Shown here piece by piece: positions 1-64,000 of a DNA stretch of 64,000 bases. Position 1 is the stretch's first letter; every line of letters starts with the position of its first letter. Source of the DNA: Myxococcota bacterium (GTDB lineage Bacteria; Myxococcota; B64-G9); assembly GCA_022710975.1 (NCBI GenBank), contig JAKLGA010000004.1, positions 365,084 through 429,083 on the forward strand, read 5' to 3'. A program made the translations under genes and the position numbers. Below the pieces are notes generated by a model that worked only from the letters and a program-made list of their open reading frames with translations, had not been told where the DNA came from and made no database searches.

Positions 1-1
1 G

Positions 2-982
2 GCCTGGTCCCAGGACGGGCACGAGCGCATCGGGCTGCCCGCGGGCCCGATCGCGCTCTCGGGCAGCTGCCTGGTGCTGGACGAGTGCGGCGGCGCGCCC
101 TGCGTGGAGCCCGAGCCCTTCGGGGTGACGCTGGCCCCGGTGGGCGCGGAGGCGGTGCTGGACGCCAGCGCCTGCGCAGTCGCCGTCCACGTGCTGACCG
201 GCCGAAACGTGCTCCAGGGGCTGCGCATCGAGGAGGCCCTGCAGGCCGTCCAGCTCGATGTGGCCGACGAGACCGGCCTGAACGAGCTGCGCGGCCTGAT
301 GATCCGCAACCGGACCCGGGTGCCCGGGGTGATGGTCCAGGTGTCCTCGCCCGGCGCCCGCCTGGAGGGGAACGCCCTGCTCAACCTGACCGGCCAGACT
401 GGAGGGTCCGCCCTGCTCGCGGACGGGCAGGGCCTGGCCCTGATCGGCAACCTGGTGGTGGGCGCCTTCAACTACGCCCTGGATCTCCAGGGACTCACCC
501 TGATCTCCTCCACCAACTTCATCGATCACAACACGGTGCGCCTGCTGGGCGCGGCCGGCACGGCGCTGCGCATGAACGTGGTGCGCAGGCTGTGCTACCG
601 CAACAACCTGATCGCCGGCAACGGCGGCTCGATCGGCATGGACCTCAAGGGCGTGGTGCTGGCGCTCGACTGCCCGGGCAGCGGCACGGCCAACAACGAC
701 AACGTCCAGCACCTCACGCCGTGCACCGGCAACGCCTGCAACGTCAACTGCACCAGCGGCGCGTTCATGTGCGATCTGGCGCTGCCGCCCGGCTTCGCCG
801 ACCCGGAGCCCTGGGAGGGCTGCCTGGGCGCGGCGAGCGGGCTCGTCGACCGCGGCGTGGATCTCGGCTACGACCTGTGGGAGGGCAACCCGGCCAGCTT
901 CGCGGGCGCGGCGCCGGACGTGGGCGCGCGCGAGGACGGCACCACCCGCGCCTACGGCGGCGTCCCCTCGACCTGCCCCTGA
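2..982 (+). CDS. Secreted beta-helix-like protein, 3' part only
   Basis: The reading frame is open from the left edge to a TGA at 980-982, so the true start lies outside the window. The GTG at 74 is not a convincing start because the frame continues upstream without a stop. The 326 visible residues are rich in Gly, Asn, Leu and Cys, with short hydrophobic strands separated by turns such as NNLIAGNGG, a pattern typical of right-handed parallel beta-helix (pectate-lyase-like) surface proteins. Six or more cysteines lie in the last 100 residues, which fits an exported, disulfide-bonded protein. No catalytic motif was recognised. Function is unknown. Confidence 0.75.
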   Translation, partial: AWSQDGHERIGLPAGPIALSGSCLVLDECGGAPCVEPEPFGVTLAPVGAEAVLDASACAVAVHVLTGRNVLQGLRIEEALQAVQLDVADETGLNELRGLMIRNRTRVPGVMVQVSSPGARLEGNALLNLTGQTGGSALLADGQGLALIGNLVVGAFNYALDLQGLTLISSTNFIDHNTVRLLGAAGTALRMNVVRRLCYRNNLIAGNGGSIGMDLKGVVLALDCPGSGTANNDNVQHLTPCTGNACNVNCTSGAFMCDLALPPGFADPEPWEGCLGAASGLVDRGVDLGYDLWEGNPASFAGAAPDVGAREDGTTRAYGGVPSTCP

Positions 983-1077
983 GCCTCCGCATCCCCGTCA
1001 CGAACAGGCAGGGATCGGCCTGTCGGGTGCAGCCGATGCGCCCCGCGCTCCTCCTTCCCGCCGCGTGGCTCCTGGTC

Positions 1078-1112
1078 GGAGGACTTCTTGAAGGTGAGGA
1101 CGGGCGGGGCAG
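1078..1112 (+). repeat. GA-rich dispersed repeat, copy 1
   Basis: The sequence reads GGAGGACTTCTTGAAGGTGA and then continues GA/GC-rich. It resembles the copies at 1180-1210 (minus), 11828-11906 (three tandem units), 32715-32750 (minus), 50636-50692 and 50961-50995 (minus). Working consensus by eye: GGAGGATTCTTTGAGGGTGA. Confidence 0.4.
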
Positions 1113-1179
1113 CAGGGCGGGGCAGGAGGGCAGGGCACAAGGCCGCGGAGGGTGTGCTTCCTGGATTTCCGCCTTCAGG

Positions 1180-1210
1180 GCCTTTTCCTCACCTTGAGGA
1201 GAATCCTCCG
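1180..1210 (-). repeat. GA-rich dispersed repeat, copy 2
   Basis: On the minus strand it reads GGAGGATTCTCCTCAAGGTG followed by AGGA. With a few inserted bases it aligns to copy 1 about 100 bases away in opposite orientation. A weaker third match follows at 1214-1248 on the plus strand. Confidence 0.4.
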
Positions 1211-1323
1211 ACCCCGGGGTTCTTGTCGAAGGCAGAGGAGCGAGGGACGTCTAGCGACCGCGCAAGGCTGCACCTCCGAAACCAAACGATTCTTCTTTCT
1301 TCTATTTGGAGAGGTGTCGGCAG

Positions 1324-1896
1324 TCAGGCGTCGGGACGGTCGCCCAGCAGGCGGCGGACGAAGTGGTAGAAGTCGCCCGGCAGCAGGAACATCAGGTCCA
1401 CGAAGCCGAGGGTGAGGCGGTCGCCGCTGTGCAGCGCCCGCGGCAGGCCCGGGCACAGCGGGTCGTCGTTCACCAGCGTGCCCGCGGCCGAGTCCTGGTC
1501 GGTGAGCAGGTAGTGGCCGCCCTGGAGCTCGAGCACGGCGTGCAGGCTGGAGATGGAGGCGTCGTTCACCTGCACGTCGCAGGAGCTCGAGCAGCCCAGG
1601 CTGAGGGTCCGGGCGCCCGGCCGCGCGGGCCGCAGCGCGAACACCTGGAAGGCGCTGTCCAGCGGGTGCCCCTCCCCGGACCGGCTGGGGGTGGCCGAGA
1701 GCACCAGGCGGTCGAGGGTCGCCCCGAGGGGCCCGGCCGTGGGCACCATGGGTCCGCCCAGCTCGCGGCTGTGCACCAGGAACGGGTGCGGGCCGCGCTC
1801 GCAGAACTGGCCCTCGGTCAGGCGCAGGCAGATGTCCCGGTAGGCCCCCAGGATCCCGGCCCGCTCGATCTCACCCCGCGCGGATGCACCCAGCAT
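1324..1896 (-). CDS. FHA-domain protein
   Basis: A forkhead-associated domain, a phosphothreonine-binding module, fills the C-terminal half. A beta-strand pattern with LSLG, then SSSCDVQVND, SISSLHAVLE and SGDRLTLG matches the Gly-Arg/Ser-x-x-His core of FHA domains, although the usual Gly-Arg is Gly-Cys here. The N-terminal 90 residues are not recognised. I chose the ATG at 1896 because the 19 residues encoded upstream are Pro/Gly-rich and look like leader sequence; a GTG at 1953 would extend the protein. FHA proteins commonly read the output of Ser/Thr kinases, and a kinase with WD40 repeats is encoded near 57-60 kb, but no physical link is shown. Confidence 0.8.
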   Translation of the reverse strand: MLGASARGEIERAGILGAYRDICLRLTEGQFCERGPHPFLVHSRELGGPMVPTAGPLGATLDRLVLSATPSRSGEGHPLDSAFQVFALRPARPGARTLSLGCSSSCDVQVNDASISSLHAVLELQGGHYLLTDQDSAAGTLVNDDPLCPGLPRALHSGDRLTLGFVDLMFLLPGDFYHFVRRLLGDRPDA

Positions 1897-1983
1897 GCTC
1901 CACCCCCCGCCCCGGTCCGGCCAGGGCGACGCTGGAGGGGGATCTAGCCCCATCCGGCCCCGGGCGCAAGCCCCTCCGCGCGC

Positions 1984-2427
1984 TCACTCGTCGCAGCCGT
2001 GGTCGGGCGGCGGGTCGGTGGTCACGCACAGCACGGTCTCCTCGCGGGGGTCCTCCACGACCTGGCGCGGCCCGGCCGCCGGATCCTTCTCCGGGTAGGC
2101 CTGGTCGATGGACTCCAGCCACTCGCGCAGGCTGGTGGTGTTCCCCAGGTCGAGATCCACGAAGTTGCCCCGCACGCCCACGCCCGAGCCCTGGGGCTCG
2201 CAGCTCAGCACCCGGCCGCGCCCCTTCAGCCAGAAGGCCGCGCCGGGCAGGCGCACCAGCAGCTCCAGCAGCGTGCCGGGCTCGTAGGGCCGCTCCGCCT
2301 CGAAGTAGAAGCCCCCCACGCTGACGTTGCCGCGGTGCTCCCGCAGGGCCGGCTCGCCCTCCACCCCGACCAGCATGGTGGTCTGGTAGCGCGGCGAGAT
2401 GCGGGTGTACAGCGGGACCTCGGACAT
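1984..2427 (-). CDS. PilZ-like domain protein
   Basis: A 147-residue cytoplasmic protein. The start ATG at 2427 has a GGGAGG ribosome binding site four bases upstream; the long upstream extension of the frame is not needed. The body resembles a PilZ domain: an N-terminal basic/Tyr segment (SPRYQTTMLVG), then NVSVGGFYFEAE, which matches the PilZ D/NxSxxG signature, then LLVRLPG and the closing beta strands. PilZ domains bind cyclic-di-GMP, but the first arginine cluster (RxxxR) is only weakly present, so binding is uncertain. The acidic tail DPPPDHGCDE is unusual. The promoter is proposed at 2454-2481. Confidence 0.7.
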   Translation of the reverse strand: MSEVPLYTRISPRYQTTMLVGVEGEPALREHRGNVSVGGFYFEAERPYEPGTLLELLVRLPGAAFWLKGRGRVLSCEPQGSGVGVRGNFVDLDLGNTTSLREWLESIDQAYPEKDPAAGPRQVVEDPREETVLCVTTDPPPDHGCDE

Positions 2428-2453
2428 GCGGCCTCCCGGTCGGGCGCCCCAGG

Positions 2454-2481
2454 ATTCTATGGGAATCCCGGGCCGAAGCAA
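2454..2481 (-). promoter_or_regulatory. Candidate sigma-70-type promoter of the PilZ gene
   Basis: On the minus strand TTGCTT (2481-2476) and TAGAAT (2459-2454) are separated by 16 bases. Transcription would begin near 2447, leaving a leader of about 20 bases that holds the GGGAGG site. Confidence 0.45.
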
Positions 2482-2557
2482 GTTCGCGAGCCGTTGAACG
2501 TCCGGGGCCCGGGCTGCGTCTGAAGGGCTGGAGCCGGGTCTGTCCTGCGGCGGGCCC

Positions 2558-2586
2558 TTGAGGCCCGCGGCCCGACATGCTATGAA
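2558..2586 (+). promoter_or_regulatory. Candidate sigma-70-type promoter
   Basis: TTGAGG (2558-2563) and TATGAA (2581-2586) with a 17-base spacer, directly upstream of the secreted protein starting at 2624. The expected leader is about 30 bases. Confidence 0.45.
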
Positions 2587-2623
2587 TCGTTGGTCTCTTG
2601 GAACCACGAGGCGGGAAAGACGC

Positions 2624-3832
2624 ATGAAAATGAAGAACCTGGCAGTCGTCGGCGTCCTGGCATCGGTCCTGTGCGGCGGGCTCGCCTCGGCCGGGGAGGC
2701 CCGGAAGGTGCCGGTCATCGCCATCTTCCTGATGGAGAGCAAGGGCTCGCCCCTGTCGGCCGACGAGGCGGCCAGCCTGACCGACTACATGTCGGCCAAG
2801 CTCGGCGAGGGCGGCAAGTTCCAGATCATCCCCCGGGACGAGATCAAGAAGCACCTGGTGGCCGCCAAGACGAACTCCTACAAGGACTGCTACGACGCCT
2901 CCTGCCAGATCCAGATCGGCAAGGAGCTGGCCGCGGAGTTCTCCATCTCCTCGGCCGTGTCCAAGGTGGGCAGCCAGTGCCTGCTGTACGCCTCGGTCTG
3001 GGATCTGGCCAAGTCCACCCAGATCAAGTCGGCCACCGAGCGCGAGAAGTGCGACCCCGAGAAGCTGATCGAGGCGGTGGAGCACATCATCGGCAAGCTC
3101 GAGATGGCCATGACCGGCGAGGCGCCCCCGCCCGTGGCGGTGGTCCAGCCCGAGCCGGTGGTGGCGCCCAAGCCGGTGGTGGAGCCGCCGGTGGAGAAGC
3201 CGGTGGACAAGCCGGTGGCCATGGCCCGGCCGGGAGGCCAGGTGAGCAGCCGGAACCTGGCCCTGGCCACCGCCGAGTTCGACGAGGGCTCCGCCGTGAC
3301 CCTGACCTGGTTCAACACCCCCGGCAACCTGTCCGACTGGGTCACGGTCGCCCTGGCCGGCACCGCGGACAACCAGTACTGGGACTACACCAAGACCGGC
3401 GGCCAGGCCCAGGGCACCTACACGTTCGAGGGGCTGCCCGTCGGATCGTACGAGGCGCGCCTGTACCTCGACTGGGACAACACCGGCAGCTACACCCCGA
3501 CGGATCGCATCGCGTTCTCGGTGGTCAACGCCGGCATCCGCGCGCTGGCCTACCGCTCCAGGCACCTCGGGCTGGCCAAGCAGGTGTTCGGCAGCTCCGA
3601 GACCATCACCGTCCAGTACTTCGGCACCACGGGCGACTCGCACGACTGGTTCACCGTCGTGCCCAAGGGCACCCCGGACGACGAGACTGGCCAGTGGGAC
3701 CGGGTCGACGACGTGGCCGGCACGTGGGAGGTGAGCGGCCTCTCGCCCGGCGAGTACGAGGTGCGCATCTACCTGGACTACAGCAACAAGGGCTACGTGG
3801 TCACCGACCGGCTGCCCTTCCAGGTCCGCTGA
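2624..3832 (+). CDS. Secreted protein: LpoB/CsgG-like N-domain and two beta repeats
   Basis: A 402-residue exported protein. The ATG at 2624 gives a clean signal peptide (MKMKNLAVVG start, LASA cleavage region near residue 22). Residues about 25-170 resemble the periplasmic N-domain seen in many deltaproteobacterial CsgG/LpoB-like proteins, with a conserved DASCQIQIGKELAA-type segment. A Pro/Val-rich linker (residues 175-205) follows. Two tandem beta-sandwich-like repeats of about 90 residues end the protein; each carries a WFTV or DWVTV core, a Tyr-Glu-Val/Ala-Arg strand and a final TDR-x-x-F strand. The function of the repeats is unknown. It is monocistronic with its own promoter. Confidence 0.7.
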   Translation: MKMKNLAVVGVLASVLCGGLASAGEARKVPVIAIFLMESKGSPLSADEAASLTDYMSAKLGEGGKFQIIPRDEIKKHLVAAKTNSYKDCYDASCQIQIGKELAAEFSISSAVSKVGSQCLLYASVWDLAKSTQIKSATEREKCDPEKLIEAVEHIIGKLEMAMTGEAPPPVAVVQPEPVVAPKPVVEPPVEKPVDKPVAMARPGGQVSSRNLALATAEFDEGSAVTLTWFNTPGNLSDWVTVALAGTADNQYWDYTKTGGQAQGTYTFEGLPVGSYEARLYLDWDNTGSYTPTDRIAFSVVNAGIRALAYRSRHLGLAKQVFGSSETITVQYFGTTGDSHDWFTVVPKGTPDDETGQWDRVDDVAGTWEVSGLSPGEYEVRIYLDYSNKGYVVTDRLPFQVR

Positions 3833-3952
3833 GCTGCCCTCTCCTCCCGAGCCTGTCCCGAGCCTGCATGACCGAATCGTGACCCGCCGGTGACCGTCCC
3901 GGCATGGGTCGTGCCTCAGGCTGGGGGTGTGGTCGGGTCCGCCACGCCCGGC

Positions 3953-3981
3953 TTGCTTCCGCCCGCGCGCTCGACCACAAT
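3953..3981 (+). promoter_or_regulatory. Candidate promoter of the M16 peptidase / NAD operon
   Basis: TTGCTT (3953-3958) and CACAAT (3976-3981) separated by 17 bases. The start would be near 3988, leaving a leader of about 38 bases that contains AGGAGG before the ATG at 4026. Confidence 0.45.
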
Positions 3982-4025
3982 GGGCCCGGTCGCCCGCCCC
4001 CCGGGGGCGGGCAGGAGGATACGCC

Positions 4026-5357
4026 ATGCGCTGCCTGTGGACCTTCGCTCTGGTGTGCTTCGCCGCCGCGCCGGCCTGGGCCGGCGGGGGCGCCTTTCCG
4101 CGGCCCGAGATCCGCGAGTGGAGCCTGGGCAACGGCCTGGGGGTGATCTACGTCCCCCTGCACCGGGCGCCGGTGGTCACGGTCCAGGTGTGGTACCACG
4201 CCGGCTCCAAGGACGAGCGCCGCGACCGGCGCGGGTCGGCCCACATGTTCGAGCACATCATGTTCAAGGGGACCCGGCACGTGCCGCCCGAGGAGCACGC
4301 CCGGCACGTGGATCGGGTGGGCGGGGACGTCAACGCCTTCACCAGCCAGGACGTCACCGCCTTCCACGACACCGTGCCCCGCCAGTACCTCGACTTCATG
4401 ATGCAGCTCGAGGCCGAGCGCATGCAGCACCTGCTCTTCCTGCCCAAGACCATCGACACCGAGCGCGACGTGGTCAAGGAAGAGATCCGCATGCGGGAGA
4501 ACAACCCCGTGGCCAAGGCCTTCAAGCGCTTCCTCGAGCTCGTGTTCACCAGGCACCCCTACGCCTGGGATCCGGGCGGCCGCATCGAGGATCTCGAGCA
4601 GACCCGGCCCGCCGATCTGGAGGCCTTCTACAAGGCCTATTACCAGCCTGGTAACGCCTACCTGGTGGTGGTGGGGGACGTCGAGGAGGAGGAGGTGCGC
4701 GCCTCGGCCGAGCGCTGGTTCGGGTCCATCCCCAGGGCCGGCGAGCCCCCGCGGCCCGCCAGGGACGCCCAGGAGCCCGAGCAGCTCGCCATGCGCAGGG
4801 AGGCCTCGGAGCCGGGCCAGGTGGGCGTGATCATCGGCGGCTTCCGCCTGCCCGCGGCCCGCTCGGCGGACATGATCCCGCTCAAGGTGCTGGCCAGCGT
4901 GCTGTCCGACGGAGAGTCCTCGAGGCTGTACAGGCGGGTGGTGCGCCAGGACAAGGTGGGCGTGTTCGCCGGCATGTTCCTCGAGGAGCTCGAGGACCCG
5001 GGCGTGCTGCTGATGTTCGGCGTGCACCTCAAGCCCGAGCAAGCGCCCGCCCTCGAGGCGGCCATCCTGGCCGAGGCCGCCAGGCTGCAGAAGGCCAAGG
5101 TGAGCCCGGCCGAGCTGGAGAAGGCCAAGAACCAGCTGGCCTCCCAGCTGGTCCGTTCGCTCGACCAGGTGGCCGGCATCGCCTTCCAGATCGGCGCCTC
5201 CAAGATCCTGCGGGGAGACGCCAAGGCCTGGCTGGACGACTACGACCGCATCCTGGCGGTGAGCGCGGACGACGTGCAGCGGGTGGCCAAGACCTACCTC
5301 AGGAAGGAGTCGCTCACCCTGGTGACCGTACCGCCCATGGCAGGAGGTGCGCCGTGA
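4026..5357 (+). CDS. M16 family zinc metallopeptidase, catalytic subunit
   Basis: A periplasmic peptidase of the pitrilysin/insulinase (M16) family, which degrades or processes small polypeptides. The start ATG at 4026 lies behind AGGAGG and gives a signal peptide ending in AWA. The inverted zinc motif HMFEH (HxxEH) is at about residues 76-80 and the distal glutamate region VVKEEIRMRENN follows about 75 residues later, so the catalytic site looks complete. Length (443 residues) fits the family. It overlaps the next gene by four bases (GTGA), and that neighbour is the inactive partner; the two-gene active/inactive arrangement is the usual M16B heterodimer. Confidence 0.92.
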   Translation: MRCLWTFALVCFAAAPAWAGGGAFPRPEIREWSLGNGLGVIYVPLHRAPVVTVQVWYHAGSKDERRDRRGSAHMFEHIMFKGTRHVPPEEHARHVDRVGGDVNAFTSQDVTAFHDTVPRQYLDFMMQLEAERMQHLLFLPKTIDTERDVVKEEIRMRENNPVAKAFKRFLELVFTRHPYAWDPGGRIEDLEQTRPADLEAFYKAYYQPGNAYLVVVGDVEEEEVRASAERWFGSIPRAGEPPRPARDAQEPEQLAMRREASEPGQVGVIIGGFRLPAARSADMIPLKVLASVLSDGESSRLYRRVVRQDKVGVFAGMFLEELEDPGVLLMFGVHLKPEQAPALEAAILAEAARLQKAKVSPAELEKAKNQLASQLVRSLDQVAGIAFQIGASKILRGDAKAWLDDYDRILAVSADDVQRVAKTYLRKESLTLVTVPPMAGGAP

Positions 5358-7630
5358 GAACCCTCATCGGGCTGCCCGCGATCCTGGCCCTGGCCGCCGC
5401 GGCCTGCACCGAGGGCGCCGTCGCGCCGCCCGCCGACGCCGCCCTGACGCCCGCGGATGCGGGCGCGGCGCCCGAGGCCAGGCCCGCGCCCCCGGGTCTG
5501 GACGAGCCCTGGGCCAGCCAGCCCGAGCTCATCCAGGCCCCGGCCCGGGCCGAGCCCAAGGCGCTCCAGGTGCCCCCGCTCGAGCGGTTCGCGCTGCCCA
5601 ACGGGCTCCAGGTCAGGGTCATGCGGGAGGCCAGCCTGCCGCTGGTGCAGCTGAGCCTCTGGTTGCCGGCCGGCACCGACCAGGAGACCCGCGAGCTGCG
5701 CTCCCTGGCCCAGTTCACCGCCCGCATGCTCACCCAGGGGACCCAGGCGCGCAGCGCCGAGAAGATCGCCGAGACCATCGACCGCGTGGGCGGCAAGCTC
5801 GAGGCCAGCGCGGACGAGGACGGCACCCGGGTGACCTGTCAGGCGCTGAGCAAGGAGCTGGGCACCTGCCTGGAGCTGCTGCCCGACGTGGTGCTGCGGG
5901 CCACCTTCCCCGAGTCCGAGCTGGGCCGGGTGCGAGACGAGATGCTGGCCGCGCTCAAGCAGGTCCGCGACGTACCGCAGAAGCTGGCCATGGAGCACTT
6001 CGCGAACCTCCTGTGGGGCGAGGACCACGTGCGCGGCTGGCCCGAGACGGCCAAGACGATCGGGGCCATCGCCCGCAAGGATCTGCTGGCCTGGCACGCC
6101 GCGCGTTTCCAGCCCCGGGGCTCGATCCTGTTCGTGGCGGGCGACGTGGACCCGGGGGCGCTGAAGCCCCTGCTGGAGAAGGCCTTCGGCGGCTGGCCGC
6201 AGGGCAGCGTGCCGCCCCCCGAGGTCTACCCCGCGCCGAGCTTCAAGGGCCTCTCCATCCGGCTGATCGACAAACCCGACCAGGAGCAGACCCAGATCGT
6301 GGTCGGCCACCTGGGGCTGGCGGCGGCGGACCAGGACTTCCTGGCCACCACCCTGTTCAACTACACCCTGGGGGCGGGCGCCTTCTCCTCGCGCCTGATG
6401 AAGGTGGTGCGCTCCGAGGGCGGCAAGACCTACCACGCCAGCTCGCACTTCGACGCCGGGCGGGAGCGCGGGCCGTTCTGGGCGTACACCTTCACCAAGA
6501 ACGCCCAGGTGGTCGCCACCCTCGGGCTGGTGCTGGGCGAGCTGGACAAGATGCGCCGCGCGGGCCCCACCCCGGCCGAGCTGGAGGACGCCAAGAGCAA
6601 CCTGGCCGGCAACCACCCCCTGCGCCTAGAGAGCCCGTTCGCCCTGGCGGACGCGCTGCTGGGCGCCGAGCTGGAGGGGCTGGACGACGCCTACGTGCGC
6701 GAGTTCCCCCTGCGGGTGAGCGCGCTCTCCCTGGACGAGGTCAAGGCCGCGGCGGCCAGGCGCCTGGATCCCGAGAACGCCGTGGTGGTGCTGGTGGGCA
6801 AGGCCGAGGAGCTCGAGCCGCTGCTCAAGGCGGCCGGCTACACCTGGGAGAAGGTCGGCTACCTGGAGCCCACCTCGGCCCGCGAGCGGGCGGCCGCCAG
6901 GGCCGATCTGGCGACGCCCCTCGACCCGGCCAAGGTGGAGGCGGGCCGGAAGCTGCTCGATGAGGCGCTGGCTGCCAAGGGCGGCCTGGACAAGCTCCGG
7001 GCCGTCAAGGACATCCAGCTCAAGGGCGCGGGCAAGCTGAGCGCGCAGGGCCAGACGTTCGACGTCCAGGTGAGCGGCTACTTCGGCGTGCCGGACAAGA
7101 AGCGCCTGGACCTCGGTCTGCCCATGGGCACCATCACCACCGTGGTCACCCCGCAGGCGGCCTGGGGTGGCATGGGCGCCATGACCAAGGACGCCCCGCC
7201 CGAGCTGGTGGCCAAGGAGCAGGCCCAGATGTGGCGGCACAAGGATCTCGTGCTGCTGCGCCACCTGGAGCCCGGCGTGGTGGTGGTGGCCCGGGACCCG
7301 GCCGAGGAGGGCGGGGTGCGCTACGACGTGGTGGAGCTGCGCAAGGCCGACGGCAGCCTGCGCACCACGCTGTGGCTCGATGCCCGGACGCGCATGCTGG
7401 CCCGCCTGGTGTACGAGCAGGACGGCGAGCAGTCCGTGGAGAGCTACTCCGACTACCGCCCCGTGGCCGGCCTGCAGATGGCCTTCGCCCAGCGGCAGTC
7501 CGGGCCCAGCGGCCAGGTCGAGCTCACGCTGAGCGAGATCAAGGTGAACGCCGGCCTGCCGGCCGGGCTGTTCGACCGGCCCAAGACCCCGGAGCCCGCT
7601 CCCGCCCCCGGGGCGCCCGGTCAGCCATGA
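5354..7630 (+). CDS. M16 family lipoprotein, non-catalytic partner with extra C-domain
   Basis: A 758-residue lipoprotein (lipobox LAAAAC near residue 18) made of two M16 halves (about residues 75-505) and an additional C-terminal domain (about 525-740). The region where an active subunit has HxxEH reads AQFTARMLTQGT, with no histidines or glutamate, so it should not bind zinc. An Arg/Tyr motif typical of the inactive partner is seen near GGKTYHASS. The C-terminal domain, rich in beta strands with VKDIQLKGAGK, resembles outer-membrane-lipoprotein-sorting (LolA/B-like) folds; this is a weak inference. It starts with GTG overlapping the upstream stop and ends overlapping the next ATG, so it is translationally coupled on both sides. 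Confidence 0.88.
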   Translation: MRTLIGLPAILALAAAACTEGAVAPPADAALTPADAGAAPEARPAPPGLDEPWASQPELIQAPARAEPKALQVPPLERFALPNGLQVRVMREASLPLVQLSLWLPAGTDQETRELRSLAQFTARMLTQGTQARSAEKIAETIDRVGGKLEASADEDGTRVTCQALSKELGTCLELLPDVVLRATFPESELGRVRDEMLAALKQVRDVPQKLAMEHFANLLWGEDHVRGWPETAKTIGAIARKDLLAWHAARFQPRGSILFVAGDVDPGALKPLLEKAFGGWPQGSVPPPEVYPAPSFKGLSIRLIDKPDQEQTQIVVGHLGLAAADQDFLATTLFNYTLGAGAFSSRLMKVVRSEGGKTYHASSHFDAGRERGPFWAYTFTKNAQVVATLGLVLGELDKMRRAGPTPAELEDAKSNLAGNHPLRLESPFALADALLGAELEGLDDAYVREFPLRVSALSLDEVKAAAARRLDPENAVVVLVGKAEELEPLLKAAGYTWEKVGYLEPTSARERAAARADLATPLDPAKVEAGRKLLDEALAAKGGLDKLRAVKDIQLKGAGKLSAQGQTFDVQVSGYFGVPDKKRLDLGLPMGTITTVVTPQAAWGGMGAMTKDAPPELVAKEQAQMWRHKDLVLLRHLEPGVVVVARDPAEEGGVRYDVVELRKADGSLRTTLWLDARTRMLARLVYEQDGEQSVESYSDYRPVAGLQMAFAQRQSGPSGQVELTLSEIKVNAGLPAGLFDRPKTPEPAPAPGAPGQP

Positions 7631-9000
7631 CCCGGCGGCTCGCGATCCTGGGCGGCTCCTTCAGCCCGCCGACGGCCTACCACCGCCGGGCGGCCGAGGC
7701 GCTGGCCGCCGAGTTCGACGAGGTGGTGGTGGTGCCCTGCGGCCCGCGGCCCGACAAGCCCGAGACCGAGGACGTACCCCCGGTGCACCGCGCCGCCATG
7801 GTGGACATGTGCTTCCGCGGGCTGCCCAGGGTGCGGGTGGAGCTGTTCGATCTCGAGGCCAGCACCTTCACCCGCACCCACCTGCTCGACGAGCGCTTCC
7901 GGCCCGAGGGCGAGGTGTGGCACGCGCTCGAGGCCGAGGCGCTGGCGGGCGCGGGCCGGGGCGAGTCCCGCGTCCAGCGCCGCTGGGAGCAGGGCGCGCG
8001 GCTCTTGCGCGAGGCCCGCTTCGTGGTGTTGCACCCGCCCGGCGCGCCGCCCGCGGAGGCCGATCGTCCCCCGCACCACCGGCTGCTGCCGGTGGCGCGT
8101 CCGGCCACGGCCGCCGAGCTGCGGGAGCGGATCGTCAGCCGTCAGCCGCTGGCTGGGCTGGTGGTGGAGGAGGTGGGGCGCTACCTGGAGCGACACGGCC
8201 TGTACCGCAGCACCCACCCGCCGCGCACCACGCGGCTGCAGCTGGACGAGCTCCGCCCGCGGGTGGTGTTCGACGAGCACAACCCCGCGGCCCGCGACCT
8301 GGCTGCCGCGCTGCCGCCCGACGCCGGCGAGGCCGCCAACCTGGTGGTGGTGGTGGGCGGCGACGGCACCATGCTGCGGGCCATCCGGGCCGAGTGGCGC
8401 CGGCGCCTGCCGTTCTACGGGCTGAACGCCGGCCACCTGGGCTTCCTGCTGAACGAGCGGCCGCCCGCCCAGGGCTCCGCCCTCGGCCTGACCATCGAGC
8501 ACCTGCCGCTGCTGCACGTCCTGGTCGAGCGCGCGGACGGGAGCCAGGACCAGGCCCTGGCCTTCAACGACGCCTGGGTCGAGCGAGCCAGCGGCCAGAC
8601 CGCCTGGCTGGAGATCCGCGTGGGCGGCCGGGTGCGGGTGGAGCGGCTGGTGGCCGACGGCGCCCTGATCGCCAGCGCGGCCGGCTCGACCTCCTACGCC
8701 CGGGCCATGGGCGCGGCCCCCCTGCCGATGAACACCCCGGCGCTGCTGCTGGTGGGCTCCAACGTGCTCCGGCCGGAGGTCTTCCGCCCGGCCATCCTGC
8801 CGCTGGAGGCCGAGGTTGAGCTGCGCACGCTCGATCCGGACAAGCGCCCGCTGAAGGGCTTCATCGACGGCGTGCCGCAGGGAGAGGTCCGGGCGCTGCG
8901 GGCCCGGATCAGCCGCATCGCCGGCGTGGAGCTGGCCTTCGCGCCCGAGCACGACGCGGCCGAGAAGCTGGCCCGGGTGCAGTTCCCGCTCAAGGCCTGA
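7627..9000 (+). CDS. Fused nicotinate-nucleotide adenylyltransferase (NadD-like) and NAD kinase
   Basis: A 457-residue two-domain cytoplasmic protein. Residues 1-198 resemble NadD, which makes deamido-NAD from nicotinate mononucleotide and ATP: GGSFSPP at residues 9-15 and H19 of the nucleotidyl-transfer motif, and a C-terminal GLVVEEVGRYLERHGLY that is standard for NadD. The first His of the H/TxGH signature is Thr here, and the ISSTxIR motif is degenerate (ATAAELRERI). Residues about 206-457 are NAD kinase (NadK), which phosphorylates NAD to NADP: GGDGTMLR at 244-251, NAGHLGFLLNE, and DGALIASAAGSTSYA. The ATG overlaps the preceding stop (ATGA). The following gene also has an adenylyltransferase-like domain, suggesting an NAD(P) metabolism cluster. 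Confidence 0.85.
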   Translation: MTRRLAILGGSFSPPTAYHRRAAEALAAEFDEVVVVPCGPRPDKPETEDVPPVHRAAMVDMCFRGLPRVRVELFDLEASTFTRTHLLDERFRPEGEVWHALEAEALAGAGRGESRVQRRWEQGARLLREARFVVLHPPGAPPAEADRPPHHRLLPVARPATAAELRERIVSRQPLAGLVVEEVGRYLERHGLYRSTHPPRTTRLQLDELRPRVVFDEHNPAARDLAAALPPDAGEAANLVVVVGGDGTMLRAIRAEWRRRLPFYGLNAGHLGFLLNERPPAQGSALGLTIEHLPLLHVLVERADGSQDQALAFNDAWVERASGQTAWLEIRVGGRVRVERLVADGALIASAAGSTSYARAMGAAPLPMNTPALLLVGSNVLRPEVFRPAILPLEAEVELRTLDPDKRPLKGFIDGVPQGEVRALRARISRIAGVELAFAPEHDAAEKLARVQFPLKA

Positions 9001-9015
9001 GCCCGAGGACTCGCC

Positions 9016-10644
9016 ATGACGACGCTGCTCTTCCCGGGGCGCCACCACCTGCTCACCCGCTTCCAGCACGACTGCCTGGTGGCCTGCCTGAGCCGGCCGC
9101 CCGCCGAGCTGGTCGACGTGGACGGCGCCTCGCTCGCGGGCGTCGCGCCCATCGACACCGTGCTGTGGGCGGTGACCTCGGCCGACCACGCCAACACGCG
9201 CCGCAACCCGCTGCCGGCCAACCGGCGCGAGGTGGCCATCGAGGCGTTCGCCCACGACCTGCCCGGCCGCTCGTTCGTCTACCCGATCGACGACCTGGGC
9301 CGCTCGCCGCGCTTCGCGGAGTACGTGCTGAAGAAGATCGCGGTCGAGAGCGGCGGCCGGTTCCGCCCGAGCCCCGCGGACACGCTGGTGGGCTGCTCGA
9401 CCCCGGAGGTGATCGCGCTCTACCGCGCGCTCGGCTTCCGCGTGCTGCCCTTCGAGCTGGCGAGCCTCGCGCCCGAGCGCTACCGCGCCCGGCGGCCGTG
9501 GGAGCTGGTCGAGGCGCTGGCGGCCGCCGTGCGGCGCGGGCAGGACTGGCGGCGGGACGCGCTGCTCTCGGCCGAGGTGCACCCGGCCAGCCTGGCGCTG
9601 TACGACAAGTACGAGCTGGGCGGACTGCTCGGACAGATCTTCGACGACCCGCTGCTGGGCCTCGACGGGGACATCACCGACACCCGCGACTACAGCACCT
9701 ACATTGGCGCCTTCGACCGCGGGGCCGCGCGCAAGTACCAGACCGTGCGTGACCACGTCCGCCCGGGCCGCATCGTGGACATCGGCTGCTGCACGGGTTC
9801 GCTGCTCAGGGAGCTCGCCCGCGACGAGCGCCTGCTCGAGGCGGACCTCTACGGCATCGAGGCGGCCCAGACGCTCTACCAGGAGTGCGTGCACCGCAAG
9901 GAGCAGGGCCTGTTCGACAACCCGAACGTGTTCTTCTTCCAGCGCAACTTCTCGCGGGCGCCGCTCTTCCCGGAGCACTCGGTGGACACCTTCCTGACGC
10001 TCTCGTTGACCCACGAGATCGTCTCCTACCAGGGCCCCGAGGCCCTGACGGGCTTCCTCGAACTGCTGCGCGGCCAGCTCGCGCTCGGCGGGCGCTGGAT
10101 CAACCTGGACGTGGTCGGCCCGGCCGACGGCGGCCAGGAGGTGCTGCTCGAGCTGCGCGCGGACGACGGCGCGAACGAGGACCCGCTGCGCGACTTCTCC
10201 GGGTTGCCGGCGCGCCAGGCGCGCGAGGCGCTGCAGGCCCACCTGGACGGCCTGTCCTCCCGGGCGCGCTTCACCCGCTTCGCGGCGGACTTCCGCGCGG
10301 TGGAAGGCGGGCGGATCGCCTGGCGCCCCGAGCGGGTGGCCGGCAAGGAGCTCCTGGCCCTGCGGCTCGAGGACGCATGCGAGTTCCTGAGCAAGAAGGA
10401 CTACACCGACAACTGGCAGAGCGAGATGCACGAGAGGTTCTGCTTCTTCGACTTCGAGGCCTGGCGCTGGGCGGCCGAGGCGGCCGGCTTCCGGGTGCTG
10501 CCCGCCTCGCGCGCCATCCAGAACGAGTGGATCGTGGAGCACTGGTGGCGGCCCGCGGCCCGGCTCCACCGCCGGCGCGGCCAGGGCCTCGAGGAGCTGC
10601 CCTACCCGGTGACCAACGTGCTGCTGGTGTGCGAGAATCGTTGA
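9016..10644 (+). CDS. NadM-like nucleotidyltransferase domain fused to SAM methyltransferase
   Basis: A 542-residue protein 15 bases after the NadD-NadK gene, with GAGG before the ATG. The N-terminal 170 residues resemble the NadM-type adenylyl/cytidylyltransferase fold: PGRHHLLTRFQH near the start, and TSADHANTRRNPLPANRRE, which matches the NPFTAGER-type motif of NMN adenylyltransferases. The canonical GxH of the HxGH motif is not clear. From about residue 225 onward it is a class I SAM-dependent methyltransferase: VDIGCCTGS (about 254-262), an acidic GIEAAQ at the end of strand 2 and a DTFLTLSLTHEI motif IV region. Substrate unknown; a base- or nucleotide-modifying role would fit but is inference. 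Confidence 0.75.
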   Translation: MTTLLFPGRHHLLTRFQHDCLVACLSRPPAELVDVDGASLAGVAPIDTVLWAVTSADHANTRRNPLPANRREVAIEAFAHDLPGRSFVYPIDDLGRSPRFAEYVLKKIAVESGGRFRPSPADTLVGCSTPEVIALYRALGFRVLPFELASLAPERYRARRPWELVEALAAAVRRGQDWRRDALLSAEVHPASLALYDKYELGGLLGQIFDDPLLGLDGDITDTRDYSTYIGAFDRGAARKYQTVRDHVRPGRIVDIGCCTGSLLRELARDERLLEADLYGIEAAQTLYQECVHRKEQGLFDNPNVFFFQRNFSRAPLFPEHSVDTFLTLSLTHEIVSYQGPEALTGFLELLRGQLALGGRWINLDVVGPADGGQEVLLELRADDGANEDPLRDFSGLPARQAREALQAHLDGLSSRARFTRFAADFRAVEGGRIAWRPERVAGKELLALRLEDACEFLSKKDYTDNWQSEMHERFCFFDFEAWRWAAEAAGFRVLPASRAIQNEWIVEHWWRPAARLHRRRGQGLEELPYPVTNVLLVCENR

Positions 10645-10664
10645 GAGGCTCGAGGAGGTGACGC

Positions 10665-12779
10665 ATGACCGCGCGGCGCACGGTCTGGCCCTGGACCGGG
10701 ATGCTGCTCCTGCTGCCGGCCTGGGCGGCCCAGGCCCAGTACTCCATCTGCCTGGACCCGGGCCACGGCGGCACGGATCCGGGCGCGGTGGGCTGCGGGC
10801 TCGAGGAGGACGCCATCAACCTGGACACCCAGCTCAGGCTGCGAGACCTGCTCCAGGCCAACGGCCTCAGCGTGGTGATGACCCGCACGACCGACGTCAA
10901 CGTCGGCCTGTCCTCGCGTTCGGACTTCGCCAACGCCCAGGGCGTGGATCGCTTCGTCAGCATCCACTCCAACTCGGCCGACCCGCCCGGCACGGGCATC
11001 GAGACCTTCTGCGCGGTCGGCGCCTCGGCCAACTCGTTCGATCTGCGCGATCGCATCCAGGCCGAGATGGTGGCCACCTGGCCGCTGCGGGATCGCGGCG
11101 GCAAGACCGCCAACTACTCGGTGCTGGTCAACACGGACATGCCGGCCACGCTGAGCGAGCTGGCCTTCATCAACATGTGCTCGCCCGACGCCGAGTACCT
11201 GCGCGATCCGGCCCAGCGCCAGCGCGCGGCCGAGGCGCACCTGCGTGCCATCCTGGGCCACCTCGGCGTGCAGCCCACCTCGAAGGGCACGCTGCGCGGG
11301 GTGGTGTTCGAGGACCTGGGCTCGGGCACGGCCGACATGAGCGTGCGCCTGCCGGGCGCGACCGTGCGGGTGGTGCAGACGGGCGACAGCCAGGGCGCCT
11401 CGGCGGGCACGGCGGACTGGGCCTTCGAGCTGGACGCGGGCAGCTACACCGCCGAGGCCAGCCTGGCGGGCTTCCAGACCGGGTCTCGGGTGTGCGACGT
11501 GGCGGCCAACCAGACCACCTGGTGCTCCCTCGGCCTGTTCCGCGAGGCTCCACCGGACGCCGGCCTGCCCGACGAGGAGCCGGTCGCCGAGGAGGAACCC
11601 GCGGCCGAGGAGGAGCCGGCCGCCGAGGAGGAGCCCGCGGCCGAGGAGGAGAGCCCGGAGGACGGCGGGCCGGACGGGACCGACGGCGGGGTCGATGAGG
11701 AGCCCGAGGACGTGGGCGGCGGCTGCGGCTGCGGCTCGTCCGGCGGCTCCACCGCGGGCCTCGCGCTGCTGCTCGCGGTGGCCCTGGGCGGGGTGAGGCG
11801 GATGAGCGCCGGGTGCAGGCAGGGGAAGGAATCTTCGAGGGTGAGGCAGAAGGAGGACTCCCTGAGGGGAAGGGAGGAAGAGGATTCTTTGAGGGTAGGG
11901 CAGGGCCAAGGGGGCCTGGGGCGCGTGTTGCTCCTGGCGGTCCTGGGGCTGGTTTTCGGCGTCCCTGCCCAGGCCGGTGAGGACGCGGAGATCGCGCTGC
12001 AGCCTGGCTCGTCCTTCGCGCGGCTGGGTCCGGAGCAGCGGGTGGTGGGTGGGGAGTACGGCTGGCCGGCCCTGTCGCCCGACGGCGAGCGGCTGCTGTT
12101 CACCCGGCGCGCCGGTGGGGACGGGCTGTTTGTCCGGGAGCTCGCCACCGGCAGCACGCGCCAGCTCAGCGCGGCGCGCGGGGCGGGCCTGGCCCCCGCC
12201 TGGAGCGCGGACGGCACGCGGGTCGGGCTGCGCGCCGCCGCGGCGCCGTTCGCGGCGCAGGCCCTGACCTGGCTGGGGCTGGACGGCCGCGCGGTGGAGG
12301 CCCCGCCCGCGCAGGGCCTCTGGCTCGAGCAGCGCGGCGAGGAGGTCTGGCTGGTGAGCCTGGATCTGCAGACCCGCCTGGCCGGCGGCCCCGACGGCGG
12401 GCGCTGCTTCGCGCCGCGGCTGTCCGCGGACGGCCGCTTCGGCGTGTGGGGCGAGCTGACCTCCGGCCTGCACCTGGTGCGCCTGGCCGACGGCGCTCGC
12501 TTCTCCCTCGGCCCGGGCAACCACCCGGCCTTCAGCGCGGACGGCGCGCTGCTGGTCTTCGATCGGACCGCGGACGACGGACACCGGCTCACCGCGGGCG
12601 AGCTGTGGCTGGTGGATCTGCGCGCCAGCGAGCCCCGCCTGGCTCCGCTGACCTCCACGCCCGGGCGCATCGAGACCCACCCCAGCCTGTCCCGCCTGGA
12701 AGGCGGCCGGGCCCGCCTGGCCTTCGAGGCCGGCGGGGAGATCCTCACCGCGGAGCTGACTATCGACCCGGCCCCTTGA
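10665..12779 (+). CDS. N-acetylmuramoyl-L-alanine amidase with MYXO-CTERM-like tag, read through into a PD40 propeller
   Basis: The ATG at 10665 follows GAGGAGGTGACGC and starts a signal peptide. Residues about 26-200 are an Amidase_3 (AmiC-type) peptidoglycan amidase with all zinc/catalytic positions visible: H34 in GHGG, Glu at 47/48, His in SIHSNS near 101 and Glu in LSELAF near 165. A carboxypeptidase-regulatory-like domain (about 205-295) and an EEPAAE-repeat linker follow. Then comes a MYXO-CTERM-like tag (about 350-379): GGGCGCGSS, a hydrophobic helix and RR, where such proteins normally end. The frame stays open through three 27-base GA-rich repeats into a second signal-like helix and WD40-like PD40 repeats (WPALSPDGERLLFTR). 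It is therefore either a real fusion or two coupled genes; see the alternative start at 11925. Confidence 0.8.
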   Translation: MTARRTVWPWTGMLLLLPAWAAQAQYSICLDPGHGGTDPGAVGCGLEEDAINLDTQLRLRDLLQANGLSVVMTRTTDVNVGLSSRSDFANAQGVDRFVSIHSNSADPPGTGIETFCAVGASANSFDLRDRIQAEMVATWPLRDRGGKTANYSVLVNTDMPATLSELAFINMCSPDAEYLRDPAQRQRAAEAHLRAILGHLGVQPTSKGTLRGVVFEDLGSGTADMSVRLPGATVRVVQTGDSQGASAGTADWAFELDAGSYTAEASLAGFQTGSRVCDVAANQTTWCSLGLFREAPPDAGLPDEEPVAEEEPAAEEEPAAEEEPAAEEESPEDGGPDGTDGGVDEEPEDVGGGCGCGSSGGSTAGLALLLAVALGGVRRMSAGCRQGKESSRVRQKEDSLRGREEEDSLRVGQGQGGLGRVLLLAVLGLVFGVPAQAGEDAEIALQPGSSFARLGPEQRVVGGEYGWPALSPDGERLLFTRRAGGDGLFVRELATGSTRQLSAARGAGLAPAWSADGTRVGLRAAAAPFAAQALTWLGLDGRAVEAPPAQGLWLEQRGEEVWLVSLDLQTRLAGGPDGGRCFAPRLSADGRFGVWGELTSGLHLVRLADGARFSLGPGNHPAFSADGALLVFDRTADDGHRLTAGELWLVDLRASEPRLAPLTSTPGRIETHPSLSRLEGGRARLAFEAGGEILTAELTIDPAP
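11828..11906 (+). repeat. Three tandem 27-base GA-rich repeats
   Basis: Units begin at 11828 (GGAATCTTCGAGGGTGAGG), 11855 (GGACTCCCTGAGGGGAAGG) and 11882 (GGATTCTTTGAGGGTAGGG), a period of 27 bases or nine codons. They match the dispersed GA-rich repeats near 1.1, 32.7, 50.6 and 50.9 kb, and lie exactly between the amidase sorting tag and the second signal-like segment. Confidence 0.55.
11925..12779 (+). other. Alternative start for a separate PD40 beta-propeller protein
   Basis: In frame with the amidase, the GTG at 11925 begins VLLLAVLGLVFGVPAQA, a classic signal peptide, followed by about 265 residues with repeated SPDG/SADG beta-propeller (TolB-like PD40) motifs. AAGGGGG lies about 12 bases upstream. 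If this is the true start, the amidase and propeller are separate proteins that lost the stop codon between them, or are translated both fused and separately. Confidence 0.4.
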
Positions 12780-14112
12780 GGGGTTCCAGCGCGGGGCAGC
12801 GCTCGGTCGTGGGGCCAAGCGGGGCCATGGCCGTGACCTGACTCAACAGCCCGGACAGATCCTGGCGCAGGACCTGCCTGGGTTTCGGGGCAGTGGTCAT
12901 CACCCGGAGCTCGGGCGGGGAGGAGACGACCACGAGGGCGCAGCTGCCCTCGCCGGCCAGGAGGACCCTGGCCGCAGGGCCGCGCGGGGCGCCGCGGTCG
13001 AGAGGCAGGAGACGCTTCAGCGCGATGCCCTTGGCGCCCGGCGCGAAGCTCGCCAGGTGGAGCTTCCCCTTCGGGTCCTGGACCACCGCCAGCCAGGGGG
13101 GCCTGGAGGTCGCGACCAGCAGGCGATCGCTCCTGGCCGGCTTGCCGCGCGGGAAGACCCCCAGGGTCTGCTCGCCGAGCAGCTTGGAGCCCAGGTCCAG
13201 GGGGTAGCTCGCGAGCTTCTGGGCTGAGCCGCTGCTGCTGGAGCCCGAGACCAGGACCGTCCAGCGCTCTCGGGCGGGTTCGACCCACTGGAGCTGCAGG
13301 TGGGTGTTGGCGGAGGTGAACCGGATGCGGTCGAGGACCTTCGGCTCCCGAGGTGAGGCCAGGTCCACGCGGAAGACGCACGCCAGCCGGTCCTCGTCAT
13401 CGAGCGCCAGGGCCAGATCCTGGTGGAGCAGGATGCCATGGCAAGCGTTGCGGCTCCCGCACTCCAGCGGGCACTGTCCCTGGACAGCCAGGTCGGGGTC
13501 CAGGACCACCAGGGACCCTCCGACCGCGACCACCACCCGGCGGTCGTCGGCCGCGAGGGCGGCAGGCGCGGCCTCGAGGTCGAGGGAGGCGGTGACCTCG
13601 AGGTGGCTGCCGAGCCGGAGCAGGCGCTTGCCGCTGGTGACGTAGACCGCGCCCGCGCCGACGGCCACGAGCTCGACGCCCGCCAGGTCCGCGCTCGCCT
13701 GGGCCGTGTACTTGCCCGCGCCGGGGTCGAAGGCCAGCTCCACGAGCCGGGCCTGGTTCCGCAGGCTTCCGGTCAGCAGCAGGCTGCAGGCCGGACGCTC
13801 CCGGGGAGGCTCGGCCGCATCCGGTGGAGCCGCGGGCTCGGCCCCCGGGCCGGGTCCGGGCGCCGCGCCCCCGTCGACCTCCGGCTCCGGCGCGAGCTCG
13901 GGCGCGAGCACGGGCTCGGGCCTGGGGACCGGGGGAGGCGCCGGTGCGTTCGGATCGAAGTCCTGGATGCGGTCGTCCGTGACCGGGTCCTCGCGGGCAG
14001 GTTCGGTCCCGAAGTCCAGGAGCTCGCAGCCCGCCGCCACGAGCGCCAGCAGCAGCCCCCCCGCCCACGCGAACCGAAGCCCTGGGCTCGTCTCGGCCTG
14101 ATCTGCGCGCAT
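12760..14112 (-). CDS. Lipoprotein of unknown function
   Basis: A 450-residue predicted lipoprotein: the ATG at 14112 follows GGAGGTCGGC, and the signal sequence ends in the lipobox LVAAGC near residue 29. A Pro/Glu/Ala-rich spacer (about 45-100) leads to a globular part with repeated short strands such as VYVTSGKRLLRLGSHLEV and RRVVVAVGGSLVVLDPDLAV, which suggests a beta-propeller. Paired cysteines (CPLECGSRNAC) imply disulfides outside the cytoplasm. Its last 20 bases overlap the convergent propeller gene end. No family could be named. Confidence 0.7.
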   Translation of the reverse strand: MRADQAETSPGLRFAWAGGLLLALVAAGCELLDFGTEPAREDPVTDDRIQDFDPNAPAPPPVPRPEPVLAPELAPEPEVDGGAAPGPGPGAEPAAPPDAAEPPRERPACSLLLTGSLRNQARLVELAFDPGAGKYTAQASADLAGVELVAVGAGAVYVTSGKRLLRLGSHLEVTASLDLEAAPAALAADDRRVVVAVGGSLVVLDPDLAVQGQCPLECGSRNACHGILLHQDLALALDDEDRLACVFRVDLASPREPKVLDRIRFTSANTHLQLQWVEPARERWTVLVSGSSSSGSAQKLASYPLDLGSKLLGEQTLGVFPRGKPARSDRLLVATSRPPWLAVVQDPKGKLHLASFAPGAKGIALKRLLPLDRGAPRGPAARVLLAGEGSCALVVVSSPPELRVMTTAPKPRQVLRQDLSGLLSQVTAMAPLGPTTERCPALEPLKGPGR

Positions 14113-14206
14113 GCCGACCTCCGGGTGGCGCAGATGTTAGCACGGCGCCGGCGAACGGGGAGAGCTGGAGGGAGGAGGGGCCGGCCGGGGGGTGGGCCAG
14201 ACCGAC

Positions 14207-15481
14207 CTACATGCAATCGTAGTAGCCCTTCGCGCTGCGGTACTTGCACTGCTTGGCGCCGCAGTGGATCGACTTCACCTCGTCGTTCTCGCACCAGACG
14301 ACCGTGTTGCCGTCGCAGCGGCCCTCGAACGTCTCGCCGTTGCAGGGATCCACGGGCTCCTGCTCCTCGACCACGGCGCACACGTAGTAGCGGTTCTGCT
14401 CGTCGAACACGCAGCCCTTGCCCTGGGCCGCGCAGTCCTGGGTGTGGACCTGCTCGTTCTCGCACCACACCACCGACTCGCCCTCGCAGCGACCCTCGAA
14501 CGTCTCGCCGGCGCAGGGATCCACGGGATCCTCGACCGGATCCTCGATCGGATCCTCGACGGGGGCCTCGGCGCACGCGAAGTACTGGTTCTGGGTGGAG
14601 AACTGGCACACCTTGGCGCCGCAGTCCTGGCGGTAGATCTTGTCGTTCTCGCACCACACCACGGTGTTGCCGTCGCAGCGCCCGGCGAACGTCTCGCCGT
14701 TGCAGGGATCCACGGGATCCTCCGCACCACCGCCGCCGCCGCCGGTGCCGGAGACGCCCAGGAAGGCCAGGTAGGCGTCCGCGCGGGTGTCCACGCCGTA
14801 CTGCGTGCAGTAGGCATCGCCGTAGGAGGTCACGCCGACCACGATGTAGTTGTTGTCAGCGTCGCGGAAGAAGGCCGGGCCGCCGGAGTCGCCGTTGCAG
14901 GTGTTCTTGCCTGCGTCCTCGTACCGGAAGTTGGTGGCCTCGACCCGGGAGATGCGCATCCACACGGCGCGCTTGGTGCCGGCGCCCGATTGGTTGTTGC
15001 CGTTGTCCACGCCGTAGCCCACGAAGAAGAGGTCGGTCCCCACCCAGCTCGAGTCCATCTGGTCCAGGACCGCCATGGGCGCCACGGGGGCGTCGCTGGC
15101 CAGGGTGACCAGGCCGATGTCGTTGGCGATGGTGTTGGGGTTGTAGTTCGGGTGGGCCTGGAGGGCGCTGGCCCGGATGGTGGCCTGCGGGCTCCAGATG
15201 TCCGGGCCGATCACGAACTGCATCTTCGAGGCGCTGAAACCGGATACGCAGTGGCCGGCGGTGAGCACCTTGCGGGGGGCGATCAGCGTGCCGGTGCAGT
15301 GGGCCTGCCCGTTGTAGACGAGCGCGCCGACGGCCGGCAGGCCGTCGTAGGTCGAGCCGCCCACGATGCGCGACTCCTGGGTGGAGACCAGGCCCGAGCC
15401 CAGATCCACGCTGCCCGAGGTGCATGCCGAGAAGACCAGCGCCGCGCCAACCACCACCATGACCTTCGTGGAGCTCCGCAT
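14207..15481 (-). CDS. S1-family serine protease lipoprotein with three Cys-rich repeats
   Basis: A 424-residue exported protein with an S1 (chymotrypsin-fold) protease domain. The signal sequence ends in FSAC (lipobox Cys20). RIVGG at 38-42 is the activation site, and the triad is complete: His77 in TAGHC, Asp121 in NDIGLV and Ser199 in GDSGGP. The primary-specificity position, Asp189 in trypsin, is Asn193 (KNTCNGDSGGP), so Arg/Lys specificity cannot be assumed. After a Gly-rich hinge come three repeats of about 45 residues, DPC-GETF-GRC-VVWCEN plus further Cys, joined by EDP repeats; their role is unknown. The ATG at 15481 follows GGAGG; a GTG three bases upstream is less likely. A sigma-54 promoter lies at 15531-15546. 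Confidence 0.9.
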   Translation of the reverse strand: MRSSTKVMVVVGAALVFSACTSGSVDLGSGLVSTQESRIVGGSTYDGLPAVGALVYNGQAHCTGTLIAPRKVLTAGHCVSGFSASKMQFVIGPDIWSPQATIRASALQAHPNYNPNTIANDIGLVTLASDAPVAPMAVLDQMDSSWVGTDLFFVGYGVDNGNNQSGAGTKRAVWMRISRVEATNFRYEDAGKNTCNGDSGGPAFFRDADNNYIVVGVTSYGDAYCTQYGVDTRADAYLAFLGVSGTGGGGGGAEDPVDPCNGETFAGRCDGNTVVWCENDKIYRQDCGAKVCQFSTQNQYFACAEAPVEDPIEDPVEDPVDPCAGETFEGRCEGESVVWCENEQVHTQDCAAQGKGCVFDEQNRYYVCAVVEEQEPVDPCNGETFEGRCDGNTVVWCENDEVKSIHCGAKQCKYRSAKGYYDCM

Positions 15482-15530
15482 CACGATCCTCCAGGGTTAC
15501 CGGACACCTCGCCAGACCCTGCGCTGTGCC

Positions 15531-15546
15531 AGCAAGGCTTGTGCCA
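15531..15546 (-). promoter_or_regulatory. Sigma-54 (RpoN) promoter of the serine protease gene
   Basis: On the minus strand the sequence is TGGCACAAGCCTTGCT, a full match to the -24/-12 consensus TGGCAC-N5-TTGCT, with GG and GC separated by the required ten bases. Transcription would start near 15520, about 40 bases before the ATG. The same element occurs at 20080-20095. Promoters of this class need an enhancer-binding ATPase bound upstream. Confidence 0.8.
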
Positions 15547-15680
15547 ACTAGTTACATGGTCTATGCCATGCATATCCAGTTGACATATAAACATAATTAC
15601 TTTTTTCGGGCGCGGGCCACGGACGACGAGCGGGGGCAGATGGGACAGCTTGGCGCGCCTGCGGGGGGGAGGGAAGGTGG

Positions 15681-15706
15681 CATCGTCCACTTTACGTATG
15701 CCCGGC
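15681..15706. promoter_or_regulatory. Candidate enhancer element, proximal, serine protease gene
   Basis: A 26-base element with CCACTTTACGTATGCCCGGC at its right end. It matches 20230-20255 at 25 of 26 positions and lies exactly the same distance (134 bases) from the sigma-54 element as its counterpart, while the sequence between has diverged. It contains the palindrome TACGTA. It is a plausible binding site for the activator of both genes. Confidence 0.5.
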
Positions 15707-15744
15707 CGCAGGTTGGCCGCATCGACGCGCCAGCGTGGCGCGTC

Positions 15745-15767
15745 GATCGCCCGAGTTACCAGGGCAG
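15745..15767. promoter_or_regulatory. Candidate enhancer element, distal, serine protease gene
   Basis: A 23-base element containing CGAGTTACCAGGGCAG. It matches 20294-20316 at 22 of 23 positions and has the same 38-base distance from the proximal element as its counterpart. Confidence 0.45.
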
Positions 15768-15798
15768 GGTTCTGGGATTGTCCTGGAGCTGCCGATGA

Positions 15799-18700
15799 CT
15801 ACTGGAGCTGCTCGTCCAGCAGGCTCGCCAGGGTCGCGGCGTCGGGGACGATCATGCCCAGGCGGAGGGGCTCGCCGCCGCCCTCGAGCACCAGCACTGC
15901 CTCCTGGTTCTCGCCGTAGCGCGAGCTCTGGCAGATGCCCACCTCGCCCAGCGCCACGCCCGAGGCATCGCGGAAGGTCAGGCTGTAGCTGAACAGGCAG
16001 CGCGCGGCCCTGTTCAGCAGCACCTGGCGCGGCTCGAGCGCGGCGAAGAGGGTGGCGATCTTCTCCGGGACCTCCACCTGGGTCGCCCGCGTCGCGGCCC
16101 GGGGGCCCTCACTCGCGCTCCAGTCGGTGCGCTTGACGTCCACCCGGGCGACACCGGCCAGGGTCTCGTCCACGGTCAGGTCGTTGAAGGGCGAGCCCGT
16201 GGCGGTCGCGGTGGAGGAACCCGGGGGGACCACGGCGGTCTTGCTGCCGGACGCCAGGTAGAAGGGCGTGTTCGGCAGGTTGTCGAACTGCATGGGGGCG
16301 TCGCCGCCGCTGGCGCCGTACCGATCCTCGGCGTACGGGAACACCGTGTGGGTGTCCACGTTCTGGTTCTGGAAGTGGCTGATCAGCCCGTCCTCGAGGT
16401 ACCAGTGGGTCCAGGCGCCGTTCTGGTAGGTGGGTTCGTCGTAGCCGTAGCCATCCTCGGTGCAGGTGGTGGCCACGTTGATGGCGCCCGTGAAGCCCAG
16501 GGCCTCCAGCTCGGGTCCCATGCCGCCCGAGTAGCAGGAGTCGAAGAACACGAAGACGCTGGTGGCCTGGACGCCCGCCAGGTCGGAGACCAGCTCCGTG
16601 TCGCGGTACGACCCGTCCTGGCCGCCCTCGCCCGAGTCCATGTCCCAGGCGCAGTAGAGCGAGCTGCCGGAGCCATCGCCCGAGCCGTGGCCCGAGAAGA
16701 TGATGGCGATGGAGTCGGCGCTCGTGGCCGTGGCGGCCAGATCGCGTACGGCCTGGCGGATGTTGCTCTCCGTCGCCAGCCCGTCGTACTGGGGGTAGTT
16801 GCCAGAGCTCGAGTCGCCGTACACGGAGATCTCGTAGTCCCGCTCGAGCAGGTAGTCGTACCAGTCGCTGGCGTCCTCGTCGCAGTAGCTGAGGTCGCTG
16901 ATGGCCTTGTAGTTGGACACGCCGATGATCAGCGCGTAGCGGTTGCCGGCCGCCGGGGAGCCGACGGTGACGTTCACCGTGTCCGCGGCGCTGGTCTTGT
17001 CGCCATCCCGGACGGTGAGCGAGAAGGTCAGCACGCCCGCCGTGCCGGGCGCGGTGAAGGTCGGCTTGGCGGCGGAGGCGCTGCTCAGGGCCACCGCCGT
17101 CCCCGCGGTCTGTGTCCAGGCGTAGGTCAGGGCGGCGCCCTCCGGATCGGAGCTGGTGCTGCCGTCCAGGGCGACGTGGGCGCCGGGCGCGACGGCCTGG
17201 TCGGCTCCGGCGCGGGCCACCGGCGCCTGGTTCACCGGCGCCCCGAGCATGGCGCGCAGGGCGAAGGCGTTCAGGGTGCCGGCGTCCGCGGAGGCGCTGT
17301 CGATGGCCGTCAGCGTGAAGGTGCCCAGGGACGTCTGGCCGTTGCAGCCGGTCACCGCGTAGGTCTGGTGGATGTTGTCGGCGCTGCTGCCGGTGCGGTT
17401 GTGCAGGGTGGCGACCGTCCCGCTGGGGCACTGCAGCTTGACGGTGAGATCCCCGATGTAGGTGTGGGTGATGTCGACGTCGACCTCCAGCTCCTCGATG
17501 GCGCCGGACTGGGCCACCTGGATCCGGCTGCTCACCCCGGTCGCGTTGTTGTCCGGGATGGAGAGCGGCAGCCCCGAAGCGGCCAGCTCGACGTCCCAGG
17601 CCGAGGCGGCCGGGTTGACCGTGACGCGGACCGTGTCGGCCGCGCTGGCGAGCGAGCCGTCCCGGACCGTCAGGGAGAAGGTCAGCGTGGTGGCCGCGTT
17701 GACCGACGGGGCGGTGAAGGTCGGCCGGGCCGCGGTCGCGCTGCTCAGGGAGACGGCGGTGCCAGCGGTCTGGGTCCAGGCGTAGGTCAGCGAGGCGCCC
17801 TCGGGGTCGGAGCTCCCGCTGCCGTCGAGGGTCACCGCCGCTCCGGAGGTGACCGACTGATCCGCGCCGGCGTTCGCCACGGGCGCCTGGTTCACCGGGT
17901 TGACCGTGACGCGGACCGTGTCGGCCGCGCTGGCGAGCGAGCCGTCCCGGACCGTCAGGGAGAAGGTCAGCGTGGTGGCCGCGTCGACCGACGGGGTGGT
18001 GAAGGTCGGCCGGGCGGCGGTCGCGCTGCTCAGGGAGACGGCGGTGCCTGCGGTCTGGGTCCAGGCGTAGGTCAGCGAGGCGCCCTCGGGGTCGGAGCTC
18101 CCGCTGCCGTCGAGGGTCACCGCCGCTCCGGAGGTGACCGACTGATCCGCGCCGGCGTCAGCCACGGGCGCCTGGTTCACGCCGCCGCCGGTCTGGACGC
18201 GCAGCCGGTACCCGTCCAGGGTCCCGGTGTCCGCCGCGGCCCGGTCGGACACGGTCAGCTTGAAGGTGCCGTTCACCGCCTGCCCGTCGCAGGCGGACAC
18301 CGCGTAGGTCTTGTGGATGTTGTCGGCGCTGCTGCCGGTGCGGTTGTGCAGGGTGGTGGTCGTCCCGCTCGGGCACTGGAGGGTGACGAGCAGATCGCCG
18401 ATGTAGGTGTGGGTGATGTCCACCACGACCTCCATGTCGGCGATCGTGCCGGCGGCGGCCACGGCGATCGAGCTGGAGATGCCGGTCGAGTTGCTGTCCG
18501 GGATCGCCTTCGGCAGGCCGGTCGCGATCTGGTCTACGCTCCAGGAGGAGGGCGGGTTGACCACCACGGTCACGCTGTCCGCGGAGCTGGCCGCCTGCCC
18601 GTCGCTCACCACCAGGGTGAAGGTCAGGCTGCTCGCCGCGTTCACCGACGGGGCGGTGAAGCTCGGCAGGGCCGTGGACGCGCCGCTCAGCGCGACCGCG

Positions 18701-20001
18701 ATGCCGGCCGTCTGGGTCCAGGTGTAGGCCAACGCGTCGCCGTCCAGGTCGCTGCTGGCCGAGCCGTTCAGGGTCACCGCCGCGCCCGCCAGCACGGTCT
18801 GGTCCGCGCCGGCGCTGGCGATCGGGGCGTGGTTGGCCACCTCGTCCTCGAGGTCGGCCGGGATCTCCTTGGTGATGCAGTGGATCGAGCCGCCGGAGGT
18901 GACCGGGCTGTCGGAGTTGAGCAGGACCACGGTGTACCCGGGCATGGCCTGCTGGTAGAGCTGCCGGGCCAGGGTGTTGTCACCGCTCGAGTAGCTGGGC
19001 ACCAGGACGTGGTCGTTGATGATGAGCGAGTTGGTGTAGGTGTACCAGGTGCCGCCGGAGTACCAGCCCGGCAGCCGGTAGACCTGGTAGTTCTGCCCGG
19101 GGGCGCACTCGAGGGCGGCGAAGTAGTTGGCCGCGGCCTCGAGCGGCGCGGCGAAGGGCGCCTGGCCGGTCTGGGCCACCAGGACCTTGCACTCGCCCAG
19201 CAGCTTGGCGAACATGTCGATGTGCCCGGTGCCATCCGCCGGGGAGGTCCCGTTCATGGCGTAGTCGAGCTTGTGGATGGTGTGGACGCCGAAGTTGTCC
19301 TTCAGCAGCAGGTCCACCTGGTTCTCGGTCAGCGCACTGTTCCAGGCGTAGGTGCGCCGGGTCATGAACAGGTTGCCCCGCCCGTCGACCATGATGTTGC
19401 CGCCATCGATGATCAGCGAGTTGGAGTAGCACGTGGCGCCGGCGTAGGTCGCCACCCTGCAGGGGATGGCGTCGTCCTTCGGCCGGGTGGCGTAGTGGCG
19501 GTAGGTCGGATTCACGATGCCGAGCTCGCCGGTGGCCTGGTTGATCCCGACCGGGCCGTAGTCGCGGGCCCACACCGAGTTGTAGGGGAAGTTCAGCTTC
19601 TTGTACTTGGCCGCGGGCACCCCCGCGATGCTGCTGGGGCCGTTGATGGCCCACACCTCGGCCCCGGAAGCGGCGGCCTGGACGGCGATCTGGTTCAGCA
19701 GGGTGGTGTAGCCGGCGTAGGTCACCACCACCGCGCGGGTGGGCGCGTACTCCGCGGGCACCACGAAACCCGTGGGCGGTACATCCCGTCCGGTGTACAG
19801 GGGGGGGGCCGTGCGGGCCTGGATCGTGCGCTCCTCGTCGGTGGCCCAGTTGGGCAGCGCCGCGTGGTTCTGCGCCTCCTCGTACGACTGCTCGTCGAAG
19901 CCGGGCTCCCCACCGCAGGCCCCCACCATCAGCGCCGCGCCGAGCAGCGCGATGAACATCCTCACCCCGACCGCCGCCAGGACCTTCGTGGTGCTCCGCA
20001 T
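15799..20001 (-). CDS. Peptidylarginine-deiminase/caspase-like fusion lipoprotein
   Basis: A 1400-residue exported protein (signal sequence with lipobox GAC, Cys29). Residues about 75-390 are a PAD_porph/agmatine-deiminase-type domain, which converts arginine to citrulline: Asp147 in WARDYGPV, His260 and Asp262 in GTGHIDMF, Cys375 in GGSIHCITKEIP. The spacing matches Porphyromonas PPAD (D130, H236, D238, C351). Then come a PKD/REJ-like domain (about 395-485), a proprotein-convertase-type P domain (487-607), two nearly identical PKD-like domains (608-798), a second P domain (799-922), a fourth PKD-like domain (to about 1020) and a caspase-like C14 domain (1021-1245) with His1105 in SGHGSG and Cys1156 in DSCYSGG. 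The last 150 residues are unrecognised. It has its own sigma-54 promoter. Substrates are unknown. Confidence 0.88.
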   Translation of the reverse strand: MRSTTKVLAAVGVRMFIALLGAALMVGACGGEPGFDEQSYEEAQNHAALPNWATDEERTIQARTAPPLYTGRDVPPTGFVVPAEYAPTRAVVVTYAGYTTLLNQIAVQAAASGAEVWAINGPSSIAGVPAAKYKKLNFPYNSVWARDYGPVGINQATGELGIVNPTYRHYATRPKDDAIPCRVATYAGATCYSNSLIIDGGNIMVDGRGNLFMTRRTYAWNSALTENQVDLLLKDNFGVHTIHKLDYAMNGTSPADGTGHIDMFAKLLGECKVLVAQTGQAPFAAPLEAAANYFAALECAPGQNYQVYRLPGWYSGGTWYTYTNSLIINDHVLVPSYSSGDNTLARQLYQQAMPGYTVVLLNSDSPVTSGGSIHCITKEIPADLEDEVANHAPIASAGADQTVLAGAAVTLNGSASSDLDGDALAYTWTQTAGIAVALSGASTALPSFTAPSVNAASSLTFTLVVSDGQAASSADSVTVVVNPPSSWSVDQIATGLPKAIPDSNSTGISSSIAVAAAGTIADMEVVVDITHTYIGDLLVTLQCPSGTTTTLHNRTGSSADNIHKTYAVSACDGQAVNGTFKLTVSDRAAADTGTLDGYRLRVQTGGGVNQAPVADAGADQSVTSGAAVTLDGSGSSDPEGASLTYAWTQTAGTAVSLSSATAARPTFTTPSVDAATTLTFSLTVRDGSLASAADTVRVTVNPVNQAPVANAGADQSVTSGAAVTLDGSGSSDPEGASLTYAWTQTAGTAVSLSSATAARPTFTAPSVNAATTLTFSLTVRDGSLASAADTVRVTVNPAASAWDVELAASGLPLSIPDNNATGVSSRIQVAQSGAIEELEVDVDITHTYIGDLTVKLQCPSGTVATLHNRTGSSADNIHQTYAVTGCNGQTSLGTFTLTAIDSASADAGTLNAFALRAMLGAPVNQAPVARAGADQAVAPGAHVALDGSTSSDPEGAALTYAWTQTAGTAVALSSASAAKPTFTAPGTAGVLTFSLTVRDGDKTSAADTVNVTVGSPAAGNRYALIIGVSNYKAISDLSYCDEDASDWYDYLLERDYEISVYGDSSSGNYPQYDGLATESNIRQAVRDLAATATSADSIAIIFSGHGSGDGSGSSLYCAWDMDSGEGGQDGSYRDTELVSDLAGVQATSVFVFFDSCYSGGMGPELEALGFTGAINVATTCTEDGYGYDEPTYQNGAWTHWYLEDGLISHFQNQNVDTHTVFPYAEDRYGASGGDAPMQFDNLPNTPFYLASGSKTAVVPPGSSTATATGSPFNDLTVDETLAGVARVDVKRTDWSASEGPRAATRATQVEVPEKIATLFAALEPRQVLLNRAARCLFSYSLTFRDASGVALGEVGICQSSRYGENQEAVLVLEGGGEPLRLGMIVPDAATLASLLDEQLQ
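17611..18180. repeat. Tandem duplication of a 285-base PKD-like module
   Basis: Copies at 17611-17895 and 17896-18180 differ at only six positions by my count (about 98% identity). They encode the second and third PKD-like domains of the deiminase-caspase protein, 95 residues each. The flanking PKD and P-domain modules are similar but more diverged, so this is a recent duplication or is maintained by gene conversion. Confidence 0.9.
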
Positions 20002-20079
20002 CGCGATCCTCCAGGGTTGCCGAACGCTCCTCTTGCCATCGGCGGGTCATGGCTGCCCCGCCAGACGCCGCCCTGTGCC

Positions 20080-20095
20080 AGCAAAGCCTGTGCCA
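20080..20095 (-). promoter_or_regulatory. Sigma-54 (RpoN) promoter of the deiminase-caspase gene
   Basis: On the minus strand it reads TGGCACAGGCTTTGCT, a full match to the -24/-12 consensus with GG-N10-GC spacing. The start would be near 20069, leaving a leader of about 68 bases with GGAGG before the ATG at 20001. The upstream 20 bases, including TTACATGG, are shared with the serine protease promoter. Confidence 0.8.
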
Positions 20096-20229
20096 CATGG
20101 TTACATGGCCCGACAGACTTTAAACATATTGAAAATTAAAGATAAAAAGCTACTACCCCGAATCTGTAAGGCGCGAGAATCCGAAAGCATGTGAATACAT
20201 GTCGCGCACCGACGGCCAAGGAGGAGAGG

Positions 20230-20255
20230 CATCGGCCACTTTACGTATGCCCGGC
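20230..20255. promoter_or_regulatory. Candidate enhancer element, proximal, deiminase-caspase gene
   Basis: Counterpart of 15681-15706 (25 of 26 bases identical), 134 bases upstream of the sigma-54 element. The 121 bases between the TTACATGG block and this element are AT-rich and unlike the other copy in sequence but identical in length, which suggests the spacing matters, for instance for DNA looping. Confidence 0.5.
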
Positions 20256-20293
20256 GGCCTGTTGAGCATGCAGGTGCGCCAGGAGGGCGCAAA

Positions 20294-20316
20294 GATCGCT
20301 CGAGTTACCAGGGCAG
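20294..20316. promoter_or_regulatory. Candidate enhancer element, distal, deiminase-caspase gene
   Basis: Counterpart of 15745-15767 (22 of 23 bases identical). It contains CGAGTTACCAGGGCAG, lies 38 bases beyond the proximal element and about 45 bases from the stop of the next gene. Confidence 0.45.
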
Positions 20317-20362
20317 ATTTTTGGTGTTGTCTATATATTACGAATGGTTGGGCCTGGAGCGG

Positions 20363-21016
20363 TCAGTCGACGAAGACGAAGGAGTCCAGAAACAGGCGGA
20401 CCAGATCGGCCTTCTCCTTGCCCTCGGGAAAGGCGGCGAAGAGCTGGTATCCGCGGGTGCCCGCCCGGAAGACCCGGGCGTAGTACCTGGTGCGGCCCAG
20501 CGGCCCGGCGCCGACGAGCTCGAACTCCTTCCCCTTGCGACCCTGCAGGTCGAGGTCCTTCTGGGAGAGGATCTTGCCGACCATGTTGTGGACCAGCGTC
20601 CAGGTGGCGTCCTCGAAGAACCTGGCGTCCGGGGTCCGGTCCACCAGCGCCTGCGGGTACTCGGTCACGGTCAGGCTGTAGGCGCCGTCGTGCTCCGGGG
20701 CCAGCGAGACGAAGACCACGTGGATCGTCTGTCCGTCCGGCGTGTCGTCGCGTTTCTCCGCGCGCTCGGGCAGGCGCGGGAAACGCAGCTTGAAGCCGGC
20801 CTGCTGCGGGGCGAACTCCTTCCACACGATGGGCTGCAGCAGGGTGGGGCTGTCCCGGGGGGGCGCCGGATCGGGCTGCGCCGCGGCCGGCGCGGGCGCG
20901 GCGGGCTGGGCCAGCTGCACGGCCGGGGCCGGCTCATCGCTGCGGGTGCAGCCCACGGGCCAGGCCGCGCACAGGCAGGCGAGGCTGCCGAGGGTGACGA
21001 AGGGTGCGGTTCGCAT
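20363..21016 (-). CDS. Lipoprotein of unknown function
   Basis: A 217-residue predicted lipoprotein. The ATG at 21016 follows GAGGAG and gives a signal sequence ending in WPVGC; the 28 codons upstream in the frame are dispensable. An Ala/Pro-rich spacer precedes a compact C-terminal domain (about residues 60-217) starting FKLRFPRLPE and containing DARFFEDATWTLVHNM and GRTRYYARVFRAGTRGYQLFA. This pattern is common in small secreted proteins of planctomycetes and myxobacteria, but I cannot name a function. It lies downstream of, and in the same orientation as, the spermidine-synthase-like gene, 93 bases away. Confidence 0.7.
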   Translation of the reverse strand: MRTAPFVTLGSLACLCAAWPVGCTRSDEPAPAVQLAQPAAPAPAAAQPDPAPPRDSPTLLQPIVWKEFAPQQAGFKLRFPRLPERAEKRDDTPDGQTIHVVFVSLAPEHDGAYSLTVTEYPQALVDRTPDARFFEDATWTLVHNMVGKILSQKDLDLQGRKGKEFELVGAGPLGRTRYYARVFRAGTRGYQLFAAFPEGKEKADLVRLFLDSFVFVD

Positions 21017-21109
21017 GCGGGGCTCCTCAGGGTGTGGTTTGGCTGGCATGCTACAGGAGGCTGGCCCGCCTGCCAAGCGGTCGGCGGCTGGAGTCGTCAC
21101 CGGAGTGGC

Positions 21110-23215
21110 TCAGGGGGCCGGCGCGGGGGCGCGGCGCTCCCGCAGGATGGGGAACAGGGCGGCCTGGTCGTCGGTCCACAGCGGCGCCGGACGGCCGAGG
21201 GACTCGGGCAACGAGGCCTTGGCCGCGAGCTCGGGGTCGGCCAGGATGTCCGCATCGCGGGTCAGCAGGGCCCAGTGGGAGCGGAGCCCGATCCAGCCGT
21301 CGCCCGCGTCGCGCACCACCGAGACCGCCAGGCCGAGCTCCTGGGCCAGCCGGTCCACCACGGGCTCGAGCGACAGGCTCAGGTTGGTCACGTGCAGCAG
21401 CAGCAGCCCGTCGGGGGCGAGGTGCTCCAGGTACAGGCGGAAGGCCTCCAGATCGAGCAGGTGCGTGGGGATGGCGTCCGACTGGAAGGCGTCCAGCACG
21501 AACACGTCGAAGCGCCCGAGCGCGCCCTCGCGCCGTTCGCGCTCCAGGGACACGCGCGCGTCGCCCTCGATCACCTCCACCCTGGCCTGGCTGTCCCCCA
21601 GGAAGGTGAACCAGCCGCCCTGGCCCCGGGCGAGCGCGATCACCTGGGGATCGATCTCGTAGAAGCGCAGCACGTCCCCGGGCTGGCCCCAGGCGGCGAT
21701 GGTGCCGACCCCCAGGCCGATGATGCCCACCCTGAGCCCGCGGCCCTCGGCCCGGGCCGGGTGGTGCTGGAGCGCCAGGCCGAGCCCACTCGTGGCCGAG
21801 AAGTAGGCCGTGGGCACGCGGCGCAGCTCCGGTGCCTGGAGCTGGTAGCCGTGCAGGATCTGCCCGTGGAACAGGTCGTGCGCGTGGTAGCGCGGGTGCC
21901 CGGGGTGGATGCGCTTGACCCTCAGGGTGCCGTAGAAGTTCCGCTCCGCCCAGACCACGTCCCGCAGGCTCTCCCCCGGCTGCAGCCCGAGCGCGGCGAT
22001 GAGCGCCAGGCAGCCGAGCGCCCAGGCCGCTCGCAGCGGCCAGCGCAGCCTGTGCGCGAGCCCCTTGCCCGGACTGCGCCAGAAGGTCGCCAGGGCCAGC
22101 GCCGGCACGGCGGCGAAGGTCAGGTGGACCTCCCAGGGGCCGTCGAACACGGCCGGCGCCAGCAGCGAGACGAACAGCCCGCCCAGGGCCCCGCCCAGCG
22201 ACAGCGCCAGGTAGAACCCGGTCAGGCGCGCGGGGGGCGGCTTGAGGCGCGCCAGCTCCCCGTGGCACAGGCAGGCGCCGAAGAACACCAGGGCGGAGTA
22301 GGCGCCCACCTGCCAGACCAGGGCGAGCTCGTAGCTCTGGCACAGCGCCCAGGCCGCGGCCGCGGCCGAGGCGGCGAAGGCCGGGGCGCACCAGGCGCGG
22401 CGGTACAGCTGCCTGCCCTCGAAGGCCAGGATGAAGGAGATCAGGTAGAGGCCGAGCGGCAGCACCCACAGGAAGGGCACCACCGCCACCTCCTGGCACA
22501 TCTGGTGGGTGGCGGCCAGCAGCAGGGCCGAGGCCGCCGCCGGCAGCGCCACCCACAGCCAGAGCGGGGCGGCGGGGCGATCGGACGGATCGGACCGTTC
22601 GGACGGATCGGGTCCGGCGGGCAGCGCCTGCCCGCAGGCGAGCACGCCCAGCGCGAAGAGCGCGAACAGCCCACCCCACGCCCAGGCCTGGGCCCGCAGC
22701 CCCAGGGCGGGCTCGAGCAGGAAGGGGTAGGCGACCAGCGCCAGCAACGAGCCGGCGTTGGACAGGGCGTACAGCCGGTAGGTCGGCTTGCCCGGACAGG
22801 CCCGGCGGTGCCAGGCCTGCAGCAGCGGGCTGGCCGCGCCGAGCGCCAGGGCCGGCAAGCCGACCGCCAGGCCGAGCAGCAGCAGGATGCGCCCCGCGGG
22901 CCAACGGCTGTCCGCGGGCATCCAGCCCTGGCCCGGCAGCAGCGGGGCGTCCCAGAGGAGGACCTGCAGCCCGAGGCCCAGGAGCGCGGTCGCCAGCAGG
23001 CCGCCCTGCGCCCAGGCCTGGCGGCGGGCGGGCTGGCGCCGGTCCAGGGCGTGGGCCCAGGCGTAGCCGAGGAGCAGCACCACCTGGAAGAACAGCATGC
23101 AGGCGGACCACACGGCGGGGCCGCCGCCGAACCATGGCAGCAACCGCTTGGCGAGCAGCGGCTGGACGGAGAACAGGAGCGCCGCTCCCAGGAAGATGGT
23201 CAGGCCGAAGCGCAT
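21110..23215 (-). CDS. Polytopic membrane protein with spermidine-synthase-like C-domain
   Basis: A 701-residue protein starting at the ATG at 23215 (MRFGLTIFLGAALLF). The first 450 residues form about 12-14 hydrophobic helices of the transporter-like kind fused to spermidine synthases in many bacteria. The C-terminal 250 residues are a spermidine/spermine-synthase-like Rossmann domain: GIIGLGVGTIAAWG, the acidic FYEIDPQV, a VIEGDAR segment and DVFVLDAFQSDAIPTHL. Related fused proteins are widespread but their substrate is not established, and polyamine synthesis should not be assumed. A GGATCGGAC-type tandem repeat near 22580 encodes a Ser/Asp linker between helices. Confidence 0.85.
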   Translation of the reverse strand: MRFGLTIFLGAALLFSVQPLLAKRLLPWFGGGPAVWSACMLFFQVVLLLGYAWAHALDRRQPARRQAWAQGGLLATALLGLGLQVLLWDAPLLPGQGWMPADSRWPAGRILLLLGLAVGLPALALGAASPLLQAWHRRACPGKPTYRLYALSNAGSLLALVAYPFLLEPALGLRAQAWAWGGLFALFALGVLACGQALPAGPDPSERSDPSDRPAAPLWLWVALPAAASALLLAATHQMCQEVAVVPFLWVLPLGLYLISFILAFEGRQLYRRAWCAPAFAASAAAAAWALCQSYELALVWQVGAYSALVFFGACLCHGELARLKPPPARLTGFYLALSLGGALGGLFVSLLAPAVFDGPWEVHLTFAAVPALALATFWRSPGKGLAHRLRWPLRAAWALGCLALIAALGLQPGESLRDVVWAERNFYGTLRVKRIHPGHPRYHAHDLFHGQILHGYQLQAPELRRVPTAYFSATSGLGLALQHHPARAEGRGLRVGIIGLGVGTIAAWGQPGDVLRFYEIDPQVIALARGQGGWFTFLGDSQARVEVIEGDARVSLERERREGALGRFDVFVLDAFQSDAIPTHLLDLEAFRLYLEHLAPDGLLLLHVTNLSLSLEPVVDRLAQELGLAVSVVRDAGDGWIGLRSHWALLTRDADILADPELAAKASLPESLGRPAPLWTDDQAALFPILRERRAPAPAP

Positions 23216-23274
23216 GCCCTCGTGGGCCCTCCGGAGCGGCAGGGTATCCCGCGCCCCCGGACCAGGGCAAGCTC

Positions 23275-23303
23275 CTGACGGCCGGCGGCAGATGGGGTAT
23301 CCT
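23275..23303 (+). promoter_or_regulatory. Candidate thiD promoter
   Basis: CTGACG (23275-23280) and TATCCT (23298-23303) with a 17-base spacer, in the gap between the divergent genes. The leader would be about 28 bases and holds AGGAGG. No thiamine-pyrophosphate riboswitch motif is present. Confidence 0.45.
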
Positions 23304-23337
23304 CGGGGCCCCACGTCGGGGCGCAGGAGGTGCTGCC

Positions 23338-24147
23338 GTGCAGGCACGGGTGCTCATCGCGGCCGGCTCGGACTCCGGGGGCGGGGCCGGCATCCAGGCG
23401 GACGTCAAGACGGTGACCGCGCTCGGCGGCTACGCGGCCACCGCGCTCACCGCGGTGACCGCGCAGGACACCCTGGGGGTGCACGGCGTGGTCGGCCTGG
23501 AGCCGGAGTTCGTGGCGCTCCAGCTCCGGCTGGTGCTCGCGGATCTCGGGGCCGACTGCGTGAAGACCGGCATGCTCCACTCGGCCGGGATCCTGCGGGC
23601 GGTCGCGGACGCGCTCTCGCGCCACGCGCCCGGGCTGCCCGTGGTGGTGGATCCGGTCATGCTGGCCAAGGGCGGCGCGGCGCTGATCGCGGACGAGGCG
23701 CTGGCGGTGCTGCGCGCCGAGCTCGTGCCGGCCGCTGCGGTGCTGACCCCCAACCTGCCCGAGGCCGAGCGGCTGCTCGGGCTCGCCCCGGGTGCGCTCG
23801 ACTCGCCCGCGGCCCTGCCGGAGGCGGCCCGCGCGCTCCGCGGGCTGGGCCCCCGGGCGGTGCTGCTGAAGGGCGGGCACCTGGCCGGCGCACGACTCGT
23901 AGACGTGCTGGCCTGGGAGGGCGGGCTGGAGGTCTTCGAGGACGAGCGCGTCGACACCCGGCACACCCACGGCACGGGCTGCACGCTCGCCTCGGCGGTG
24001 GCGTGCGGGCTGGCCCAGGGGATGGAGCTCGTCCCGGCGGTGCGCCGGGCGCGGGCCTACGTGCGCGCGTGCATCTTGCACGCCCCGGGGCTCGGCCGCG
24101 GCCACGGCCCGCTCGGCCACGGCTGGACCTGCTCCTGGCCTGGCTGA
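23338..24147 (+). CDS. thiD: Hydroxymethylpyrimidine/phosphomethylpyrimidine kinase
   Basis: ThiD phosphorylates HMP and HMP-P to HMP-PP in thiamine synthesis. The GTG at 23338 is preceded by AGGAGG at seven bases and gives VQARVLIAAGSDSGGGAGIQAD, the ribokinase-fold N-terminus with the SDSGGGAGIQAD substrate loop. VVVDPVMLAKGG, LTPNLPEAE, LLKGGHL and the anion-hole/catalytic motif THGTGCTLASA are all in order. Length (269 residues) is normal. thiC is about 11 kb away on the other strand, so the pathway is not in one operon here. leuS begins 85 bases downstream in the same direction. Confidence 0.95.
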   Translation: MQARVLIAAGSDSGGGAGIQADVKTVTALGGYAATALTAVTAQDTLGVHGVVGLEPEFVALQLRLVLADLGADCVKTGMLHSAGILRAVADALSRHAPGLPVVVDPVMLAKGGAALIADEALAVLRAELVPAAAVLTPNLPEAERLLGLAPGALDSPAALPEAARALRGLGPRAVLLKGGHLAGARLVDVLAWEGGLEVFEDERVDTRHTHGTGCTLASAVACGLAQGMELVPAVRRARAYVRACILHAPGLGRGHGPLGHGWTCSWPG

Positions 24148-24232
24148 AGCCGGCCGGGGTGCTTGCCTGGGTCGGGGGGACGTGCTAGGCACAGGGCACG
24201 CCGGCGTGCGGGGGAGGCCCAGGGAGAGCCAC

Positions 24233-26881
24233 ATGGACGAGAAGTACCACCCCAGGAAGATCGAGCCCGAGTGGCAGCAGGTGTGGGACGAGCGCGAGGT
24301 GTTCCGCGCCCGGGACGACGATCCCCGCCCCAAGTACTACGTGCTGGAGATGTTCCCGTACCCCTCGGGCAAGCTGCACATGGGGCACGTGCGGGTCTAC
24401 ACCATCGGGGACGTGATGGCCCGCTTCAAGCGCATGCAGGGCTTCAACGTGCTGCACCCCATGGGCTTCGACGCGCTGGGGTTGCCGGCCGAGAACGCGG
24501 CCCTCAAGGACGGCGTGCCCCCGGCCAAGCGCACCCGGGCCAACATCGACTCGGTGCGCGCGCAGCTCAAGGCGGTCGGCCTGAGCTACGACTGGACGCG
24601 GGAGCTCGCCACCTGCGATCCCGAGTACTACCGCTGGAACCAGTGGTTCTTCCTGCAGATGCTCGAGCGCGACCTCGTCTACCGCCGCAAGAGCCTGGCC
24701 AACTGGTGCACCGGCTGCCTGACGGTGCTGGCCAACGAGCAGGTGGTGGACGGCTGCTGCGAGCGCTGCAAGAGCGCGGTGGTGCAGCGGGAGATGCCCG
24801 ACTGGGCGCTGCGCATCACGCGCTACGCGGACCAGCTCGTGGACGATCTGGCGAAGCTCCCGCGCTGGCCCGAGCGCGTGACCGCCATGCAGCGGAACTG
24901 GATCGGGCGCTCCGAGGGCGCCGAGCTCCACTTCCCGGTGCTCGACCGGCCCGTCCCGCCGCTGAAGGTCTTCACCACCCGGGCGGACACCGTCTTCGGC
25001 GCGACCTACATGGTGCTGGCCCCGGAGCACCCGGCCGTGGCGGCGCTGACCGGCGACGCCCAGCGGGCGGCGGTGCGGGCCTTCGTGGAGCGCATGTCGC
25101 GGGTGGACAAGGCCGTGCGCACCGACGCGGGCACCGAGAAGGAGGGCGTCTGGACCGGGGCCTCGGCCCGGAACCCCTTCACCGGGGAGGCCATCCCCAT
25201 CTGGATCGCCAACTTCGTCCTGGCCGAGTACGGCACCGGCGCGGTCATGAGCGTGCCGGCCCACGACCAGCGCGACTTCGAGTTCGCCAGGCGCTACGCG
25301 CTGCCCATCCGCGTGGTCATCCAGCCGCCCGCGGGCGCGCGCCTGGAGAGCGCCAGCCTGGCCGAGGCCTGGGCGGAGGACGGGGTGCTGTGCGACTCGG
25401 GCGCGCACACGGGCAAGAGCTCGGCCCAGGCCCGCCAGGACATCGCCGCCGCCGCCCGGGCCGCGGGCCAGGGCGGACCCACGGTCAACTTCCACCTGCG
25501 CGACTGGGGCGTCTCCCGCCAGCGCTACTGGGGCACGCCCATCCCCATCATCCACTGCGAGCGGTGCGGCCTGGTGCCGGTGCCCTACGGCGACCTGCCG
25601 GTGCGCCTGCCACCCGAGGCGCCCCTCACGGGTACGGGCGAGCCGCCGCTCGCCAAGGTGGAGGCGTTCTGGAAGGTGAGCTGCCCGAGGTGCGGAGGGG
25701 CCGCCCGGCGCGACACCGACACCATGGACACGTTCGTGGACTCCACCTGGTACTTCCTGCGCTACCTCGATCCGCACAACGACCAGGCGCCCTTCGGCAA
25801 GGAGCTGGCCAGCCACTGGGCGCCCGTCGACCTGTACGTCGGCGGGCCCGAGCACGCGGTCATGCACCTGCTGTACTTCCGCTTCTGGTACAAGGTGATG
25901 CGCGACATGGGCCTGGTGACCAATGACGAACCAGTCGACCGCCTGCTGACCCAGGGCATGGTGGTGGACCACAGCTACCGCTGCCCGGAGCACGGCTACC
26001 GGGCCAAGGACGGCGTGACCGGACTGGACGAGGCGGGGAAACCCGTCGCAGGCGAGGTGCGCTGCAGCGCCTGCCAGCGCGAGGTCAAGGTGGCCCTGGA
26101 GAAGATGTCCAAGTCGAAGCTCAACGGCGTCTCTCCGGAGGCGGTCAGCGAGGCCTACGGCGCGGACACGCTGCGGCTCTTCTGCCTGTTCGCCGCGCCA
26201 CCCGAGAAGGACATCGAGTGGTCGGACGCCGGCGTGGCCGGCTGCTTCAACTTCCTGCGCCGGGTGTGGGCGCTGTACGCCCAGCACCTGGAGCGCCTGC
26301 CCCTGCTGCGCGATCTGGCGGGGCCGGTGGACGAGGCGCACCTCTCGCCCGCGCTGGTGTCGCTCCACCGCCTGATACACCGCACCCTCCAGCGGGTGAC
26401 GCGGGACATCGAGCAGGAGGTGCAGTTCAACACGGCCATCGCCGCGCTGATGGAGCTGCTGAACGCCTGCAAGGCGCTGGAGGACATGCCCGCGCCGTCC
26501 GCCGGGCTGCCCGACGATCCGGCCGCGCTGGCCCGCCTGCGCCTGCTCGGCTTCTGCCTGCGCTCGCTGGCGCTGATGCTGTCCCCCTTCGCCCCGCACT
26601 TCGCCGAGGAGGCCTGGGCCGGCCTGGGCGGGCGCGGCCTGGCCTGCGAGCAGCCCTGGCCGAGCTTCGATCCGGCCGCCACCCTGGAGGATCGCATCAC
26701 CGTGGCGGTGCAGGTGAACGGCAAGCTGCGCGCCACCCTCGATTTGCCGCGGGACGCGGACCGCACGGCCATGGAGGCCGCGGCCCGCGCCGACGCGCGC
26801 GTGCAGAAGTGGCTCGAGGGCAAGGCGGTGCGCAAGGTGATCGCCGTGCCCGGCCGGCTGGTCAACATCGTGGTCGGCTGA
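24233..26881 (+). CDS. leuS: Leucyl-tRNA synthetase
   Basis: An 882-residue class Ia aminoacyl-tRNA synthetase charging tRNA-Leu. The ATG at 24233 follows GGGAGAGCCAC and begins MDEKYHPRKIEPEWQ. The HIGH motif is HMGH at residues 49-52 (PSGKLHMGH), the zinc-ribbon cysteines are in CTGCL, the editing (CP1) domain lies at about 225-420 with TTRADTVFGATYMVLAPEHP, and KMSKSK is near residue 624. The C-terminal VQVNGKLRATLDLP domain is intact. It is followed at once by lptE and holA, an arrangement found in many proteobacteria. Confidence 0.98.
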   Translation: MDEKYHPRKIEPEWQQVWDEREVFRARDDDPRPKYYVLEMFPYPSGKLHMGHVRVYTIGDVMARFKRMQGFNVLHPMGFDALGLPAENAALKDGVPPAKRTRANIDSVRAQLKAVGLSYDWTRELATCDPEYYRWNQWFFLQMLERDLVYRRKSLANWCTGCLTVLANEQVVDGCCERCKSAVVQREMPDWALRITRYADQLVDDLAKLPRWPERVTAMQRNWIGRSEGAELHFPVLDRPVPPLKVFTTRADTVFGATYMVLAPEHPAVAALTGDAQRAAVRAFVERMSRVDKAVRTDAGTEKEGVWTGASARNPFTGEAIPIWIANFVLAEYGTGAVMSVPAHDQRDFEFARRYALPIRVVIQPPAGARLESASLAEAWAEDGVLCDSGAHTGKSSAQARQDIAAAARAAGQGGPTVNFHLRDWGVSRQRYWGTPIPIIHCERCGLVPVPYGDLPVRLPPEAPLTGTGEPPLAKVEAFWKVSCPRCGGAARRDTDTMDTFVDSTWYFLRYLDPHNDQAPFGKELASHWAPVDLYVGGPEHAVMHLLYFRFWYKVMRDMGLVTNDEPVDRLLTQGMVVDHSYRCPEHGYRAKDGVTGLDEAGKPVAGEVRCSACQREVKVALEKMSKSKLNGVSPEAVSEAYGADTLRLFCLFAAPPEKDIEWSDAGVAGCFNFLRRVWALYAQHLERLPLLRDLAGPVDEAHLSPALVSLHRLIHRTLQRVTRDIEQEVQFNTAIAALMELLNACKALEDMPAPSAGLPDDPAALARLRLLGFCLRSLALMLSPFAPHFAEEAWAGLGGRGLACEQPWPSFDPAATLEDRITVAVQVNGKLRATLDLPRDADRTAMEAAARADARVQKWLEGKAVRKVIAVPGRLVNIVVG

Positions 26882-26891
26882 CGGGGGGAGC

Positions 26892-27401
26892 GTGGCGCGC
26901 GCGGCCATCCAGGCGGGGCTCGTGCTGGCTGCGCTGGCCGCGGGCGTCGCGGCCTGCGGCTACCGGCTGGGCTCCGGCGCGGCGCTGGCCGACGGCTCCC
27001 ACCGCCTGGCGGTGCCGGTGGCCGAGAACCGCACCACCGAGCCCTGGGCGGGCGCCCACCTGACCCGGGCGCTGCGGCTCGAGGCCGAGCGCCTGGGGCT
27101 CCAGGTGGCGGGCGAGGGCCAGGCTCCGGCGCTGCGCGCGCGGCTGCTCACCCTGGACGCGCTGCCCCGGGCGGTGGCCGGGTACGGGGGGCGCTTCGCC
27201 ACCCGCGAGCAGGAGGTGCGGGTGGTCGTGGAGCTCAGCCTGGAGGGGGCGACGAGCGGGCCGCTGCGGCTGGAGGAGCGCGAGGGCTTCCTGTCGGCGC
27301 CGGATCTGCGCGGCACCGGCGCCAACCAGCGCCTGGCCGCGCGGCGGGCCCTGGAGCGGCTGGCGGCCCGGGCCGTGGAGCGGCTGCTGCGCACGTTCTA
27401 G
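26892..27401 (+). CDS. lptE: LPS-assembly lipoprotein LptE
   Basis: A 169-residue lipoprotein that plugs and supports the LptD outer-membrane channel for LPS export. The GTG at 26892 follows GGGGGGAG. The signal sequence ends in the lipobox GVAACGYRLG, and the CGYxL start of the mature protein is the LptE hallmark. VPVAENRT and a Thr/Arg/Leu-rich helix follow, then a strand with YGGRFATREQEVRVVVELSL. Its place between leuS and holA supports the assignment strongly. Confidence 0.9.
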   Translation: MARAAIQAGLVLAALAAGVAACGYRLGSGAALADGSHRLAVPVAENRTTEPWAGAHLTRALRLEAERLGLQVAGEGQAPALRARLLTLDALPRAVAGYGGRFATREQEVRVVVELSLEGATSGPLRLEEREGFLSAPDLRGTGANQRLAARRALERLAARAVERLLRTF

Positions 27402-27479
27402 CCCGGTTCGCGGTGCTCACCGGACATGGTACTCTTCGCCCCGGGCTACGGGCTCGAGTACCTTGGCGCGGGAGGAGAC

Positions 27480-28541
27480 ATGGATCTGGTCCAGCTCGGC
27501 AAGGCGCTCAAGAAGGGCGAGCTGGCCTCGACCTACCTGCTCGCGGGCGAGGAGGAGGCGCTGCTCGAGCGTGCCCTGAAGCAGGTCATGGCCCGCGCGC
27601 TCTCGGCCAAGGGCGCCTCCGACCTGTCGGTCAGCCGGCTGGAGGGCAAGGGCGCCTCGGCCGCCGAGATCGAGGCGGCCACCCGCACCGGCTCGCTGTT
27701 CGGCGGGCGGCGGGTGGTGGTGGTCCGGGACGCGCAGCAGCTCGCGGCCGCGGAGCAGAAGAAGCTGGCCGAGTACCTCAAGCAGCCGCTGCGGGGCGCC
27801 ACCCTGGTGCTGCTGGTGCGCGGGGCCGGTCCGGGCACGCGCGATCCCAAGGCCGGCAAGGCCGCCTCGGCGGCCAAGAGCTTCCAGAAGGCCGTCGAGG
27901 CCGGCGGCGGCGTGACGGTGGACTGCCCGCGGCCCAAGGCGCGGGATCTGCCGCGCCTGGCCGAGGAGCTGCTGACCGAGCAGGGGCTCAGCGCCGATCG
28001 CGACGGGCTGCACGCCCTGGTGGACGCGGTGGGTGAGGACCTGACCGGGCTGATGCAGGCGGTGGAGAAGCTGGCGCTCTACATGGGCGGGTCCGGCAGC
28101 GTGGCCGCGGCGGACGTGGCCCAGGTGGTGGCCGACACCCGCAGCGAGTCCATCTTCGAGCTGACCGACGCGACCGCCGAGGGCGACGCCTCGAGCGCGC
28201 TGGGCGTGCTGCGCCGCCTGCTCCGGGACGGGGAGGGGGCGCTCGGCATCCTGGGGCAGCTCACCCGCCACCTGCGCAACCTGGCCGCGGTCCAGGCGCT
28301 CGCCAGGCGCGGCCAGGGCCAGGAGGAGATCCGCGAGGCGCTCGGGCTGCACCCCTTCGTGGTCAAGAAGTCCCTCGACCAGGCCCGCCGCTTCACCCCC
28401 GAGGGGCTTACGCGCTGCCTGCAGGCGCTGGCCGAGTCCGACCGCGCGCTCAAGGGTGGGCGGCTGTCCGACGAGGTCCAGCTCGAGCGGCTGCTGCTGC
28501 AGCTCACCGGAGGGCGCGCCGGGGGCCAGCGCGGTCGCTGA
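27480..28541 (+). CDS. holA: DNA polymerase III subunit delta
   Basis: The clamp-loader delta subunit, which opens the beta sliding clamp. The ATG at 27480 follows GGAGGAGAC; an upstream ATG at 27426 lacks a site and overlaps the region before it. The 353 residues fit HolA: an N-terminal LASTYLLAGEEEALLERAL segment (delta has YLLxGxE in place of a Walker A), RRVVVVRDAQQL, LVLLVRG, and the C-terminal LTRHLRNLAAVQALA collar. It converges on rpsT about 65 bases downstream. Confidence 0.93.
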   Translation: MDLVQLGKALKKGELASTYLLAGEEEALLERALKQVMARALSAKGASDLSVSRLEGKGASAAEIEAATRTGSLFGGRRVVVVRDAQQLAAAEQKKLAEYLKQPLRGATLVLLVRGAGPGTRDPKAGKAASAAKSFQKAVEAGGGVTVDCPRPKARDLPRLAEELLTEQGLSADRDGLHALVDAVGEDLTGLMQAVEKLALYMGGSGSVAAADVAQVVADTRSESIFELTDATAEGDASSALGVLRRLLRDGEGALGILGQLTRHLRNLAAVQALARRGQGQEEIREALGLHPFVVKKSLDQARRFTPEGLTRCLQALAESDRALKGGRLSDEVQLERLLLQLTGGRAGGQRGR

Positions 28542-28607
28542 CGGCACGCGCCGAACCATGCCGACGGTGATCGGTGGATGGAGCGGAGGGGCGGCCTGGG
28601 CCGGGGC

Positions 28608-28877
28608 TCAGGCCTTCTGCTTGCGGTGAACGGCCGCGCTCAGCCGGCCGACCTTGCGGGCCGCGGTGCGCTTGCGCATCACGCCCTTGGTGGCGGCCTT
28701 CATCAGCGAGGAAATCGCCTTGCGCAGCTGCTCCTCGGTCTTCTTGGTGTCCTTGCCTTCGAGGACCTCGGTCAGCTTGCGAACCTCGGTCTGCACCTTG
28801 GCGCGGGCCGAGCGGTTGTGGGTGCGGCGCTTCAGGGACTGACGATGACGCTTCTCTGCGGACGCATGCGTGGCCAC
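28608..28877 (-). CDS. rpsT: 30S ribosomal protein bS20
   Basis: An 89-residue basic helical protein binding 16S rRNA. It starts at a GTG (28877) behind GGGAGG. The N-terminal ATHASAEKRHRQSLKRR and the NRSARAKVQTEVRKL helix are typical, as is the KGVMRKRTAARKVGRLSAAV C-terminus. A GTG start for rpsT fits the tight autoregulation known for this gene family. A promoter is proposed at 28923-28951. Confidence 0.95.
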   Translation of the reverse strand: MATHASAEKRHRQSLKRRTHNRSARAKVQTEVRKLTEVLEGKDTKKTEEQLRKAISSLMKAATKGVMRKRTAARKVGRLSAAVHRKQKA

Positions 28878-28922
28878 GAACTGCCTCCCTCGGGGTCGTG
28901 CCCCGGGCTATTGGAGCGGTGT

Positions 28923-28951
28923 GGTCTAACCCGACCTGCTGGAATAGTCAA
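28923..28951 (-). promoter_or_regulatory. Candidate rpsT promoter
   Basis: On the minus strand TTGACT (28951-28946) and TAGACC (28928-28923) with a 17-base spacer. The leader would be about 39 bases. Confidence 0.45.
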
Positions 28952-29331
28952 GCGGAAAGCGCCTTCGCGCGGACGGGCCGCGGGCCGGCGTTTCGCGGGC
29001 CAGATCAAAGACGCACGCGGACGGCGGGTTGCACGGCGCGGGTGCGAGAACGCACCACCCGCGCTGGCGCGCGCGATCCACGTGTGGAAAACACGCTCCA
29101 GAAGCCTCGATTTCGTGCCCATGACACGCATCTCCGCGTCAGGGCGTGCAGTTTCGAAAACGACCCCGAAAAGTGTTGGCTTTTGTGTGCCAGTGGCATG
29201 AAAACATTGCGGTTAGTAAGAGCACACAAAGTGTGCATCCGGGAGCCAAAGAGCCCGTGAATCAGCTGGTATTGGCTTTCTCATAGAGATGTCCACATGT
29301 TTTCCACAATTCGTGTGGGAAAGATCAGCGC
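28952..29331. other. AT-richer gene-free region with DnaA-box-like sites and a palindrome
   Basis: No coding sequence is supported. It holds two near-matches to the DnaA box TTATCCACA (TTTTCCACA at 29300-29308 on plus and 29083-29091 on minus), two weaker ones (29289-29297; 29314-29322 on minus) and a perfect inverted repeat GCACAC-AAA-GTGTGC at 29222-29236. The region from 29130 to 29330 is clearly less GC-rich than its flanks. It could be a regulatory or replication-related site; nothing here is proven. Confidence 0.4.
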
Positions 29332-30123
29332 TCAGCGGGCCGCGAGCTCGCGCTTGGCTTCCTGCCACAGCGCCTCGAGCTGCTCCAGGCTCATGGCCTG
29401 CATGTCGAGGCCGCGCTGCGCGGCCACCTGCTCCATGTGCTGGAAGCGCTCGCGGAAACGCTGGCATGCGGCCCGCAGCAGCTCCTCGGACTGGAGCGAC
29501 AGGTGGCGGGCCAGGTTGGCGAGCGCGAACAGCAGGTCGCCGATCTCCCAGGCCGCCTCGGCCTGGCGGGCGTGCGGGTCGGTCCCCGCCAGGGCGGCCT
29601 CGAGCTCCGCCACCTCCTCGCGGACCTTCTCCATGACCTGGCCCGCGTCGCGCCAGTCGAAGCCCACCCGGCCCGCGCGCTCGGACAGCCGCTGGGCCTG
29701 GAGCAGCGCCGGCATGCTCTTCGGGACCCCGGCCAGCAACCCGCCCGGACCCGTGGCCCGGCCCCCCCGCTCGGCCTTCTCCTCGGCCTTGATCCGTTCC
29801 CAGTGGAGCGCGACCTCGCCGGGGCTGGCCGCCTGGCCGTCGCCGAACACGTGCGGGTGGCGGCGGACCAGCTTGCGGGCGATGCCATCCACCACCTGCT
29901 CGATGCCGAACTGCCCGCGCTCCGAGGCGATCTGGGCCTGGAACACGATTTGCAGCAGGACGTCGCCCAGCTCCTCGCAGTGGGCCCGCGGCTCCCCGCG
30001 CTCCATGGCCTCGAGCAGCTCGTAGGCCTCCTCGATCAGGTAGGGCTCGAGGGTCTCGAGGGTCTGCGCCCGATCCCAGGGGCAGCCGCCCTCGGGAGCC
30101 CGCAGGCGCGCCATGATGCGCAC
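29332..30123 (-). CDS. mazG: Nucleoside triphosphate pyrophosphohydrolase MazG
   Basis: A house-cleaning all-alpha NTP pyrophosphatase. Both MazG halves are present: RLRAPEGGCPWDRAQTLETL and EEAYELLEAMERGE with EELGDVLLQIVFQA in the N-terminal half, and EEVAELEAAL with EIGDLLFALANLARHL in the C-terminal half; these EExxE and ExxD sets bind magnesium. The GTG at 30123 is the first usable start, but the codons before it (ERPHSFAEL) look like genuine MazG N-terminal sequence, so the start may be a non-standard codon slightly upstream. It lies downstream of two tRNA genes in the same orientation. Confidence 0.93.
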   Translation of the reverse strand: MRIMARLRAPEGGCPWDRAQTLETLEPYLIEEAYELLEAMERGEPRAHCEELGDVLLQIVFQAQIASERGQFGIEQVVDGIARKLVRRHPHVFGDGQAASPGEVALHWERIKAEEKAERGGRATGPGGLLAGVPKSMPALLQAQRLSERAGRVGFDWRDAGQVMEKVREEVAELEAALAGTDPHARQAEAAWEIGDLLFALANLARHLSLQSEELLRAACQRFRERFQHMEQVAAQRGLDMQAMSLEQLEALWQEAKRELAAR

Positions 30124-30226
30124 CAGCTCGGCGAAGGAGTGTGGGCGTTCCGCGTCGATGGCCGTCGTACCTCGTGTCCGGACCTGAAACGAACCGGGCC
30201 GCCGGAGTTGCCTCCGGCGGCCCGCA

Positions 30227-30299
30227 TGACCCCAAGGGGACTCGAACCCCTGTTCTCGGCGTGAGAGGCCGATGTCCTAGACCGCTAGACGATGGGGCC
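30227..30299 (-). tRNA. tRNA-Glu (anticodon CTC)
   Basis: The minus strand folds into a complete cloverleaf: acceptor GGCCCCA pairing with TGGGGTC, D-arm TCTAGCGG, anticodon loop CTCTCAC giving CTC, T-loop GGTTCGAGTCC. The 3' CCA is not encoded. It lies 27 bases downstream of tRNA-Thr. Confidence 0.95.
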
Positions 30300-30326
30300 G
30301 TTCACGATTCTCACGTATATTTTCAA

Positions 30327-30399
30327 AGCCGACGAGCGGGCTCGAACCGCTGGCCTGCTGATTACGAATCAGCTGCTCTGCCAACTGAGCTACGTCGGC
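30327..30399 (-). tRNA. tRNA-Thr (anticodon CGT)
   Basis: Complete cloverleaf on the minus strand: acceptor GCCGACG pairing with CGTCGGC, D-arm TAGCTCAGTTGGCAGAGCA, anticodon stem CTGAT/ATCAG around TTCGTAA giving CGT, T-loop GGTTCGAGCCC. CCA is not encoded. Confidence 0.95.
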
Positions 30400-30431
30400 C
30401 TGTCAAGGAGCTTTGACCAAAACGGACGCCC

Positions 30432-30460
30432 ATTTAACAGACCGACCCCGGGCCTGTCAA
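30432..30460 (-). promoter_or_regulatory. Promoter of the tRNA-Thr/tRNA-Glu unit
   Basis: On the minus strand a perfect TTGACA (30460-30455) and TTAAAT (30437-30432) are separated by 17 bases. Transcription would begin near 30425, about 25 bases before tRNA-Thr. Read-through could also serve mazG. Confidence 0.65.
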
Positions 30461-30467
30461 GCATCTT

Positions 30468-31202
30468 TTAGAAGATGAACAACGGGAGGCCGCCGGACAG
30501 GTCGAACCACGACCAGTCGAGCTCCGTCGTGTCCGCGTCGAGCAGCAGGCCGACGGAGACGAGGTGCATCCCCCGCCCGTATTCCGGCCGGGAGGTGCTC
30601 ATCCAGCCGTGCTGCTGGTGGTGGTAGGCGTACTGCAGCACGACCCCGCCGAAGCGCAGCCGGGCGCCCACCTCCCAGCTCTCGGAGCGGCCGTTGATCT
30701 CGACCCGGTCGGCCTCCCAGGGCCAGAAGTACCGGCTCCACACCCCCAGACCCGGCAGCCAGCTGCGCGGCCCCCAGGGCAGCCCCTCGGCCCCCACCAC
30801 CAGCGCCGCCCCGCCCAGCCCGAGCTCCGGCCCCACGCCGACCGACAGGTGCTCGGTCTGCACCGTGGCGAAGGAGGTCAGCGACAGATCGGCCCACCAG
30901 GTGTACAGCTTCTGGTTGGAGCGGGCGGGGAGCTGCGCCCCGATCAGCAGGCCGATGTTCTCCTCGAACACCCAGGCGTAGCCCGCGCCGACCTGGAGCG
31001 GGTTGCCGGCGACACCCACGCCGGGATCCACGCAGCCGTCCGCGCCCGCGCACTCCGTCAGGCGCTCCTCGGTGTACCCCATGCCCATGGACACCTCCAC
31101 CCAGGGTCCGGGCGCGGCGCGCAGGCCGTGCATCAGGGGCGTCGCGCAGCCCGCGGGGGCGAGCGCCAGGAGCAGCAGCAGGAGCGCGCGCCGCGGGCTC
31201 AT
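30468..31202 (-). CDS. Outer-membrane beta-barrel-like lipoprotein
   Basis: A 244-residue protein whose ATG (31202) overlaps the stop of the upstream gene (ATGA), so the two form an operon. The signal sequence ends in APAGC, a lipobox. The rest alternates hydrophobic and polar residues in strands (VGAGYAWVFEENIGLLIGAQL, LSVGVGPELGLGG, WEVGARLRFGGVVLQYAYHH) and ends in FIF, with a terminal Phe as in outer-membrane barrels. A barrel and a lipid anchor together are unusual, so the lipobox may be incidental. Function unknown. Confidence 0.65.
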   Translation of the reverse strand: MSPRRALLLLLLALAPAGCATPLMHGLRAAPGPWVEVSMGMGYTEERLTECAGADGCVDPGVGVAGNPLQVGAGYAWVFEENIGLLIGAQLPARSNQKLYTWWADLSLTSFATVQTEHLSVGVGPELGLGGAALVVGAEGLPWGPRSWLPGLGVWSRYFWPWEADRVEINGRSESWEVGARLRFGGVVLQYAYHHQQHGWMSTSRPEYGRGMHLVSVGLLLDADTTELDWSWFDLSGGLPLFIF

Positions 31203-32536
31203 CGGCAGGCCGCCTCGCCGAAGTGGCCGAGCCGCATCCGGCGGCCGGGCCAGGGGCTGAACCGGAGGGTGAGCGGCGTCGAGCGCAGCAGGGCCGGCGT
31301 GAAGGCGGCCGCGCTGGGCTCGGGCACGAGCGCGGTGGGCGCGCTGCTGCCGCAGCCCTGGGCGAGGGCGCCCGTGTCGTCGAGCCCCCAGATCCCGGGC
31401 GCGCACTCCTCGCCGCGCATCTGGCAGCCGAGCAGCCGCGGGCCACCCGCGGGCGCGGCCCCGAAGCCGATGGCCAGGCCCCGTCCGTCGAGGTCCAGGA
31501 GGTGCTGGCCGCGGAGCGCCCCGTCCCCGGGCTCCAGGACGAGCGTGCGGAGCTCCGCGGACTGGGCGGTCCCGTCGCCGGGGAAGGTCAACCCTGCGGC
31601 CAGGAGGCTGCCGTCCGGGGCGAGCCCCAGGGCGGAGGGCGCCGAGGGGGCGTCCCCGAGCGCCAGCTGCCAGAGCGGCTGCCCGGCCGGGTCCAGGCGT
31701 GCGAGCCAGAGGTGGGCATGGAGGCCGCCGGCCTCGCGGTGCTGGCCGAGGATCGCCAGCGAGCCGTCGGGCAGGGCCAGCGCCCGGCTGGCGCTGAAGT
31801 CACCCGCGGGCAGCCTCAGGAACCCCGCGCGGGTGGCCGCGCCCTCGGCGTCGAGGTCGAGCAGCACGACCCCGTGGTCGGGGCTCCCGGTCTGGGCGAG
31901 GGCGTTGGCCAGCACCCTGGCGCCCGCGGGCCCGGGTGCCAGCGCGGCGGCCTTCAACCACAGCTCCGAGTCGAACCTCCGCGCCCAGCGCGGGGTCAGA
32001 TCGGCCTCGAGGCGGATCACCACGGGCGCGGCCTGCGTCCCGGTCCCGGGCCGATCCTGGGTCGCCAGCAGCCAGAAACCGTCGTCCGCCGCCGGCTCGA
32101 GCCGTTGCGGGCGCAACCCGTCGGCGCCGGTCAGGGTGCCCAGCCGGACCGGGCTGCCGTCCCCGGCGAGCTCCACGAGCAGCGGGCTCGGGTCGCGGTC
32201 CACGCCGGCCTCGGCCACCAGGACCAGGCCGCCTCCGCCCGCGGGCTGCAGGCCGAGCACCTGCTCGGCCTCGCCGGTCCCCAGGATCTCGTGCCAGCGC
32301 TGCTCCCCGCCCGGGCCGTAGCGGCCGACCCACACGTCGCCCGTGGGGTCGGCCTGGCCCTCGAGCGGCGGCTCGGGGTCGAACAGCGAGGTCGAGCCGG
32401 CGAAGAAGGCGTCTCCTGAGGGCTCGAGCAGGGCCTGGGTGGGGTAGGGCTGCGGCATGGGCACCCCGCAGCCGCAGGCCAGGAGCGGTAGCGCCGCGAA
32501 GAGAAGAGCATTCAGGGTGGCAGAGGAAATCCGCAT
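31199..32536 (-). CDS. Lipoprotein with predicted beta-propeller
   Basis: A 445-residue lipoprotein of unknown function. I chose the ATG at 32536 because it gives a compact signal sequence ending LLACGCG; the GTG at 32593 adds 19 polar residues. The mature part has repeated units with a hydrophobic strand, a GDG/ADG/PDG turn and a second strand (GSPVRLGTLTGADGL, DGFWLLATQDR, DGSLAILGQHREAG, DGSLLAAGLTFPGDG), a pattern of beta-propellers that report measured values. The downstream gene is coupled by a four-base overlap. Confidence 0.68.
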   Translation of the reverse strand: MRISSATLNALLFAALPLLACGCGVPMPQPYPTQALLEPSGDAFFAGSTSLFDPEPPLEGQADPTGDVWVGRYGPGGEQRWHEILGTGEAEQVLGLQPAGGGGLVLVAEAGVDRDPSPLLVELAGDGSPVRLGTLTGADGLRPQRLEPAADDGFWLLATQDRPGTGTQAAPVVIRLEADLTPRWARRFDSELWLKAAALAPGPAGARVLANALAQTGSPDHGVVLLDLDAEGAATRAGFLRLPAGDFSASRALALPDGSLAILGQHREAGGLHAHLWLARLDPAGQPLWQLALGDAPSAPSALGLAPDGSLLAAGLTFPGDGTAQSAELRTLVLEPGDGALRGQHLLDLDGRGLAIGFGAAPAGGPRLLGCQMRGEECAPGIWGLDDTGALAQGCGSSAPTALVPEPSAAAFTPALLRSTPLTLRFSPWPGRRMRLGHFGEAACR

Positions 32537-32854
32537 GCGTTCACCGCGCCGTTCGACACGGGCTGACAACGCGCTATTCAGCCAGAAACTCACACCGCCT
32601 TCAACGCGAGCTCCGTGCCACGTCCCTGATCACGTGCCGTGGCGTGGCTCCGGGGTCGCGATCTGTGAGGGTGAAGTCGAAGGGCCTCGCGGCAGCCAGC
32701 CTGGCTGGGCCAAGCTTCCTTCCTGCTCTCCTCCCTGAAAGAAACTCCTGAGCGCTCAGGCACGGAAGGCCAGCCAACGAATCATCCACCTGGGCTGACC
32801 CACTCGCTGCAGGTGGGCACCCGCCGGCGGGGCAGCTTCACTGGCGGAAGCGGC
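32537..32854. other. Gene-free stretch with one GA-rich repeat
   Basis: No gene is supported. On the minus strand 32750-32715 reads GGAGTTTCTTTCAGGGAGGA and then GAGCAGG, another copy of the GA-rich dispersed repeat. Base composition is more mixed than in the flanking genes. The stretch marks the border of an accessory segment that continues to about 35 kb. Confidence 0.4.
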
Positions 32855-33364
32855 TCAATCGCGGAAGCCGATGCGCCTCCTGGGCGTCGGAGGTGGTGCC
32901 ATGAGCTCGTGGATGGCGTCGAAGACCACCTTGAACCTCGCGTCGCACTTCTTCTCGAGCGCGGCGAGCTTGCGGGCCAGCTCCGCGTTGGACTGGAGCA
33001 ATCCTCGGAGGCGGACGAAAGCTCTCATGATCTCGATGTTCACCTGCACCGCACGCTCGCTGCGGAGCACGCTCGAGAGCATGGCCACACCCTGTTCCGT
33101 GAAGGCGAACGGGCGGTACCGGCGACCACCCCAGGAACTTGAGGTCACAGATTGTGACCTCAAGTTCTCGGACTCCGCCTCGTCGAGCTGGAACATGAAG
33201 TCAGCCGGAAACCGGCCCAAATTGCGCTTCACTGCCTGGTTCAGGACCTTGACTGGAACACAGTACAATGGGGCGAGGGCGAGGTCGAGAAGCACCCTCT
33301 GACCGCGCACCACCAAGATCACGGCCTCGATCTGCGCGACCGGGACCAGAGCTGCCTCGATCAT
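32855..33364 (-). CDS. ORF6N-domain protein
   Basis: A 169-residue protein with an N-terminal ORF6N (KilA-N-related) DNA-binding domain, a family found in phages and mobile elements: [21 protein letters not shown], then [22 protein letters not shown] and [15 protein letters not shown] are the signature segments. A basic helical tail follows ([20 protein letters not shown], probably coiled coil). The ATG at 33364 has GGAGGG six bases upstream. Its neighbours are not phage genes, so it is either a lone remnant or a domesticated regulator. Divergent from the next gene. Confidence 0.88.
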
Positions 33365-33656
33365 GCATCCCTCCGAACTCGATGGGCCCTACGGCGAGGT
33401 TCGCGCCTCGTGACCGCGACCCGGCGGGCAACGCTCGCAAGTGCTATGCCAGGAGTCCGATCAAACGAATCCGCGGGGTTGCGCGGGACCAGGTCGAGGT
33501 CGAGCCACGCCGTGCCCGGTTTTTCCGGACACCGTGTCCGGAATTCGGTCACCCTACTCCGATGCAGGCGGGTGGCACCCAGGGCGTAGCAGGGGCATCT
33601 GCCTCCGCCAGGATCCGTCAGCCGATGGTATGCTCCGATCTTGGGGAGGAGAGTCC

Positions 33657-34946
33657 ATGAACCGGCGGGAGATCCTGATCGGGACGGTCCTGGCAGCCTG
33701 GCTGCTGGGCGCACCCGCCTGGAAGGCGCACGGGCAGGAAGAGAAATGCGCGGGCCCGGACGGAAGAGTGGATGGCGGTCAGCCAGACGCGGGCGAGACC
33801 GGCGCGCGCGAATTCTACGGCATCGGCACTGGAAGCGGCATCGACACCGGAAGCATCGACATGCCGCCGTGGCGCTGTTCTCTGTCCGGCAGGGTGGTTG
33901 TGGCGGGCAAGCCGCGTTCCGGCATCCGGGTTGTGGCTGCGAGCAGCAGTTCTCTCGGCCGCATGAAGACGACGGTGACCAGACCCGGGGGCTGGTATCT
34001 CCTTGAAGGGTTGGATTGCGGCCCGCACACCGTGTCCGCCACCTCGCCACGGTTGTTCGGCAGTGGTGTTGTATTCGCTTGCATGTGCCAAGGTGACAAT
34101 CACATCGCCAATTTCGACCTGGCCCCGGCCGAGGTGCGGGTGACGGGTCGGGTGTACGGGCCGACCGGGCGACCGGTCGAGGGCGCGATGGTGCGGGTCG
34201 AGCGCCCTGTCAGACCGCCGAGTGAGGCCGTGCAGTCGCTCGTGCCGACGAATCACAGCGGGCGCTTCGAGCTCTGGCTACCGCGCGGAGCATCCGGGTT
34301 CATCGTCAGCGCCGAGGCACCTGGCCACTGCAGTCAGGTCAAGCAAGTACTGCCGGCTCGGGCACCGATCGAGCTGTCTCTTCGCCTGCTGCGCCACTCC
34401 CAGGAAGTTGGCCTCGTGTCGGCAGGCATCATGAGCCTCAAGAGCCGGCCTCAGGTGTTCGTCGAGCTGATCAACTCCGATGGGACGGTCGAGCGGAGCG
34501 TGGTCGAGGTGCTCATCCGTCCCTTCAAGTTTGCCTTCGAGTCCGGCTCCAGACCCGGACGGGTCGGGGCCTGGCACAAGGAGAGGGGCTGGGCCCTTGC
34601 GGAGTTGGCAGCACAGAAGGAACCCGCGGAGAAGCAGCGGCCCTTCATTCCTCTCAAGCTCAAGCCCGGACGCACGATCACGGGCACCATCAAGCTCCAG
34701 GACGGCACGCCCGTAGCCCAGGGCAGGGTGGCCTTCGAGTGCAGGCCCACGCCGCTGTGGGACGTGGTAGTCGCCGACGAGCAGGGCGCATTCAACATCC
34801 CCAACCTGCCGCCTGACGACGAGGTCCACCTGGTCGCCTGGGACGACGACCGGCCATGGAAGAAGCGCGTGGTCAAGCTCAATGCCGGCCAGACCCAGGC
34901 CGAGGTGATCCTGGTCCCTTCCACCTCCGGGCCGAGGTTCCCGTGA
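33657..34946 (+). CDS. Secreted protein with three carboxypeptidase-regulatory-like domains
   Basis: A 429-residue exported protein. The ATG at 33657 follows GGAGGAGAGTCC and gives a signal peptide ending around KAHG. After an acidic, Gly-rich segment come three beta-sandwich modules of the carboxypeptidase-regulatory-like type: SGRVVVAGKPRSGIRVV (about residue 80), VTGRVYGPTGRPVEGAMVRV (about 160) and ITGTIKLQDGTPVAQGRVAF (about 340). Codon usage is less GC-extreme than in the flanking core genes, which suggests more recent acquisition. Such proteins often act in surface binding or as scaffold modules; no enzyme domain is visible. Confidence 0.72.
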   Translation: MNRREILIGTVLAAWLLGAPAWKAHGQEEKCAGPDGRVDGGQPDAGETGAREFYGIGTGSGIDTGSIDMPPWRCSLSGRVVVAGKPRSGIRVVAASSSSLGRMKTTVTRPGGWYLLEGLDCGPHTVSATSPRLFGSGVVFACMCQGDNHIANFDLAPAEVRVTGRVYGPTGRPVEGAMVRVERPVRPPSEAVQSLVPTNHSGRFELWLPRGASGFIVSAEAPGHCSQVKQVLPARAPIELSLRLLRHSQEVGLVSAGIMSLKSRPQVFVELINSDGTVERSVVEVLIRPFKFAFESGSRPGRVGAWHKERGWALAELAAQKEPAEKQRPFIPLKLKPGRTITGTIKLQDGTPVAQGRVAFECRPTPLWDVVVADEQGAFNIPNLPPDDEVHLVAWDDDRPWKKRVVKLNAGQTQAEVILVPSTSGPRFP

Positions 34947-35061
34947 CCGTGTCGCATGGCCGCCATCCCGCGGCAACCAGCCGCGAGCGTGCTGCCCGCT
35001 GACGCTCAAGCTCGAGGCGGCGGGCGCAGGCCCCAGGGCTGCAGGGCAGGGGATTCGGCGC

Positions 35062-36387
35062 TCAGCGCGATTTCGCGGGCAGGGCGGGCTTGCGGGGCCT
35101 GGGCGGGTGATCCTTCTGCACCTTGATGGCGCAGAACTCGCCGCACATGGAGCAGGTGTTCTCGTCGTGGGTCGGCGGCGCCTCGGCCCGCACCCGCCGG
35201 GCGAGCGCCGGGTCCACGGCCGCCCGGTACATGCCGTCCCAGTCGAGCTCCCGGCGCGCCTGGCTCATCTGCCGCTCGCGCTCGCGGGCGTCCGCCCGGC
35301 CGCGGGCCAGCTCGCCAGCCTGGGCGGCGATCAGCGAGGCCACCACCCCCGCGTGCACGTCGCGCTCGTCCGGCAGCCGGAGGTGCTCGGCCGGGGTGAC
35401 GTAGCACAGGAAGTCCGCGCCGGCCCAGGCGGCCATGGCGCCGCCGATGGCCCCGGTGATGTGGTCGTAGCCCGGGGCGCAGTCGGTCACCAGGGGTCCC
35501 AGCACGTAGAAGGGCGCCCCGTGGCACAGGCGCTTCTCCAGCAGCACGTTGGCCTGGATCTGATCGAGCGGCACGTGGCCCGGGCCCTCGATCATCACCT
35601 GCACCCCGCGCTCCAGGGCGCGCTGCTGCAGCTCGCCCAGCAGGATGAGCTCGTGCAGCTGGGCCCGGTCGGTGGCGTCCAGGGTGGCCCCGGGGCGGAA
35701 CCCGTCCCCGAGCGACAGGGTCGCGTCGTATCGCGCGGAGAGCTCCAGCAGCCGATCGAAGGCGGTGTACAACGGGTTGTCGCGCTCGTTGTGGCGCATC
35801 CAGGCCAGCGTCAGCGCCCCGCCGCGCGACACCACGTCCATGAGCCGGCCCTCGGTCTGCATGCGCTCGGCGGTCTCGAGCGTCACCCCGCAGTGGACGG
35901 TCAGGAAGTCCACGCCGGACTCCAGGTGGGCCTCGATCACCCCGAACAGCTCGTCCTCGGTGAGCTCGCAGAAGGAGGCCGCGCGCGCCAGCGCCCGGGC
36001 GGCGGCCTCGTACATGGGCACCGTGCCCATGGGCAGCGGCGCGGCCCGCATGATCTCCCTGCGGATGGCGGGCAGGTCGCCGCCGGTCGACAGGTCCATG
36101 ATGGCGTGGGCCCCGGCGGCCGCGGCCGCGCGGGCCTTGCCGAGCTCGCCCGCGACGTCCAGCCGGTCGCGGGAGGTGCCCACGTTGGCGTTGACCTTGA
36201 CCCGCAGGCCCCGGCCGATGCCGAGCGGCGCGAGGTCGGCGCGCAGGCGGTTGCGGGTGATGACCGCCTCGCCGCGCGCCAGGCGCTGGGCCAGCTCCTC
36301 GGCCGGCACGCCCTCGGCCCGGGCCACCTGGCGCACCTCGTCCGTCACCACGCCGGCGCGGGCCTGCTGGATTCGGGTCTGGGTCAT
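35062..36387 (-). CDS. thiC: Phosphomethylpyrimidine synthase
   Basis: ThiC converts aminoimidazole ribotide to HMP-P using S-adenosylmethionine and an iron-sulfur cluster. The ATG at 36387 follows AGGAGGT. Conserved blocks are present: VKVNANVGTSRDR, AHAIMDLSTGGDLPAIRR, DFLTVHCGVT, RGGALTLAWMRHN, EGPGHVPLDQIQANV and TDCAPGYDHITGAIGGAMAAWAGADFLCYVTPAEHL. The cluster-binding cysteines are in CSMCGEFC near the C-terminus; the spacing C-x2-C-x3-C is one residue shorter than the textbook form, and the protein (441 residues) belongs to the shorter ThiC type. No TPP riboswitch was found upstream. Confidence 0.96.
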   Translation of the reverse strand: MTQTRIQQARAGVVTDEVRQVARAEGVPAEELAQRLARGEAVITRNRLRADLAPLGIGRGLRVKVNANVGTSRDRLDVAGELGKARAAAAAGAHAIMDLSTGGDLPAIRREIMRAAPLPMGTVPMYEAAARALARAASFCELTEDELFGVIEAHLESGVDFLTVHCGVTLETAERMQTEGRLMDVVSRGGALTLAWMRHNERDNPLYTAFDRLLELSARYDATLSLGDGFRPGATLDATDRAQLHELILLGELQQRALERGVQVMIEGPGHVPLDQIQANVLLEKRLCHGAPFYVLGPLVTDCAPGYDHITGAIGGAMAAWAGADFLCYVTPAEHLRLPDERDVHAGVVASLIAAQAGELARGRADARERERQMSQARRELDWDGMYRAAVDPALARRVRAEAPPTHDENTCSMCGEFCAIKVQKDHPPRPRKPALPAKSR

Positions 36388-36431
36388 GACGCTCGCGGAC
36401 CTCCTGGCGAGGTCCTCCTCGCCCGGTCCCC

Positions 36432-36461
36432 GGACTACCCCGCGCGGGGTCGCCCTGTCAA
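36432..36461 (-). promoter_or_regulatory. Candidate thiC promoter
   Basis: On the minus strand a perfect TTGACA (36461-36456) and TAGTCC (36437-36432) with an 18-base spacer that contains the palindrome ACCCCGCGCGGGGT. The leader would be about 38 bases, too short for a riboswitch. Confidence 0.4.
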
Positions 36462-36484
36462 TCACCCGCTGCGGCGCGGGCCGC

Positions 36485-36513
36485 TTGTGCTCCCGCGGCC
36501 CGCCTGGTACAGT
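36485..36513 (+). promoter_or_regulatory. Candidate promoter of the Crp-like gene
   Basis: TTGTGC (36485-36490) and TACAGT (36508-36513) with a 17-base spacer. The start would be near 36520 and the leader holds GAGGAGGAG before the ATG at 36557. Confidence 0.45.
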
Positions 36514-36556
36514 GCCCCCGTCTGAGGTATGGAACCGGGTCGAGGAGGAGGCCGCC

Positions 36557-37240
36557 ATGGTCGGGCAGGACACGGTCGCGCTGCTCAAGCGGGTGACCAT
36601 CTTCGCCAACGTGGAGGAGCAGGCCCTGCGCGAGCTGGCCGCGCTGGTGATCACCAAGGACTACCCCAAGGAGACCCTGGTGTTCGGCCAGGACGACCCG
36701 GGCGACTCCATGTTCGTGATCGCCAGCGGCCAGGTGAAGGTGGTGCTGTACGGCGAGAACGGCAAGGAGATCACCCTGACCTTCTTCCGCGCCGGGGACA
36801 TCTTCGGGGAGATGGCGCTGCTCGACGACAAGCCACGCTCCGCCAACGTGCTGACCACCGAGCCCTCGCAGCTGCTGATCCTGAAGCGCGAGGCCTTCAT
36901 CGAACACCTCAAGCGCTGTCCGGCCACGGCCATCGAGGTGCTCGCCGTGCTGTGCCAGCGCCTGCGCAAGGCGGACGAGGTCATCGGCAACCTGGCGCTC
37001 CTGGACGTCTTCGGCCGGGTGGCGCGGGTGCTGATGGATCTGGCCAAGTCCGACGGCGAGACCATCGACGAGGGGGTGCTGATCCGCAAGCGCCCCACCC
37101 AGCAGGACATCGCCTCGATGGTCAACAGCTCCCGCGAGACGGTCTCGCGGGTGCTGAGCGAATTCCAGAGGCGCGGCCTGCTGCTGATGGATGGCAAGAA
37201 GGTGGTGCTCCGGCCCCAGTTCTACGACCAGCTCGGCTGA
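36557..37240 (+). CDS. Crp/Fnr-family transcription regulator
   Basis: A 227-residue regulator. Residues about 15-130 are a cyclic-nucleotide-binding-type beta barrel (FGQDDPGDSMFVIASGQVKVVL, then FRAGDIFGEMALLDDKPRSANV, where the FGEMALLD-x-x-R-S phosphate-binding cassette is well kept, so cAMP or a similar ligand is plausible). A long dimer helix precedes a winged helix-turn-helix (PTQQDIASMVNSSRETVSRVLSEFQRRGLL). No Fnr cysteines are present. The start follows GAGGAGGAG. It precedes the MlaF/MlaD genes by 33 bases and may control them, but no operator was identified. Confidence 0.92.
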   Translation: MVGQDTVALLKRVTIFANVEEQALRELAALVITKDYPKETLVFGQDDPGDSMFVIASGQVKVVLYGENGKEITLTFFRAGDIFGEMALLDDKPRSANVLTTEPSQLLILKREAFIEHLKRCPATAIEVLAVLCQRLRKADEVIGNLALLDVFGRVARVLMDLAKSDGETIDEGVLIRKRPTQQDIASMVNSSRETVSRVLSEFQRRGLLLMDGKKVVLRPQFYDQLG

Positions 37241-37273
37241 GCGCCGGCCGGTCTGTCCTTCGCCGCACGACGC

Positions 37274-38020
37274 ATGACCGCCATGATCGACATCCAGGGC
37301 CTGCACAAGAGCTTCGGCGACCACCATGTCCTGCGGGGCGTCGATCTGCAGGTGGCCGAGGGCGAGACCACGGTCATCATCGGCGGCTCGGGCTCGGGCA
37401 AGAGCGTGCTGATGAAGCACATGCTGGGCTTGCTCCGGCCGGATCGCGGCCAGGTGCTGGTGGAGGGCGAGGAGATCGGCCGCCTGCCGGAGCGGGAGCT
37501 GACCCGGGTGCGGGCCAAGTTCGGCATGGTCTTCCAGCAGGCGGCCCTGTTCGACTCCATGACGGTCGGCGAGAACGTCGCCTTCCCGCTGCGCGAGCAC
37601 CGCCACATGCCCGAGCCGGAGCTGCGCAAGCTGGTCCAGGAGAAGCTCGAGCTGGTGGACCTGCACGACGTCGCGCACCTCTACCCGGCCGAGCTGTCGG
37701 GCGGCATGCGCAAGCGGGTGGGCCTGGCGCGCGCCATCGTGCTGGAGCCCAAGATCATCCTGTACGACGAGCCCACCACGGGGCTGGACCCGATCACCTC
37801 GAACAACGTGGACGAGATGATCATGAACGCCCAGCGCCGGCTGGCGGTCACCCAGGTGGTGATCAGCCACGACATCGCCTCCACCTTCCGGGTCGGGCAC
37901 CACGTGGCCATGATCTTCGAAGGGGCGATCGTCGAGCAGGGACCGCCCGCGACGCTGCGCGCGAGCCAGCACCCGCACGTGCGGGAGTTCCTGTCCACCT
38001 GGTTCGCCAAGGGAGACTGA
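37274..38020 (+). CDS. mlaF: ABC transporter ATPase of the Mla/MCE phospholipid system
   Basis: A 248-residue ATPase that powers lipid transport between inner and outer membranes. The Walker A motif GGSGSGKS is near residue 38, followed by the Q-loop VFQQAALFDSMTVGENVAFPL, the signature LSGGMRKRVGLARA, Walker B IILYDEPTTGLDP and the H-loop VISHD. The VAFPLREH and RKRVGLARAI segments are characteristic of MlaF. The next gene encodes the MCE substrate-binding protein; the permease MlaE is not adjacent. Two ATGs (37274, 37283) are possible starts. Confidence 0.93.
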   Translation: MTAMIDIQGLHKSFGDHHVLRGVDLQVAEGETTVIIGGSGSGKSVLMKHMLGLLRPDRGQVLVEGEEIGRLPERELTRVRAKFGMVFQQAALFDSMTVGENVAFPLREHRHMPEPELRKLVQEKLELVDLHDVAHLYPAELSGGMRKRVGLARAIVLEPKIILYDEPTTGLDPITSNNVDEMIMNAQRRLAVTQVVISHDIASTFRVGHHVAMIFEGAIVEQGPPATLRASQHPHVREFLSTWFAKGD

Positions 38021-38068
38021 GGCCGGGGTCTGTACACGGCCCGTGCGGCGTAGTAGTGTCGGCCCGGG

Positions 38069-39568
38069 ATGAAGAGCCTGCTCACCCCGCTCAAGGTCGG
38101 ACTGGTCACGCTGGTGGCGGTGGGCGGACTGTTCTACGCCATGCACAAGCTGCAGAGCGGCGCGCTGGGGAGCGGCGACACCTACCGGGTGTACGCCATG
38201 CTCGAGGACGTGCTCGGGCTGGCCCAGCGCTCGCGCGTGTTGATGGCCGGCATCGAGGTCGGTTTCATCGACAGCATCGAGCTGGTGGGCAACCGCGCCC
38301 AGCTGAACCTGCGCATCACCAACGACGTGCCGCTGTACAAGGACGCCTCGCTTTCCAAGGTGTCCGAGTCCCTGCTGGGCGACAAGCTGATCACCCTGAG
38401 CCCCGGCAGCAAGGCGGCCGGCCGCCTGCCCGACGGCGGCGAGATCGTGAACGTGTTCGAGGAAGCGGACATGAACACGGTCTTCCGCAAGCTGGACGAC
38501 ATCACCGGGGACATCCGCGGGGTGACCCAGTCGCTCGGCCGCGTGCTCGCGGACATGGAGCGCGACGACTCGCTGGGCGGCACCATGCGGAACATGAGCA
38601 AGATCGCCGAGAACGTGGCCAGGCTGAGCGAGCAGGTGCAGGGCACGCTCGATCGCAGCAGCCAGCAGATCGAGCGCATCCTGGGCGACGTGGCCGGCGT
38701 GACCGAGGGCACCCGGGCGCGCTACGGGGAGATCCTGGACAACATCCAGGCCGTGACCAAGGACGTGCGCAGCCTGGTGCAGAACGTCAACGACATCGTC
38801 GGCCGGGGCGAGGAGGACATCAAGGAGAGCGTGGGGAACCTGAGGGGCACCCTGGAGAAGGCCAACCGCTCGCTGGAGAGCCTGGAGAACATCTCCCGCA
38901 AGGTGGACGAGGGCCAGGGCACGCTCGGGCGGCTGGTCAACGACGACCGCGTGCTGGACAAGGTCGAGAACCTGGTCGACGACGCCACCTCGTTCACCTC
39001 GCGCCTGACGCGGCTGCAGACCATCGTGGACGTGCGCGCCGAGTACCAGGTGCTGCAGAACACGGCCAAGTACTACATGGGCCTGAAGCTGGTGCCCAAG
39101 TCCGACAAGTTCTACCTGATCGAGCTGATCGACGATCCGCGCGGCGCGGTCGACGTGACCAAGACCTGCACCGCGCCCGACGTGTGCGACAAGGTCATCA
39201 CCGTGCGGGACGACTTCAAGTTCTCGCTCCAGCTCGGCAAGCGCTACAACTGGTTCGGCTTCCGCCTGGGGCTGATCGAGGACACGGGCGGGATGGGCGC
39301 CGACCTGTACTTCTTCGAGGACGACCTCCAGTTCCGGGTGGACATGTTCGGTTTCGGCTTCGACGAGTACGGCAACCCGGCCAACCCCCGGCTGAAGGCC
39401 ATGGTGGTCTACCGGCCGACCTGGCTGATGAACCACTTCTACATCGCCGCCGGGGCGGACGACTTCTTCAATCAGGAGACCTTCGACTTCTTCTTCGGCG
39501 CCGGAATCTCCTTCGACGACGAGGACCTCAAGACCCTGTTCACCACGGTCGGCATGCCGGCGCTGTAG
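38069..39568 (+). CDS. mlaD: MCE-domain (MlaD-like) lipid-transport protein
   Basis: A 499-residue inner-membrane-anchored periplasmic protein. A single N-terminal helix (KVGLVTLVAVGGLFYAM) is followed by one MCE domain (about residues 38-120: RVYAMLEDVLGLAQRSRVLMAGIEVGFIDS), then a long helical region (about 140-330) with heptad-like LRGTLEKANRSLESLENISRKV, probably a coiled coil spanning the periplasm. The C-terminal 170 residues are beta-rich with many aromatic residues (FKFSLQLGKRYNWFGFRLGLIEDTGG), which could dock at the outer membrane. This is much longer than E. coli MlaD (about 183 residues) and closer to the multi-domain MCE type of deltaproteobacteria. Confidence 0.88.
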   Translation: MKSLLTPLKVGLVTLVAVGGLFYAMHKLQSGALGSGDTYRVYAMLEDVLGLAQRSRVLMAGIEVGFIDSIELVGNRAQLNLRITNDVPLYKDASLSKVSESLLGDKLITLSPGSKAAGRLPDGGEIVNVFEEADMNTVFRKLDDITGDIRGVTQSLGRVLADMERDDSLGGTMRNMSKIAENVARLSEQVQGTLDRSSQQIERILGDVAGVTEGTRARYGEILDNIQAVTKDVRSLVQNVNDIVGRGEEDIKESVGNLRGTLEKANRSLESLENISRKVDEGQGTLGRLVNDDRVLDKVENLVDDATSFTSRLTRLQTIVDVRAEYQVLQNTAKYYMGLKLVPKSDKFYLIELIDDPRGAVDVTKTCTAPDVCDKVITVRDDFKFSLQLGKRYNWFGFRLGLIEDTGGMGADLYFFEDDLQFRVDMFGFGFDEYGNPANPRLKAMVVYRPTWLMNHFYIAAGADDFFNQETFDFFFGAGISFDDEDLKTLFTTVGMPAL

Positions 39569-39626
39569 CGCCTGAGCGCCGCGGTCCGCGGCCCCCTGGC
39601 GACCGGGACTAACCCCGGGAATCATC

Positions 39627-39655
39627 TTGACATCAGGTGGGGGTGGCGCTATGTT
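39627..39655 (+). promoter_or_regulatory. Candidate promoter of the ffh-rpsP operon
   Basis: TTGACA (39627-39632) and TATGTT (39650-39655) with a 17-base spacer, about 50 bases before the ffh ATG. Confidence 0.55.
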
Positions 39656-39703
39656 GGCGCGCTCCGGAGGTCTCTTTTTCGAGGCCCCCGCGTGCGAGGA
39701 GCC

Positions 39704-41044
39704 ATGTTCGAAGGGCTGTCAGACAAGCTCGGACAGACGTTCAAGCGCCTGAAAGGCCACGGGAAACTCTCCGAGGCCAACATCAAGGACGCGTTGCGCG
39801 AGGTCCGCCTGAGCCTGCTGGAAGCCGACGTCAACTTCCAGGTGGTGAAGGACTTTGTCACCGTGGTCAAGGACCGGGCCATGGGACAGGAGGTCCTCGC
39901 CTCGCTCACCCCGGGCCAGCAGTTCATCAAGGTGGTCTACGAGGAGCTGGTCAAGACCATGGGCGGCCAGGCCGCCCAGCTCGACCTCAAGGGCCGGCCT
40001 CCGGTGGCGATCATGCTGTGCGGCCTGCAGGGCTCCGGCAAGACCACCTCGGTGGCGAAGCTCTCGCTGCACCTGAAGAAGCTCGGCCGGCGTCCGTACC
40101 TCGTGCCGGCCGACGTGTACCGGCCCGCGGCCATCGATCAGCTCACCAAGCTGGGCGCCGACCTGGGCCTGCCCGTGCACCCCTCGACCACCAAGCAGGA
40201 TCCGGTGGCCATCTGCCGCGAGGCCATGGAGGCCGCCGAGCGCGCCGGCCACGACGTGGTGCTGCTCGACACCGCCGGGCGGCTGCACGTGGACCAGGAG
40301 CTGATGAACGAGCTGCTGCAGATCAAGCGCGAGGTGCAGCCGCGCCAGATCCTGCTGGTGGCCGACGCCATGACCGGCCAGGATGCCGTGCAGGTGGCCG
40401 AGAAGTTCAACAGCGACCTCGGCATCGACGGCCTGGTGCTGACCAAGCTGGACGGCGATGCCCGCGGCGGCGCGGCCCTCTCGATCAAGGCCGTCACCGG
40501 CAAGCCGCTCATGTTCGTCGGCACCGGCGAGAAGATGGACGCGCTGGACATCTTCTACCCGGACCGCATGGCCAGCCGCATCCTGGGCATGGGCGACATG
40601 CTGGGGCTGATCGAGAAGGCCCAGGAGAGCTACGACAAGGAGAAGGCCGAGGAGCTGCAGCGCAAGTTCAAGAAGAACGAGTTCACCATCGAGGACTTCC
40701 GGGAGCACCTGAAGCAGCTGCGCAAGATGGGCTCGATCTCCGACCTGATGGAGAAGATCCCGGGCATGGGCAACATGATGAAGAAGATGCCCGGCGCGGC
40801 CCCTCCGGAGGACGAGCTGAAGCGCATCGAGGCGATCATCAACTCGATGACCAAGCTCGAGCGGGTGAACCACGCCATCCTGAACGCCAGCCGCCGCCGG
40901 CGCATCGCCAAGGGCAGCGGCACCACCGTCCAGGACGTGAACCAGTTCGTGAAGCAGTACCTGGAAATGAAGAAGATGATGAAGAAGATCAACAAGTTCG
41001 GAATGAAGACGCTGTTGCGGAGCCTGATGGGCGGCAAGATGTGA
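39704..41044 (+). CDS. ffh: Signal recognition particle protein Ffh
   Basis: The SRP54 GTPase that targets membrane proteins co-translationally with the 4.5S RNA and FtsY. The ATG at 39704 follows GAGGAGCC. The N-domain begins MFEGLSDKLGQTFKRL; the G-domain has GLQGSGKTTS near residue 107, DVYRPAAIDQL, DTAGRLHVD and TKLDGDARGG; the C-terminal M-domain is methionine-rich (KIPGMGNMMKKMPG) with the SRRRRIAKGSG RNA-binding loop. Length (446 residues) is normal. It heads the conserved ffh-rpsP-khpA-rimM-trmD-rplS cluster. Confidence 0.98.
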   Translation: MFEGLSDKLGQTFKRLKGHGKLSEANIKDALREVRLSLLEADVNFQVVKDFVTVVKDRAMGQEVLASLTPGQQFIKVVYEELVKTMGGQAAQLDLKGRPPVAIMLCGLQGSGKTTSVAKLSLHLKKLGRRPYLVPADVYRPAAIDQLTKLGADLGLPVHPSTTKQDPVAICREAMEAAERAGHDVVLLDTAGRLHVDQELMNELLQIKREVQPRQILLVADAMTGQDAVQVAEKFNSDLGIDGLVLTKLDGDARGGAALSIKAVTGKPLMFVGTGEKMDALDIFYPDRMASRILGMGDMLGLIEKAQESYDKEKAEELQRKFKKNEFTIEDFREHLKQLRKMGSISDLMEKIPGMGNMMKKMPGAAPPEDELKRIEAIINSMTKLERVNHAILNASRRRRIAKGSGTTVQDVNQFVKQYLEMKKMMKKINKFGMKTLLRSLMGGKM

Positions 41045-41075
41045 GCGCCGTCCGGAGAAAGGATGTGTGTGTGCC

Positions 41076-41360
41076 ATGGTGACGATTCGTTTGCGTCGGG
41101 CCGGGACGACCAAGAAGGCGTTCTTCCACATCGTGGCGACCGACTCCCGCTACGCCCGGGACGGCCGCTTCCTGGAGAAGATCGGGCACTACGATCCGCG
41201 CAAGAAGCCGGCCGTGGTGGTGATCGACCAGGCGCGCCTGGAGCACTGGCGCAAGGCTGGCGCCCTCACCAGCGAGACGGTGGCCCAGCTGCTCAAGCGC
41301 AACCCGCCCCAGGCGGCCAAGGCCGCCGAGGAGCCCAAAGCCAAGGCCAAGAAGGCCTGA
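41076..41360 (+). CDS. rpsP: 30S ribosomal protein bS16
   Basis: A 94-residue 16S-rRNA-binding protein. The ATG at 41076 begins MVTIRLRRAGTTKKAFFHIV, the typical bS16 N-terminus, and DSRYARDGRFLEKIGHYDP follows. The tail is Ala/Lys-rich and slightly longer than usual. GGAGAAAGGA lies about a dozen bases upstream across a GT-repeat, a longer spacing than normal, which may lower translation. Confidence 0.97.
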   Translation: MVTIRLRRAGTTKKAFFHIVATDSRYARDGRFLEKIGHYDPRKKPAVVVIDQARLEHWRKAGALTSETVAQLLKRNPPQAAKAAEEPKAKAKKA

Positions 41361-41379
41361 GCGGGCGGGGAGCCTGATC

Positions 41380-41616
41380 GTGGCGGTCCCTGAGCTGGTG
41401 GGCCTGATGGCCCGGTTGCTGGTGCGCGAGCCGCAGGCCGTCGAGGTGGATGACGCCGACGACGGTCGGGATCGCGTGATCACCCTGCGGGTCGGCGCCG
41501 CGGATCGCGGCCGGGTGATCGGCAAGGAGGGGCGCACGGCCAAGGCCCTGCGCTCCATCCTGGCGATCGCCTCGGCCCGCGAGGGCCGCAAGGCGAAGCT
41601 GGACATCGTGGACTGA
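41380..41616 (+). CDS. khpA: KH-domain RNA-binding protein KhpA
   Basis: A 78-residue single KH-domain protein of the KhpA/YlqC family, which binds RNA, often with KhpB, and is usually encoded between rpsP and rimM. The GTG at 41380 follows GGGGAG. The RNA-binding GxxG loop is VIGKEGRTAKALRSIL, and ITLRVGAADRGR forms the preceding strand. Confidence 0.93.
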   Translation: MAVPELVGLMARLLVREPQAVEVDDADDGRDRVITLRVGAADRGRVIGKEGRTAKALRSILAIASAREGRKAKLDIVD

Positions 41617-41647
41617 CCGGCCCGCGGCGGCATCTGCGGAGCGAGTC

Positions 41648-42178
41648 GTGGCCACGGACGCCGAGCGAAGGCTGGTCTTGATTGGCAGGCTGACCCGCCC
41701 CCACGGGGTGCGGGGTGAGATGAAGTTGCTCCCGGGCGAAGGCTGCTCGGGCGCCTGGTGCCGGGTGCGCGAGGTGTGGCTGGGCAAGAGCGCGGGCACG
41801 GCCCGCGCCGTGGCGCTGCGCAGGGCCAGGCCAGGCGGACGCGGTTTCATCCTCTCGCTGGAGGGGGTGGACAGCGTCGAGGCGGCGGAGGCGCTGCGCG
41901 ATGAGTCGCTGTTCGTGGAGCGCTCGCAGCTGCCGCCGCCGGAGAAGGGCGAGTGGTACCTCGAGGATCTGATCGGGTTGCGGGTCGAGGACCCGCGCGG
42001 CCGGGTGCTCGGGGAGCTGCGGTCGATCTTTGACAATGGTGCGCACGAGGTATACGTGGTGACCCGCGACGGTCGGGAGATCCTCATCCCGGGCGTCGAC
42101 GGCGTGGTGCTGGCCTTCGAGCCAGAGGCCGGCCGCGTGGTGCTCGATCCGCCTCCGGGCTTGCCCGGGCTGGAGTGA
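41648..42178 (+). CDS. rimM: 16S rRNA processing protein RimM
   Basis: A 176-residue 30S maturation factor that binds uS19. It starts at GTG 41648 behind CGGAG. The N-terminal domain begins LIGRLTRPHGVRGEMKL, the family signature, and the C-terminal PRC-barrel holds GEWYLEDLIGLRVEDPRGRVLGEL and ILIPGVDGVVLAFE. Its last bases overlap a possible GTG start of trmD. Confidence 0.95.
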   Translation: MATDAERRLVLIGRLTRPHGVRGEMKLLPGEGCSGAWCRVREVWLGKSAGTARAVALRRARPGGRGFILSLEGVDSVEAAEALRDESLFVERSQLPPPEKGEWYLEDLIGLRVEDPRGRVLGELRSIFDNGAHEVYVVTRDGREILIPGVDGVVLAFEPEAGRVVLDPPPGLPGLE

Positions 42179-42195
42179 GGCCGAGGGAGTCTGCG

Positions 42196-42936
42196 TTGCG
42201 CTGGACGGTGCTCACGCTGTTCCCCTCGGTGTTCGACTCCATCTGCACGGCCAGCCTGTTCGGCAAGGCCGTCGAGGCCGGGGTGATCCAGGTCCGGCCG
42301 GTCGACATCCGGGATCACGCCGAGGGCAAGCACCGCAGCGTCGATGACTCGCCCTTCGGCGGCGGCGTCGGCATGGTGCTCAGGGTGGAGCCGGTGGCGC
42401 GCGCCCTCGAGGCCGTGCGGGCGGACGATCCGGCCGTGCACGTGGTGCTGCTGACCCCGCAGGGCAGGCTGCTCGACCAGGCCAGGGTGGGCGAGCTGGC
42501 GGGGCACGCCCACGTGGCGCTCCTGTGCGGGCGCTACGAGGGCGTGGACGACCGCATCTGCGGCCTGGTGGACGAGGAGCTGTCCGTCGGCGACTACGTG
42601 CTGTCCGGCGGCGAGCCGGCGGCCTGGGTGGTGATGGACGCCGTCTGCCGGCTGGTGCCCGGCGTGCTGGGCAAGGCCGAGTCCACGCTGGAGGAGTCGC
42701 ACGGCGCCGCGGGCCTGCTGGAGTACCCCCAGTACACCCGGCCGCGGGAGTTCCGCGGACAGGCGGTGCCGGAGGTGCTGCTCAGCGGCGACCACGCCGC
42801 CATCGCCCGCTGGCGGCGGCGGCAGGCCATCGTGCGCACGGCCGAGAGGCGGCCGGACCTCCTCGCCCGGGCGGACCTGAGCGAGGAGGAGCGTGTGTGG
42901 ATCGAACAGCTCGGGCGCGTGCCCGGGCGAGGTTGA
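42196..42936 (+). CDS. trmD: tRNA (guanine-N1)-methyltransferase
   Basis: TrmD methylates G37 of tRNAs using SAM bound in a deep trefoil knot. Conserved parts: LTLFPSVFD near the start, RDHAEGKHRSVDDSPFGGGVGMV, LLCGRYEGVDDRI, and DYVLSGGEPAAWVVMDAVCRLVPGVLG (knot). I chose the TTG at 42196, eight bases after GAGGGAG; a GTG at 42175 that overlaps the rimM stop (GTGA) is a reasonable alternative and would add seven residues. Confidence 0.95.
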   Translation: MRWTVLTLFPSVFDSICTASLFGKAVEAGVIQVRPVDIRDHAEGKHRSVDDSPFGGGVGMVLRVEPVARALEAVRADDPAVHVVLLTPQGRLLDQARVGELAGHAHVALLCGRYEGVDDRICGLVDEELSVGDYVLSGGEPAAWVVMDAVCRLVPGVLGKAESTLEESHGAAGLLEYPQYTRPREFRGQAVPEVLLSGDHAAIARWRRRQAIVRTAERRPDLLARADLSEEERVWIEQLGRVPGRG

Positions 42937-42943
42937 CGAGCCG

Positions 42944-42960
42944 ACCCCCGTAGCGGGGGT
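42944..42960 (+). promoter_or_regulatory. Hairpin between trmD and rplS
   Basis: ACCCCC-GTAGC-GGGGGT forms a six-pair GC hairpin eight bases after the trmD stop, about 32 bases before the rplS start. With no T-run it is not a terminator; it could be a processing or translational control element for the bL19 gene. Confidence 0.4.
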
Positions 42961-42992
42961 TGCTGGTTCTCGGGTGACGCAAGGAGGAGACG

Positions 42993-43331
42993 ATGAAGGT
43001 CCTGGAGCAACTTGAGAAGTCCTGCCAGAAGGAGAAGCCTGACAGCTTCCGGATCGGCGACACGGTCCGGGTCCACCTGCGCGTGGTGGAAGGCGACAAG
43101 GAGCGCGTGCAGGTGTTCGAGGGCGTGGTGATCAAGCGCAAGCGGGGCGGCACCGGCGCTTCGTTCACCGTGCGCAAGGTGTCCTACGGCGTGGGCGTGG
43201 AGCGCATCTTCCCCGTCCACTCCCCGCGCATCGAGAAGATCGAGGTCGTGCGCTCGGGCCGCGTGCGGCGGTCCAAGCTGTACTACCTGCGCGACCTGCG
43301 CGGCAAGGCCGCCAGGCTGAAGGAGAGCTGA
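42993..43331 (+). CDS. rplS: 50S ribosomal protein bL19
   Basis: A 112-residue protein at the 30S-50S interface. The ATG at 42993 follows [38 protein letters not shown], then [24 protein letters not shown] and the basic [20 protein letters not shown] end are the standard bL19 sequence. Confidence 0.98.
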
Positions 43332-43379
43332 TCGGCGCTCGTCCGGGTCCACCCGCGAGGGGGGCCCCGAGGGGGTTCC

Positions 43380-45596
43380 GTGCTCTTCACCGAGCTCGTT
43401 TGCCAGGGCGTCCGGAACTTCGGGCAAACCCACCGGTTCCCGCTGGGGCCGGGCCTCACTGCCTTCGTGGCAGGTGCGGGCGGGGGGAAGAGCACCCTGG
43501 TCGAGCTGGTGCTCCACCTGCTCTACCCTGATCCCACCGAGCCGAGCACCGAGGCCTTCCGCGCCCCGGGCTCCGACGTGTGCCGGGCGGCGCTGTGCCT
43601 GCAGGACGAGCACGGCCAGACCTTCCGTCTGGTCAAGGACCTCCTCAAGGGCTCGATGGCCCTGATGCAGCTCGACCCCGCCGGTGGCCCGCCGCGCACC
43701 GTGTCGGCCGCGGCGGCCGAGATCGGCCAGTACCTGTCGGCCAGCCTGCACCTGCCGCAGCGCGACGTGTTCGAGGGGGTGTTCGTCACCCGGCAGACGA
43801 GCCTGCCGTCCCGCGCCCCGCGCCGGGCCCCGGCCGCGCCGGAGGGGGAGGAGGAGCCCTCCCAGCCCGGCGGCAAGGGCAAGTTCGTGGGCGTGCGCTC
43901 CGGCAAGGTCATGACGGCCTCCCGCAAGCTGCCGCCCTCCAAGCACGCCGGGGACGGGGACGACGGCCCGAGCTTCCCGGGCTACCAGGGCGGCGGCGAA
44001 GAGGAGCTCGGCGACGCCGTCCTGCCCGACGATCCGGCCGAGCTGCGGTCCCAGATCGAGACCCTGGACCGGGACCTCAAGCTGGCCCGCGAGGTGGACG
44101 AGCTGCAGTTCAAGCTCGACGGCCTGCAGGGCGAGCTGTTCAAGCTCGACCAGCGCCTCAAGGGCCAGCACGAGGCCGAGCAGCGCGTGCAGCAGGCCGA
44201 GGAGGCGGTGGCCGCCTTCAAGAACCTCGAAACGCTGCCGGCTGACTTCGAGACCCGCCTGAAGGACTACGAGGCGGCCAAGGCCCGGCTGGACCGTGAC
44301 TCGGTCCGGCTGGACGACGAGCAGCACCGCTGGCAGGAGAAGAGCGAGGCGGAGGCGCCCCCGCCGCTCAAGCAGAACAAGGGCTTCATGCTGGGGCTCA
44401 CCGGAGGGGTGCTGGCCACGGCCGTGGGCGCGGTGGGCTTCTTCGAGCTTGAGCCGCTGCGCTGGGTGGCGCTGCTGAACCTGCTCGGGTTCGGCCTGGC
44501 GCTCGTGGTGGCGCTCAGGCACATCGACGCCATCATGTCCGTGGAGCGCGCCCAGAAGCGCCTGGCGACCATCGACGAGCGGCGGCAGAAGCTGCTGCGG
44601 CAGTTCGAGGTCGAGACGGCCCTGGTGCGCAAGACCATGAAGGACGCCGGCGTGGAGAAGCCGGCCCAGGTGCTGGAGCTGTTCGCCAAGCGCAAGGCGG
44701 CCAAGGCCGATCTGGAGGTCGCGCGCCAGGCCATGGCCCAGCGCGCCGCGGAGGCCGGCCTGGGCGAGGTGCAGGCCCGCCGGGCCGAGCTCAAGGGCCA
44801 GGTGGACGAGCTGGAGGCCAGGCTGGCCTCCTCCGCCTCGCTGATGATGAGCCCCGGGGACATGGAGGCCCGCCTGGAGGCCCTGCGGGCCAAGCTCGCC
44901 CGGCGCGAGGCGGCCTCCGGCCAGGAGGCCGGTGGGGCCTTCGGGGCACCGCCCGTCGGGGGCGCCGGGGAGGCGGGCGACGGTCTCGGCGGCGGCTTCG
45001 ACCCGTCCGAGCTGGGCGCGCCGCCGGGCGCCCTGGGCGGCAAGGGCGGCAAGCCGGCCGGCAAGGGTCGCATGCTGGCGCCCTCGGCCCTGGACGCCTT
45101 CGGCGACCCGGGCGGTGGGCAGGAGGCCGGCGCGGCGGAGGCGCCCGGCGCGGCCGGTCCCGAGGTGTGCGAGCAGCTCGTGCGCTTGGCCGAGGATCTC
45201 TTCCTGCAGGACGCCGAGCGGCTGGCCGCGCTGCTCACCCCGCGCGGGAGCCAGTTCGCCGCGGCGCTCACCGGCGGGGCCGTCTCCCGGCTGAGCCTCT
45301 CGCCGCGGCGCGAGGTGGGCTGCCTGGACCCGGCCGGCGGGGAGCGCGGGCTGGGCGAGCTCGCGCCCGAGCTCCAGGACCGCGTCTACCTCGCACTCAA
45401 GGCGGCGGTGCTGGAGGCCTGGAGCCGCACGGCGCAGGTGCCGATCCTGCTGGACGATCCCTTCCGCCCGGGCGATCCACAGCTCGTCGAGCTGCAGTGC
45501 CGCCTGATGGCCGGGCTGGCCCGGCTGACCCAGGTGATCCTGCTGACCGCCTCGGTCGAGCAGACCCAGCATGCCACGGCGTCCTTCAGCCTGTGA
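43380..45596 (+). CDS. Membrane-embedded coiled-coil ATPase (YhaN/SMC-like)
   Basis: A 738-residue protein built like SMC/RecF-type ATPases: an N-terminal half-site with Walker A GAGGGKST (residues 32-39), coiled-coil arms (about 215-330 and 385-520, rich in Glu, Lys, Leu), and a C-terminal half-site with a signature-like GELAPELQDRVYLALKAA and Walker B PILLDDPF near 688-694. Between the coiled coils lie two hydrophobic helices (about 336-381: GFMLGLTGGVLATAVGAVGFF and WVALLNLLGFGLALVVAL), as in YhaN-type proteins. Pro/Gly-rich inserts follow the N-domain and precede the C-domain. It starts with GTG in the ribosomal-protein operon, 48 bases after rplS, and overlaps rnhB. Role unknown; DNA- or envelope-related functions are both possible. 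Confidence 0.75.
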   Translation: MLFTELVCQGVRNFGQTHRFPLGPGLTAFVAGAGGGKSTLVELVLHLLYPDPTEPSTEAFRAPGSDVCRAALCLQDEHGQTFRLVKDLLKGSMALMQLDPAGGPPRTVSAAAAEIGQYLSASLHLPQRDVFEGVFVTRQTSLPSRAPRRAPAAPEGEEEPSQPGGKGKFVGVRSGKVMTASRKLPPSKHAGDGDDGPSFPGYQGGGEEELGDAVLPDDPAELRSQIETLDRDLKLAREVDELQFKLDGLQGELFKLDQRLKGQHEAEQRVQQAEEAVAAFKNLETLPADFETRLKDYEAAKARLDRDSVRLDDEQHRWQEKSEAEAPPPLKQNKGFMLGLTGGVLATAVGAVGFFELEPLRWVALLNLLGFGLALVVALRHIDAIMSVERAQKRLATIDERRQKLLRQFEVETALVRKTMKDAGVEKPAQVLELFAKRKAAKADLEVARQAMAQRAAEAGLGEVQARRAELKGQVDELEARLASSASLMMSPGDMEARLEALRAKLARREAASGQEAGGAFGAPPVGGAGEAGDGLGGGFDPSELGAPPGALGGKGGKPAGKGRMLAPSALDAFGDPGGGQEAGAAEAPGAAGPEVCEQLVRLAEDLFLQDAERLAALLTPRGSQFAAALTGGAVSRLSLSPRREVGCLDPAGGERGLGELAPELQDRVYLALKAAVLEAWSRTAQVPILLDDPFRPGDPQLVELQCRLMAGLARLTQVILLTASVEQTQHATASFSL

Positions 45597-46329
45597 GCCC
45601 CCCGAGCTGTTCGGGCGCGGCGCCCCGGGTTGCGGTCCCGCGGGCTGCGGCGAGCTCGAGGGCTGGGCGGCCGCCCGCGGCTGGCGCGTGGTGGTCGGGG
45701 TGGACGAGGTGGGCCGGGGGCCGCTGGCCGGGCCGGTGGTGGCGGCCGCGGTGGCGCTGCGGGTCGATCAGCTCATCCCCGGGCTGAACGACTCCAAGAA
45801 ACTGAGCCCGGCCCAGCGCGAGCGGCTCGACGGCGCCGTGCGCCAGGGGGCGCTCGCCTTCGGCCTGGGGCGGGTCGAGCCCGCCCGCATCGACGAGGTG
45901 AACATCCGCCGGGCCGCGCTCGAGGCCATGTCGCTCGCCTTCGGCGAGCTGCTGCAGGCGTGCAAGCCGGGCGGGGTGATGCCGGACGGGGTCCTGGTCG
46001 ACGGGCTGGACGTGTTCCCCTGGCCCGCGGGGGCCCCTGCGCTCCCGGTCAAGGCCTTCGTGCGCGGGGACGGCCGCAGCCGGGCCGTCGCCGCGGCCTC
46101 CATCGTGGCCAAGGTGCACCGGGACGGGCTCATGCGGGCCTACCACGCGCGCTGGCCGATGTACGGCTTCGACCAGCACATGGGCTACCCCACCGCGGCC
46201 CACCAGGCCGCGCTCCGCCAGCACGGCCCGTGCGAGATCCACCGCCGATCCTTCCACGGCGTGCTGCCCGACCAGGACCTCTCGGTCGGTCGACGCGCGA
46301 TGCATCACCAGGACGAGGAGAGCTCATGA
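45571..46329 (+). CDS. rnhB: Ribonuclease HII
   Basis: RNase HII removes ribonucleotides and RNA from RNA-DNA hybrids. The catalytic DEVGRGPLAGPVVAAAV motif is near residue 44, with Lys-Leu-Ser (SKKLSPAQRERL) and the later Asp in LVDGLDVFP; the fourth acidic residue is in ASIVAKVHRDGLM. The C-terminus (YGFDQHMGYPTAAH) is normal. It starts with ATG 45571 inside the end of the upstream ATPase gene (26-base overlap) and its stop overlaps the next ATG. Confidence 0.96.
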   Translation: MPRRPSACEPPELFGRGAPGCGPAGCGELEGWAAARGWRVVVGVDEVGRGPLAGPVVAAAVALRVDQLIPGLNDSKKLSPAQRERLDGAVRQGALAFGLGRVEPARIDEVNIRRAALEAMSLAFGELLQACKPGGVMPDGVLVDGLDVFPWPAGAPALPVKAFVRGDGRSRAVAAASIVAKVHRDGLMRAYHARWPMYGFDQHMGYPTAAHQAALRQHGPCEIHRRSFHGVLPDQDLSVGRRAMHHQDEESS

Positions 46330-47255
46330 AGAGGCTGATGGCAGTCGCGTTCCCGGTGCTCCTGCTGCCTGCCCTGTGCGGATGCTCGGGCGGCGGCAGC
46401 CCCTGGCAAGAGGTCGCGGCCTTCGAGGACGACTACTCCCTCGAGGATCTGTGGGTGTTCGGGCCGGACGACGTCTGGGCCGTGGGCCAGACCATCCGAC
46501 GTTTCGACGGCACGGACTGGAGGCAGCAGCCCACGGATGCCTATGCCGGGTTCACGGCCATCTGGGGGTTCTCCCCGGAGGACGCGTGGATCGCGGGCGG
46601 GGATACCTTGCTGCACTGGGACGGGAGCGGCCTGACGAGGACGGATCTGGGAGCCCAGGGCATGCAGGCTGCCACGGCCATCTGGGGGCTCGCCCCCGAT
46701 CGGCTCTGGATCGTGGGCGACGACGCGACGGTCCTGCACTGGGATGGGAGCACCTGGAGCCGCAGCAACATCCCCTGCAGCTCCAACACCTCGATCTTCG
46801 GTTTCTCGGAGGACGACCTGTGGACCCAGGGGACCTTCGGGACCTGCCACTACGACGGCAGCACCTGGGAGGAGGTCGAGCTCGAGGTCTGGGGCGGCGG
46901 CGGCGATGTGTTCGGCTTCTCGGCGGGGGACGTCTGGGTGGTGGCCGAGAGCGCCGAGGCTGCCCACTGGGACGGGGCGCAGTGGACGACCTACGAGAAC
47001 GAGGACTTCGTGGGTGAGCTGAGCAGCCTGTGGGGGGCGCAGAGCGATGACCTCTGGGGGGTGGGGACCGCGGGTGCCATCGCCCACTTCGACGGCCGGG
47101 GTTGGAGCGAGGTCACTCACCAGGTCATCGGCAGCCCTTTCCTGCGCATGTTCAACGCGGTGCACGGCAGCTCGGCCCAGGAGGTCTGGGCCGTGGGCAC
47201 GGAGATGGGCGCCAACCGCAACTGCTCGCTGGTATATCGCTACCAGTCGGATTAG
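46326..47255 (+). CDS. Lipoprotein with six to seven propeller repeats
   Basis: A 309-residue lipoprotein (signal sequence ending ALCGCSG). It consists of repeats of about 38 residues with the pattern xGxSxxDVWxVGxxGxxxHxDGxxW: FGPDDVWAVGQ, GFSPEDAWIAGG, GLAPDRLWIVGD, GFSEDDLWTQGT, GFSAGDVWVVAE, GAQSDDLWGVGT and GSSAQEVWAVGT. This seven-fold DVWAVG pattern is a beta-propeller abundant in Myxococcota. Its ATG overlaps the rnhB stop. Function unknown. Confidence 0.8.
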   Translation: MKRLMAVAFPVLLLPALCGCSGGGSPWQEVAAFEDDYSLEDLWVFGPDDVWAVGQTIRRFDGTDWRQQPTDAYAGFTAIWGFSPEDAWIAGGDTLLHWDGSGLTRTDLGAQGMQAATAIWGLAPDRLWIVGDDATVLHWDGSTWSRSNIPCSSNTSIFGFSEDDLWTQGTFGTCHYDGSTWEEVELEVWGGGGDVFGFSAGDVWVVAESAEAAHWDGAQWTTYENEDFVGELSSLWGAQSDDLWGVGTAGAIAHFDGRGWSEVTHQVIGSPFLRMFNAVHGSSAQEVWAVGTEMGANRNCSLVYRYQSD

Positions 47256-47348
47256 CCGCCCAGGTGCAACCGCCCAAGTGCCGCGTTGAGATCGCCTGAC
47301 CCCATATCCCCATGTCCTTGAGGTACCAGCCCGAGAAGTAAGATGGCT

Positions 47349-48926
47349 TCAAGCGCTGAGGCGAGGTCCGCGGCGCCGGAGCAGGAGAGCGCCCGCGCCC
47401 AGGGCGAGCACAGCGGCGAGCCGGTAGAACCAGGAATCGGCGGACAGGCAGTCGATGCCTGGAGCGTAGCCGTTGAGGGGCTCCCGGGCGATGACCGAGG
47501 CCCATAGAGAGCCCCAGCTGGTGAAACCAGGGAAAGACCACCAGACAGAAGGATCGATCGGACTCGGGAGCTTGAAGGGGAGCAGCAGCACCCCAGGCAC
47601 CTGGACCAGCAGACCCAGACCTACGAGGATCTTGGCCGCAGTCCATAGCCTCCGACCTGCGCGAGCCAATCCGTAGGCCGCCGCCAGCGCTAGGACCGAT
47701 ACGAGCGGGAGATGGTAACGCGGCCCATAGGACCATTCGGACCACCACTGCCACCAGGCACCGTAGACGAGCAGGACCACCCCCACCAAAGCCAGGACCA
47801 GCCAGAGAAGCCAGCGGTGGTCAGCCTTCAGATTCCTGAATCCCACCACCGATAGCGCCAGGAAGGGGAAGAACCACAGGAGCCCCGCGCCCGGGCTGAA
47901 GAGTGGCCCTGGCAACCCTTCTGGGAGGTGTCTGGCCAGGAACAGCATCAGCTGGTTGGCTCCGGGAATCACCAGCCAGCTTGCGAACCGCAGCCAGTTC
48001 CATAGCAGCAGAACGCCGGCGCTGATGGCGAGCGGCAGGCAGAACCAAGCGAGCATCCCCAGGGTGGCTCGCAGGGTCGTGCGCTGCATGGCGATGCAGA
48101 GCAGGGTGACCCCGATCACCAGGGCGATGGGCGCCAGGTCGGGACGCACCAGGGCGGACAGGCTCGCGAAGGTGCCGCACACGACCACCCGGCGGCGGTC
48201 GAGGGCGAGCCGGAGGTGGATGACTTGGTGGATGGCAGCCGCGACGGCAAGGGTAGCCAGGGGCTGCGTCCAGCAGGTGCCTGCGAAGTAGAACACAGGC
48301 GATGCGATCCCCAGGGCCGCCGAGCTCCACAGCGCGATCCGCAGGCCGAGACCCAGGGCCAGGCACGAGAGGAAGAACACCATCACCGTGGCGGCCGAGG
48401 CCAGCGGTGCCACCAGGGTGAAGGCTTGCACCCGGGCATCCTGGTGCAGCAACCTTCTCCGTTCGCTGTCGCTCAGGCCCTTGAGTTGATCGATGCGCTC
48501 TTGATCTCGCAGCCCGTTCGGCTCGAACTCAGGACCGATGTGAAATTCTGGGTTGTCGCTGAAGGCTGTCTGGAAGTGGGCCGTCAGGGGTGCGGGCTCA
48601 CCCTGCGAGAGGAGGTGCTCCGCCATCGAGCCCAAGGCCACCAGGGGAGCAGCGGCCAGGGGCATGCCCGGCCACAGGGCGGACTGGATTTCGCCCTGGG
48701 AGTTGCGCAGGCTGAAGAACTTCCCGGGGTTGAAGGACAGCGCCACCGAGCCCCTCTCGATGATGCCCAGGGTGACGTCGAGGTTCACCTCGTTATCCGC
48801 CACGGCCAGGCCTCGGGTAGTCAGCAAGTACAGACCCAGGGAGAGCAAGAAGACTGGCAGGGCCAGGTTTCGGGCGGCCGCCGCCGGCGGATCCGGAGCA
48901 GGGAGATCGTCGGCCGGCGGAGCCAT
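47349..48926 (-). CDS. GT-C-type polytopic membrane protein
   Basis: A 525-residue integral membrane protein with about 10-12 hydrophobic helices. The first periplasmic loop carries ADNEVNLDVTLGIIERGSVAL, where the Asp-Asn-Glu near the first helix is the position of the catalytic acidic motif in GT-C glycosyltransferases (PMT/ArnT-type), so transfer of a sugar from a lipid-phosphate donor is plausible. No named family was recognised. It lies three bases after the srkA stop, so the two are probably co-transcribed. The ATG at 48926 is preceded by GAGGCG. Confidence 0.65.
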   Translation of the reverse strand: MAPPADDLPAPDPPAAAARNLALPVFLLSLGLYLLTTRGLAVADNEVNLDVTLGIIERGSVALSFNPGKFFSLRNSQGEIQSALWPGMPLAAAPLVALGSMAEHLLSQGEPAPLTAHFQTAFSDNPEFHIGPEFEPNGLRDQERIDQLKGLSDSERRRLLHQDARVQAFTLVAPLASAATVMVFFLSCLALGLGLRIALWSSAALGIASPVFYFAGTCWTQPLATLAVAAAIHQVIHLRLALDRRRVVVCGTFASLSALVRPDLAPIALVIGVTLLCIAMQRTTLRATLGMLAWFCLPLAISAGVLLLWNWLRFASWLVIPGANQLMLFLARHLPEGLPGPLFSPGAGLLWFFPFLALSVVGFRNLKADHRWLLWLVLALVGVVLLVYGAWWQWWSEWSYGPRYHLPLVSVLALAAAYGLARAGRRLWTAAKILVGLGLLVQVPGVLLLPFKLPSPIDPSVWWSFPGFTSWGSLWASVIAREPLNGYAPGIDCLSADSWFYRLAAVLALGAGALLLRRRGPRLSA

Positions 48927-48929
48927 GGC

Positions 48930-49919
48930 TCAGGGCGCCTCGTTGTCGATGCGGGCGATCTGTTCCCGCAGATCCTGGGCCTCCTGCTGCCAGTAGCGCA
49001 GCGTGCCGAAGTGGCCGAACGTCCGCTGGAAGGCGGGGTCCTTCCAGCGCCGGGCGATCCAGGCGCTGTAGCGGATGTAGCGCAGCGCCCGCAGCGGCTC
49101 CACCAGCCGCAGCCAGGCCGGGTCGAAGTCGCGCATCTCCGCGTAGGCCTCGCAGACGAGCGCGCGCTGGCGGTGGCCCTCCTGGTCCGAGGCGGCCGCC
49201 AGCAGCCAGATGTCCTGCACCGCCGGCCCGGTGCCGAAGTCGTCGAAGTCCAGGAAGGTGGCCCCGGCCTGGGACCAGAGCAGGTTGTTCAGGTGGCAGT
49301 CACCGTGGATGCGGTGGGTCGGCACCTCGAGGAACATGGGCCGGATGCGCTGGAGCAGCACGTCCACGGTCGAGGCGTACAGCTCCCGGACCTCCGGCGG
49401 CAGCGCCCCCTCGGCCTGCAGCCAGGCCAGGTTGTCCGCGCCGTAGGTGTCGGGGTCGATGCGCGGCCGGTCGGGCTCGGCCTGCCGCGCGCCCACGTTG
49501 TGGATGCGGGCCAGGTAGCGCCCCAGGATGCGGAGCTGCTCGTCACTGGGCTCCTCCGGGGCCCGGCCGCCCACCCGCGGGAAGAGCGCGTACAGGATGC
49601 CCTCCACCTCGCCGAGCGTACGGCCGGGCTCGAGCTCGAGCGGCGCCGCCACCGGCACCTCCTCCTCCTCCAGCTCCCGGAGGAAGCGGTGCTCGGCCAG
49701 GATGGCCTCCCGGCTCCAGCGCCCGGGGCGGTAGAACTTGCCCACCACCATGCGCTCGTCCTCGAGCTCGAGCTGGTACACCCGGTTCTCGTAGGAGTTG
49801 AGGATCAGGAAGCGGCCGGTGGCCCTCTGGCCGCGTACCTCGACCGCGTTGAGCACCTGCTCCGGGGTCAGGCGAAAGAAACGCTCGGCCAGCGGGTGGG
49901 TCTCCAGCGTGGGCTCCAT
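48930..49919 (-). CDS. srkA: Stress response kinase A (SrkA/RdoA-type)
   Basis: A 329-residue aminoglycoside-phosphotransferase-fold Ser/Thr kinase; E. coli SrkA protects against envelope stress and toxin-linked cell death. It matches over its length: YENRVYQLELEDERMVVGKFYRPGRW (ATP-binding Lys), HRIHGDCHLNNLLW (catalytic loop), TFLDFDDFGTGPAVQDIWLL (metal-binding Asp), and EPLRALRYIRYSAWIARRW near the end. The start ATG at 49919 follows GGAG. It sits after yraN in the same orientation. Confidence 0.9.
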   Translation of the reverse strand: MEPTLETHPLAERFFRLTPEQVLNAVEVRGQRATGRFLILNSYENRVYQLELEDERMVVGKFYRPGRWSREAILAEHRFLRELEEEEVPVAAPLELEPGRTLGEVEGILYALFPRVGGRAPEEPSDEQLRILGRYLARIHNVGARQAEPDRPRIDPDTYGADNLAWLQAEGALPPEVRELYASTVDVLLQRIRPMFLEVPTHRIHGDCHLNNLLWSQAGATFLDFDDFGTGPAVQDIWLLAAASDQEGHRQRALVCEAYAEMRDFDPAWLRLVEPLRALRYIRYSAWIARRWKDPAFQRTFGHFGTLRYWQQEAQDLREQIARIDNEAP

Positions 49920-49943
49920 GGGGGGCGGTGCTCCTGCCGGCGC

Positions 49944-50321
49944 TCAGCGGCCGGCCTCGAAGGCGTTCTGGTAGAGCTCGATGGCTCCCTCGGGGCCGAG
50001 GACCGCCACCACGTCGAACCGCAGCATGCGGTCGCGCACCCGGTGCAGCGCGCACCAGGCCAGGGCCGTGCGCACGATCTGCTGCTGCTTCTTGCGGGTC
50101 ACGGTGGCGGCCGGGTGCACCTGGTCGGGGTGGGAGCGGCTGCGCACCTCGACGAACACCAGCACCTCGCCGTCCTCGGCCACCAGGTCGATCTCCCCCA
50201 GCCGGTTGGTGGCGTTGCGCTCGACGATGCGGTAGCCGTGCGCTACCAGGTACTCCGCGGCCCGATCCTCGGCCGAGGCGCCCAGGCGGTGGCGGGGGTC
50301 CGCGGATCTCGACCGGTCCAT
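49944..50321 (-). CDS. yraN: YraN-family endonuclease-like protein
   Basis: A 125-residue UPF0102 protein with a restriction-endonuclease-like fold of unknown role. GASAEDRAAEYLVAHGYRIVERN and the nuclease-like GEIDLVAEDGEVLVFVEVRSRS (G-E-I-D-x-x-x-D...F-V-E-V-K/R) are its signature. The ATG at 50321 follows GAGGTGAAC; the upstream extension of the frame overlaps the preceding gene. A two-base gap separates it from the zinc-ribbon gene upstream. Confidence 0.93.
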   Translation of the reverse strand: MDRSRSADPRHRLGASAEDRAAEYLVAHGYRIVERNATNRLGEIDLVAEDGEVLVFVEVRSRSHPDQVHPAATVTRKKQQQIVRTALAWCALHRVRDRMLRFDVVAVLGPEGAIELYQNAFEAGR

Positions 50322-50323
50322 GT

Positions 50324-51559
50324 TCACCTCACCCGGGTGGCGCAGTGCGGGCAGAAGCGTGCGGTCGCGGGCAGGCGCGCGCCGCAGCCCGTGCAGAACA
50401 CGGGTGGCTCCGGCGCCGGAGGAGGAGGCGCCGAGGGGGCGGGCTCTGAAGGCGAAGGCTCGGGGGGTGAAGGCTCGGGCGGTGAAGGCTCGGGGGGAAC
50501 TGGCGTTCGAGAGACCTGAGCGGCTGGGGGCGGCTGCCAGCGCGGCTTCCGGCTGAGCAGCAGGATGCCGACCACGATCCCCAGCACCGCCAGCCCGCCG
50601 CCGAGGCCCGCCCACAGGATCCAGCCATCCTCGGAGGAAACTTCGGGAGAGGGTTCTCTTCGAGGGAGAGGAGGGGGAGGGGCGGAGGGTTCGGGTTCGA
50701 CAGGCACAGGCCGCGCAGCCGCAGGCTGGGCTGCTTCGGCGGGCGGGCCCGCGTCCACGGCCTCGGGCTGGGCAGGCGGTTCGTCAGCGGGCGCCGGTTC
50801 GCCCCTGACGACCGGAGTCTTGCTGGGCGGGCGGGGCAGGGGGGGCTTCGGCAGCTTGTGCCCCAGGATGGCCTCGCCCGCCCCTGGATCAGCGCCCGGT
50901 ATGGCGCCTGCGTCCGGCTCCTGGCGCGCGTCTGCGACAGTCCCTGCCTCCAGCCCCTGGCCTCCATCTTCACCCTTTGAGAAATCCTCTTGCTTGGGCC
51001 GCTCACCGGCCTGCGCCGTTCCTGCGTCCGGGGCCGCGGGGCGCGGGGTCGAGGCCAGGCGGGTGTACATGCGGCGCGCGCGCCGCGTGCTGGCGCACTG
51101 GGCGCCCTGCGCGTTCTTGGCGTAGCGCGTGGTCTCGCGGTACTCGAGCCGGTCCTTGCCGTGGACCCGGAAGGAGTACAGCCCGTTCTCGTAGCTCGGC
51201 GCGTCCTCGGGGGTGCTGCAGGAGATCAGGAAGAGCGTGTCCTGCAGGGTGCGCTCCTTGGGCTTCACCGCCGGATTTGCGGTCTGGCAGTCGACGCTGG
51301 AGAAGCGTGTCCCCCCGGCGCCGCGGAACACCAGCTCGACCCCTCGGTCCTCGACCTCGAACTCGAGGCCCCGCACCCGCCGGCCCGTGGTGCGGGGCGC
51401 CTCGCCGCAGGCCGCGCTCCACTGGTCCAGGGAGACGACCACCTCCTCGTACTCCTCCCGCCAGGTACCGGACAGGTCGTCCCGCGCGCCAGCCGGGGCG
51501 CCGGGTCCGAGCGCGGCCAGGCCCAGGAGCATCGCGAGTTGGTACCTGCGCCGCGGCAT
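50324..51559 (-). CDS. Secreted/membrane protein with Pro-rich linkers and C-terminal zinc ribbon
   Basis: A 411-residue protein of unknown function. The ATG at 51559 gives MPRRRYQLAMLLGLAALG, a signal peptide ending near PAGA. A Cys-containing N-domain (about 25-165) precedes long Pro/Ala/Glu linkers, a transmembrane helix (WILWAGLGGGLAVLGIVVGILLL, about 300-325), more PPEPS repeats (15-base tandem DNA repeats at about 50452-50500) and a C-terminal zinc ribbon CTGCGARLPATARFCPHC. The zinc ribbon would be cytoplasmic if the N-domain is exported. Two GA-rich repeat copies (50636-50692; 50961-50995) fall inside the linker coding region. No family recognised. Confidence 0.65.
   Translation of the reverse strand: MPRRRYQLAMLLGLAALGPGAPAGARDDLSGTWREEYEEVVVSLDQWSAACGEAPRTTGRRVRGLEFEVEDRGVELVFRGAGGTRFSSVDCQTANPAVKPKERTLQDTLFLISCSTPEDAPSYENGLYSFRVHGKDRLEYRETTRYAKNAQGAQCASTRRARRMYTRLASTPRPAAPDAGTAQAGERPKQEDFSKGEDGGQGLEAGTVADARQEPDAGAIPGADPGAGEAILGHKLPKPPLPRPPSKTPVVRGEPAPADEPPAQPEAVDAGPPAEAAQPAAARPVPVEPEPSAPPPPLPRREPSPEVSSEDGWILWAGLGGGLAVLGIVVGILLLSRKPRWQPPPAAQVSRTPVPPEPSPPEPSPPEPSPSEPAPSAPPPPAPEPPVFCTGCGARLPATARFCPHCATRVR
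50636..50692 (+). repeat. GA-rich dispersed repeat within a linker region
   Basis: The plus strand reads GGAAACTTCGGGAGAGGGTT and then CTCTTCGAGGGAGAGGAGG, a two-part match to the GA-rich repeat. It is antisense to the gene and encodes PLPRREPSPEVSSE of the linker. Confidence 0.35.
50961..50995 (-). repeat. GA-rich dispersed repeat within a linker region
   Basis: The minus strand reads GAGGATTTCTCAAAGGGTGA and then AGATGGAGG, close to the third unit at 11882. It encodes part of the low-complexity linker (EDFSKGEDGG). Confidence 0.4.
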
Positions 51560-51614
51560 GGCGCCCACTATTGCGCTCCGGGTCGGGCGAGTCAACGCGG
51601 GCGGCCCGGACCCG

Positions 51615-51644
51615 TTGCTGGCCGGGTGGGGTCGGGGGTATGCT
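51615..51644 (+). promoter_or_regulatory. Candidate rsmI promoter, near-leaderless
   Basis: TTGCTG (51615-51620) and TATGCT (51639-51644) with an 18-base spacer. Only nine bases separate the -10 element from the ATG at 51654, and no ribosome binding site is visible, so the mRNA would have almost no leader. Confidence 0.4.
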
Positions 51645-51653
51645 GCGCGGGTC

Positions 51654-52523
51654 ATGGACGACCCCGCGCGCCCCGCGTCCCCGGTGGGCACCCTGTACCT
51701 GATCGCGACGCCGATCGGGAACCTCGAGGATCTGTCGGCCCGGGCGTTGCGGCTGCTCGGAGAGGTGGAGCTCGTCGCCGCCGAGGATACCCGCCACACC
51801 CAGAAGCTGCTCGCGGCCCACGCGCTCCACGCCCGGCTGGTGAGCTACCGGGAGCAGAACCACATCCGGGCCGCCGCGCAGCTGCTCGAGCACCTGCGCT
51901 CCGGCCGGGACGCGGCCCTGGTCTCGGACGCGGGCACGCCCGGGATCAGCGATCCGGGCCAGGCCCTGGTGGCCGAGGCGATCGCCGCCGGCGTGCGCGT
52001 GGTGCCCGTGCCCGGGCCGTGCGCGGCCGTGACGGCCCTGGCCGGAGCGGGCCTGCCGACCGACCGTTTCCTGTTCCTCGGGTTCCCGCCCCGGAGGCCG
52101 GGCGAGCTTCGCCGGGCCCTGGAGGCGCTGCGCGCGGAGCCCGGGACGCTGGTGCTGTACGAATCGCCCCAACGGCTGGCCGCCACCCTGGCCGGCCTGC
52201 GCGAGGCGCTCGGGGATCGCCCGGCCGCGGTGGCCCGGGAGCTGACCAAGCTCCACGAGAGCTTCGTGCGCGGGTCGCTGTCCGAGCTCGTCGAGCTCTT
52301 CCCTGAGCCTCCACCTGGCGAGGTGGTGATCCTGGTGGGCGGGGCCGATCCCGCCGGGCAGGAGGCCGCCGCCGGCCCGGATCCGGACGCCCTGGCCCGG
52401 CTCGTGGCCGCGCTGCGCGCCGGCCGGGCGCTGAGCTCACGGGACGTGGTCGCGCTGCTCGAGCCGCTGTTTCCGGAGAGGCGCAACGCCATCTACAAGC
52501 TGACCCTCGACCGGGAGTGCTGA
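51654..52523 (+). CDS. rsmI: 16S rRNA (cytidine-2'-O)-methyltransferase RsmI
   Basis: RsmI methylates C1402 of 16S rRNA. The 289 residues match the family: GTLYLIATPIGNLEDLSARAL at the N-terminus, EDTRHTQKLLAAH, SYREQNH, ALVSDAGTPGISDPG (SAM site), PVPGPCAAVTALAGAGLPTDRFLFLGFPPR, and REALGDRPAAVARELTKLHE near the C-terminal domain. The ATG at 51654 has no upstream ribosome binding site. Confidence 0.96.
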   Translation: MDDPARPASPVGTLYLIATPIGNLEDLSARALRLLGEVELVAAEDTRHTQKLLAAHALHARLVSYREQNHIRAAAQLLEHLRSGRDAALVSDAGTPGISDPGQALVAEAIAAGVRVVPVPGPCAAVTALAGAGLPTDRFLFLGFPPRRPGELRRALEALRAEPGTLVLYESPQRLAATLAGLREALGDRPAAVARELTKLHESFVRGSLSELVELFPEPPPGEVVILVGGADPAGQEAAAGPDPDALARLVAALRAGRALSSRDVVALLEPLFPERRNAIYKLTLDREC

Positions 52524-52641
52524 GCCCAGCGCGGGCTGGCGCGGAACTTGCTGAGCTTTCCTGGCGAAACCCTTCAACGGGGCTGACTCTTTGAAAATCC
52601 GTACCTTCCAAGCATGGTTCCTGTGAAATTATTGCGCAATG

Positions 52642-52659
52642 TGTTCACACTTGTGAACA
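52642..52659. promoter_or_regulatory. Perfect inverted repeat, candidate operator
   Basis: TGTTCACA-CT-TGTGAACA, eight-base arms with a two-base centre, in a non-coding AT-richer stretch. It has the form of a homodimeric repressor site. Confidence 0.5.
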
Positions 52660-52725
52660 ATGCCTGGGAGGTGGACTTGTCGTGCGGGAGGGATGGTGAC
52701 GCATGGACCGCCAGGCGGGGGAAGC

Positions 52726-52770
52726 AGAGGGTTTCTGGAGCGATGGCTTCAGGAACCCTCTATTTTTTTT
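52726..52770 (+). terminator. Intrinsic (Rho-independent) terminator
   Basis: A 15-base stem (AGAGGGTTTCTGGAG with CTTCAGGAACCCTCT, two weak positions), a six-base loop, then A and eight T. It is about 200 bases after rsmI and directly before the DUF374 gene; it is the only strong poly-T terminator seen in the window. Confidence 0.88.
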
Positions 52771-52813
52771 GACCACTTGACTTGGAGCCGGACCGCAGAG
52801 TGATATTCCGCAG

Positions 52814-53521
52814 ATGCCCCTCCCTGCCGAGCCCCACCCGTCAGCGAACGCGCCCCGGCATCCCTGGTGGGTCGGGTTGGCGGCCTTCCTGGTGTGGCTC
52901 GTGGCCTGGCTCCTGGTGCGGTCCCTACGCCTGCGGGTGCACGGGCTCGAGCAGATCGAACGCCTGCACGCCGCGGGCCGGCCCATCCTCTACTGTTTCT
53001 GGCACGGTCGGCAGCTCGCGCTCTTCCGCGTCAACCCCGAGCGCCCCCCCCGGCCGCCGCTGGTGGTCTTGACCTCCAGGAGCCGGGACGGCGAGGTCCA
53101 GGCGCGGGTGTGCCGGCGATTCGGGCTGCGCGTGGTGCGCGGCTCCTCCTCGCGGGGCGGGCTGGCCGGGCTGCTCGCGCTGTCGCGCGCGAGCCGGGCG
53201 GGCCATGCCCTCGGGGTGGCGGTGGATGGCCCGCGCGGTCCGGCCGGCCAGGCCAAGCCGGGCGCCCTGGCCCTGGCCAGGGCCACCGGCGCCGCGCTGG
53301 TGCCCCTCGGCGCGGGCTACCGCCACAGGCTGGAGCTCGCGCGGGCCTGGGACCGGTTCCAGATCCCGCCCCCGTTCGGGCGGGTGGAGGTGCTGTTCGG
53401 CGTGCCGATCGAGCTGGCGCCGGACGCGGACCTCGAGGCGGCCGCGGCGCGGCTGGGGCAGGCCCTGGGCGCGCTGAGCGACGAGGCGGACGCGAGGGCC
53501 CGCGGCCGGCCTTTGGTGTAG
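52814..53521 (+). CDS. DUF374-family lysophospholipid acyltransferase-like protein
   Basis: A 235-residue membrane-associated protein. An N-terminal hydrophobic helix (WWVGLAAFLVWLVAWLLV) is followed by the LPLAT-like core: ILYCFWHGRQLAL (the HG is the usual first DUF374 block), SRSRDGEVQARVCRRFGLRVVRGSSSRGG, and GVAVDGPRGPAG. The family is thought to transfer acyl groups and often sits beside KdtA-like genes, as here. Precise substrate unknown. It ends 11 bases before the kdtA-like start. Confidence 0.88.
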   Translation: MPLPAEPHPSANAPRHPWWVGLAAFLVWLVAWLLVRSLRLRVHGLEQIERLHAAGRPILYCFWHGRQLALFRVNPERPPRPPLVVLTSRSRDGEVQARVCRRFGLRVVRGSSSRGGLAGLLALSRASRAGHALGVAVDGPRGPAGQAKPGALALARATGAALVPLGAGYRHRLELARAWDRFQIPPPFGRVEVLFGVPIELAPDADLEAAAARLGQALGALSDEADARARGRPLV

Positions 53522-53532
53522 AATCCCCGGCC

Positions 53533-54825
53533 ATGTTCTGTGTGTACGCCATCCTGGTGCACCTGGCCTTCCTGCTGCTGCTGCCCATGCTGCTCCTGCA
53601 CCCGAAGCTGCGTGAAGGCTTCTGGGCACGCCTGGGGCGGCTCCCGCCGGGCTGGCCGGGTCTACCCCGCCGTCCTGTGGTCTGGGCCCACGGGGCCTCG
53701 GCCGGTGACCTGCTGGCGCTCGAGCCCATCCTGCAGGAGCTCGCCGGGCTGCGTCCCGACGCGGCCGTGCTGCTGACCACGGTGACCGACTCGGGCATGG
53801 CGGTGGCCCGCCGGGGGCTGGTGCGGGCCGACGCCGTGGGCTACCTGCCCTACGACCTGCCGTGGGCGGCCGGTCGGGTGATGCGGGCCGTACGTCCGGA
53901 CGTGCTGGTGCTCGAGTACGCCGAGGTCTGGCCGGCCCTGCTGCGCGCCGCGCGACGGGTCGGGGCGCGGGTGGTGCTCACCAACGGACGCTTCCACGAG
54001 CGCGCCCTCGGCCGTTACCGCCTGCTCTACCGCCTGATCGGCAACCCGCTCCGGCACCTGGATGCGCTGTGCATGCGGAGCGAGGAGGAGGTGGCGCACG
54101 CCGTGGCCATCGGCGCCGACCCGGCGCGCGTGCGTGCGCTCGGCAACAGCAAGTTCGACCGCTGCGCGGCCGACGCCCGAAGCGCGGAGGTGCCCCCGGC
54201 CCTGGGGGCCGCGCTGGGGCACACGCCCGAGAGCCTGTGGCTGGTGGCCGGCAGCACCCACGAGGGCGAGGAGGCCGGGCTGCTGGATCTGTTCGCCCGC
54301 CTGCGCGCCTCGCGCCCCGCGCTTCGCCTGCTCGTCGCCCCGCGCTACCTCGGCCGGGTCGGGCGCGTCCTGGCGCTCGCCCGCGAGCGCGACCTGCCGG
54401 CGGCGCGCCGCACCCTGGGGGCAGGCGCGGAGCCGGTGGTGGTGCTCGACACGCTGGGCGAGCTGGCGCAGGTCTACGCGCTGGCCGCGGTGGTGTTCGT
54501 GGGCGGCAGCCTGGTGGAGCGCGGCGGGCAGAACATCCTGGAGCCGGCCGCCCGCGGCAGGCCGGTCCTGTTCGGTCCGCACATGGAGAACTTCCAGGAC
54601 TCGGTGCAGGTGCTGCTCGGCCGGGGCGGGCTGCAGGTGCCGGACCTCGAGCAGCTCGAGCTTACGCTGGCGCGGCTGCTCGACGATCCGCAGGCCCGGG
54701 ACCGGCTCGGGGCGCTGGCCGCCGAGTCGGTGCGCGCCGTGCAGGGCGGCAGCCGGCGCATGGCCGAGGTCATCGCCGGCTTCCTGCCCGCGGCGACCGG
54801 GGCCTCCGCCGGAGGCGCGAGGTGA
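53533..54825 (+). CDS. KdtA/WaaA-like Kdo transferase, deviant active site
   Basis: A 430-residue GT30-type transferase; WaaA adds Kdo to lipid IVA. A membrane anchor (FCVYAILVHLAFLLLLPMLLL) precedes the conserved segments: VVWAHGASAGDLLAL, VLLTTVTDSG, LEYAEVWPALL, VLTNGRFHERALGRYR, AGSTHEGEE, and FVGGSLVERGGQNILEPAARGRPVLFGPHMENF. In well-studied KdtA proteins the first block ends in Glu (Glu31 in Aquifex, the proposed catalytic base); here it is Asp. The ETELWP block also reads EYAEVWP. A relative with a different sugar or altered activity is possible. -10-like TAGAAT lies eight bases before the ATG, with no ribosome binding site. It overlaps the next gene (GTGA). Confidence 0.85.
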   Translation: MFCVYAILVHLAFLLLLPMLLLHPKLREGFWARLGRLPPGWPGLPRRPVVWAHGASAGDLLALEPILQELAGLRPDAAVLLTTVTDSGMAVARRGLVRADAVGYLPYDLPWAAGRVMRAVRPDVLVLEYAEVWPALLRAARRVGARVVLTNGRFHERALGRYRLLYRLIGNPLRHLDALCMRSEEEVAHAVAIGADPARVRALGNSKFDRCAADARSAEVPPALGAALGHTPESLWLVAGSTHEGEEAGLLDLFARLRASRPALRLLVAPRYLGRVGRVLALARERDLPAARRTLGAGAEPVVVLDTLGELAQVYALAAVVFVGGSLVERGGQNILEPAARGRPVLFGPHMENFQDSVQVLLGRGGLQVPDLEQLELTLARLLDDPQARDRLGALAAESVRAVQGGSRRMAEVIAGFLPAATGASAGGAR

Positions 54826-55841
54826 CGCAGCTGCTGGTCATCCGCCTGTCATCCGTGGGCGACATCCTGCTGGCCAGCCCTGTGGCCGGGCGGCTGCGCC
54901 TGCTCCGGCCGGAGGCCCACATCACCTGGCTGGTGGACGAGGGCTACCAGGCGCTGCTCGCCCACCACCCGGCCGTGGATCGGGTGGTGGCCTATGACTA
55001 CCTCGGCCGGCACCGGGGCCCGGCCGGCCTGCGCGTCCTGTGCGCCGAGCTGGGGGCCGTGGAGGCGGTCTATGATCTGCAGCACAAGCTGCGCTCCAGC
55101 TTGGTCTGCGCCGCCTTGCGGCCGGCCGCGCGGCGCGTGCTGGTCAAGCGGCGCGGCCTGGAGGTGGTGCGCGCGCTGCTCGGCCACGACACGATCCTGA
55201 GGGGGCCGCACCAGGTCGAGCGCAACCTGTCGCTGCTGGACGGGGTGGGCGAGGCTCCCCTGCCGGTGGCCGTGGCCGATCCGGCCTCGCTGCCCGAGGC
55301 CCGCGCCTGGCGGCGGGACTTCGCCGGGGAGCGCCCCGCGGTGGGTCTGGTGGTGGGCGCGCGCCACGCCACCAAGCGCTGGCCGCGCGAGCACTGGAGC
55401 CTGCTGGCGGCCCGCTGCCTGGAGGAGGGCCTGGCCGTGGCACTGCTGGGCGGCCCGGAGGACGCGGACGACATCGAGGCGCTGCGGGCCGGGCTGGCCG
55501 GGGCGCGTCTGGGCGCCTTCCACGCCGCCGGGCTGGCCGGGTTGATGGCCCGCCTGGCGTGCCTGGACGCCCTGGTGTGCCCCGACTCGGGCCCGGCCCA
55601 CCTGGCCGCGGCGCTGGGCCGGCCGGTGGTGGCGCTGTTCGGCCCGACCTCCCCGGAGCGCTGGGCCCCGCGCGGGCCGGCCGTGGCGGTGGCGCGCCTG
55701 CCGCTCGCCTGCAGCCCGTGCAGCAACCACGGCTCGGGCGCCTGTCCGCTCGGGACCCACGAGTGCATGCGCGCGCTCGGCGTGGAGACGGTGCACGCGG
55801 AGCTGGCCGGCCTGCTGGCGCGCGAAGGGCTGGCGCCGTGA
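54822..55841 (+). CDS. GT9-family (heptosyltransferase-like) glycosyltransferase
   Basis: A 339-residue GT9 transferase that probably adds a heptose or similar sugar to the LPS inner core. The GTG at 54822 overlaps the previous stop and starts TQLLVIRLSSVGDILLASPVA, the GT9 N-terminus with the catalytic Asp. VGLVVGARHATKRWPREHWSLLA, ALLGGPEDADDI and the donor-site LVCPDSGPAHLAAALGRPVVALFGPTSPERWAP are present. The C-terminal Cys cluster (LACSPCSNHGSGACPLGTHECM) is the metal-like motif often seen in GT9 proteins. Confidence 0.92.
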   Translation: MTQLLVIRLSSVGDILLASPVAGRLRLLRPEAHITWLVDEGYQALLAHHPAVDRVVAYDYLGRHRGPAGLRVLCAELGAVEAVYDLQHKLRSSLVCAALRPAARRVLVKRRGLEVVRALLGHDTILRGPHQVERNLSLLDGVGEAPLPVAVADPASLPEARAWRRDFAGERPAVGLVVGARHATKRWPREHWSLLAARCLEEGLAVALLGGPEDADDIEALRAGLAGARLGAFHAAGLAGLMARLACLDALVCPDSGPAHLAAALGRPVVALFGPTSPERWAPRGPAVAVARLPLACSPCSNHGSGACPLGTHECMRALGVETVHAELAGLLAREGLAP

Positions 55842-56899
55842 GCCGGACCCTCGAGCGCCTGTGGTACGACCCGGCGCCCTCGGCCGCGCTGCGCGGGCTG
55901 GGCGCGGGCCTGGCGCCGCTCGCCTGGGCCTACGCCGCGGGCCTGCGCCTGAGGCCGGGGGCGCGCCCCGAGGGCGTGGGCCGGCCGGTCGTGTCCGTCG
56001 GCAACCTGGTCGCGGGCGGCAGCGGCAAGACCCCGCTGGTGATGGCCCTGGTGGATCTCCTGGAGGCGGCCGGCCTGCGCGTGGCGCTGGTCTCCCGCGG
56101 CTACGGCCGCCGCACCCGCGGGGTGCGGGTGGGGCACCTGCCGGGCGGCCGGCTGCCCACCTGGGAGGAGGTGGGCGACGAGCCCGCGCTGCTCGCGCGG
56201 CGCTGCCCCGGCGCGGCGCTGGTGGTGGGGGAGGATCGCGTGGCGGCCGCCCGCCGGGCCGTGGAAGTGGCCGCGCCGGACTTGATCGTGTGTGACGACG
56301 CCTTCCAGCACCGGGCGCTCGCCCGCGAGCTGGACCTGGTGGCGGTGCACGCCGGGCGCGGGTTCGGCAACGGCCGGCTCCTGCCGCGCGGCCCCCTGCG
56401 GGAGCCGCTCGCGGCGCTCACCCGGGCCCACGCGGTCGTGCTCACCCACCACCAGGGCACGGAGCCTCCGGCGGCCCTGGCGGCGCGCCTGGGCGTGCCG
56501 GCCGAGCTGCCCGTGGTGGGCCTCGAGCTCGAGCCGGACGGGCTGCTATCCGCCGGGGGCGGGCGCGCCGGCGTGCCCGCGGAGCCCGTGGTGGCCGGCG
56601 CCGCCATCGCCCACTTCGAGGGATTCCTGGGGAGCCTGGCCGCGCTCGGGGTGCGGGTCGCCGCCGGGCTCTCCTTCCCCGATCACCACCGGCTGGGACC
56701 CGCGGCGCTCGTCCGCCTCGAGCGCCTGGCCCGCGCCTCCGGCGCCGCCGCCGTGGTGGTCACCGAGAAGGATCTCGTCAAGCTGCCCGCCGCGGGCGAC
56801 CAGCTGCCCCTGCTCGCGCTCCGGCTGGAGGCGCGCTGGGTGGGTCCGGCCGCCCGCCGGACGGTCCTCGGCTGGCTGCTCCGGGCCGCCGGTCGGTAG
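55838..56899 (+). CDS. lpxK: Tetraacyldisaccharide 4'-kinase
   Basis: LpxK phosphorylates the 4' position of the lipid A disaccharide at the inner membrane. The GTG at 55838 overlaps the GT9 stop. An N-terminal hydrophobic segment leads to the P-loop SVGNLVAGGSGKTPLV; VSRGYGRRTRGVRVG, DEPALLARRCP, VCDDAFQHRALARELDLVAV and LPRGPLREPL are the family motifs. The 353 residues fit. Only one base separates its stop from the stop of the convergent kinase gene. Confidence 0.96.
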   Translation: MSRTLERLWYDPAPSAALRGLGAGLAPLAWAYAAGLRLRPGARPEGVGRPVVSVGNLVAGGSGKTPLVMALVDLLEAAGLRVALVSRGYGRRTRGVRVGHLPGGRLPTWEEVGDEPALLARRCPGAALVVGEDRVAAARRAVEVAAPDLIVCDDAFQHRALARELDLVAVHAGRGFGNGRLLPRGPLREPLAALTRAHAVVLTHHQGTEPPAALAARLGVPAELPVVGLELEPDGLLSAGGGRAGVPAEPVVAGAAIAHFEGFLGSLAALGVRVAAGLSFPDHHRLGPAALVRLERLARASGAAAVVVTEKDLVKLPAAGDQLPLLALRLEARWVGPAARRTVLGWLLRAAGR

Positions 56900-56900
56900 C

Positions 56901-59900
56901 TCACGGGCCCTGCAGGGGGCGTAGCTCGAAGCCGTCCAGCGAACGTCCGGCCGCGAGCTCGGCCTGGCGCAGGAGCTCGGCGGGCGAGGCCTCCTCGGCG
57001 CCGCCGAAGTCGAGCGGGTACAGGCGGATGTCGTAGCGGTCCCCGACCGCCAGGGTGCGGCTGTCGGGGGAGAAGGCCACCCCCGTCACCGAGCTGTCGG
57101 TCTGGAGCTCCAGGACCGCCTCGCCCTGCGGGAGCGACCACAGCACCACGCGGCTGTCGTCCCCGGCCGAGGCCAGCCAGCGCCCGTCGGGTGAGACGCT
57201 CAGGTTGTTGACCCACTGGCGGTGCCAGGCGAGCTCCTGCTCGGCTTTCCCGCTGGAGAGGTCCCAGAGCAGGATGCGGCCGTCCTTGGCCGAGGAGGCC
57301 AGGCGTCGATCGCGGTCGAAGAACGCCAGCCCGGAGACCCAGTCCCGGTGGCCGCGCAGGACCATGAGCTCGGTCCCGCGGGTCGTGTCCCACAGCCGGA
57401 CGGTGCGATCTGCGCTGGTCGTGGCCAGGCGCTGTCCGTCCGCCGTCCACTCGCAGACGTAGACGAAGTTCTCGTGGCCGCGCAGCACCAGCTCGGCCTC
57501 GCCGCTGGCGGCGTCGGCGATGCGCACCGTCCTGTCCCGCGAGACGGTGGCCAGCCGCCGGCTGTCCGGGGAGAACGCCACCTTGTAGATCCAATCGTCG
57601 TGCGCCTGGCGCGAGTAGAGCAGCCGTCCGTCCGCGGCGTCCCACACCCGCAGCTCGCCGCGCTGGTCCCCGGAGGCGATGCGCCGGCCGTCCGGCGAGA
57701 AGCGCGCGGTGTACAGCCCGCCCGCGTGCCCGCGGAGCGCCAGCCGCCGCACACCCGTGGCGAGATCCCACACCCCCACGCTGCGGTCCCAGCTGGCCGA
57801 GACCAGCCCTCGTCCGTCCGGGGAGAAGTCCACCTGGTACACCCAGTCGGTGTGCCCCTGGAGGGCCGGAGCCAGCCGCTCGGCGCGCAGATCCCACACC
57901 CGCAGCGAGTGATCGTAGCTCGCGCTGGCGAGCGCGTGGCCGCCCTCGAGGTAGCCGAGGGCACGCACCGAGTCGGTGTGGCCCGAGAGGCGCGCCTGGC
58001 GCTTGCCCGTGTGGGCGTCGTACAGCAGGAGGCTGCGGTCGAAGCCCGCCACGGCCACCTCGTCGCCGTCGGGCCGGAAGGCCACCCCCAGCAGGGTGTC
58101 CGCGTGGTCGGAGAGGCCGAGGCGGATCTGCCCGTCCGCGGGATCCCACAGGAGGAGCTGCTTGTCCCAGCCCGTCGAGGCCACCAGCCGCTCCCTGGGC
58201 GCGAAGGCCACGTCCGAGACTGCGTCCGTGTGGCCGCGGAAGGTGCGGAGCTCCTGGCCCGTGTCGGGCGCCCAGAGCTTGACGGTCTTGTCCCAGCTGG
58301 CCGAGGCCAGCCGGAGACCATCGGGGGAGTAATCCAGGGCCGCCACCAGGTCCTCGTGGGCCGCAAGCTCGCGCCGCGGGGCCGGCCTCGGGGGCAGGTC
58401 CCACAGGCGGATCAGGCCCGACTTGTCGCCGGTCGCAAGGGTCGCGCCGTCAGGCGCGAACGCCAGGCTGGTGACGGCCGCCACGTGCGGCAGCGCGCCC
58501 ACCTGGACGGCGCCAGGCATGCGCCACAGCCTCACCTCGGAGCCATCGCCGCCGGCGGCCAGCAGGTGCCCGTCGGCCGAGAAGGCGACGCAGAAGCACT
58601 TGCTGCGGCTGGCGGGCAGCCGCCCCAGCCGCGCCCCGCTGCGCGCGTCCCACAGCCCCACGCTGCCGTCCTCGACGGCCACGGCCAGCACCTGTCCGTC
58701 GGGCGAGACCGCCAGGCCCGACATGCTCTCGGCGTCCCGGGCGGCGAAGCGCAGCTCGCCGCGCAGCGCGTGCCCGGCCCGGTAGAGCTGGGAGCGGGTC
58801 AGCACCAGCAGGCGCTGGCTGGCCGGGTTGGCGGCGGCGAAGGCGGGGTCGTGGAGCGGGCTGCCGGCTCGGGCCGGGTTGTGTACCCCGGCCGCGGCGG
58901 CGAACACCCGGCCGGCCGCGAAGTCGGTCTCCGCCATGAAGCGGTCGGCCTTCTCGGCGTAGGCCTGCGCCAGGTTGTGGCTGGCCCGCAGGCGCTCGGC
59001 GTGCTCCTCGAGCCGGGCCCGCTCCGCCGTGCGGTAGGCCGAGGTCACCAGGCCCAGCGCCGCGAGCACCACGGCCAGGGCCAGGACGGCGGCGGTGGCG
59101 GCGAACTTATGCCGGGTGGCGAAACGCTTGACCAGCTCCCAGGCGGTGTAGGCGTAGGCCTGCACGCGGCCGCCGGTCAGGTACGCGGACACCTCCGCGG
59201 CCAGCTCGCGCGCGCTCGCGTAGCGCCCGGCGCGCTCCCTGGTCAGGGCCTTCATGGCCACGGCGGCCAGCTCGCGGGGCGCGTCCGGGGCGAGGGCGCG
59301 GACCTCGGGCACCGGCCGGCTGATCACCCGGCCGATGATCTCGTAGGGCGTCTCGCCCACGAAGGGCGGCCGCCCGGTGAGCAGCTCGAACAGCACGGCC
59401 CCCAGGCCCCACACGTCCGAGCGCTCGTCGATCTCCTCGATGCGCCCGTCGGCCTGCTCCGGGCTCATGTAGGAGGGCGTGCCCAGCGCCGAGCCCTCGA
59501 TCGTGTCGCTGGTCCGGCTGGCCTGGAGCTTCTCGACCCGGCGCCCCAGGTCGGAGGCCCGGGTGTCCTCGGCCCCCTGCACCTTGGCCAGGCCCCAGTC
59601 CAGGACCACCGTCTCGCCGAACTCGCCCACCATGACGTTGTCCGGCTTGAGGTCGCGGTGGATCACCCCCCGGCTGTGGGCGAAGGCGATCGCCTGGCAG
59701 AGCCCCAGGAAGTGCTCCAGCAGGCGCAGGCGCTCGCGCAGGCCGCTGGCGGCCCGCAGGGCCTTGGCCAGGGTCCGGCCGCGCACCAGCCGCATGGTGT
59801 AGTAGGGCCGGCCCTCGGGCGAGATGCCCAGCTCGTAGACCGGCACGATGTTCGGGTGCTCGAGCTGCCCGGTGACGCAGGCCTCGCGCACGAAGCGGGC

Positions 59901-60206
59901 GGCCTGGGAGGACTGCGTCACCCCGGGCTGGGAGGTGGCCGCGCCCGGGTTCTCGAGCATCTCCTTCCAGGCGATCTCGCGGCCGAGCAGGAGGTCGTAG
60001 GCCAGCAGCACCCGCGCCTGTCCGCCCCGGCCGTGCTCCCCGCGGATCTCGTAGCGGGGTACCTCCGCGGCCGTCGGCTGGTCCCCGGACGCGGTCCGCG
60101 GGCTCGCCTCGTGGGCGGGCACCACCCTGCCGTCCGGCTCGAGCACCACGGAGCCGGGCAGGTCGAGCCGGGGCAGGGAGTCGCGCTGGGGATCCTCGGG
60201 TTCCAC
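56901..60206 (-). CDS. Ser/Thr protein kinase with transmembrane helix and WD40 propellers
   Basis: A Hanks-type kinase of about 1100 residues. The kinase domain (about 50-330) has GRGGQARVLLAYD (P-loop), IAWKEM (Lys), HRDLKPDNVMVG and LDWGLAK (DWG where most kinases have DFG), then GTPSYMSPEQADG. A transmembrane helix (FAATAAVLALAVVLAALGLV) leads to an extracytoplasmic part with about 13-14 WD40 repeats (pattern ...SPDGxxLASASxDxTVxLWD), enough for two propellers. The start is uncertain: GTG 60206 is conventional, TTG 60242 is the longest option, and a CTG at 60215 has the best-spaced GGAGGT (eight bases). The repeats may sense periplasmic ligands. Confidence 0.92.
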   Translation of the reverse strand: MEPEDPQRDSLPRLDLPGSVVLEPDGRVVPAHEASPRTASGDQPTAAEVPRYEIRGEHGRGGQARVLLAYDLLLGREIAWKEMLENPGAATSQPGVTQSSQAARFVREACVTGQLEHPNIVPVYELGISPEGRPYYTMRLVRGRTLAKALRAASGLRERLRLLEHFLGLCQAIAFAHSRGVIHRDLKPDNVMVGEFGETVVLDWGLAKVQGAEDTRASDLGRRVEKLQASRTSDTIEGSALGTPSYMSPEQADGRIEEIDERSDVWGLGAVLFELLTGRPPFVGETPYEIIGRVISRPVPEVRALAPDAPRELAAVAMKALTRERAGRYASARELAAEVSAYLTGGRVQAYAYTAWELVKRFATRHKFAATAAVLALAVVLAALGLVTSAYRTAERARLEEHAERLRASHNLAQAYAEKADRFMAETDFAAGRVFAAAAGVHNPARAGSPLHDPAFAAANPASQRLLVLTRSQLYRAGHALRGELRFAARDAESMSGLAVSPDGQVLAVAVEDGSVGLWDARSGARLGRLPASRSKCFCVAFSADGHLLAAGGDGSEVRLWRMPGAVQVGALPHVAAVTSLAFAPDGATLATGDKSGLIRLWDLPPRPAPRRELAAHEDLVAALDYSPDGLRLASASWDKTVKLWAPDTGQELRTFRGHTDAVSDVAFAPRERLVASTGWDKQLLLWDPADGQIRLGLSDHADTLLGVAFRPDGDEVAVAGFDRSLLLYDAHTGKRQARLSGHTDSVRALGYLEGGHALASASYDHSLRVWDLRAERLAPALQGHTDWVYQVDFSPDGRGLVSASWDRSVGVWDLATGVRRLALRGHAGGLYTARFSPDGRRIASGDQRGELRVWDAADGRLLYSRQAHDDWIYKVAFSPDSRRLATVSRDRTVRIADAASGEAELVLRGHENFVYVCEWTADGQRLATTSADRTVRLWDTTRGTELMVLRGHRDWVSGLAFFDRDRRLASSAKDGRILLWDLSSGKAEQELAWHRQWVNNLSVSPDGRWLASAGDDSRVVLWSLPQGEAVLELQTDSSVTGVAFSPDSRTLAVGDRYDIRLYPLDFGGAEEASPAELLRQAELAAGRSLDGFELRPLQGP

Positions 60207-60381
60207 GTGCGGCAGATTGACAGACCTCCGGGGCGGAAGCAACCCGCCCCGCGGTCGACCGGAAACCGTTTGACCTCATGGGGATGGGCGTGGTAGGCAT
60301 GCTTGCCCGGAGAGTGAATAGCCGTCCGCGGCCGGCGTCCACACGCACAGGCATCCCGCGGGCGTGGATGCGAGGGAGCAC

Positions 60382-61590
60382 ATGCAGAGGTCCCCGGTTC
60401 TCGTCCTCATCCTGGGGTTCACCCTCGGGCTGGGTGTGGGTTGTTCGGGCGGCCAGACGCGGCCGGACGAGCGCGGCGGCGGCTCGCAGGGCGGCAAGGT
60501 GAAGGGCGACCGGACCATGGTGTCCCACGCCGAGGGCCTGGAGCCGGCCTGGATCCAGGAGTGCCCGGTGCGCAGCGACCAGATCCTGCCCTTCTGCGGC
60601 GAGGCGGTCGAGCAGGCCAGCCAGGCTGGCGCCTGCGCCACCGCGCACGCCAAGGCCGTGGAGAAGCTCAAGGCCTTCATCGGCCAGCAGGTCGGCGCGG
60701 GGCTGGAGGCCGAGGGTGGCGGCGCCTACAGCTTCAAGCTGCAGGGCGGTGACGACCAGGCCATCAGCGTGCGCGGCGTGTGGGAAGACAGCCGCTGGTG
60801 GGAGCAGTACGACGGCGGCTCGGGCCAGACCTACGACTGCTACGTCATGCTGACCTACCCGGCCCTGGAGTACAACGCCCTGGTGGGCAAGGCCCAGGCC
60901 GCCGCGCGCCAGCGCTTCGAGAAGGCCGCGGCCCTGCACGCCGAGGGCAAGGAGCTGCTCGACGGGGGCGTGCCCGCCCAGGCCAAGGTGCGCTTCCAGC
61001 GGGCCCTGGCCCTGCTCCAGGGGTTGAAGGAGAAGTTCCAGACCCGGGACGGCAAGAACTCCGAGATCCTCGTCGAGCAGGTGAACGCCGACCTGAGCGC
61101 GGCCAGCGTCCAGGAGAGCGAGATGGGCAGCACCCTGGTGGTGGCGGTGCTGATGCGCATGGACGGCGCCGACGCCAGGGCCAGCGCGGAGTTCAAGAAG
61201 TTCGAGGCCGACGTGCAGAACATGGTGCTGCAGCGCACCCTCAAGGTGCGTCCGGGCGGACTGGACGGCCCGCAGGTGAGCGCGGTGCTGGCGGGCGACG
61301 TGAAGGCGGCGGTGCAGACGGCCAGGGACAAGAGCGCGGGCTACCTGCTGGTGGTCCTGGTGGACGTGCGGCACGTGACCAAGGACGAGTCCGGCATCTA
61401 CTACTCCAAGGCCGAGGGCCAGGTGCGCCTCATCCGCACCCAGGATGGTCGCGAGCTGGCCACCGCCAACGTGAGCGATCGAACCGGGCACCCCACCTCG
61501 GCCGCCGCGGCCAACGCCAAGGTGCTCGAAACCATCGTCGGCCGTTCGGTCAAGCCGGCGCTGAAGCAGGCGCTGGACAAGATCCAGTAG
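60382..61590 (+). CDS. LPP20-like lipoprotein
   Basis: A 402-residue lipoprotein. The ATG at 60382 follows GAGGGAG and gives a signal sequence ending LGVGCSGG. The N-terminal region (EPAWIQECP... through about residue 160, including YDCYVMLTYPALEYN) resembles LPP20-type lipoproteins. A short TPR-like helical part (AAALHAEGKELLDGGVPAQAKVRFQRALALLQGL) is followed by a CsgG-like C-domain (LVVVLVDVRHVTKDESGIYYSKAEGQVRLIRTQDGRELATANVS). Known relatives are outer-membrane associated. It precedes the thioredoxin-like gene by 20 bases. Confidence 0.72.
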   Translation: MQRSPVLVLILGFTLGLGVGCSGGQTRPDERGGGSQGGKVKGDRTMVSHAEGLEPAWIQECPVRSDQILPFCGEAVEQASQAGACATAHAKAVEKLKAFIGQQVGAGLEAEGGGAYSFKLQGGDDQAISVRGVWEDSRWWEQYDGGSGQTYDCYVMLTYPALEYNALVGKAQAAARQRFEKAAALHAEGKELLDGGVPAQAKVRFQRALALLQGLKEKFQTRDGKNSEILVEQVNADLSAASVQESEMGSTLVVAVLMRMDGADARASAEFKKFEADVQNMVLQRTLKVRPGGLDGPQVSAVLAGDVKAAVQTARDKSAGYLLVVLVDVRHVTKDESGIYYSKAEGQVRLIRTQDGRELATANVSDRTGHPTSAAAANAKVLETIVGRSVKPALKQALDKIQ

Positions 61591-61610
61591 CAACCCCCAA
61601 GGAGGCGAGG

Positions 61611-62204
61611 ATGCGTCGGTTGGCATGGTGGAGCGCGGTGGCGGTCGCGGCCCTGGCCCTGGCCTGGAGCATGCCGGTGGGCGCGGGCGATCCGCCGGCG
61701 GCGCCCAAGGTGAAGGTGGGCGACGACGCGCCCGACTTCTTCCTGCGCGATCTCGAAGGCAACATGATTCGCCTGAGCGACTACGCCTTCAAGGGCCCCG
61801 AGAACCCGCGTCGCCTCAAGCGCAAGGTCCTGCTGGACTTCTTCCGCACGGACTGCAAGCCCTGCATGAAGGAGCTGCCGCAGGTGGTGGAGTTCCACCA
61901 GAACCACAAGGACCGCGTGCAGGTGGTCCTGGTGGCCCTGCTCGAGGAGGAGGACGGGCGCAACAAGCTGGACCGCTGGCTGTCGGCCAACAAGCTGCCC
62001 TTCCCCGTGCTGGTGGACGCCTACGAGAACGTGGCCAAGAAGTACATCGTCCAGGGCGACACCGTGCAGCTCCCCTCCATGTTCCTGATCGACGAGAACG
62101 CCACGGTCCGCGCCCGCCTGGTGGGGCTGCAGGACAACCTCGAGAACGAGCTGAAGTCCGCCCTGGCGGGCGGCAGCCCGGACGCCATCCCGGTCTCCCG
62201 GTGA
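61611..62204 (+). CDS. TlpA/ResA-like thioredoxin-fold protein
   Basis: A 197-residue exported thioredoxin-like protein. The ATG at 61611 follows AAGGAGG and starts a signal peptide ending GAG. The active site is DCKPC within LLDFFRTDCKPCMKELPQVVEFH, as in TlpA/ResA reductants of periplasmic disulfides, and the cis-Pro position is QLPSMFLID. The full fold (GDDAPDFFLRDLEGNMIRLSDY at the start) is present. It may keep cysteines of the neighbouring lipoproteins reduced or isomerised; that is inference. Confidence 0.9.
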   Translation: MRRLAWWSAVAVAALALAWSMPVGAGDPPAAPKVKVGDDAPDFFLRDLEGNMIRLSDYAFKGPENPRRLKRKVLLDFFRTDCKPCMKELPQVVEFHQNHKDRVQVVLVALLEEEDGRNKLDRWLSANKLPFPVLVDAYENVAKKYIVQGDTVQLPSMFLIDENATVRARLVGLQDNLENELKSALAGGSPDAIPVSR

Positions 62205-62226
62205 GGCGCCCGCCGTCGCCCTGGCC

Positions 62227-63861
62227 GTGGCGCCGCTGCTCGCCTGCCTGAGCTGGCTGGTCCGTGCCCTCCCGCGGCGCTGGGCGCTCGGGCTGGGCTC
62301 GGCGCTCGGCTGGCTGTGGTTCCACGTGATCCGCCTGCGCCGGCGGGTGGCGCTCGAGAACCTGCGCCTGGTCCTGCCGGAGCTCGGCCCGCGCGAGCGC
62401 CGGCGGGTGGCCGGGGACAGCCTGCGCGAGCTCGGGCGCTCCGCGGTGGAGCTGCTGCGGGTCCCCGGGCTCGACCGCGAGGCGGCCGGGCGGCTGCTCG
62501 TGCACCAGGGCGAGGAGCACCTGGACGCGGCCCGGGCGCGCGGACGCGGGGTGCTGGTGGTGACCGCCCACTTCGGCAGCTTCGACCTGCTGGCCTGCGC
62601 GGAGGCCCTGCGCGGCCTGCGCCTGGCGGTCGTCAGCCGCGAGCTCCACGCGCGCGGCGCCAACCGCTTCTGGATGCGCCTGCGCGAGCGCGCCGGCCTG
62701 CACATCGTGCCGCCCAGGAACGCCGCGCTGCAGATCCACCGCCTGCTGGCCGAGGGCTGGCTGGTGGCCCTGGTGATCGATCAGCACATGCCGCCGGGGC
62801 GAGGCATCCCGGTGCCCTTCCTCGGCCGGCTCGCCTCGACCACGCACGCCCCGGCGGTCCTGGCGCTCGGCTCGGGCGCCCCCCTGCTGCCGGTCACCAC
62901 CGAGCGCCTGCCCGACGGGCGGCACCGGGTGGTGTTCGAGCCGCCCCGCGACGTGACCGCCCTGCCAGGCGAGGATCGCCGGGCCACCGTCGAGCGCGTG
63001 ACGCGCGAGCTCAACCAGTGGCTCGAGGGGCGGGTGCGCGCCAGGCCGGACCACTGGCTGTGGATCCACCGGCGCTGGAAGCTCGCCGCGCCACCCGCGG
63101 CGGTCCAGCCCGCCCCGCGGACCGGGCTGGCCCCCGCCCTGGTCTGGCTGGGCGCGGCCTGCGGCCTGCTGGGGGTCTTGGGGGGCGGCCTGGCCGCCGG
63201 AGGGGCAGGATCCGACGCGCCCGACGAGACCATCCAGGCCCGGCGGAGGGCGGCCCTGGTCGAGCAGCTCCGCGCGCACGGCATCCAGGACGAGCGGGTG
63301 CTGGCCAGCCTGGGGCGGGTGCCGCGCCACCGCTTCGTGCCGCCCGCGGAACTCGAGGAGGCCTACCACGATCACCCGCTGTCCATCGGGCTGGGCCAGA
63401 CCATCTCCCAGCCCTACATCGTCGCCTACATGACGCAGGCGCTGCGCCTGCGGGGCGGCGAGAAGGTGCTGGAGATCGGCACGGGCTCGGGCTACCAGGC
63501 GGCCGTGCTGGCCGCGCTGGCGGGCAAGGTCTACACCGTCGAGATCCTGCCCGAGCTGTCGGCTCGGGCTGGGCTCACGCTCCGGGCGCTGGGCGTGGAG
63601 AACGTGGAGCTGCGGGCCGGGGACGGCTACCTCGGCTGGCCCGAGCAGGCGCCCTTCGACGCCATCATGCTGACCGCGGCCCCGCGCGTCCTGCCCCAGC
63701 CGCTCGCGCACCAGCTCAAGGAGGGCGGCATCCTCTGCGCCCCGCTCGGCCCGGCGCACGACCAGGTGCTGTTCACCTACCAGAAGCGGAACGGTGAGCT
63801 CGAGGTGATCGACCGGCTGGCCGTGCGCTTCGTGCCCATGACCGGCCAGGCCGAGAGGTAG
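62227..63861 (+). CDS. LpxL/HtrB-like acyltransferase fused to protein-L-isoaspartate methyltransferase
   Basis: A 544-residue fusion in one uninterrupted frame. Residues 1-295 are a lipid A late acyltransferase (LPLAT): RRRVALENLRLVLPEL, VTAHFGSFDLL (HX4D catalytic motif), VVSRELHARGANRFWMRLRE, VIDQHMPPGRGIPVPFLG. A hydrophobic segment (about 300-328, LAPALVWLGAACGLLGVLGG) leads to Pcm (about 335-544), which repairs isoaspartyl residues: VPRHRFVPPAELEEAYHDHPLSIGLGQTISQPYIVAYM, then VLEIGTGSGYQAAVLA and DAIMLTAAP. The GTG at 62227 lacks a clear ribosome binding site. Topology would put Pcm on the far side of the membrane if both segments span it, a repair site outside the cytoplasm. Confidence 0.88.
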   Translation: MAPLLACLSWLVRALPRRWALGLGSALGWLWFHVIRLRRRVALENLRLVLPELGPRERRRVAGDSLRELGRSAVELLRVPGLDREAAGRLLVHQGEEHLDAARARGRGVLVVTAHFGSFDLLACAEALRGLRLAVVSRELHARGANRFWMRLRERAGLHIVPPRNAALQIHRLLAEGWLVALVIDQHMPPGRGIPVPFLGRLASTTHAPAVLALGSGAPLLPVTTERLPDGRHRVVFEPPRDVTALPGEDRRATVERVTRELNQWLEGRVRARPDHWLWIHRRWKLAAPPAAVQPAPRTGLAPALVWLGAACGLLGVLGGGLAAGGAGSDAPDETIQARRRAALVEQLRAHGIQDERVLASLGRVPRHRFVPPAELEEAYHDHPLSIGLGQTISQPYIVAYMTQALRLRGGEKVLEIGTGSGYQAAVLAALAGKVYTVEILPELSARAGLTLRALGVENVELRAGDGYLGWPEQAPFDAIMLTAAPRVLPQPLAHQLKEGGILCAPLGPAHDQVLFTYQKRNGELEVIDRLAVRFVPMTGQAER

Positions 63862-63877
63862 GGGCGGGTTTGAAACC

Positions 63878-64000
63878 TCATGATTGATCGGATCTCTTTT
63901 CCTTTGGCTGAGCGGCGAGCCAGCCGAGCTCGAGCAAGAGAAGCTTGTCGAATCCGCGCCCCAGGGTGAGCCATCCGGGTGGTCCGTTGTTTTTGATGTG
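63878..64000 (-). CDS. C-terminus of a possible IS4-type transposase
   Basis: On the minus strand a frame runs open from the right edge to a TGA at 63878-63880, encoding HIKNNGPPGWLTLGRGF then DKLLLLELGWLAAQP. The PPGWLTLGRG...LLLLELGW pattern recalls the C-terminal tail of IS4-related transposases. The window edge removes the rest, so neither the family nor a complete element can be confirmed. The AT-richer composition of 63862-63900 fits an element boundary. Confidence 0.4.
   Translation of the reverse strand, partial: HIKNNGPPGWLTLGRGFDKLLLLELGWLAAQPKEKRSDQS

Follow-up and report, generated by a model that had tools for sequence, protein, structure and literature searches.

The locus raises a simple question: can a single exported protein both cut its targets and citrullinate the ends it creates? 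In Porphyromonas, citrullination depends on an Arg-gingipain that exposes C-terminal arginines; the deiminase, PPAD, has to our knowledge been studied almost only in that genus, the reason being rheumatoid arthritis. The window analysed here, a stretch of 64,000 nucleotides (G000:C24:365084-429083) from a genome of 7.13 Mb in 29 contigs, contains an open frame of 1400 codons without an internal stop (Table 1), in which a sequence-only reading had seen a peptidylarginine deiminase and a caspase-like protease joined by PKD-like and P-domains in one secreted lipoprotein.

Architecture and integrity of the fused gene

The full-length domain search that this reading had proposed recovered all of these domain types with Pfam: PAD_porph at residues 133-381 (2.5e-40), Peptidase_C14 at 1021-1161 (2e-12) and, as linkers, four K319L-like PKD stretches (3e-73) and two P_proprotein stretches (1.8e-42). 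The gingipain profile, Peptidase_C25, was absent from the Pfam matches of the protein up to E 1, and the best NCBIfam matches, below cut-off, were to M36 metallopeptidase models and covered the PKD/P stretch. The PKD and P-domains are likely to act as spacer and substrate-binding arms. Secretion, as claimed earlier, is predicted from a lipobox-like pattern ending at C29, assigned with what we take to be the lipobox consensus; the same kind of pattern occupies residues 19-29 of the database proteins P0002 and P0003, the N-terminus encoded in the window being identical to that of P0002, and the 1400-residue protein is predicted to be an exported surface lipoprotein. Lys and Arg are unevenly spread along the chain, with none in the 105 residues of the first PKD and 8.3 per 100 in the post-caspase tail. 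This tail resembles (28% over 93 residues) a free-standing predicted lipoprotein, L073:1294-1869, of a genome of the same family (G007).

Table 1. Features of the deiminase-caspase locus (window coordinates)
Feature	Positions	Strand	Basis
Trypsin-family predicted lipoprotein, next gene downstream	14207..15484	minus	Pfam Trypsin 1.2e-27
Deiminase-caspase gene	15799..20001	minus	ATG-started open frame, domains, architecture shared with P0001/P0002/P0003
C-terminal tail domain, aa 1256-1400 (145 aa)	15802..16236	minus	no Pfam match
Metacaspase-type protease domain, aa 1015-1255: dyad H1105/C1156; S1 C1040, D1043, S1103, D1154	16237..16959	minus	Pfam, 23-sequence alignment, PDB profile, model, fold comparison
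P-domain no. 2 and PKD no. 4, aa 800-1014 (approximate boundaries)	16960..17604	minus	Pfam
Pair of nearly identical PKD units encoded by the 285-bp tandem repeat, aa 606-799	17605..18186	minus	Pfam, repeat analysis, copy-number variant P0001
PKD no. 1 and proprotein-convertase P-domain no. 1, aa 386-605 (approximate boundaries)	18187..18846	minus	Pfam
PPAD-type deiminase domain, aa 76-385: D147, R173, H260, D262, N324, C375	18847..19776	minus	Pfam, PDB profile search, tree, model
Signal peptide and lipobox, aa 1-29, ending at C29	19915..20001	minus	lipobox-like pattern
5' region of the deiminase-caspase gene, piecewise similar to that of the trypsin-like gene (15485-15800)	20002..20364	minus	sequence comparison

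The two enzyme domains are separated by a 285-bp tandem repeat (17610-18180, 97% matches), whose copy number varies among assemblies: P0001 lacks one 95-residue unit and is otherwise identical to the window protein, while P0002 differs from it at two residues, and both likely come from the window's own species. P0003 (1396 aa), from a JGI contig of 12,195 bases, is 84% identical overall, has an identical domain order and retains all 15 of the key residues checked. Because this protein, from a separate source and contig, keeps the order and every catalytic residue despite the variable repeat number, the fusion is not an assembly error, and a chimera formed at the PKD repeat is ruled out. P0003 is thus intact on the two points at which the sequence-only reading had considered itself vulnerable, namely an assembly error between the domains and a loss of catalytic residues in close homologues.

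Protein searches with the deiminase region and the caspase region returned 13 and 24 proteins, respectively, and in both cases PF04371 and PF00656 occurred together in the same three, P0001-P0003. Within these searches the fusion is restricted to the window protein and its close relatives; since they require shared five-residue words and a length between 0.55 and 1.75 times that of the query, and scoring with the caspase region was limited to the 7993 candidates sharing most words, distant fusions could be missed. A scan of contigs with the window protein gave two Aminicenantes loci through the P/PKD region (query 500-927 and 537-1013) and no orthologue.

Two catalytic domains and their predicted specificities

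All six catalytic residues named earlier, D147, H260, D262, C375, H1105 and C1156, were found where stated. In the deiminase, D147, H260, D262 and C375 correspond to PPAD Asp130, His236, Asp238 and Cys351, and a fifth residue that the sequence-only reading had left unnamed, N324, corresponds to Asn297; all five are invariant in the 48 rows of alignment A2, which holds 47 proteins taken from 120 listed among 433 found. The spacing said to be that of Porphyromonas PPAD holds for the later intervals (2 and 113 residues in both) and fails for the first (113 against 106 in PPAD).

The choice between a PPAD-type enzyme and an agmatine deiminase was informed by a sample of 195 genomes of the phylum. 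PF04371 matched in 51 of them, and the matches were split by bit score into an agmatine-deiminase band, a PPAD band, whose limits of 110-162 bits were chosen by eye, and a low band. PPAD Arg154 contacts the C-terminal carboxylate of the substrate. Its position is occupied by R173 in the window deiminase, and Arg is found there in 32 of 36 PPAD-like and 5 of 8 low-band rows and in none of the 30 agmatine-deiminase-band rows, which have an F[ND][GA]W-type motif, missing from the window deiminase, at the place of Arg152/Arg154. PPAD Arg152 itself aligns with A171 or H169 depending on the alignment used; the adjacent R168 is conserved in 44 of the 48 rows of A2. In a quick tree of 75 rows (24 chosen protein-database rows, 12 of A1, 30 agmatine-deiminase-band loci, 8 of the 12 low-band genomes, and PPAD; one sequence appears twice, as P0137 and as L063), the 30 agmatine-deiminase-band rows, all collected by profile search and drawn from the 31 genomes of that band with G120 left out, fall on one side (support 100); opposite them lie the window deiminase and PPAD, in separate subgroups. 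In a PDB profile search the nearest solved sequence is PPAD; on structural alignment the window domain is 28% identical to PPAD, and its fold resembles that of agmatine deiminases just as closely. The agmatine deiminase model TIGR03380 gives the window protein 80.4 bits, the cut-off being 381.8. An agmatine deiminase identity is rejected on the score, the motif and the tree, the fold being tied. Since its top score is to PPAD, its place in the tree is apart from the agmatine-deiminase-band proteins and Arg154 is kept, the domain is, by its sequence, a peptidylarginine deiminase of PPAD type, as first proposed, and it would be specific for C-terminal Arg. The structure modelling that had been suggested was run on the domains, with a pLDDT of 93.8 for the deiminase and 84.0 for the caspase.

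The caspase-like call became more precise. The H1105/C1156 dyad is invariant in the 23 aligned sequences, the Pfam C14 match (47.8 bits) is well above its cut-off (21.4), and both the nearest solved sequences in the PDB profile search and the top fold match are metacaspases. The fold comparison does not clearly place the domain nearer to metacaspases than to other clan CD enzymes. The S1 residues of TbMCA2, Cys92, Asp95, Ser156 and Asp211, are matched by C1040, D1043, S1103 and D1154, as judged by aligning motifs with those of AtMCA4 and yeast Mca1 and counting from the catalytic residues rather than from a residue-by-residue TbMCA2 alignment; dyad and S1 positions are kept in P0003. Because all four S1 residues are present, the domain is predicted to be a metacaspase-like protease that cleaves after Arg or Lys. 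The S1 pocket of legumain (C13) contains Arg44/His45 (PMC4357240). In the 23-sequence alignment, the motif L-S-Y-C-D-E-D-A of the window protein holds neither Arg nor His.

The caspase relatives P0014-P0034 are 39-53% identical in this domain and share its key residues, except that S1103 is Ala in P0033 and P0034. They carry other domains, without PF04371, and the subfamily is found with PF17957 (which we take to be Big_7) and PF04151 (presumably a pre-peptidase domain). Many have, by eye, signal-like N-termini together with metacaspase-type S1 residues; an organism is given for two, both archaeal MAGs (one Asgard, one Thermoplasmatota).

Relatives, gingipain-family proteases and neighbouring genes

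The PPAD band comprises 12 frames in 9 genomes, namely the window frame, a paralog in the same genome and ten more; a contig-edge fragment (G044:C164, 136 bits, 131-aa frame) was left out, both G120 fragments were placed in the agmatine-deiminase band, G034 stands in the PPAD and agmatine-deiminase bands, and G178:C7 (25.3 bits) was excluded. Five of the 11 relatives were scanned with Pfam. L060, from a genome of the same family (G003), has the order deiminase-PKD-P-PKD-P, then a stop, and no caspase; L064 has a deiminase, two PKD and a lamin-tail domain before it is truncated by the contig end; and the C-terminal parts of L002, L059 and L062 are Cys-rich/MopE regions. The frame of L060 (5727-8255), the closest caspase-free architecture, contains a break within the first P-domain. 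The paralog in the window genome, L002:1261-3909 (G000:C29, 882 aa), consists of a deiminase, Cys-rich repeats, a MopE motif and a MYXO-CTERM match just above cut-off (23.3 against 20 bits), again without a caspase; the sorting domain points to Myxococcota. P0115, a PPAD-like deiminase with 45% identity, is listed under Globomyces sp., a chytrid fungus, through either transfer or contamination.

None of the other 8 PPAD-band genomes gave a match to the caspase-plus-tail piece at E 0.001, and the sole strong match of this piece in the 195 genomes was itself, the next best being 32% identical at 44 bits; the C14 genome search missed the window's own C14, so that an undercount is possible, and the caspase-plus-tail search shares its initial step. 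Since L060 is without a caspase, the caspase-plus-tail piece is lacking from the other PPAD-band genomes and the nearest caspases lie elsewhere, the deiminase with a PKD/P tail probably came first; the caspase looks like a lineage-specific addition, possibly acquired from outside the phylum.

Separate gingipain-family proteases accompany the PPAD band. The window genome has five C25 frames above the family cut-off (L049-L053) and one below. At E 0.001, C25 matched in 55 of the 195 genomes (49 above cut-off), including 9 of 9 PPAD-band genomes (weakly in G034, 24.9 bits), 6 of 31 agmatine-deiminase-band genomes and 3 of 12 low-band genomes, where G094 (26.6 bits) was placed for this count. For the PPAD band the hypergeometric p is 6.8e-6 by genome and 0.0015 by genus, kinship uncorrected in both; three of the nine belong to one family, whose nine searched genomes all have C25. 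Matches of at least 60 bits occur in 8 of the 9 PPAD-band genomes, compared with 36 of 195 overall. We regard a partnership of PPAD-type deiminases with C25 across the phylum as a lead, not proof.

The 5' regions of the deiminase-caspase and trypsin-like genes align in three pieces, at 77% over 106 columns, 83% over 53 and 91% over 22, and a 104-bp element from them has strong matches at these two places and nowhere else in the genome; it is as if a promoter-leader cassette had been duplicated. The two genes are likely co-regulated, making the trypsin-like lipoprotein a possible co-expressed partner. Six residues before its catalytic Ser, at what we take to be the position of trypsin Asp189, it has Asn, so that a trypsin-type Arg/Lys preference, and with it the role of an Arg-specific partner, is not supported. 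Nor is an adjacent protease supported as a rule for PPAD-like genes: the 10 ORFs scanned among the neighbours listed, from 9 loci, matched no protease family. Two other open frames of the window may be fusions. That at 10665-12779 combines Amidase_3, a MYXO-CTERM-like stretch (judged by eye, absent from the NCBIfam matches) and a WD40/TolB-like propeller, perhaps as two genes without an intervening stop; that at 7231-9000 has cytidylyltransferase-like and NAD kinase domains, perhaps as a NadD-NadK fusion.

Proposed coupling of cleavage and citrullination, and known systems

The sequence shows the architecture, both catalytic sets, the S1 residues and the counterpart of Arg154, all of them conserved in P0003, and it places the joint action suggested earlier on a better footing. 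We propose, with a probability of roughly 0.45, that a single predicted surface lipoprotein cuts and then citrullinates: the metacaspase-type domain would cleave target proteins after Arg (or Lys), leaving new C-terminal Arg ends that the PPAD-type domain of the same chain would convert to citrulline, so that foreign protein would be broken down or marked outside the cell. That the protease feeds the deiminase, that the two have Arg/Lys and C-terminal-Arg specificities and that they act at the surface are the inferred elements of this proposal. L060 combines a deiminase with a PKD/P tail and has no caspase, so that this type of deiminase does not require one, which counts against strict coupling.

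A possible but unlikely alternative is that each domain has substrates of its own and that they share a chain through module shuffling, the PKD and P-domains being sticky arms for various secreted enzymes. Depending on the protein, this type of deiminase is indeed followed by a PKD/P, lamin-tail, Cys-rich or GEVED tail, the caspase subfamily is found elsewhere on PF17957 and PF04151 domains, and the M36 models matched, below cut-off, over the PKD/P stretch. However, the predicted specificities are compatible, and the fusion is kept in P0003 at 84% identity. Maturation offers another role for the caspase, which would make no substrate and would instead cleave its own chain or its neighbours after Arg/Lys so that the deiminase leaves the surface. 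Among clan CD enzymes, legumain and RgpB become fully active only after cleavage at sites beyond the core (PMC4357240), and the Lys/Arg content of the post-caspase tail makes its removal feasible, but the caspase-free relatives L060 and L064 do without any such module, and a clean release of the deiminase is unlikely because the adjoining PKD stretch has no Lys or Arg; we consider this role quite improbable. Least probable, and by our estimate very unlikely, is a secreted scavenger that takes nitrogen from the guanidino groups of free arginine, agmatine or short peptides supplied by nearby proteases. Such an enzyme would fit the equally close fold and the sub-cut-off matches to NCBIfam agmatine deiminase models, but the TIGR03380 score is far too low and both the tree and the Arg154 column group the window deiminase with PPAD. 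Since free arginine, too, can serve PPAD as a substrate (PMC4893104), this explanation is only partly distinct from cutting followed by citrullination.

The single-chain union of a PPAD-type deiminase with a metacaspase-type protease appears to be new, a version of the gingipain-PPAD partnership in one chain. No deiminase-caspase fusion was reported in the literature titles and abstract openings searched, which is weak evidence as they include few subscription papers, and those pairing PAD with metacaspase dealt only with Candida/Porphyromonas biofilms and neutrophil traps. PPAD-type genes are reported to be more widespread than earlier assumed (PMC8826395), an agmatine-citrullinating enzyme that became joined to new C-terminal domains has been proposed as the origin of PPAD (PMC4487231), and bacterial PADs have been reported to have entered centipede venoms (PMC7864903). 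A single-molecule citrullinating protease and the gingipain-PPAD partnership may both be instances of a general bacterial device built with different clan CD proteases, C25 separate and C14 fused, a tentative idea that we rate slightly below even odds. If the coupled reading is true, protease-coupled C-terminal citrullination has a function beyond rheumatoid arthritis and Porphyromonas, in another phylum, and the fusion would allow coupling to be measured on one recombinant protein with the help of two point mutants.

Among known systems, agmatine deiminase (AguA) has the fold and the guanidine-binding core in common with the window deiminase, which is far below the family cut-off and on the opposite side of the tree. 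The metacaspases and orthocaspases (C14B; TbMCA2, yeast Mca1, AtMCA4) share the His-Cys dyad and the four S1 positions, whereas the window domain lies at the end of a large protein that is predicted to be secreted and also bears a deiminase; P0014-P0034 share the caspase domain, but their other domains differ and include no deiminase. Like P. gingivalis PPAD (PF04371; PDB 4yt9/4ytb/5ak7/6i0x), the window protein is predicted to be secreted and has the Asp/His/Asp/Asn/Cys set and the Arg154 equivalent; unlike PPAD, it is a predicted lipoprotein fused to a protease, with PKD and P-domains in place of the Ig-like domain and no clear counterpart of Arg152. A further parallel is the Arg-gingipain and PPAD of P. 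gingivalis, an Arg-directed clan CD protease and a C-terminal-Arg deiminase that are two proteins there, whereas the predicted partners form one chain here and the protease is C14/metacaspase-like instead of C25.
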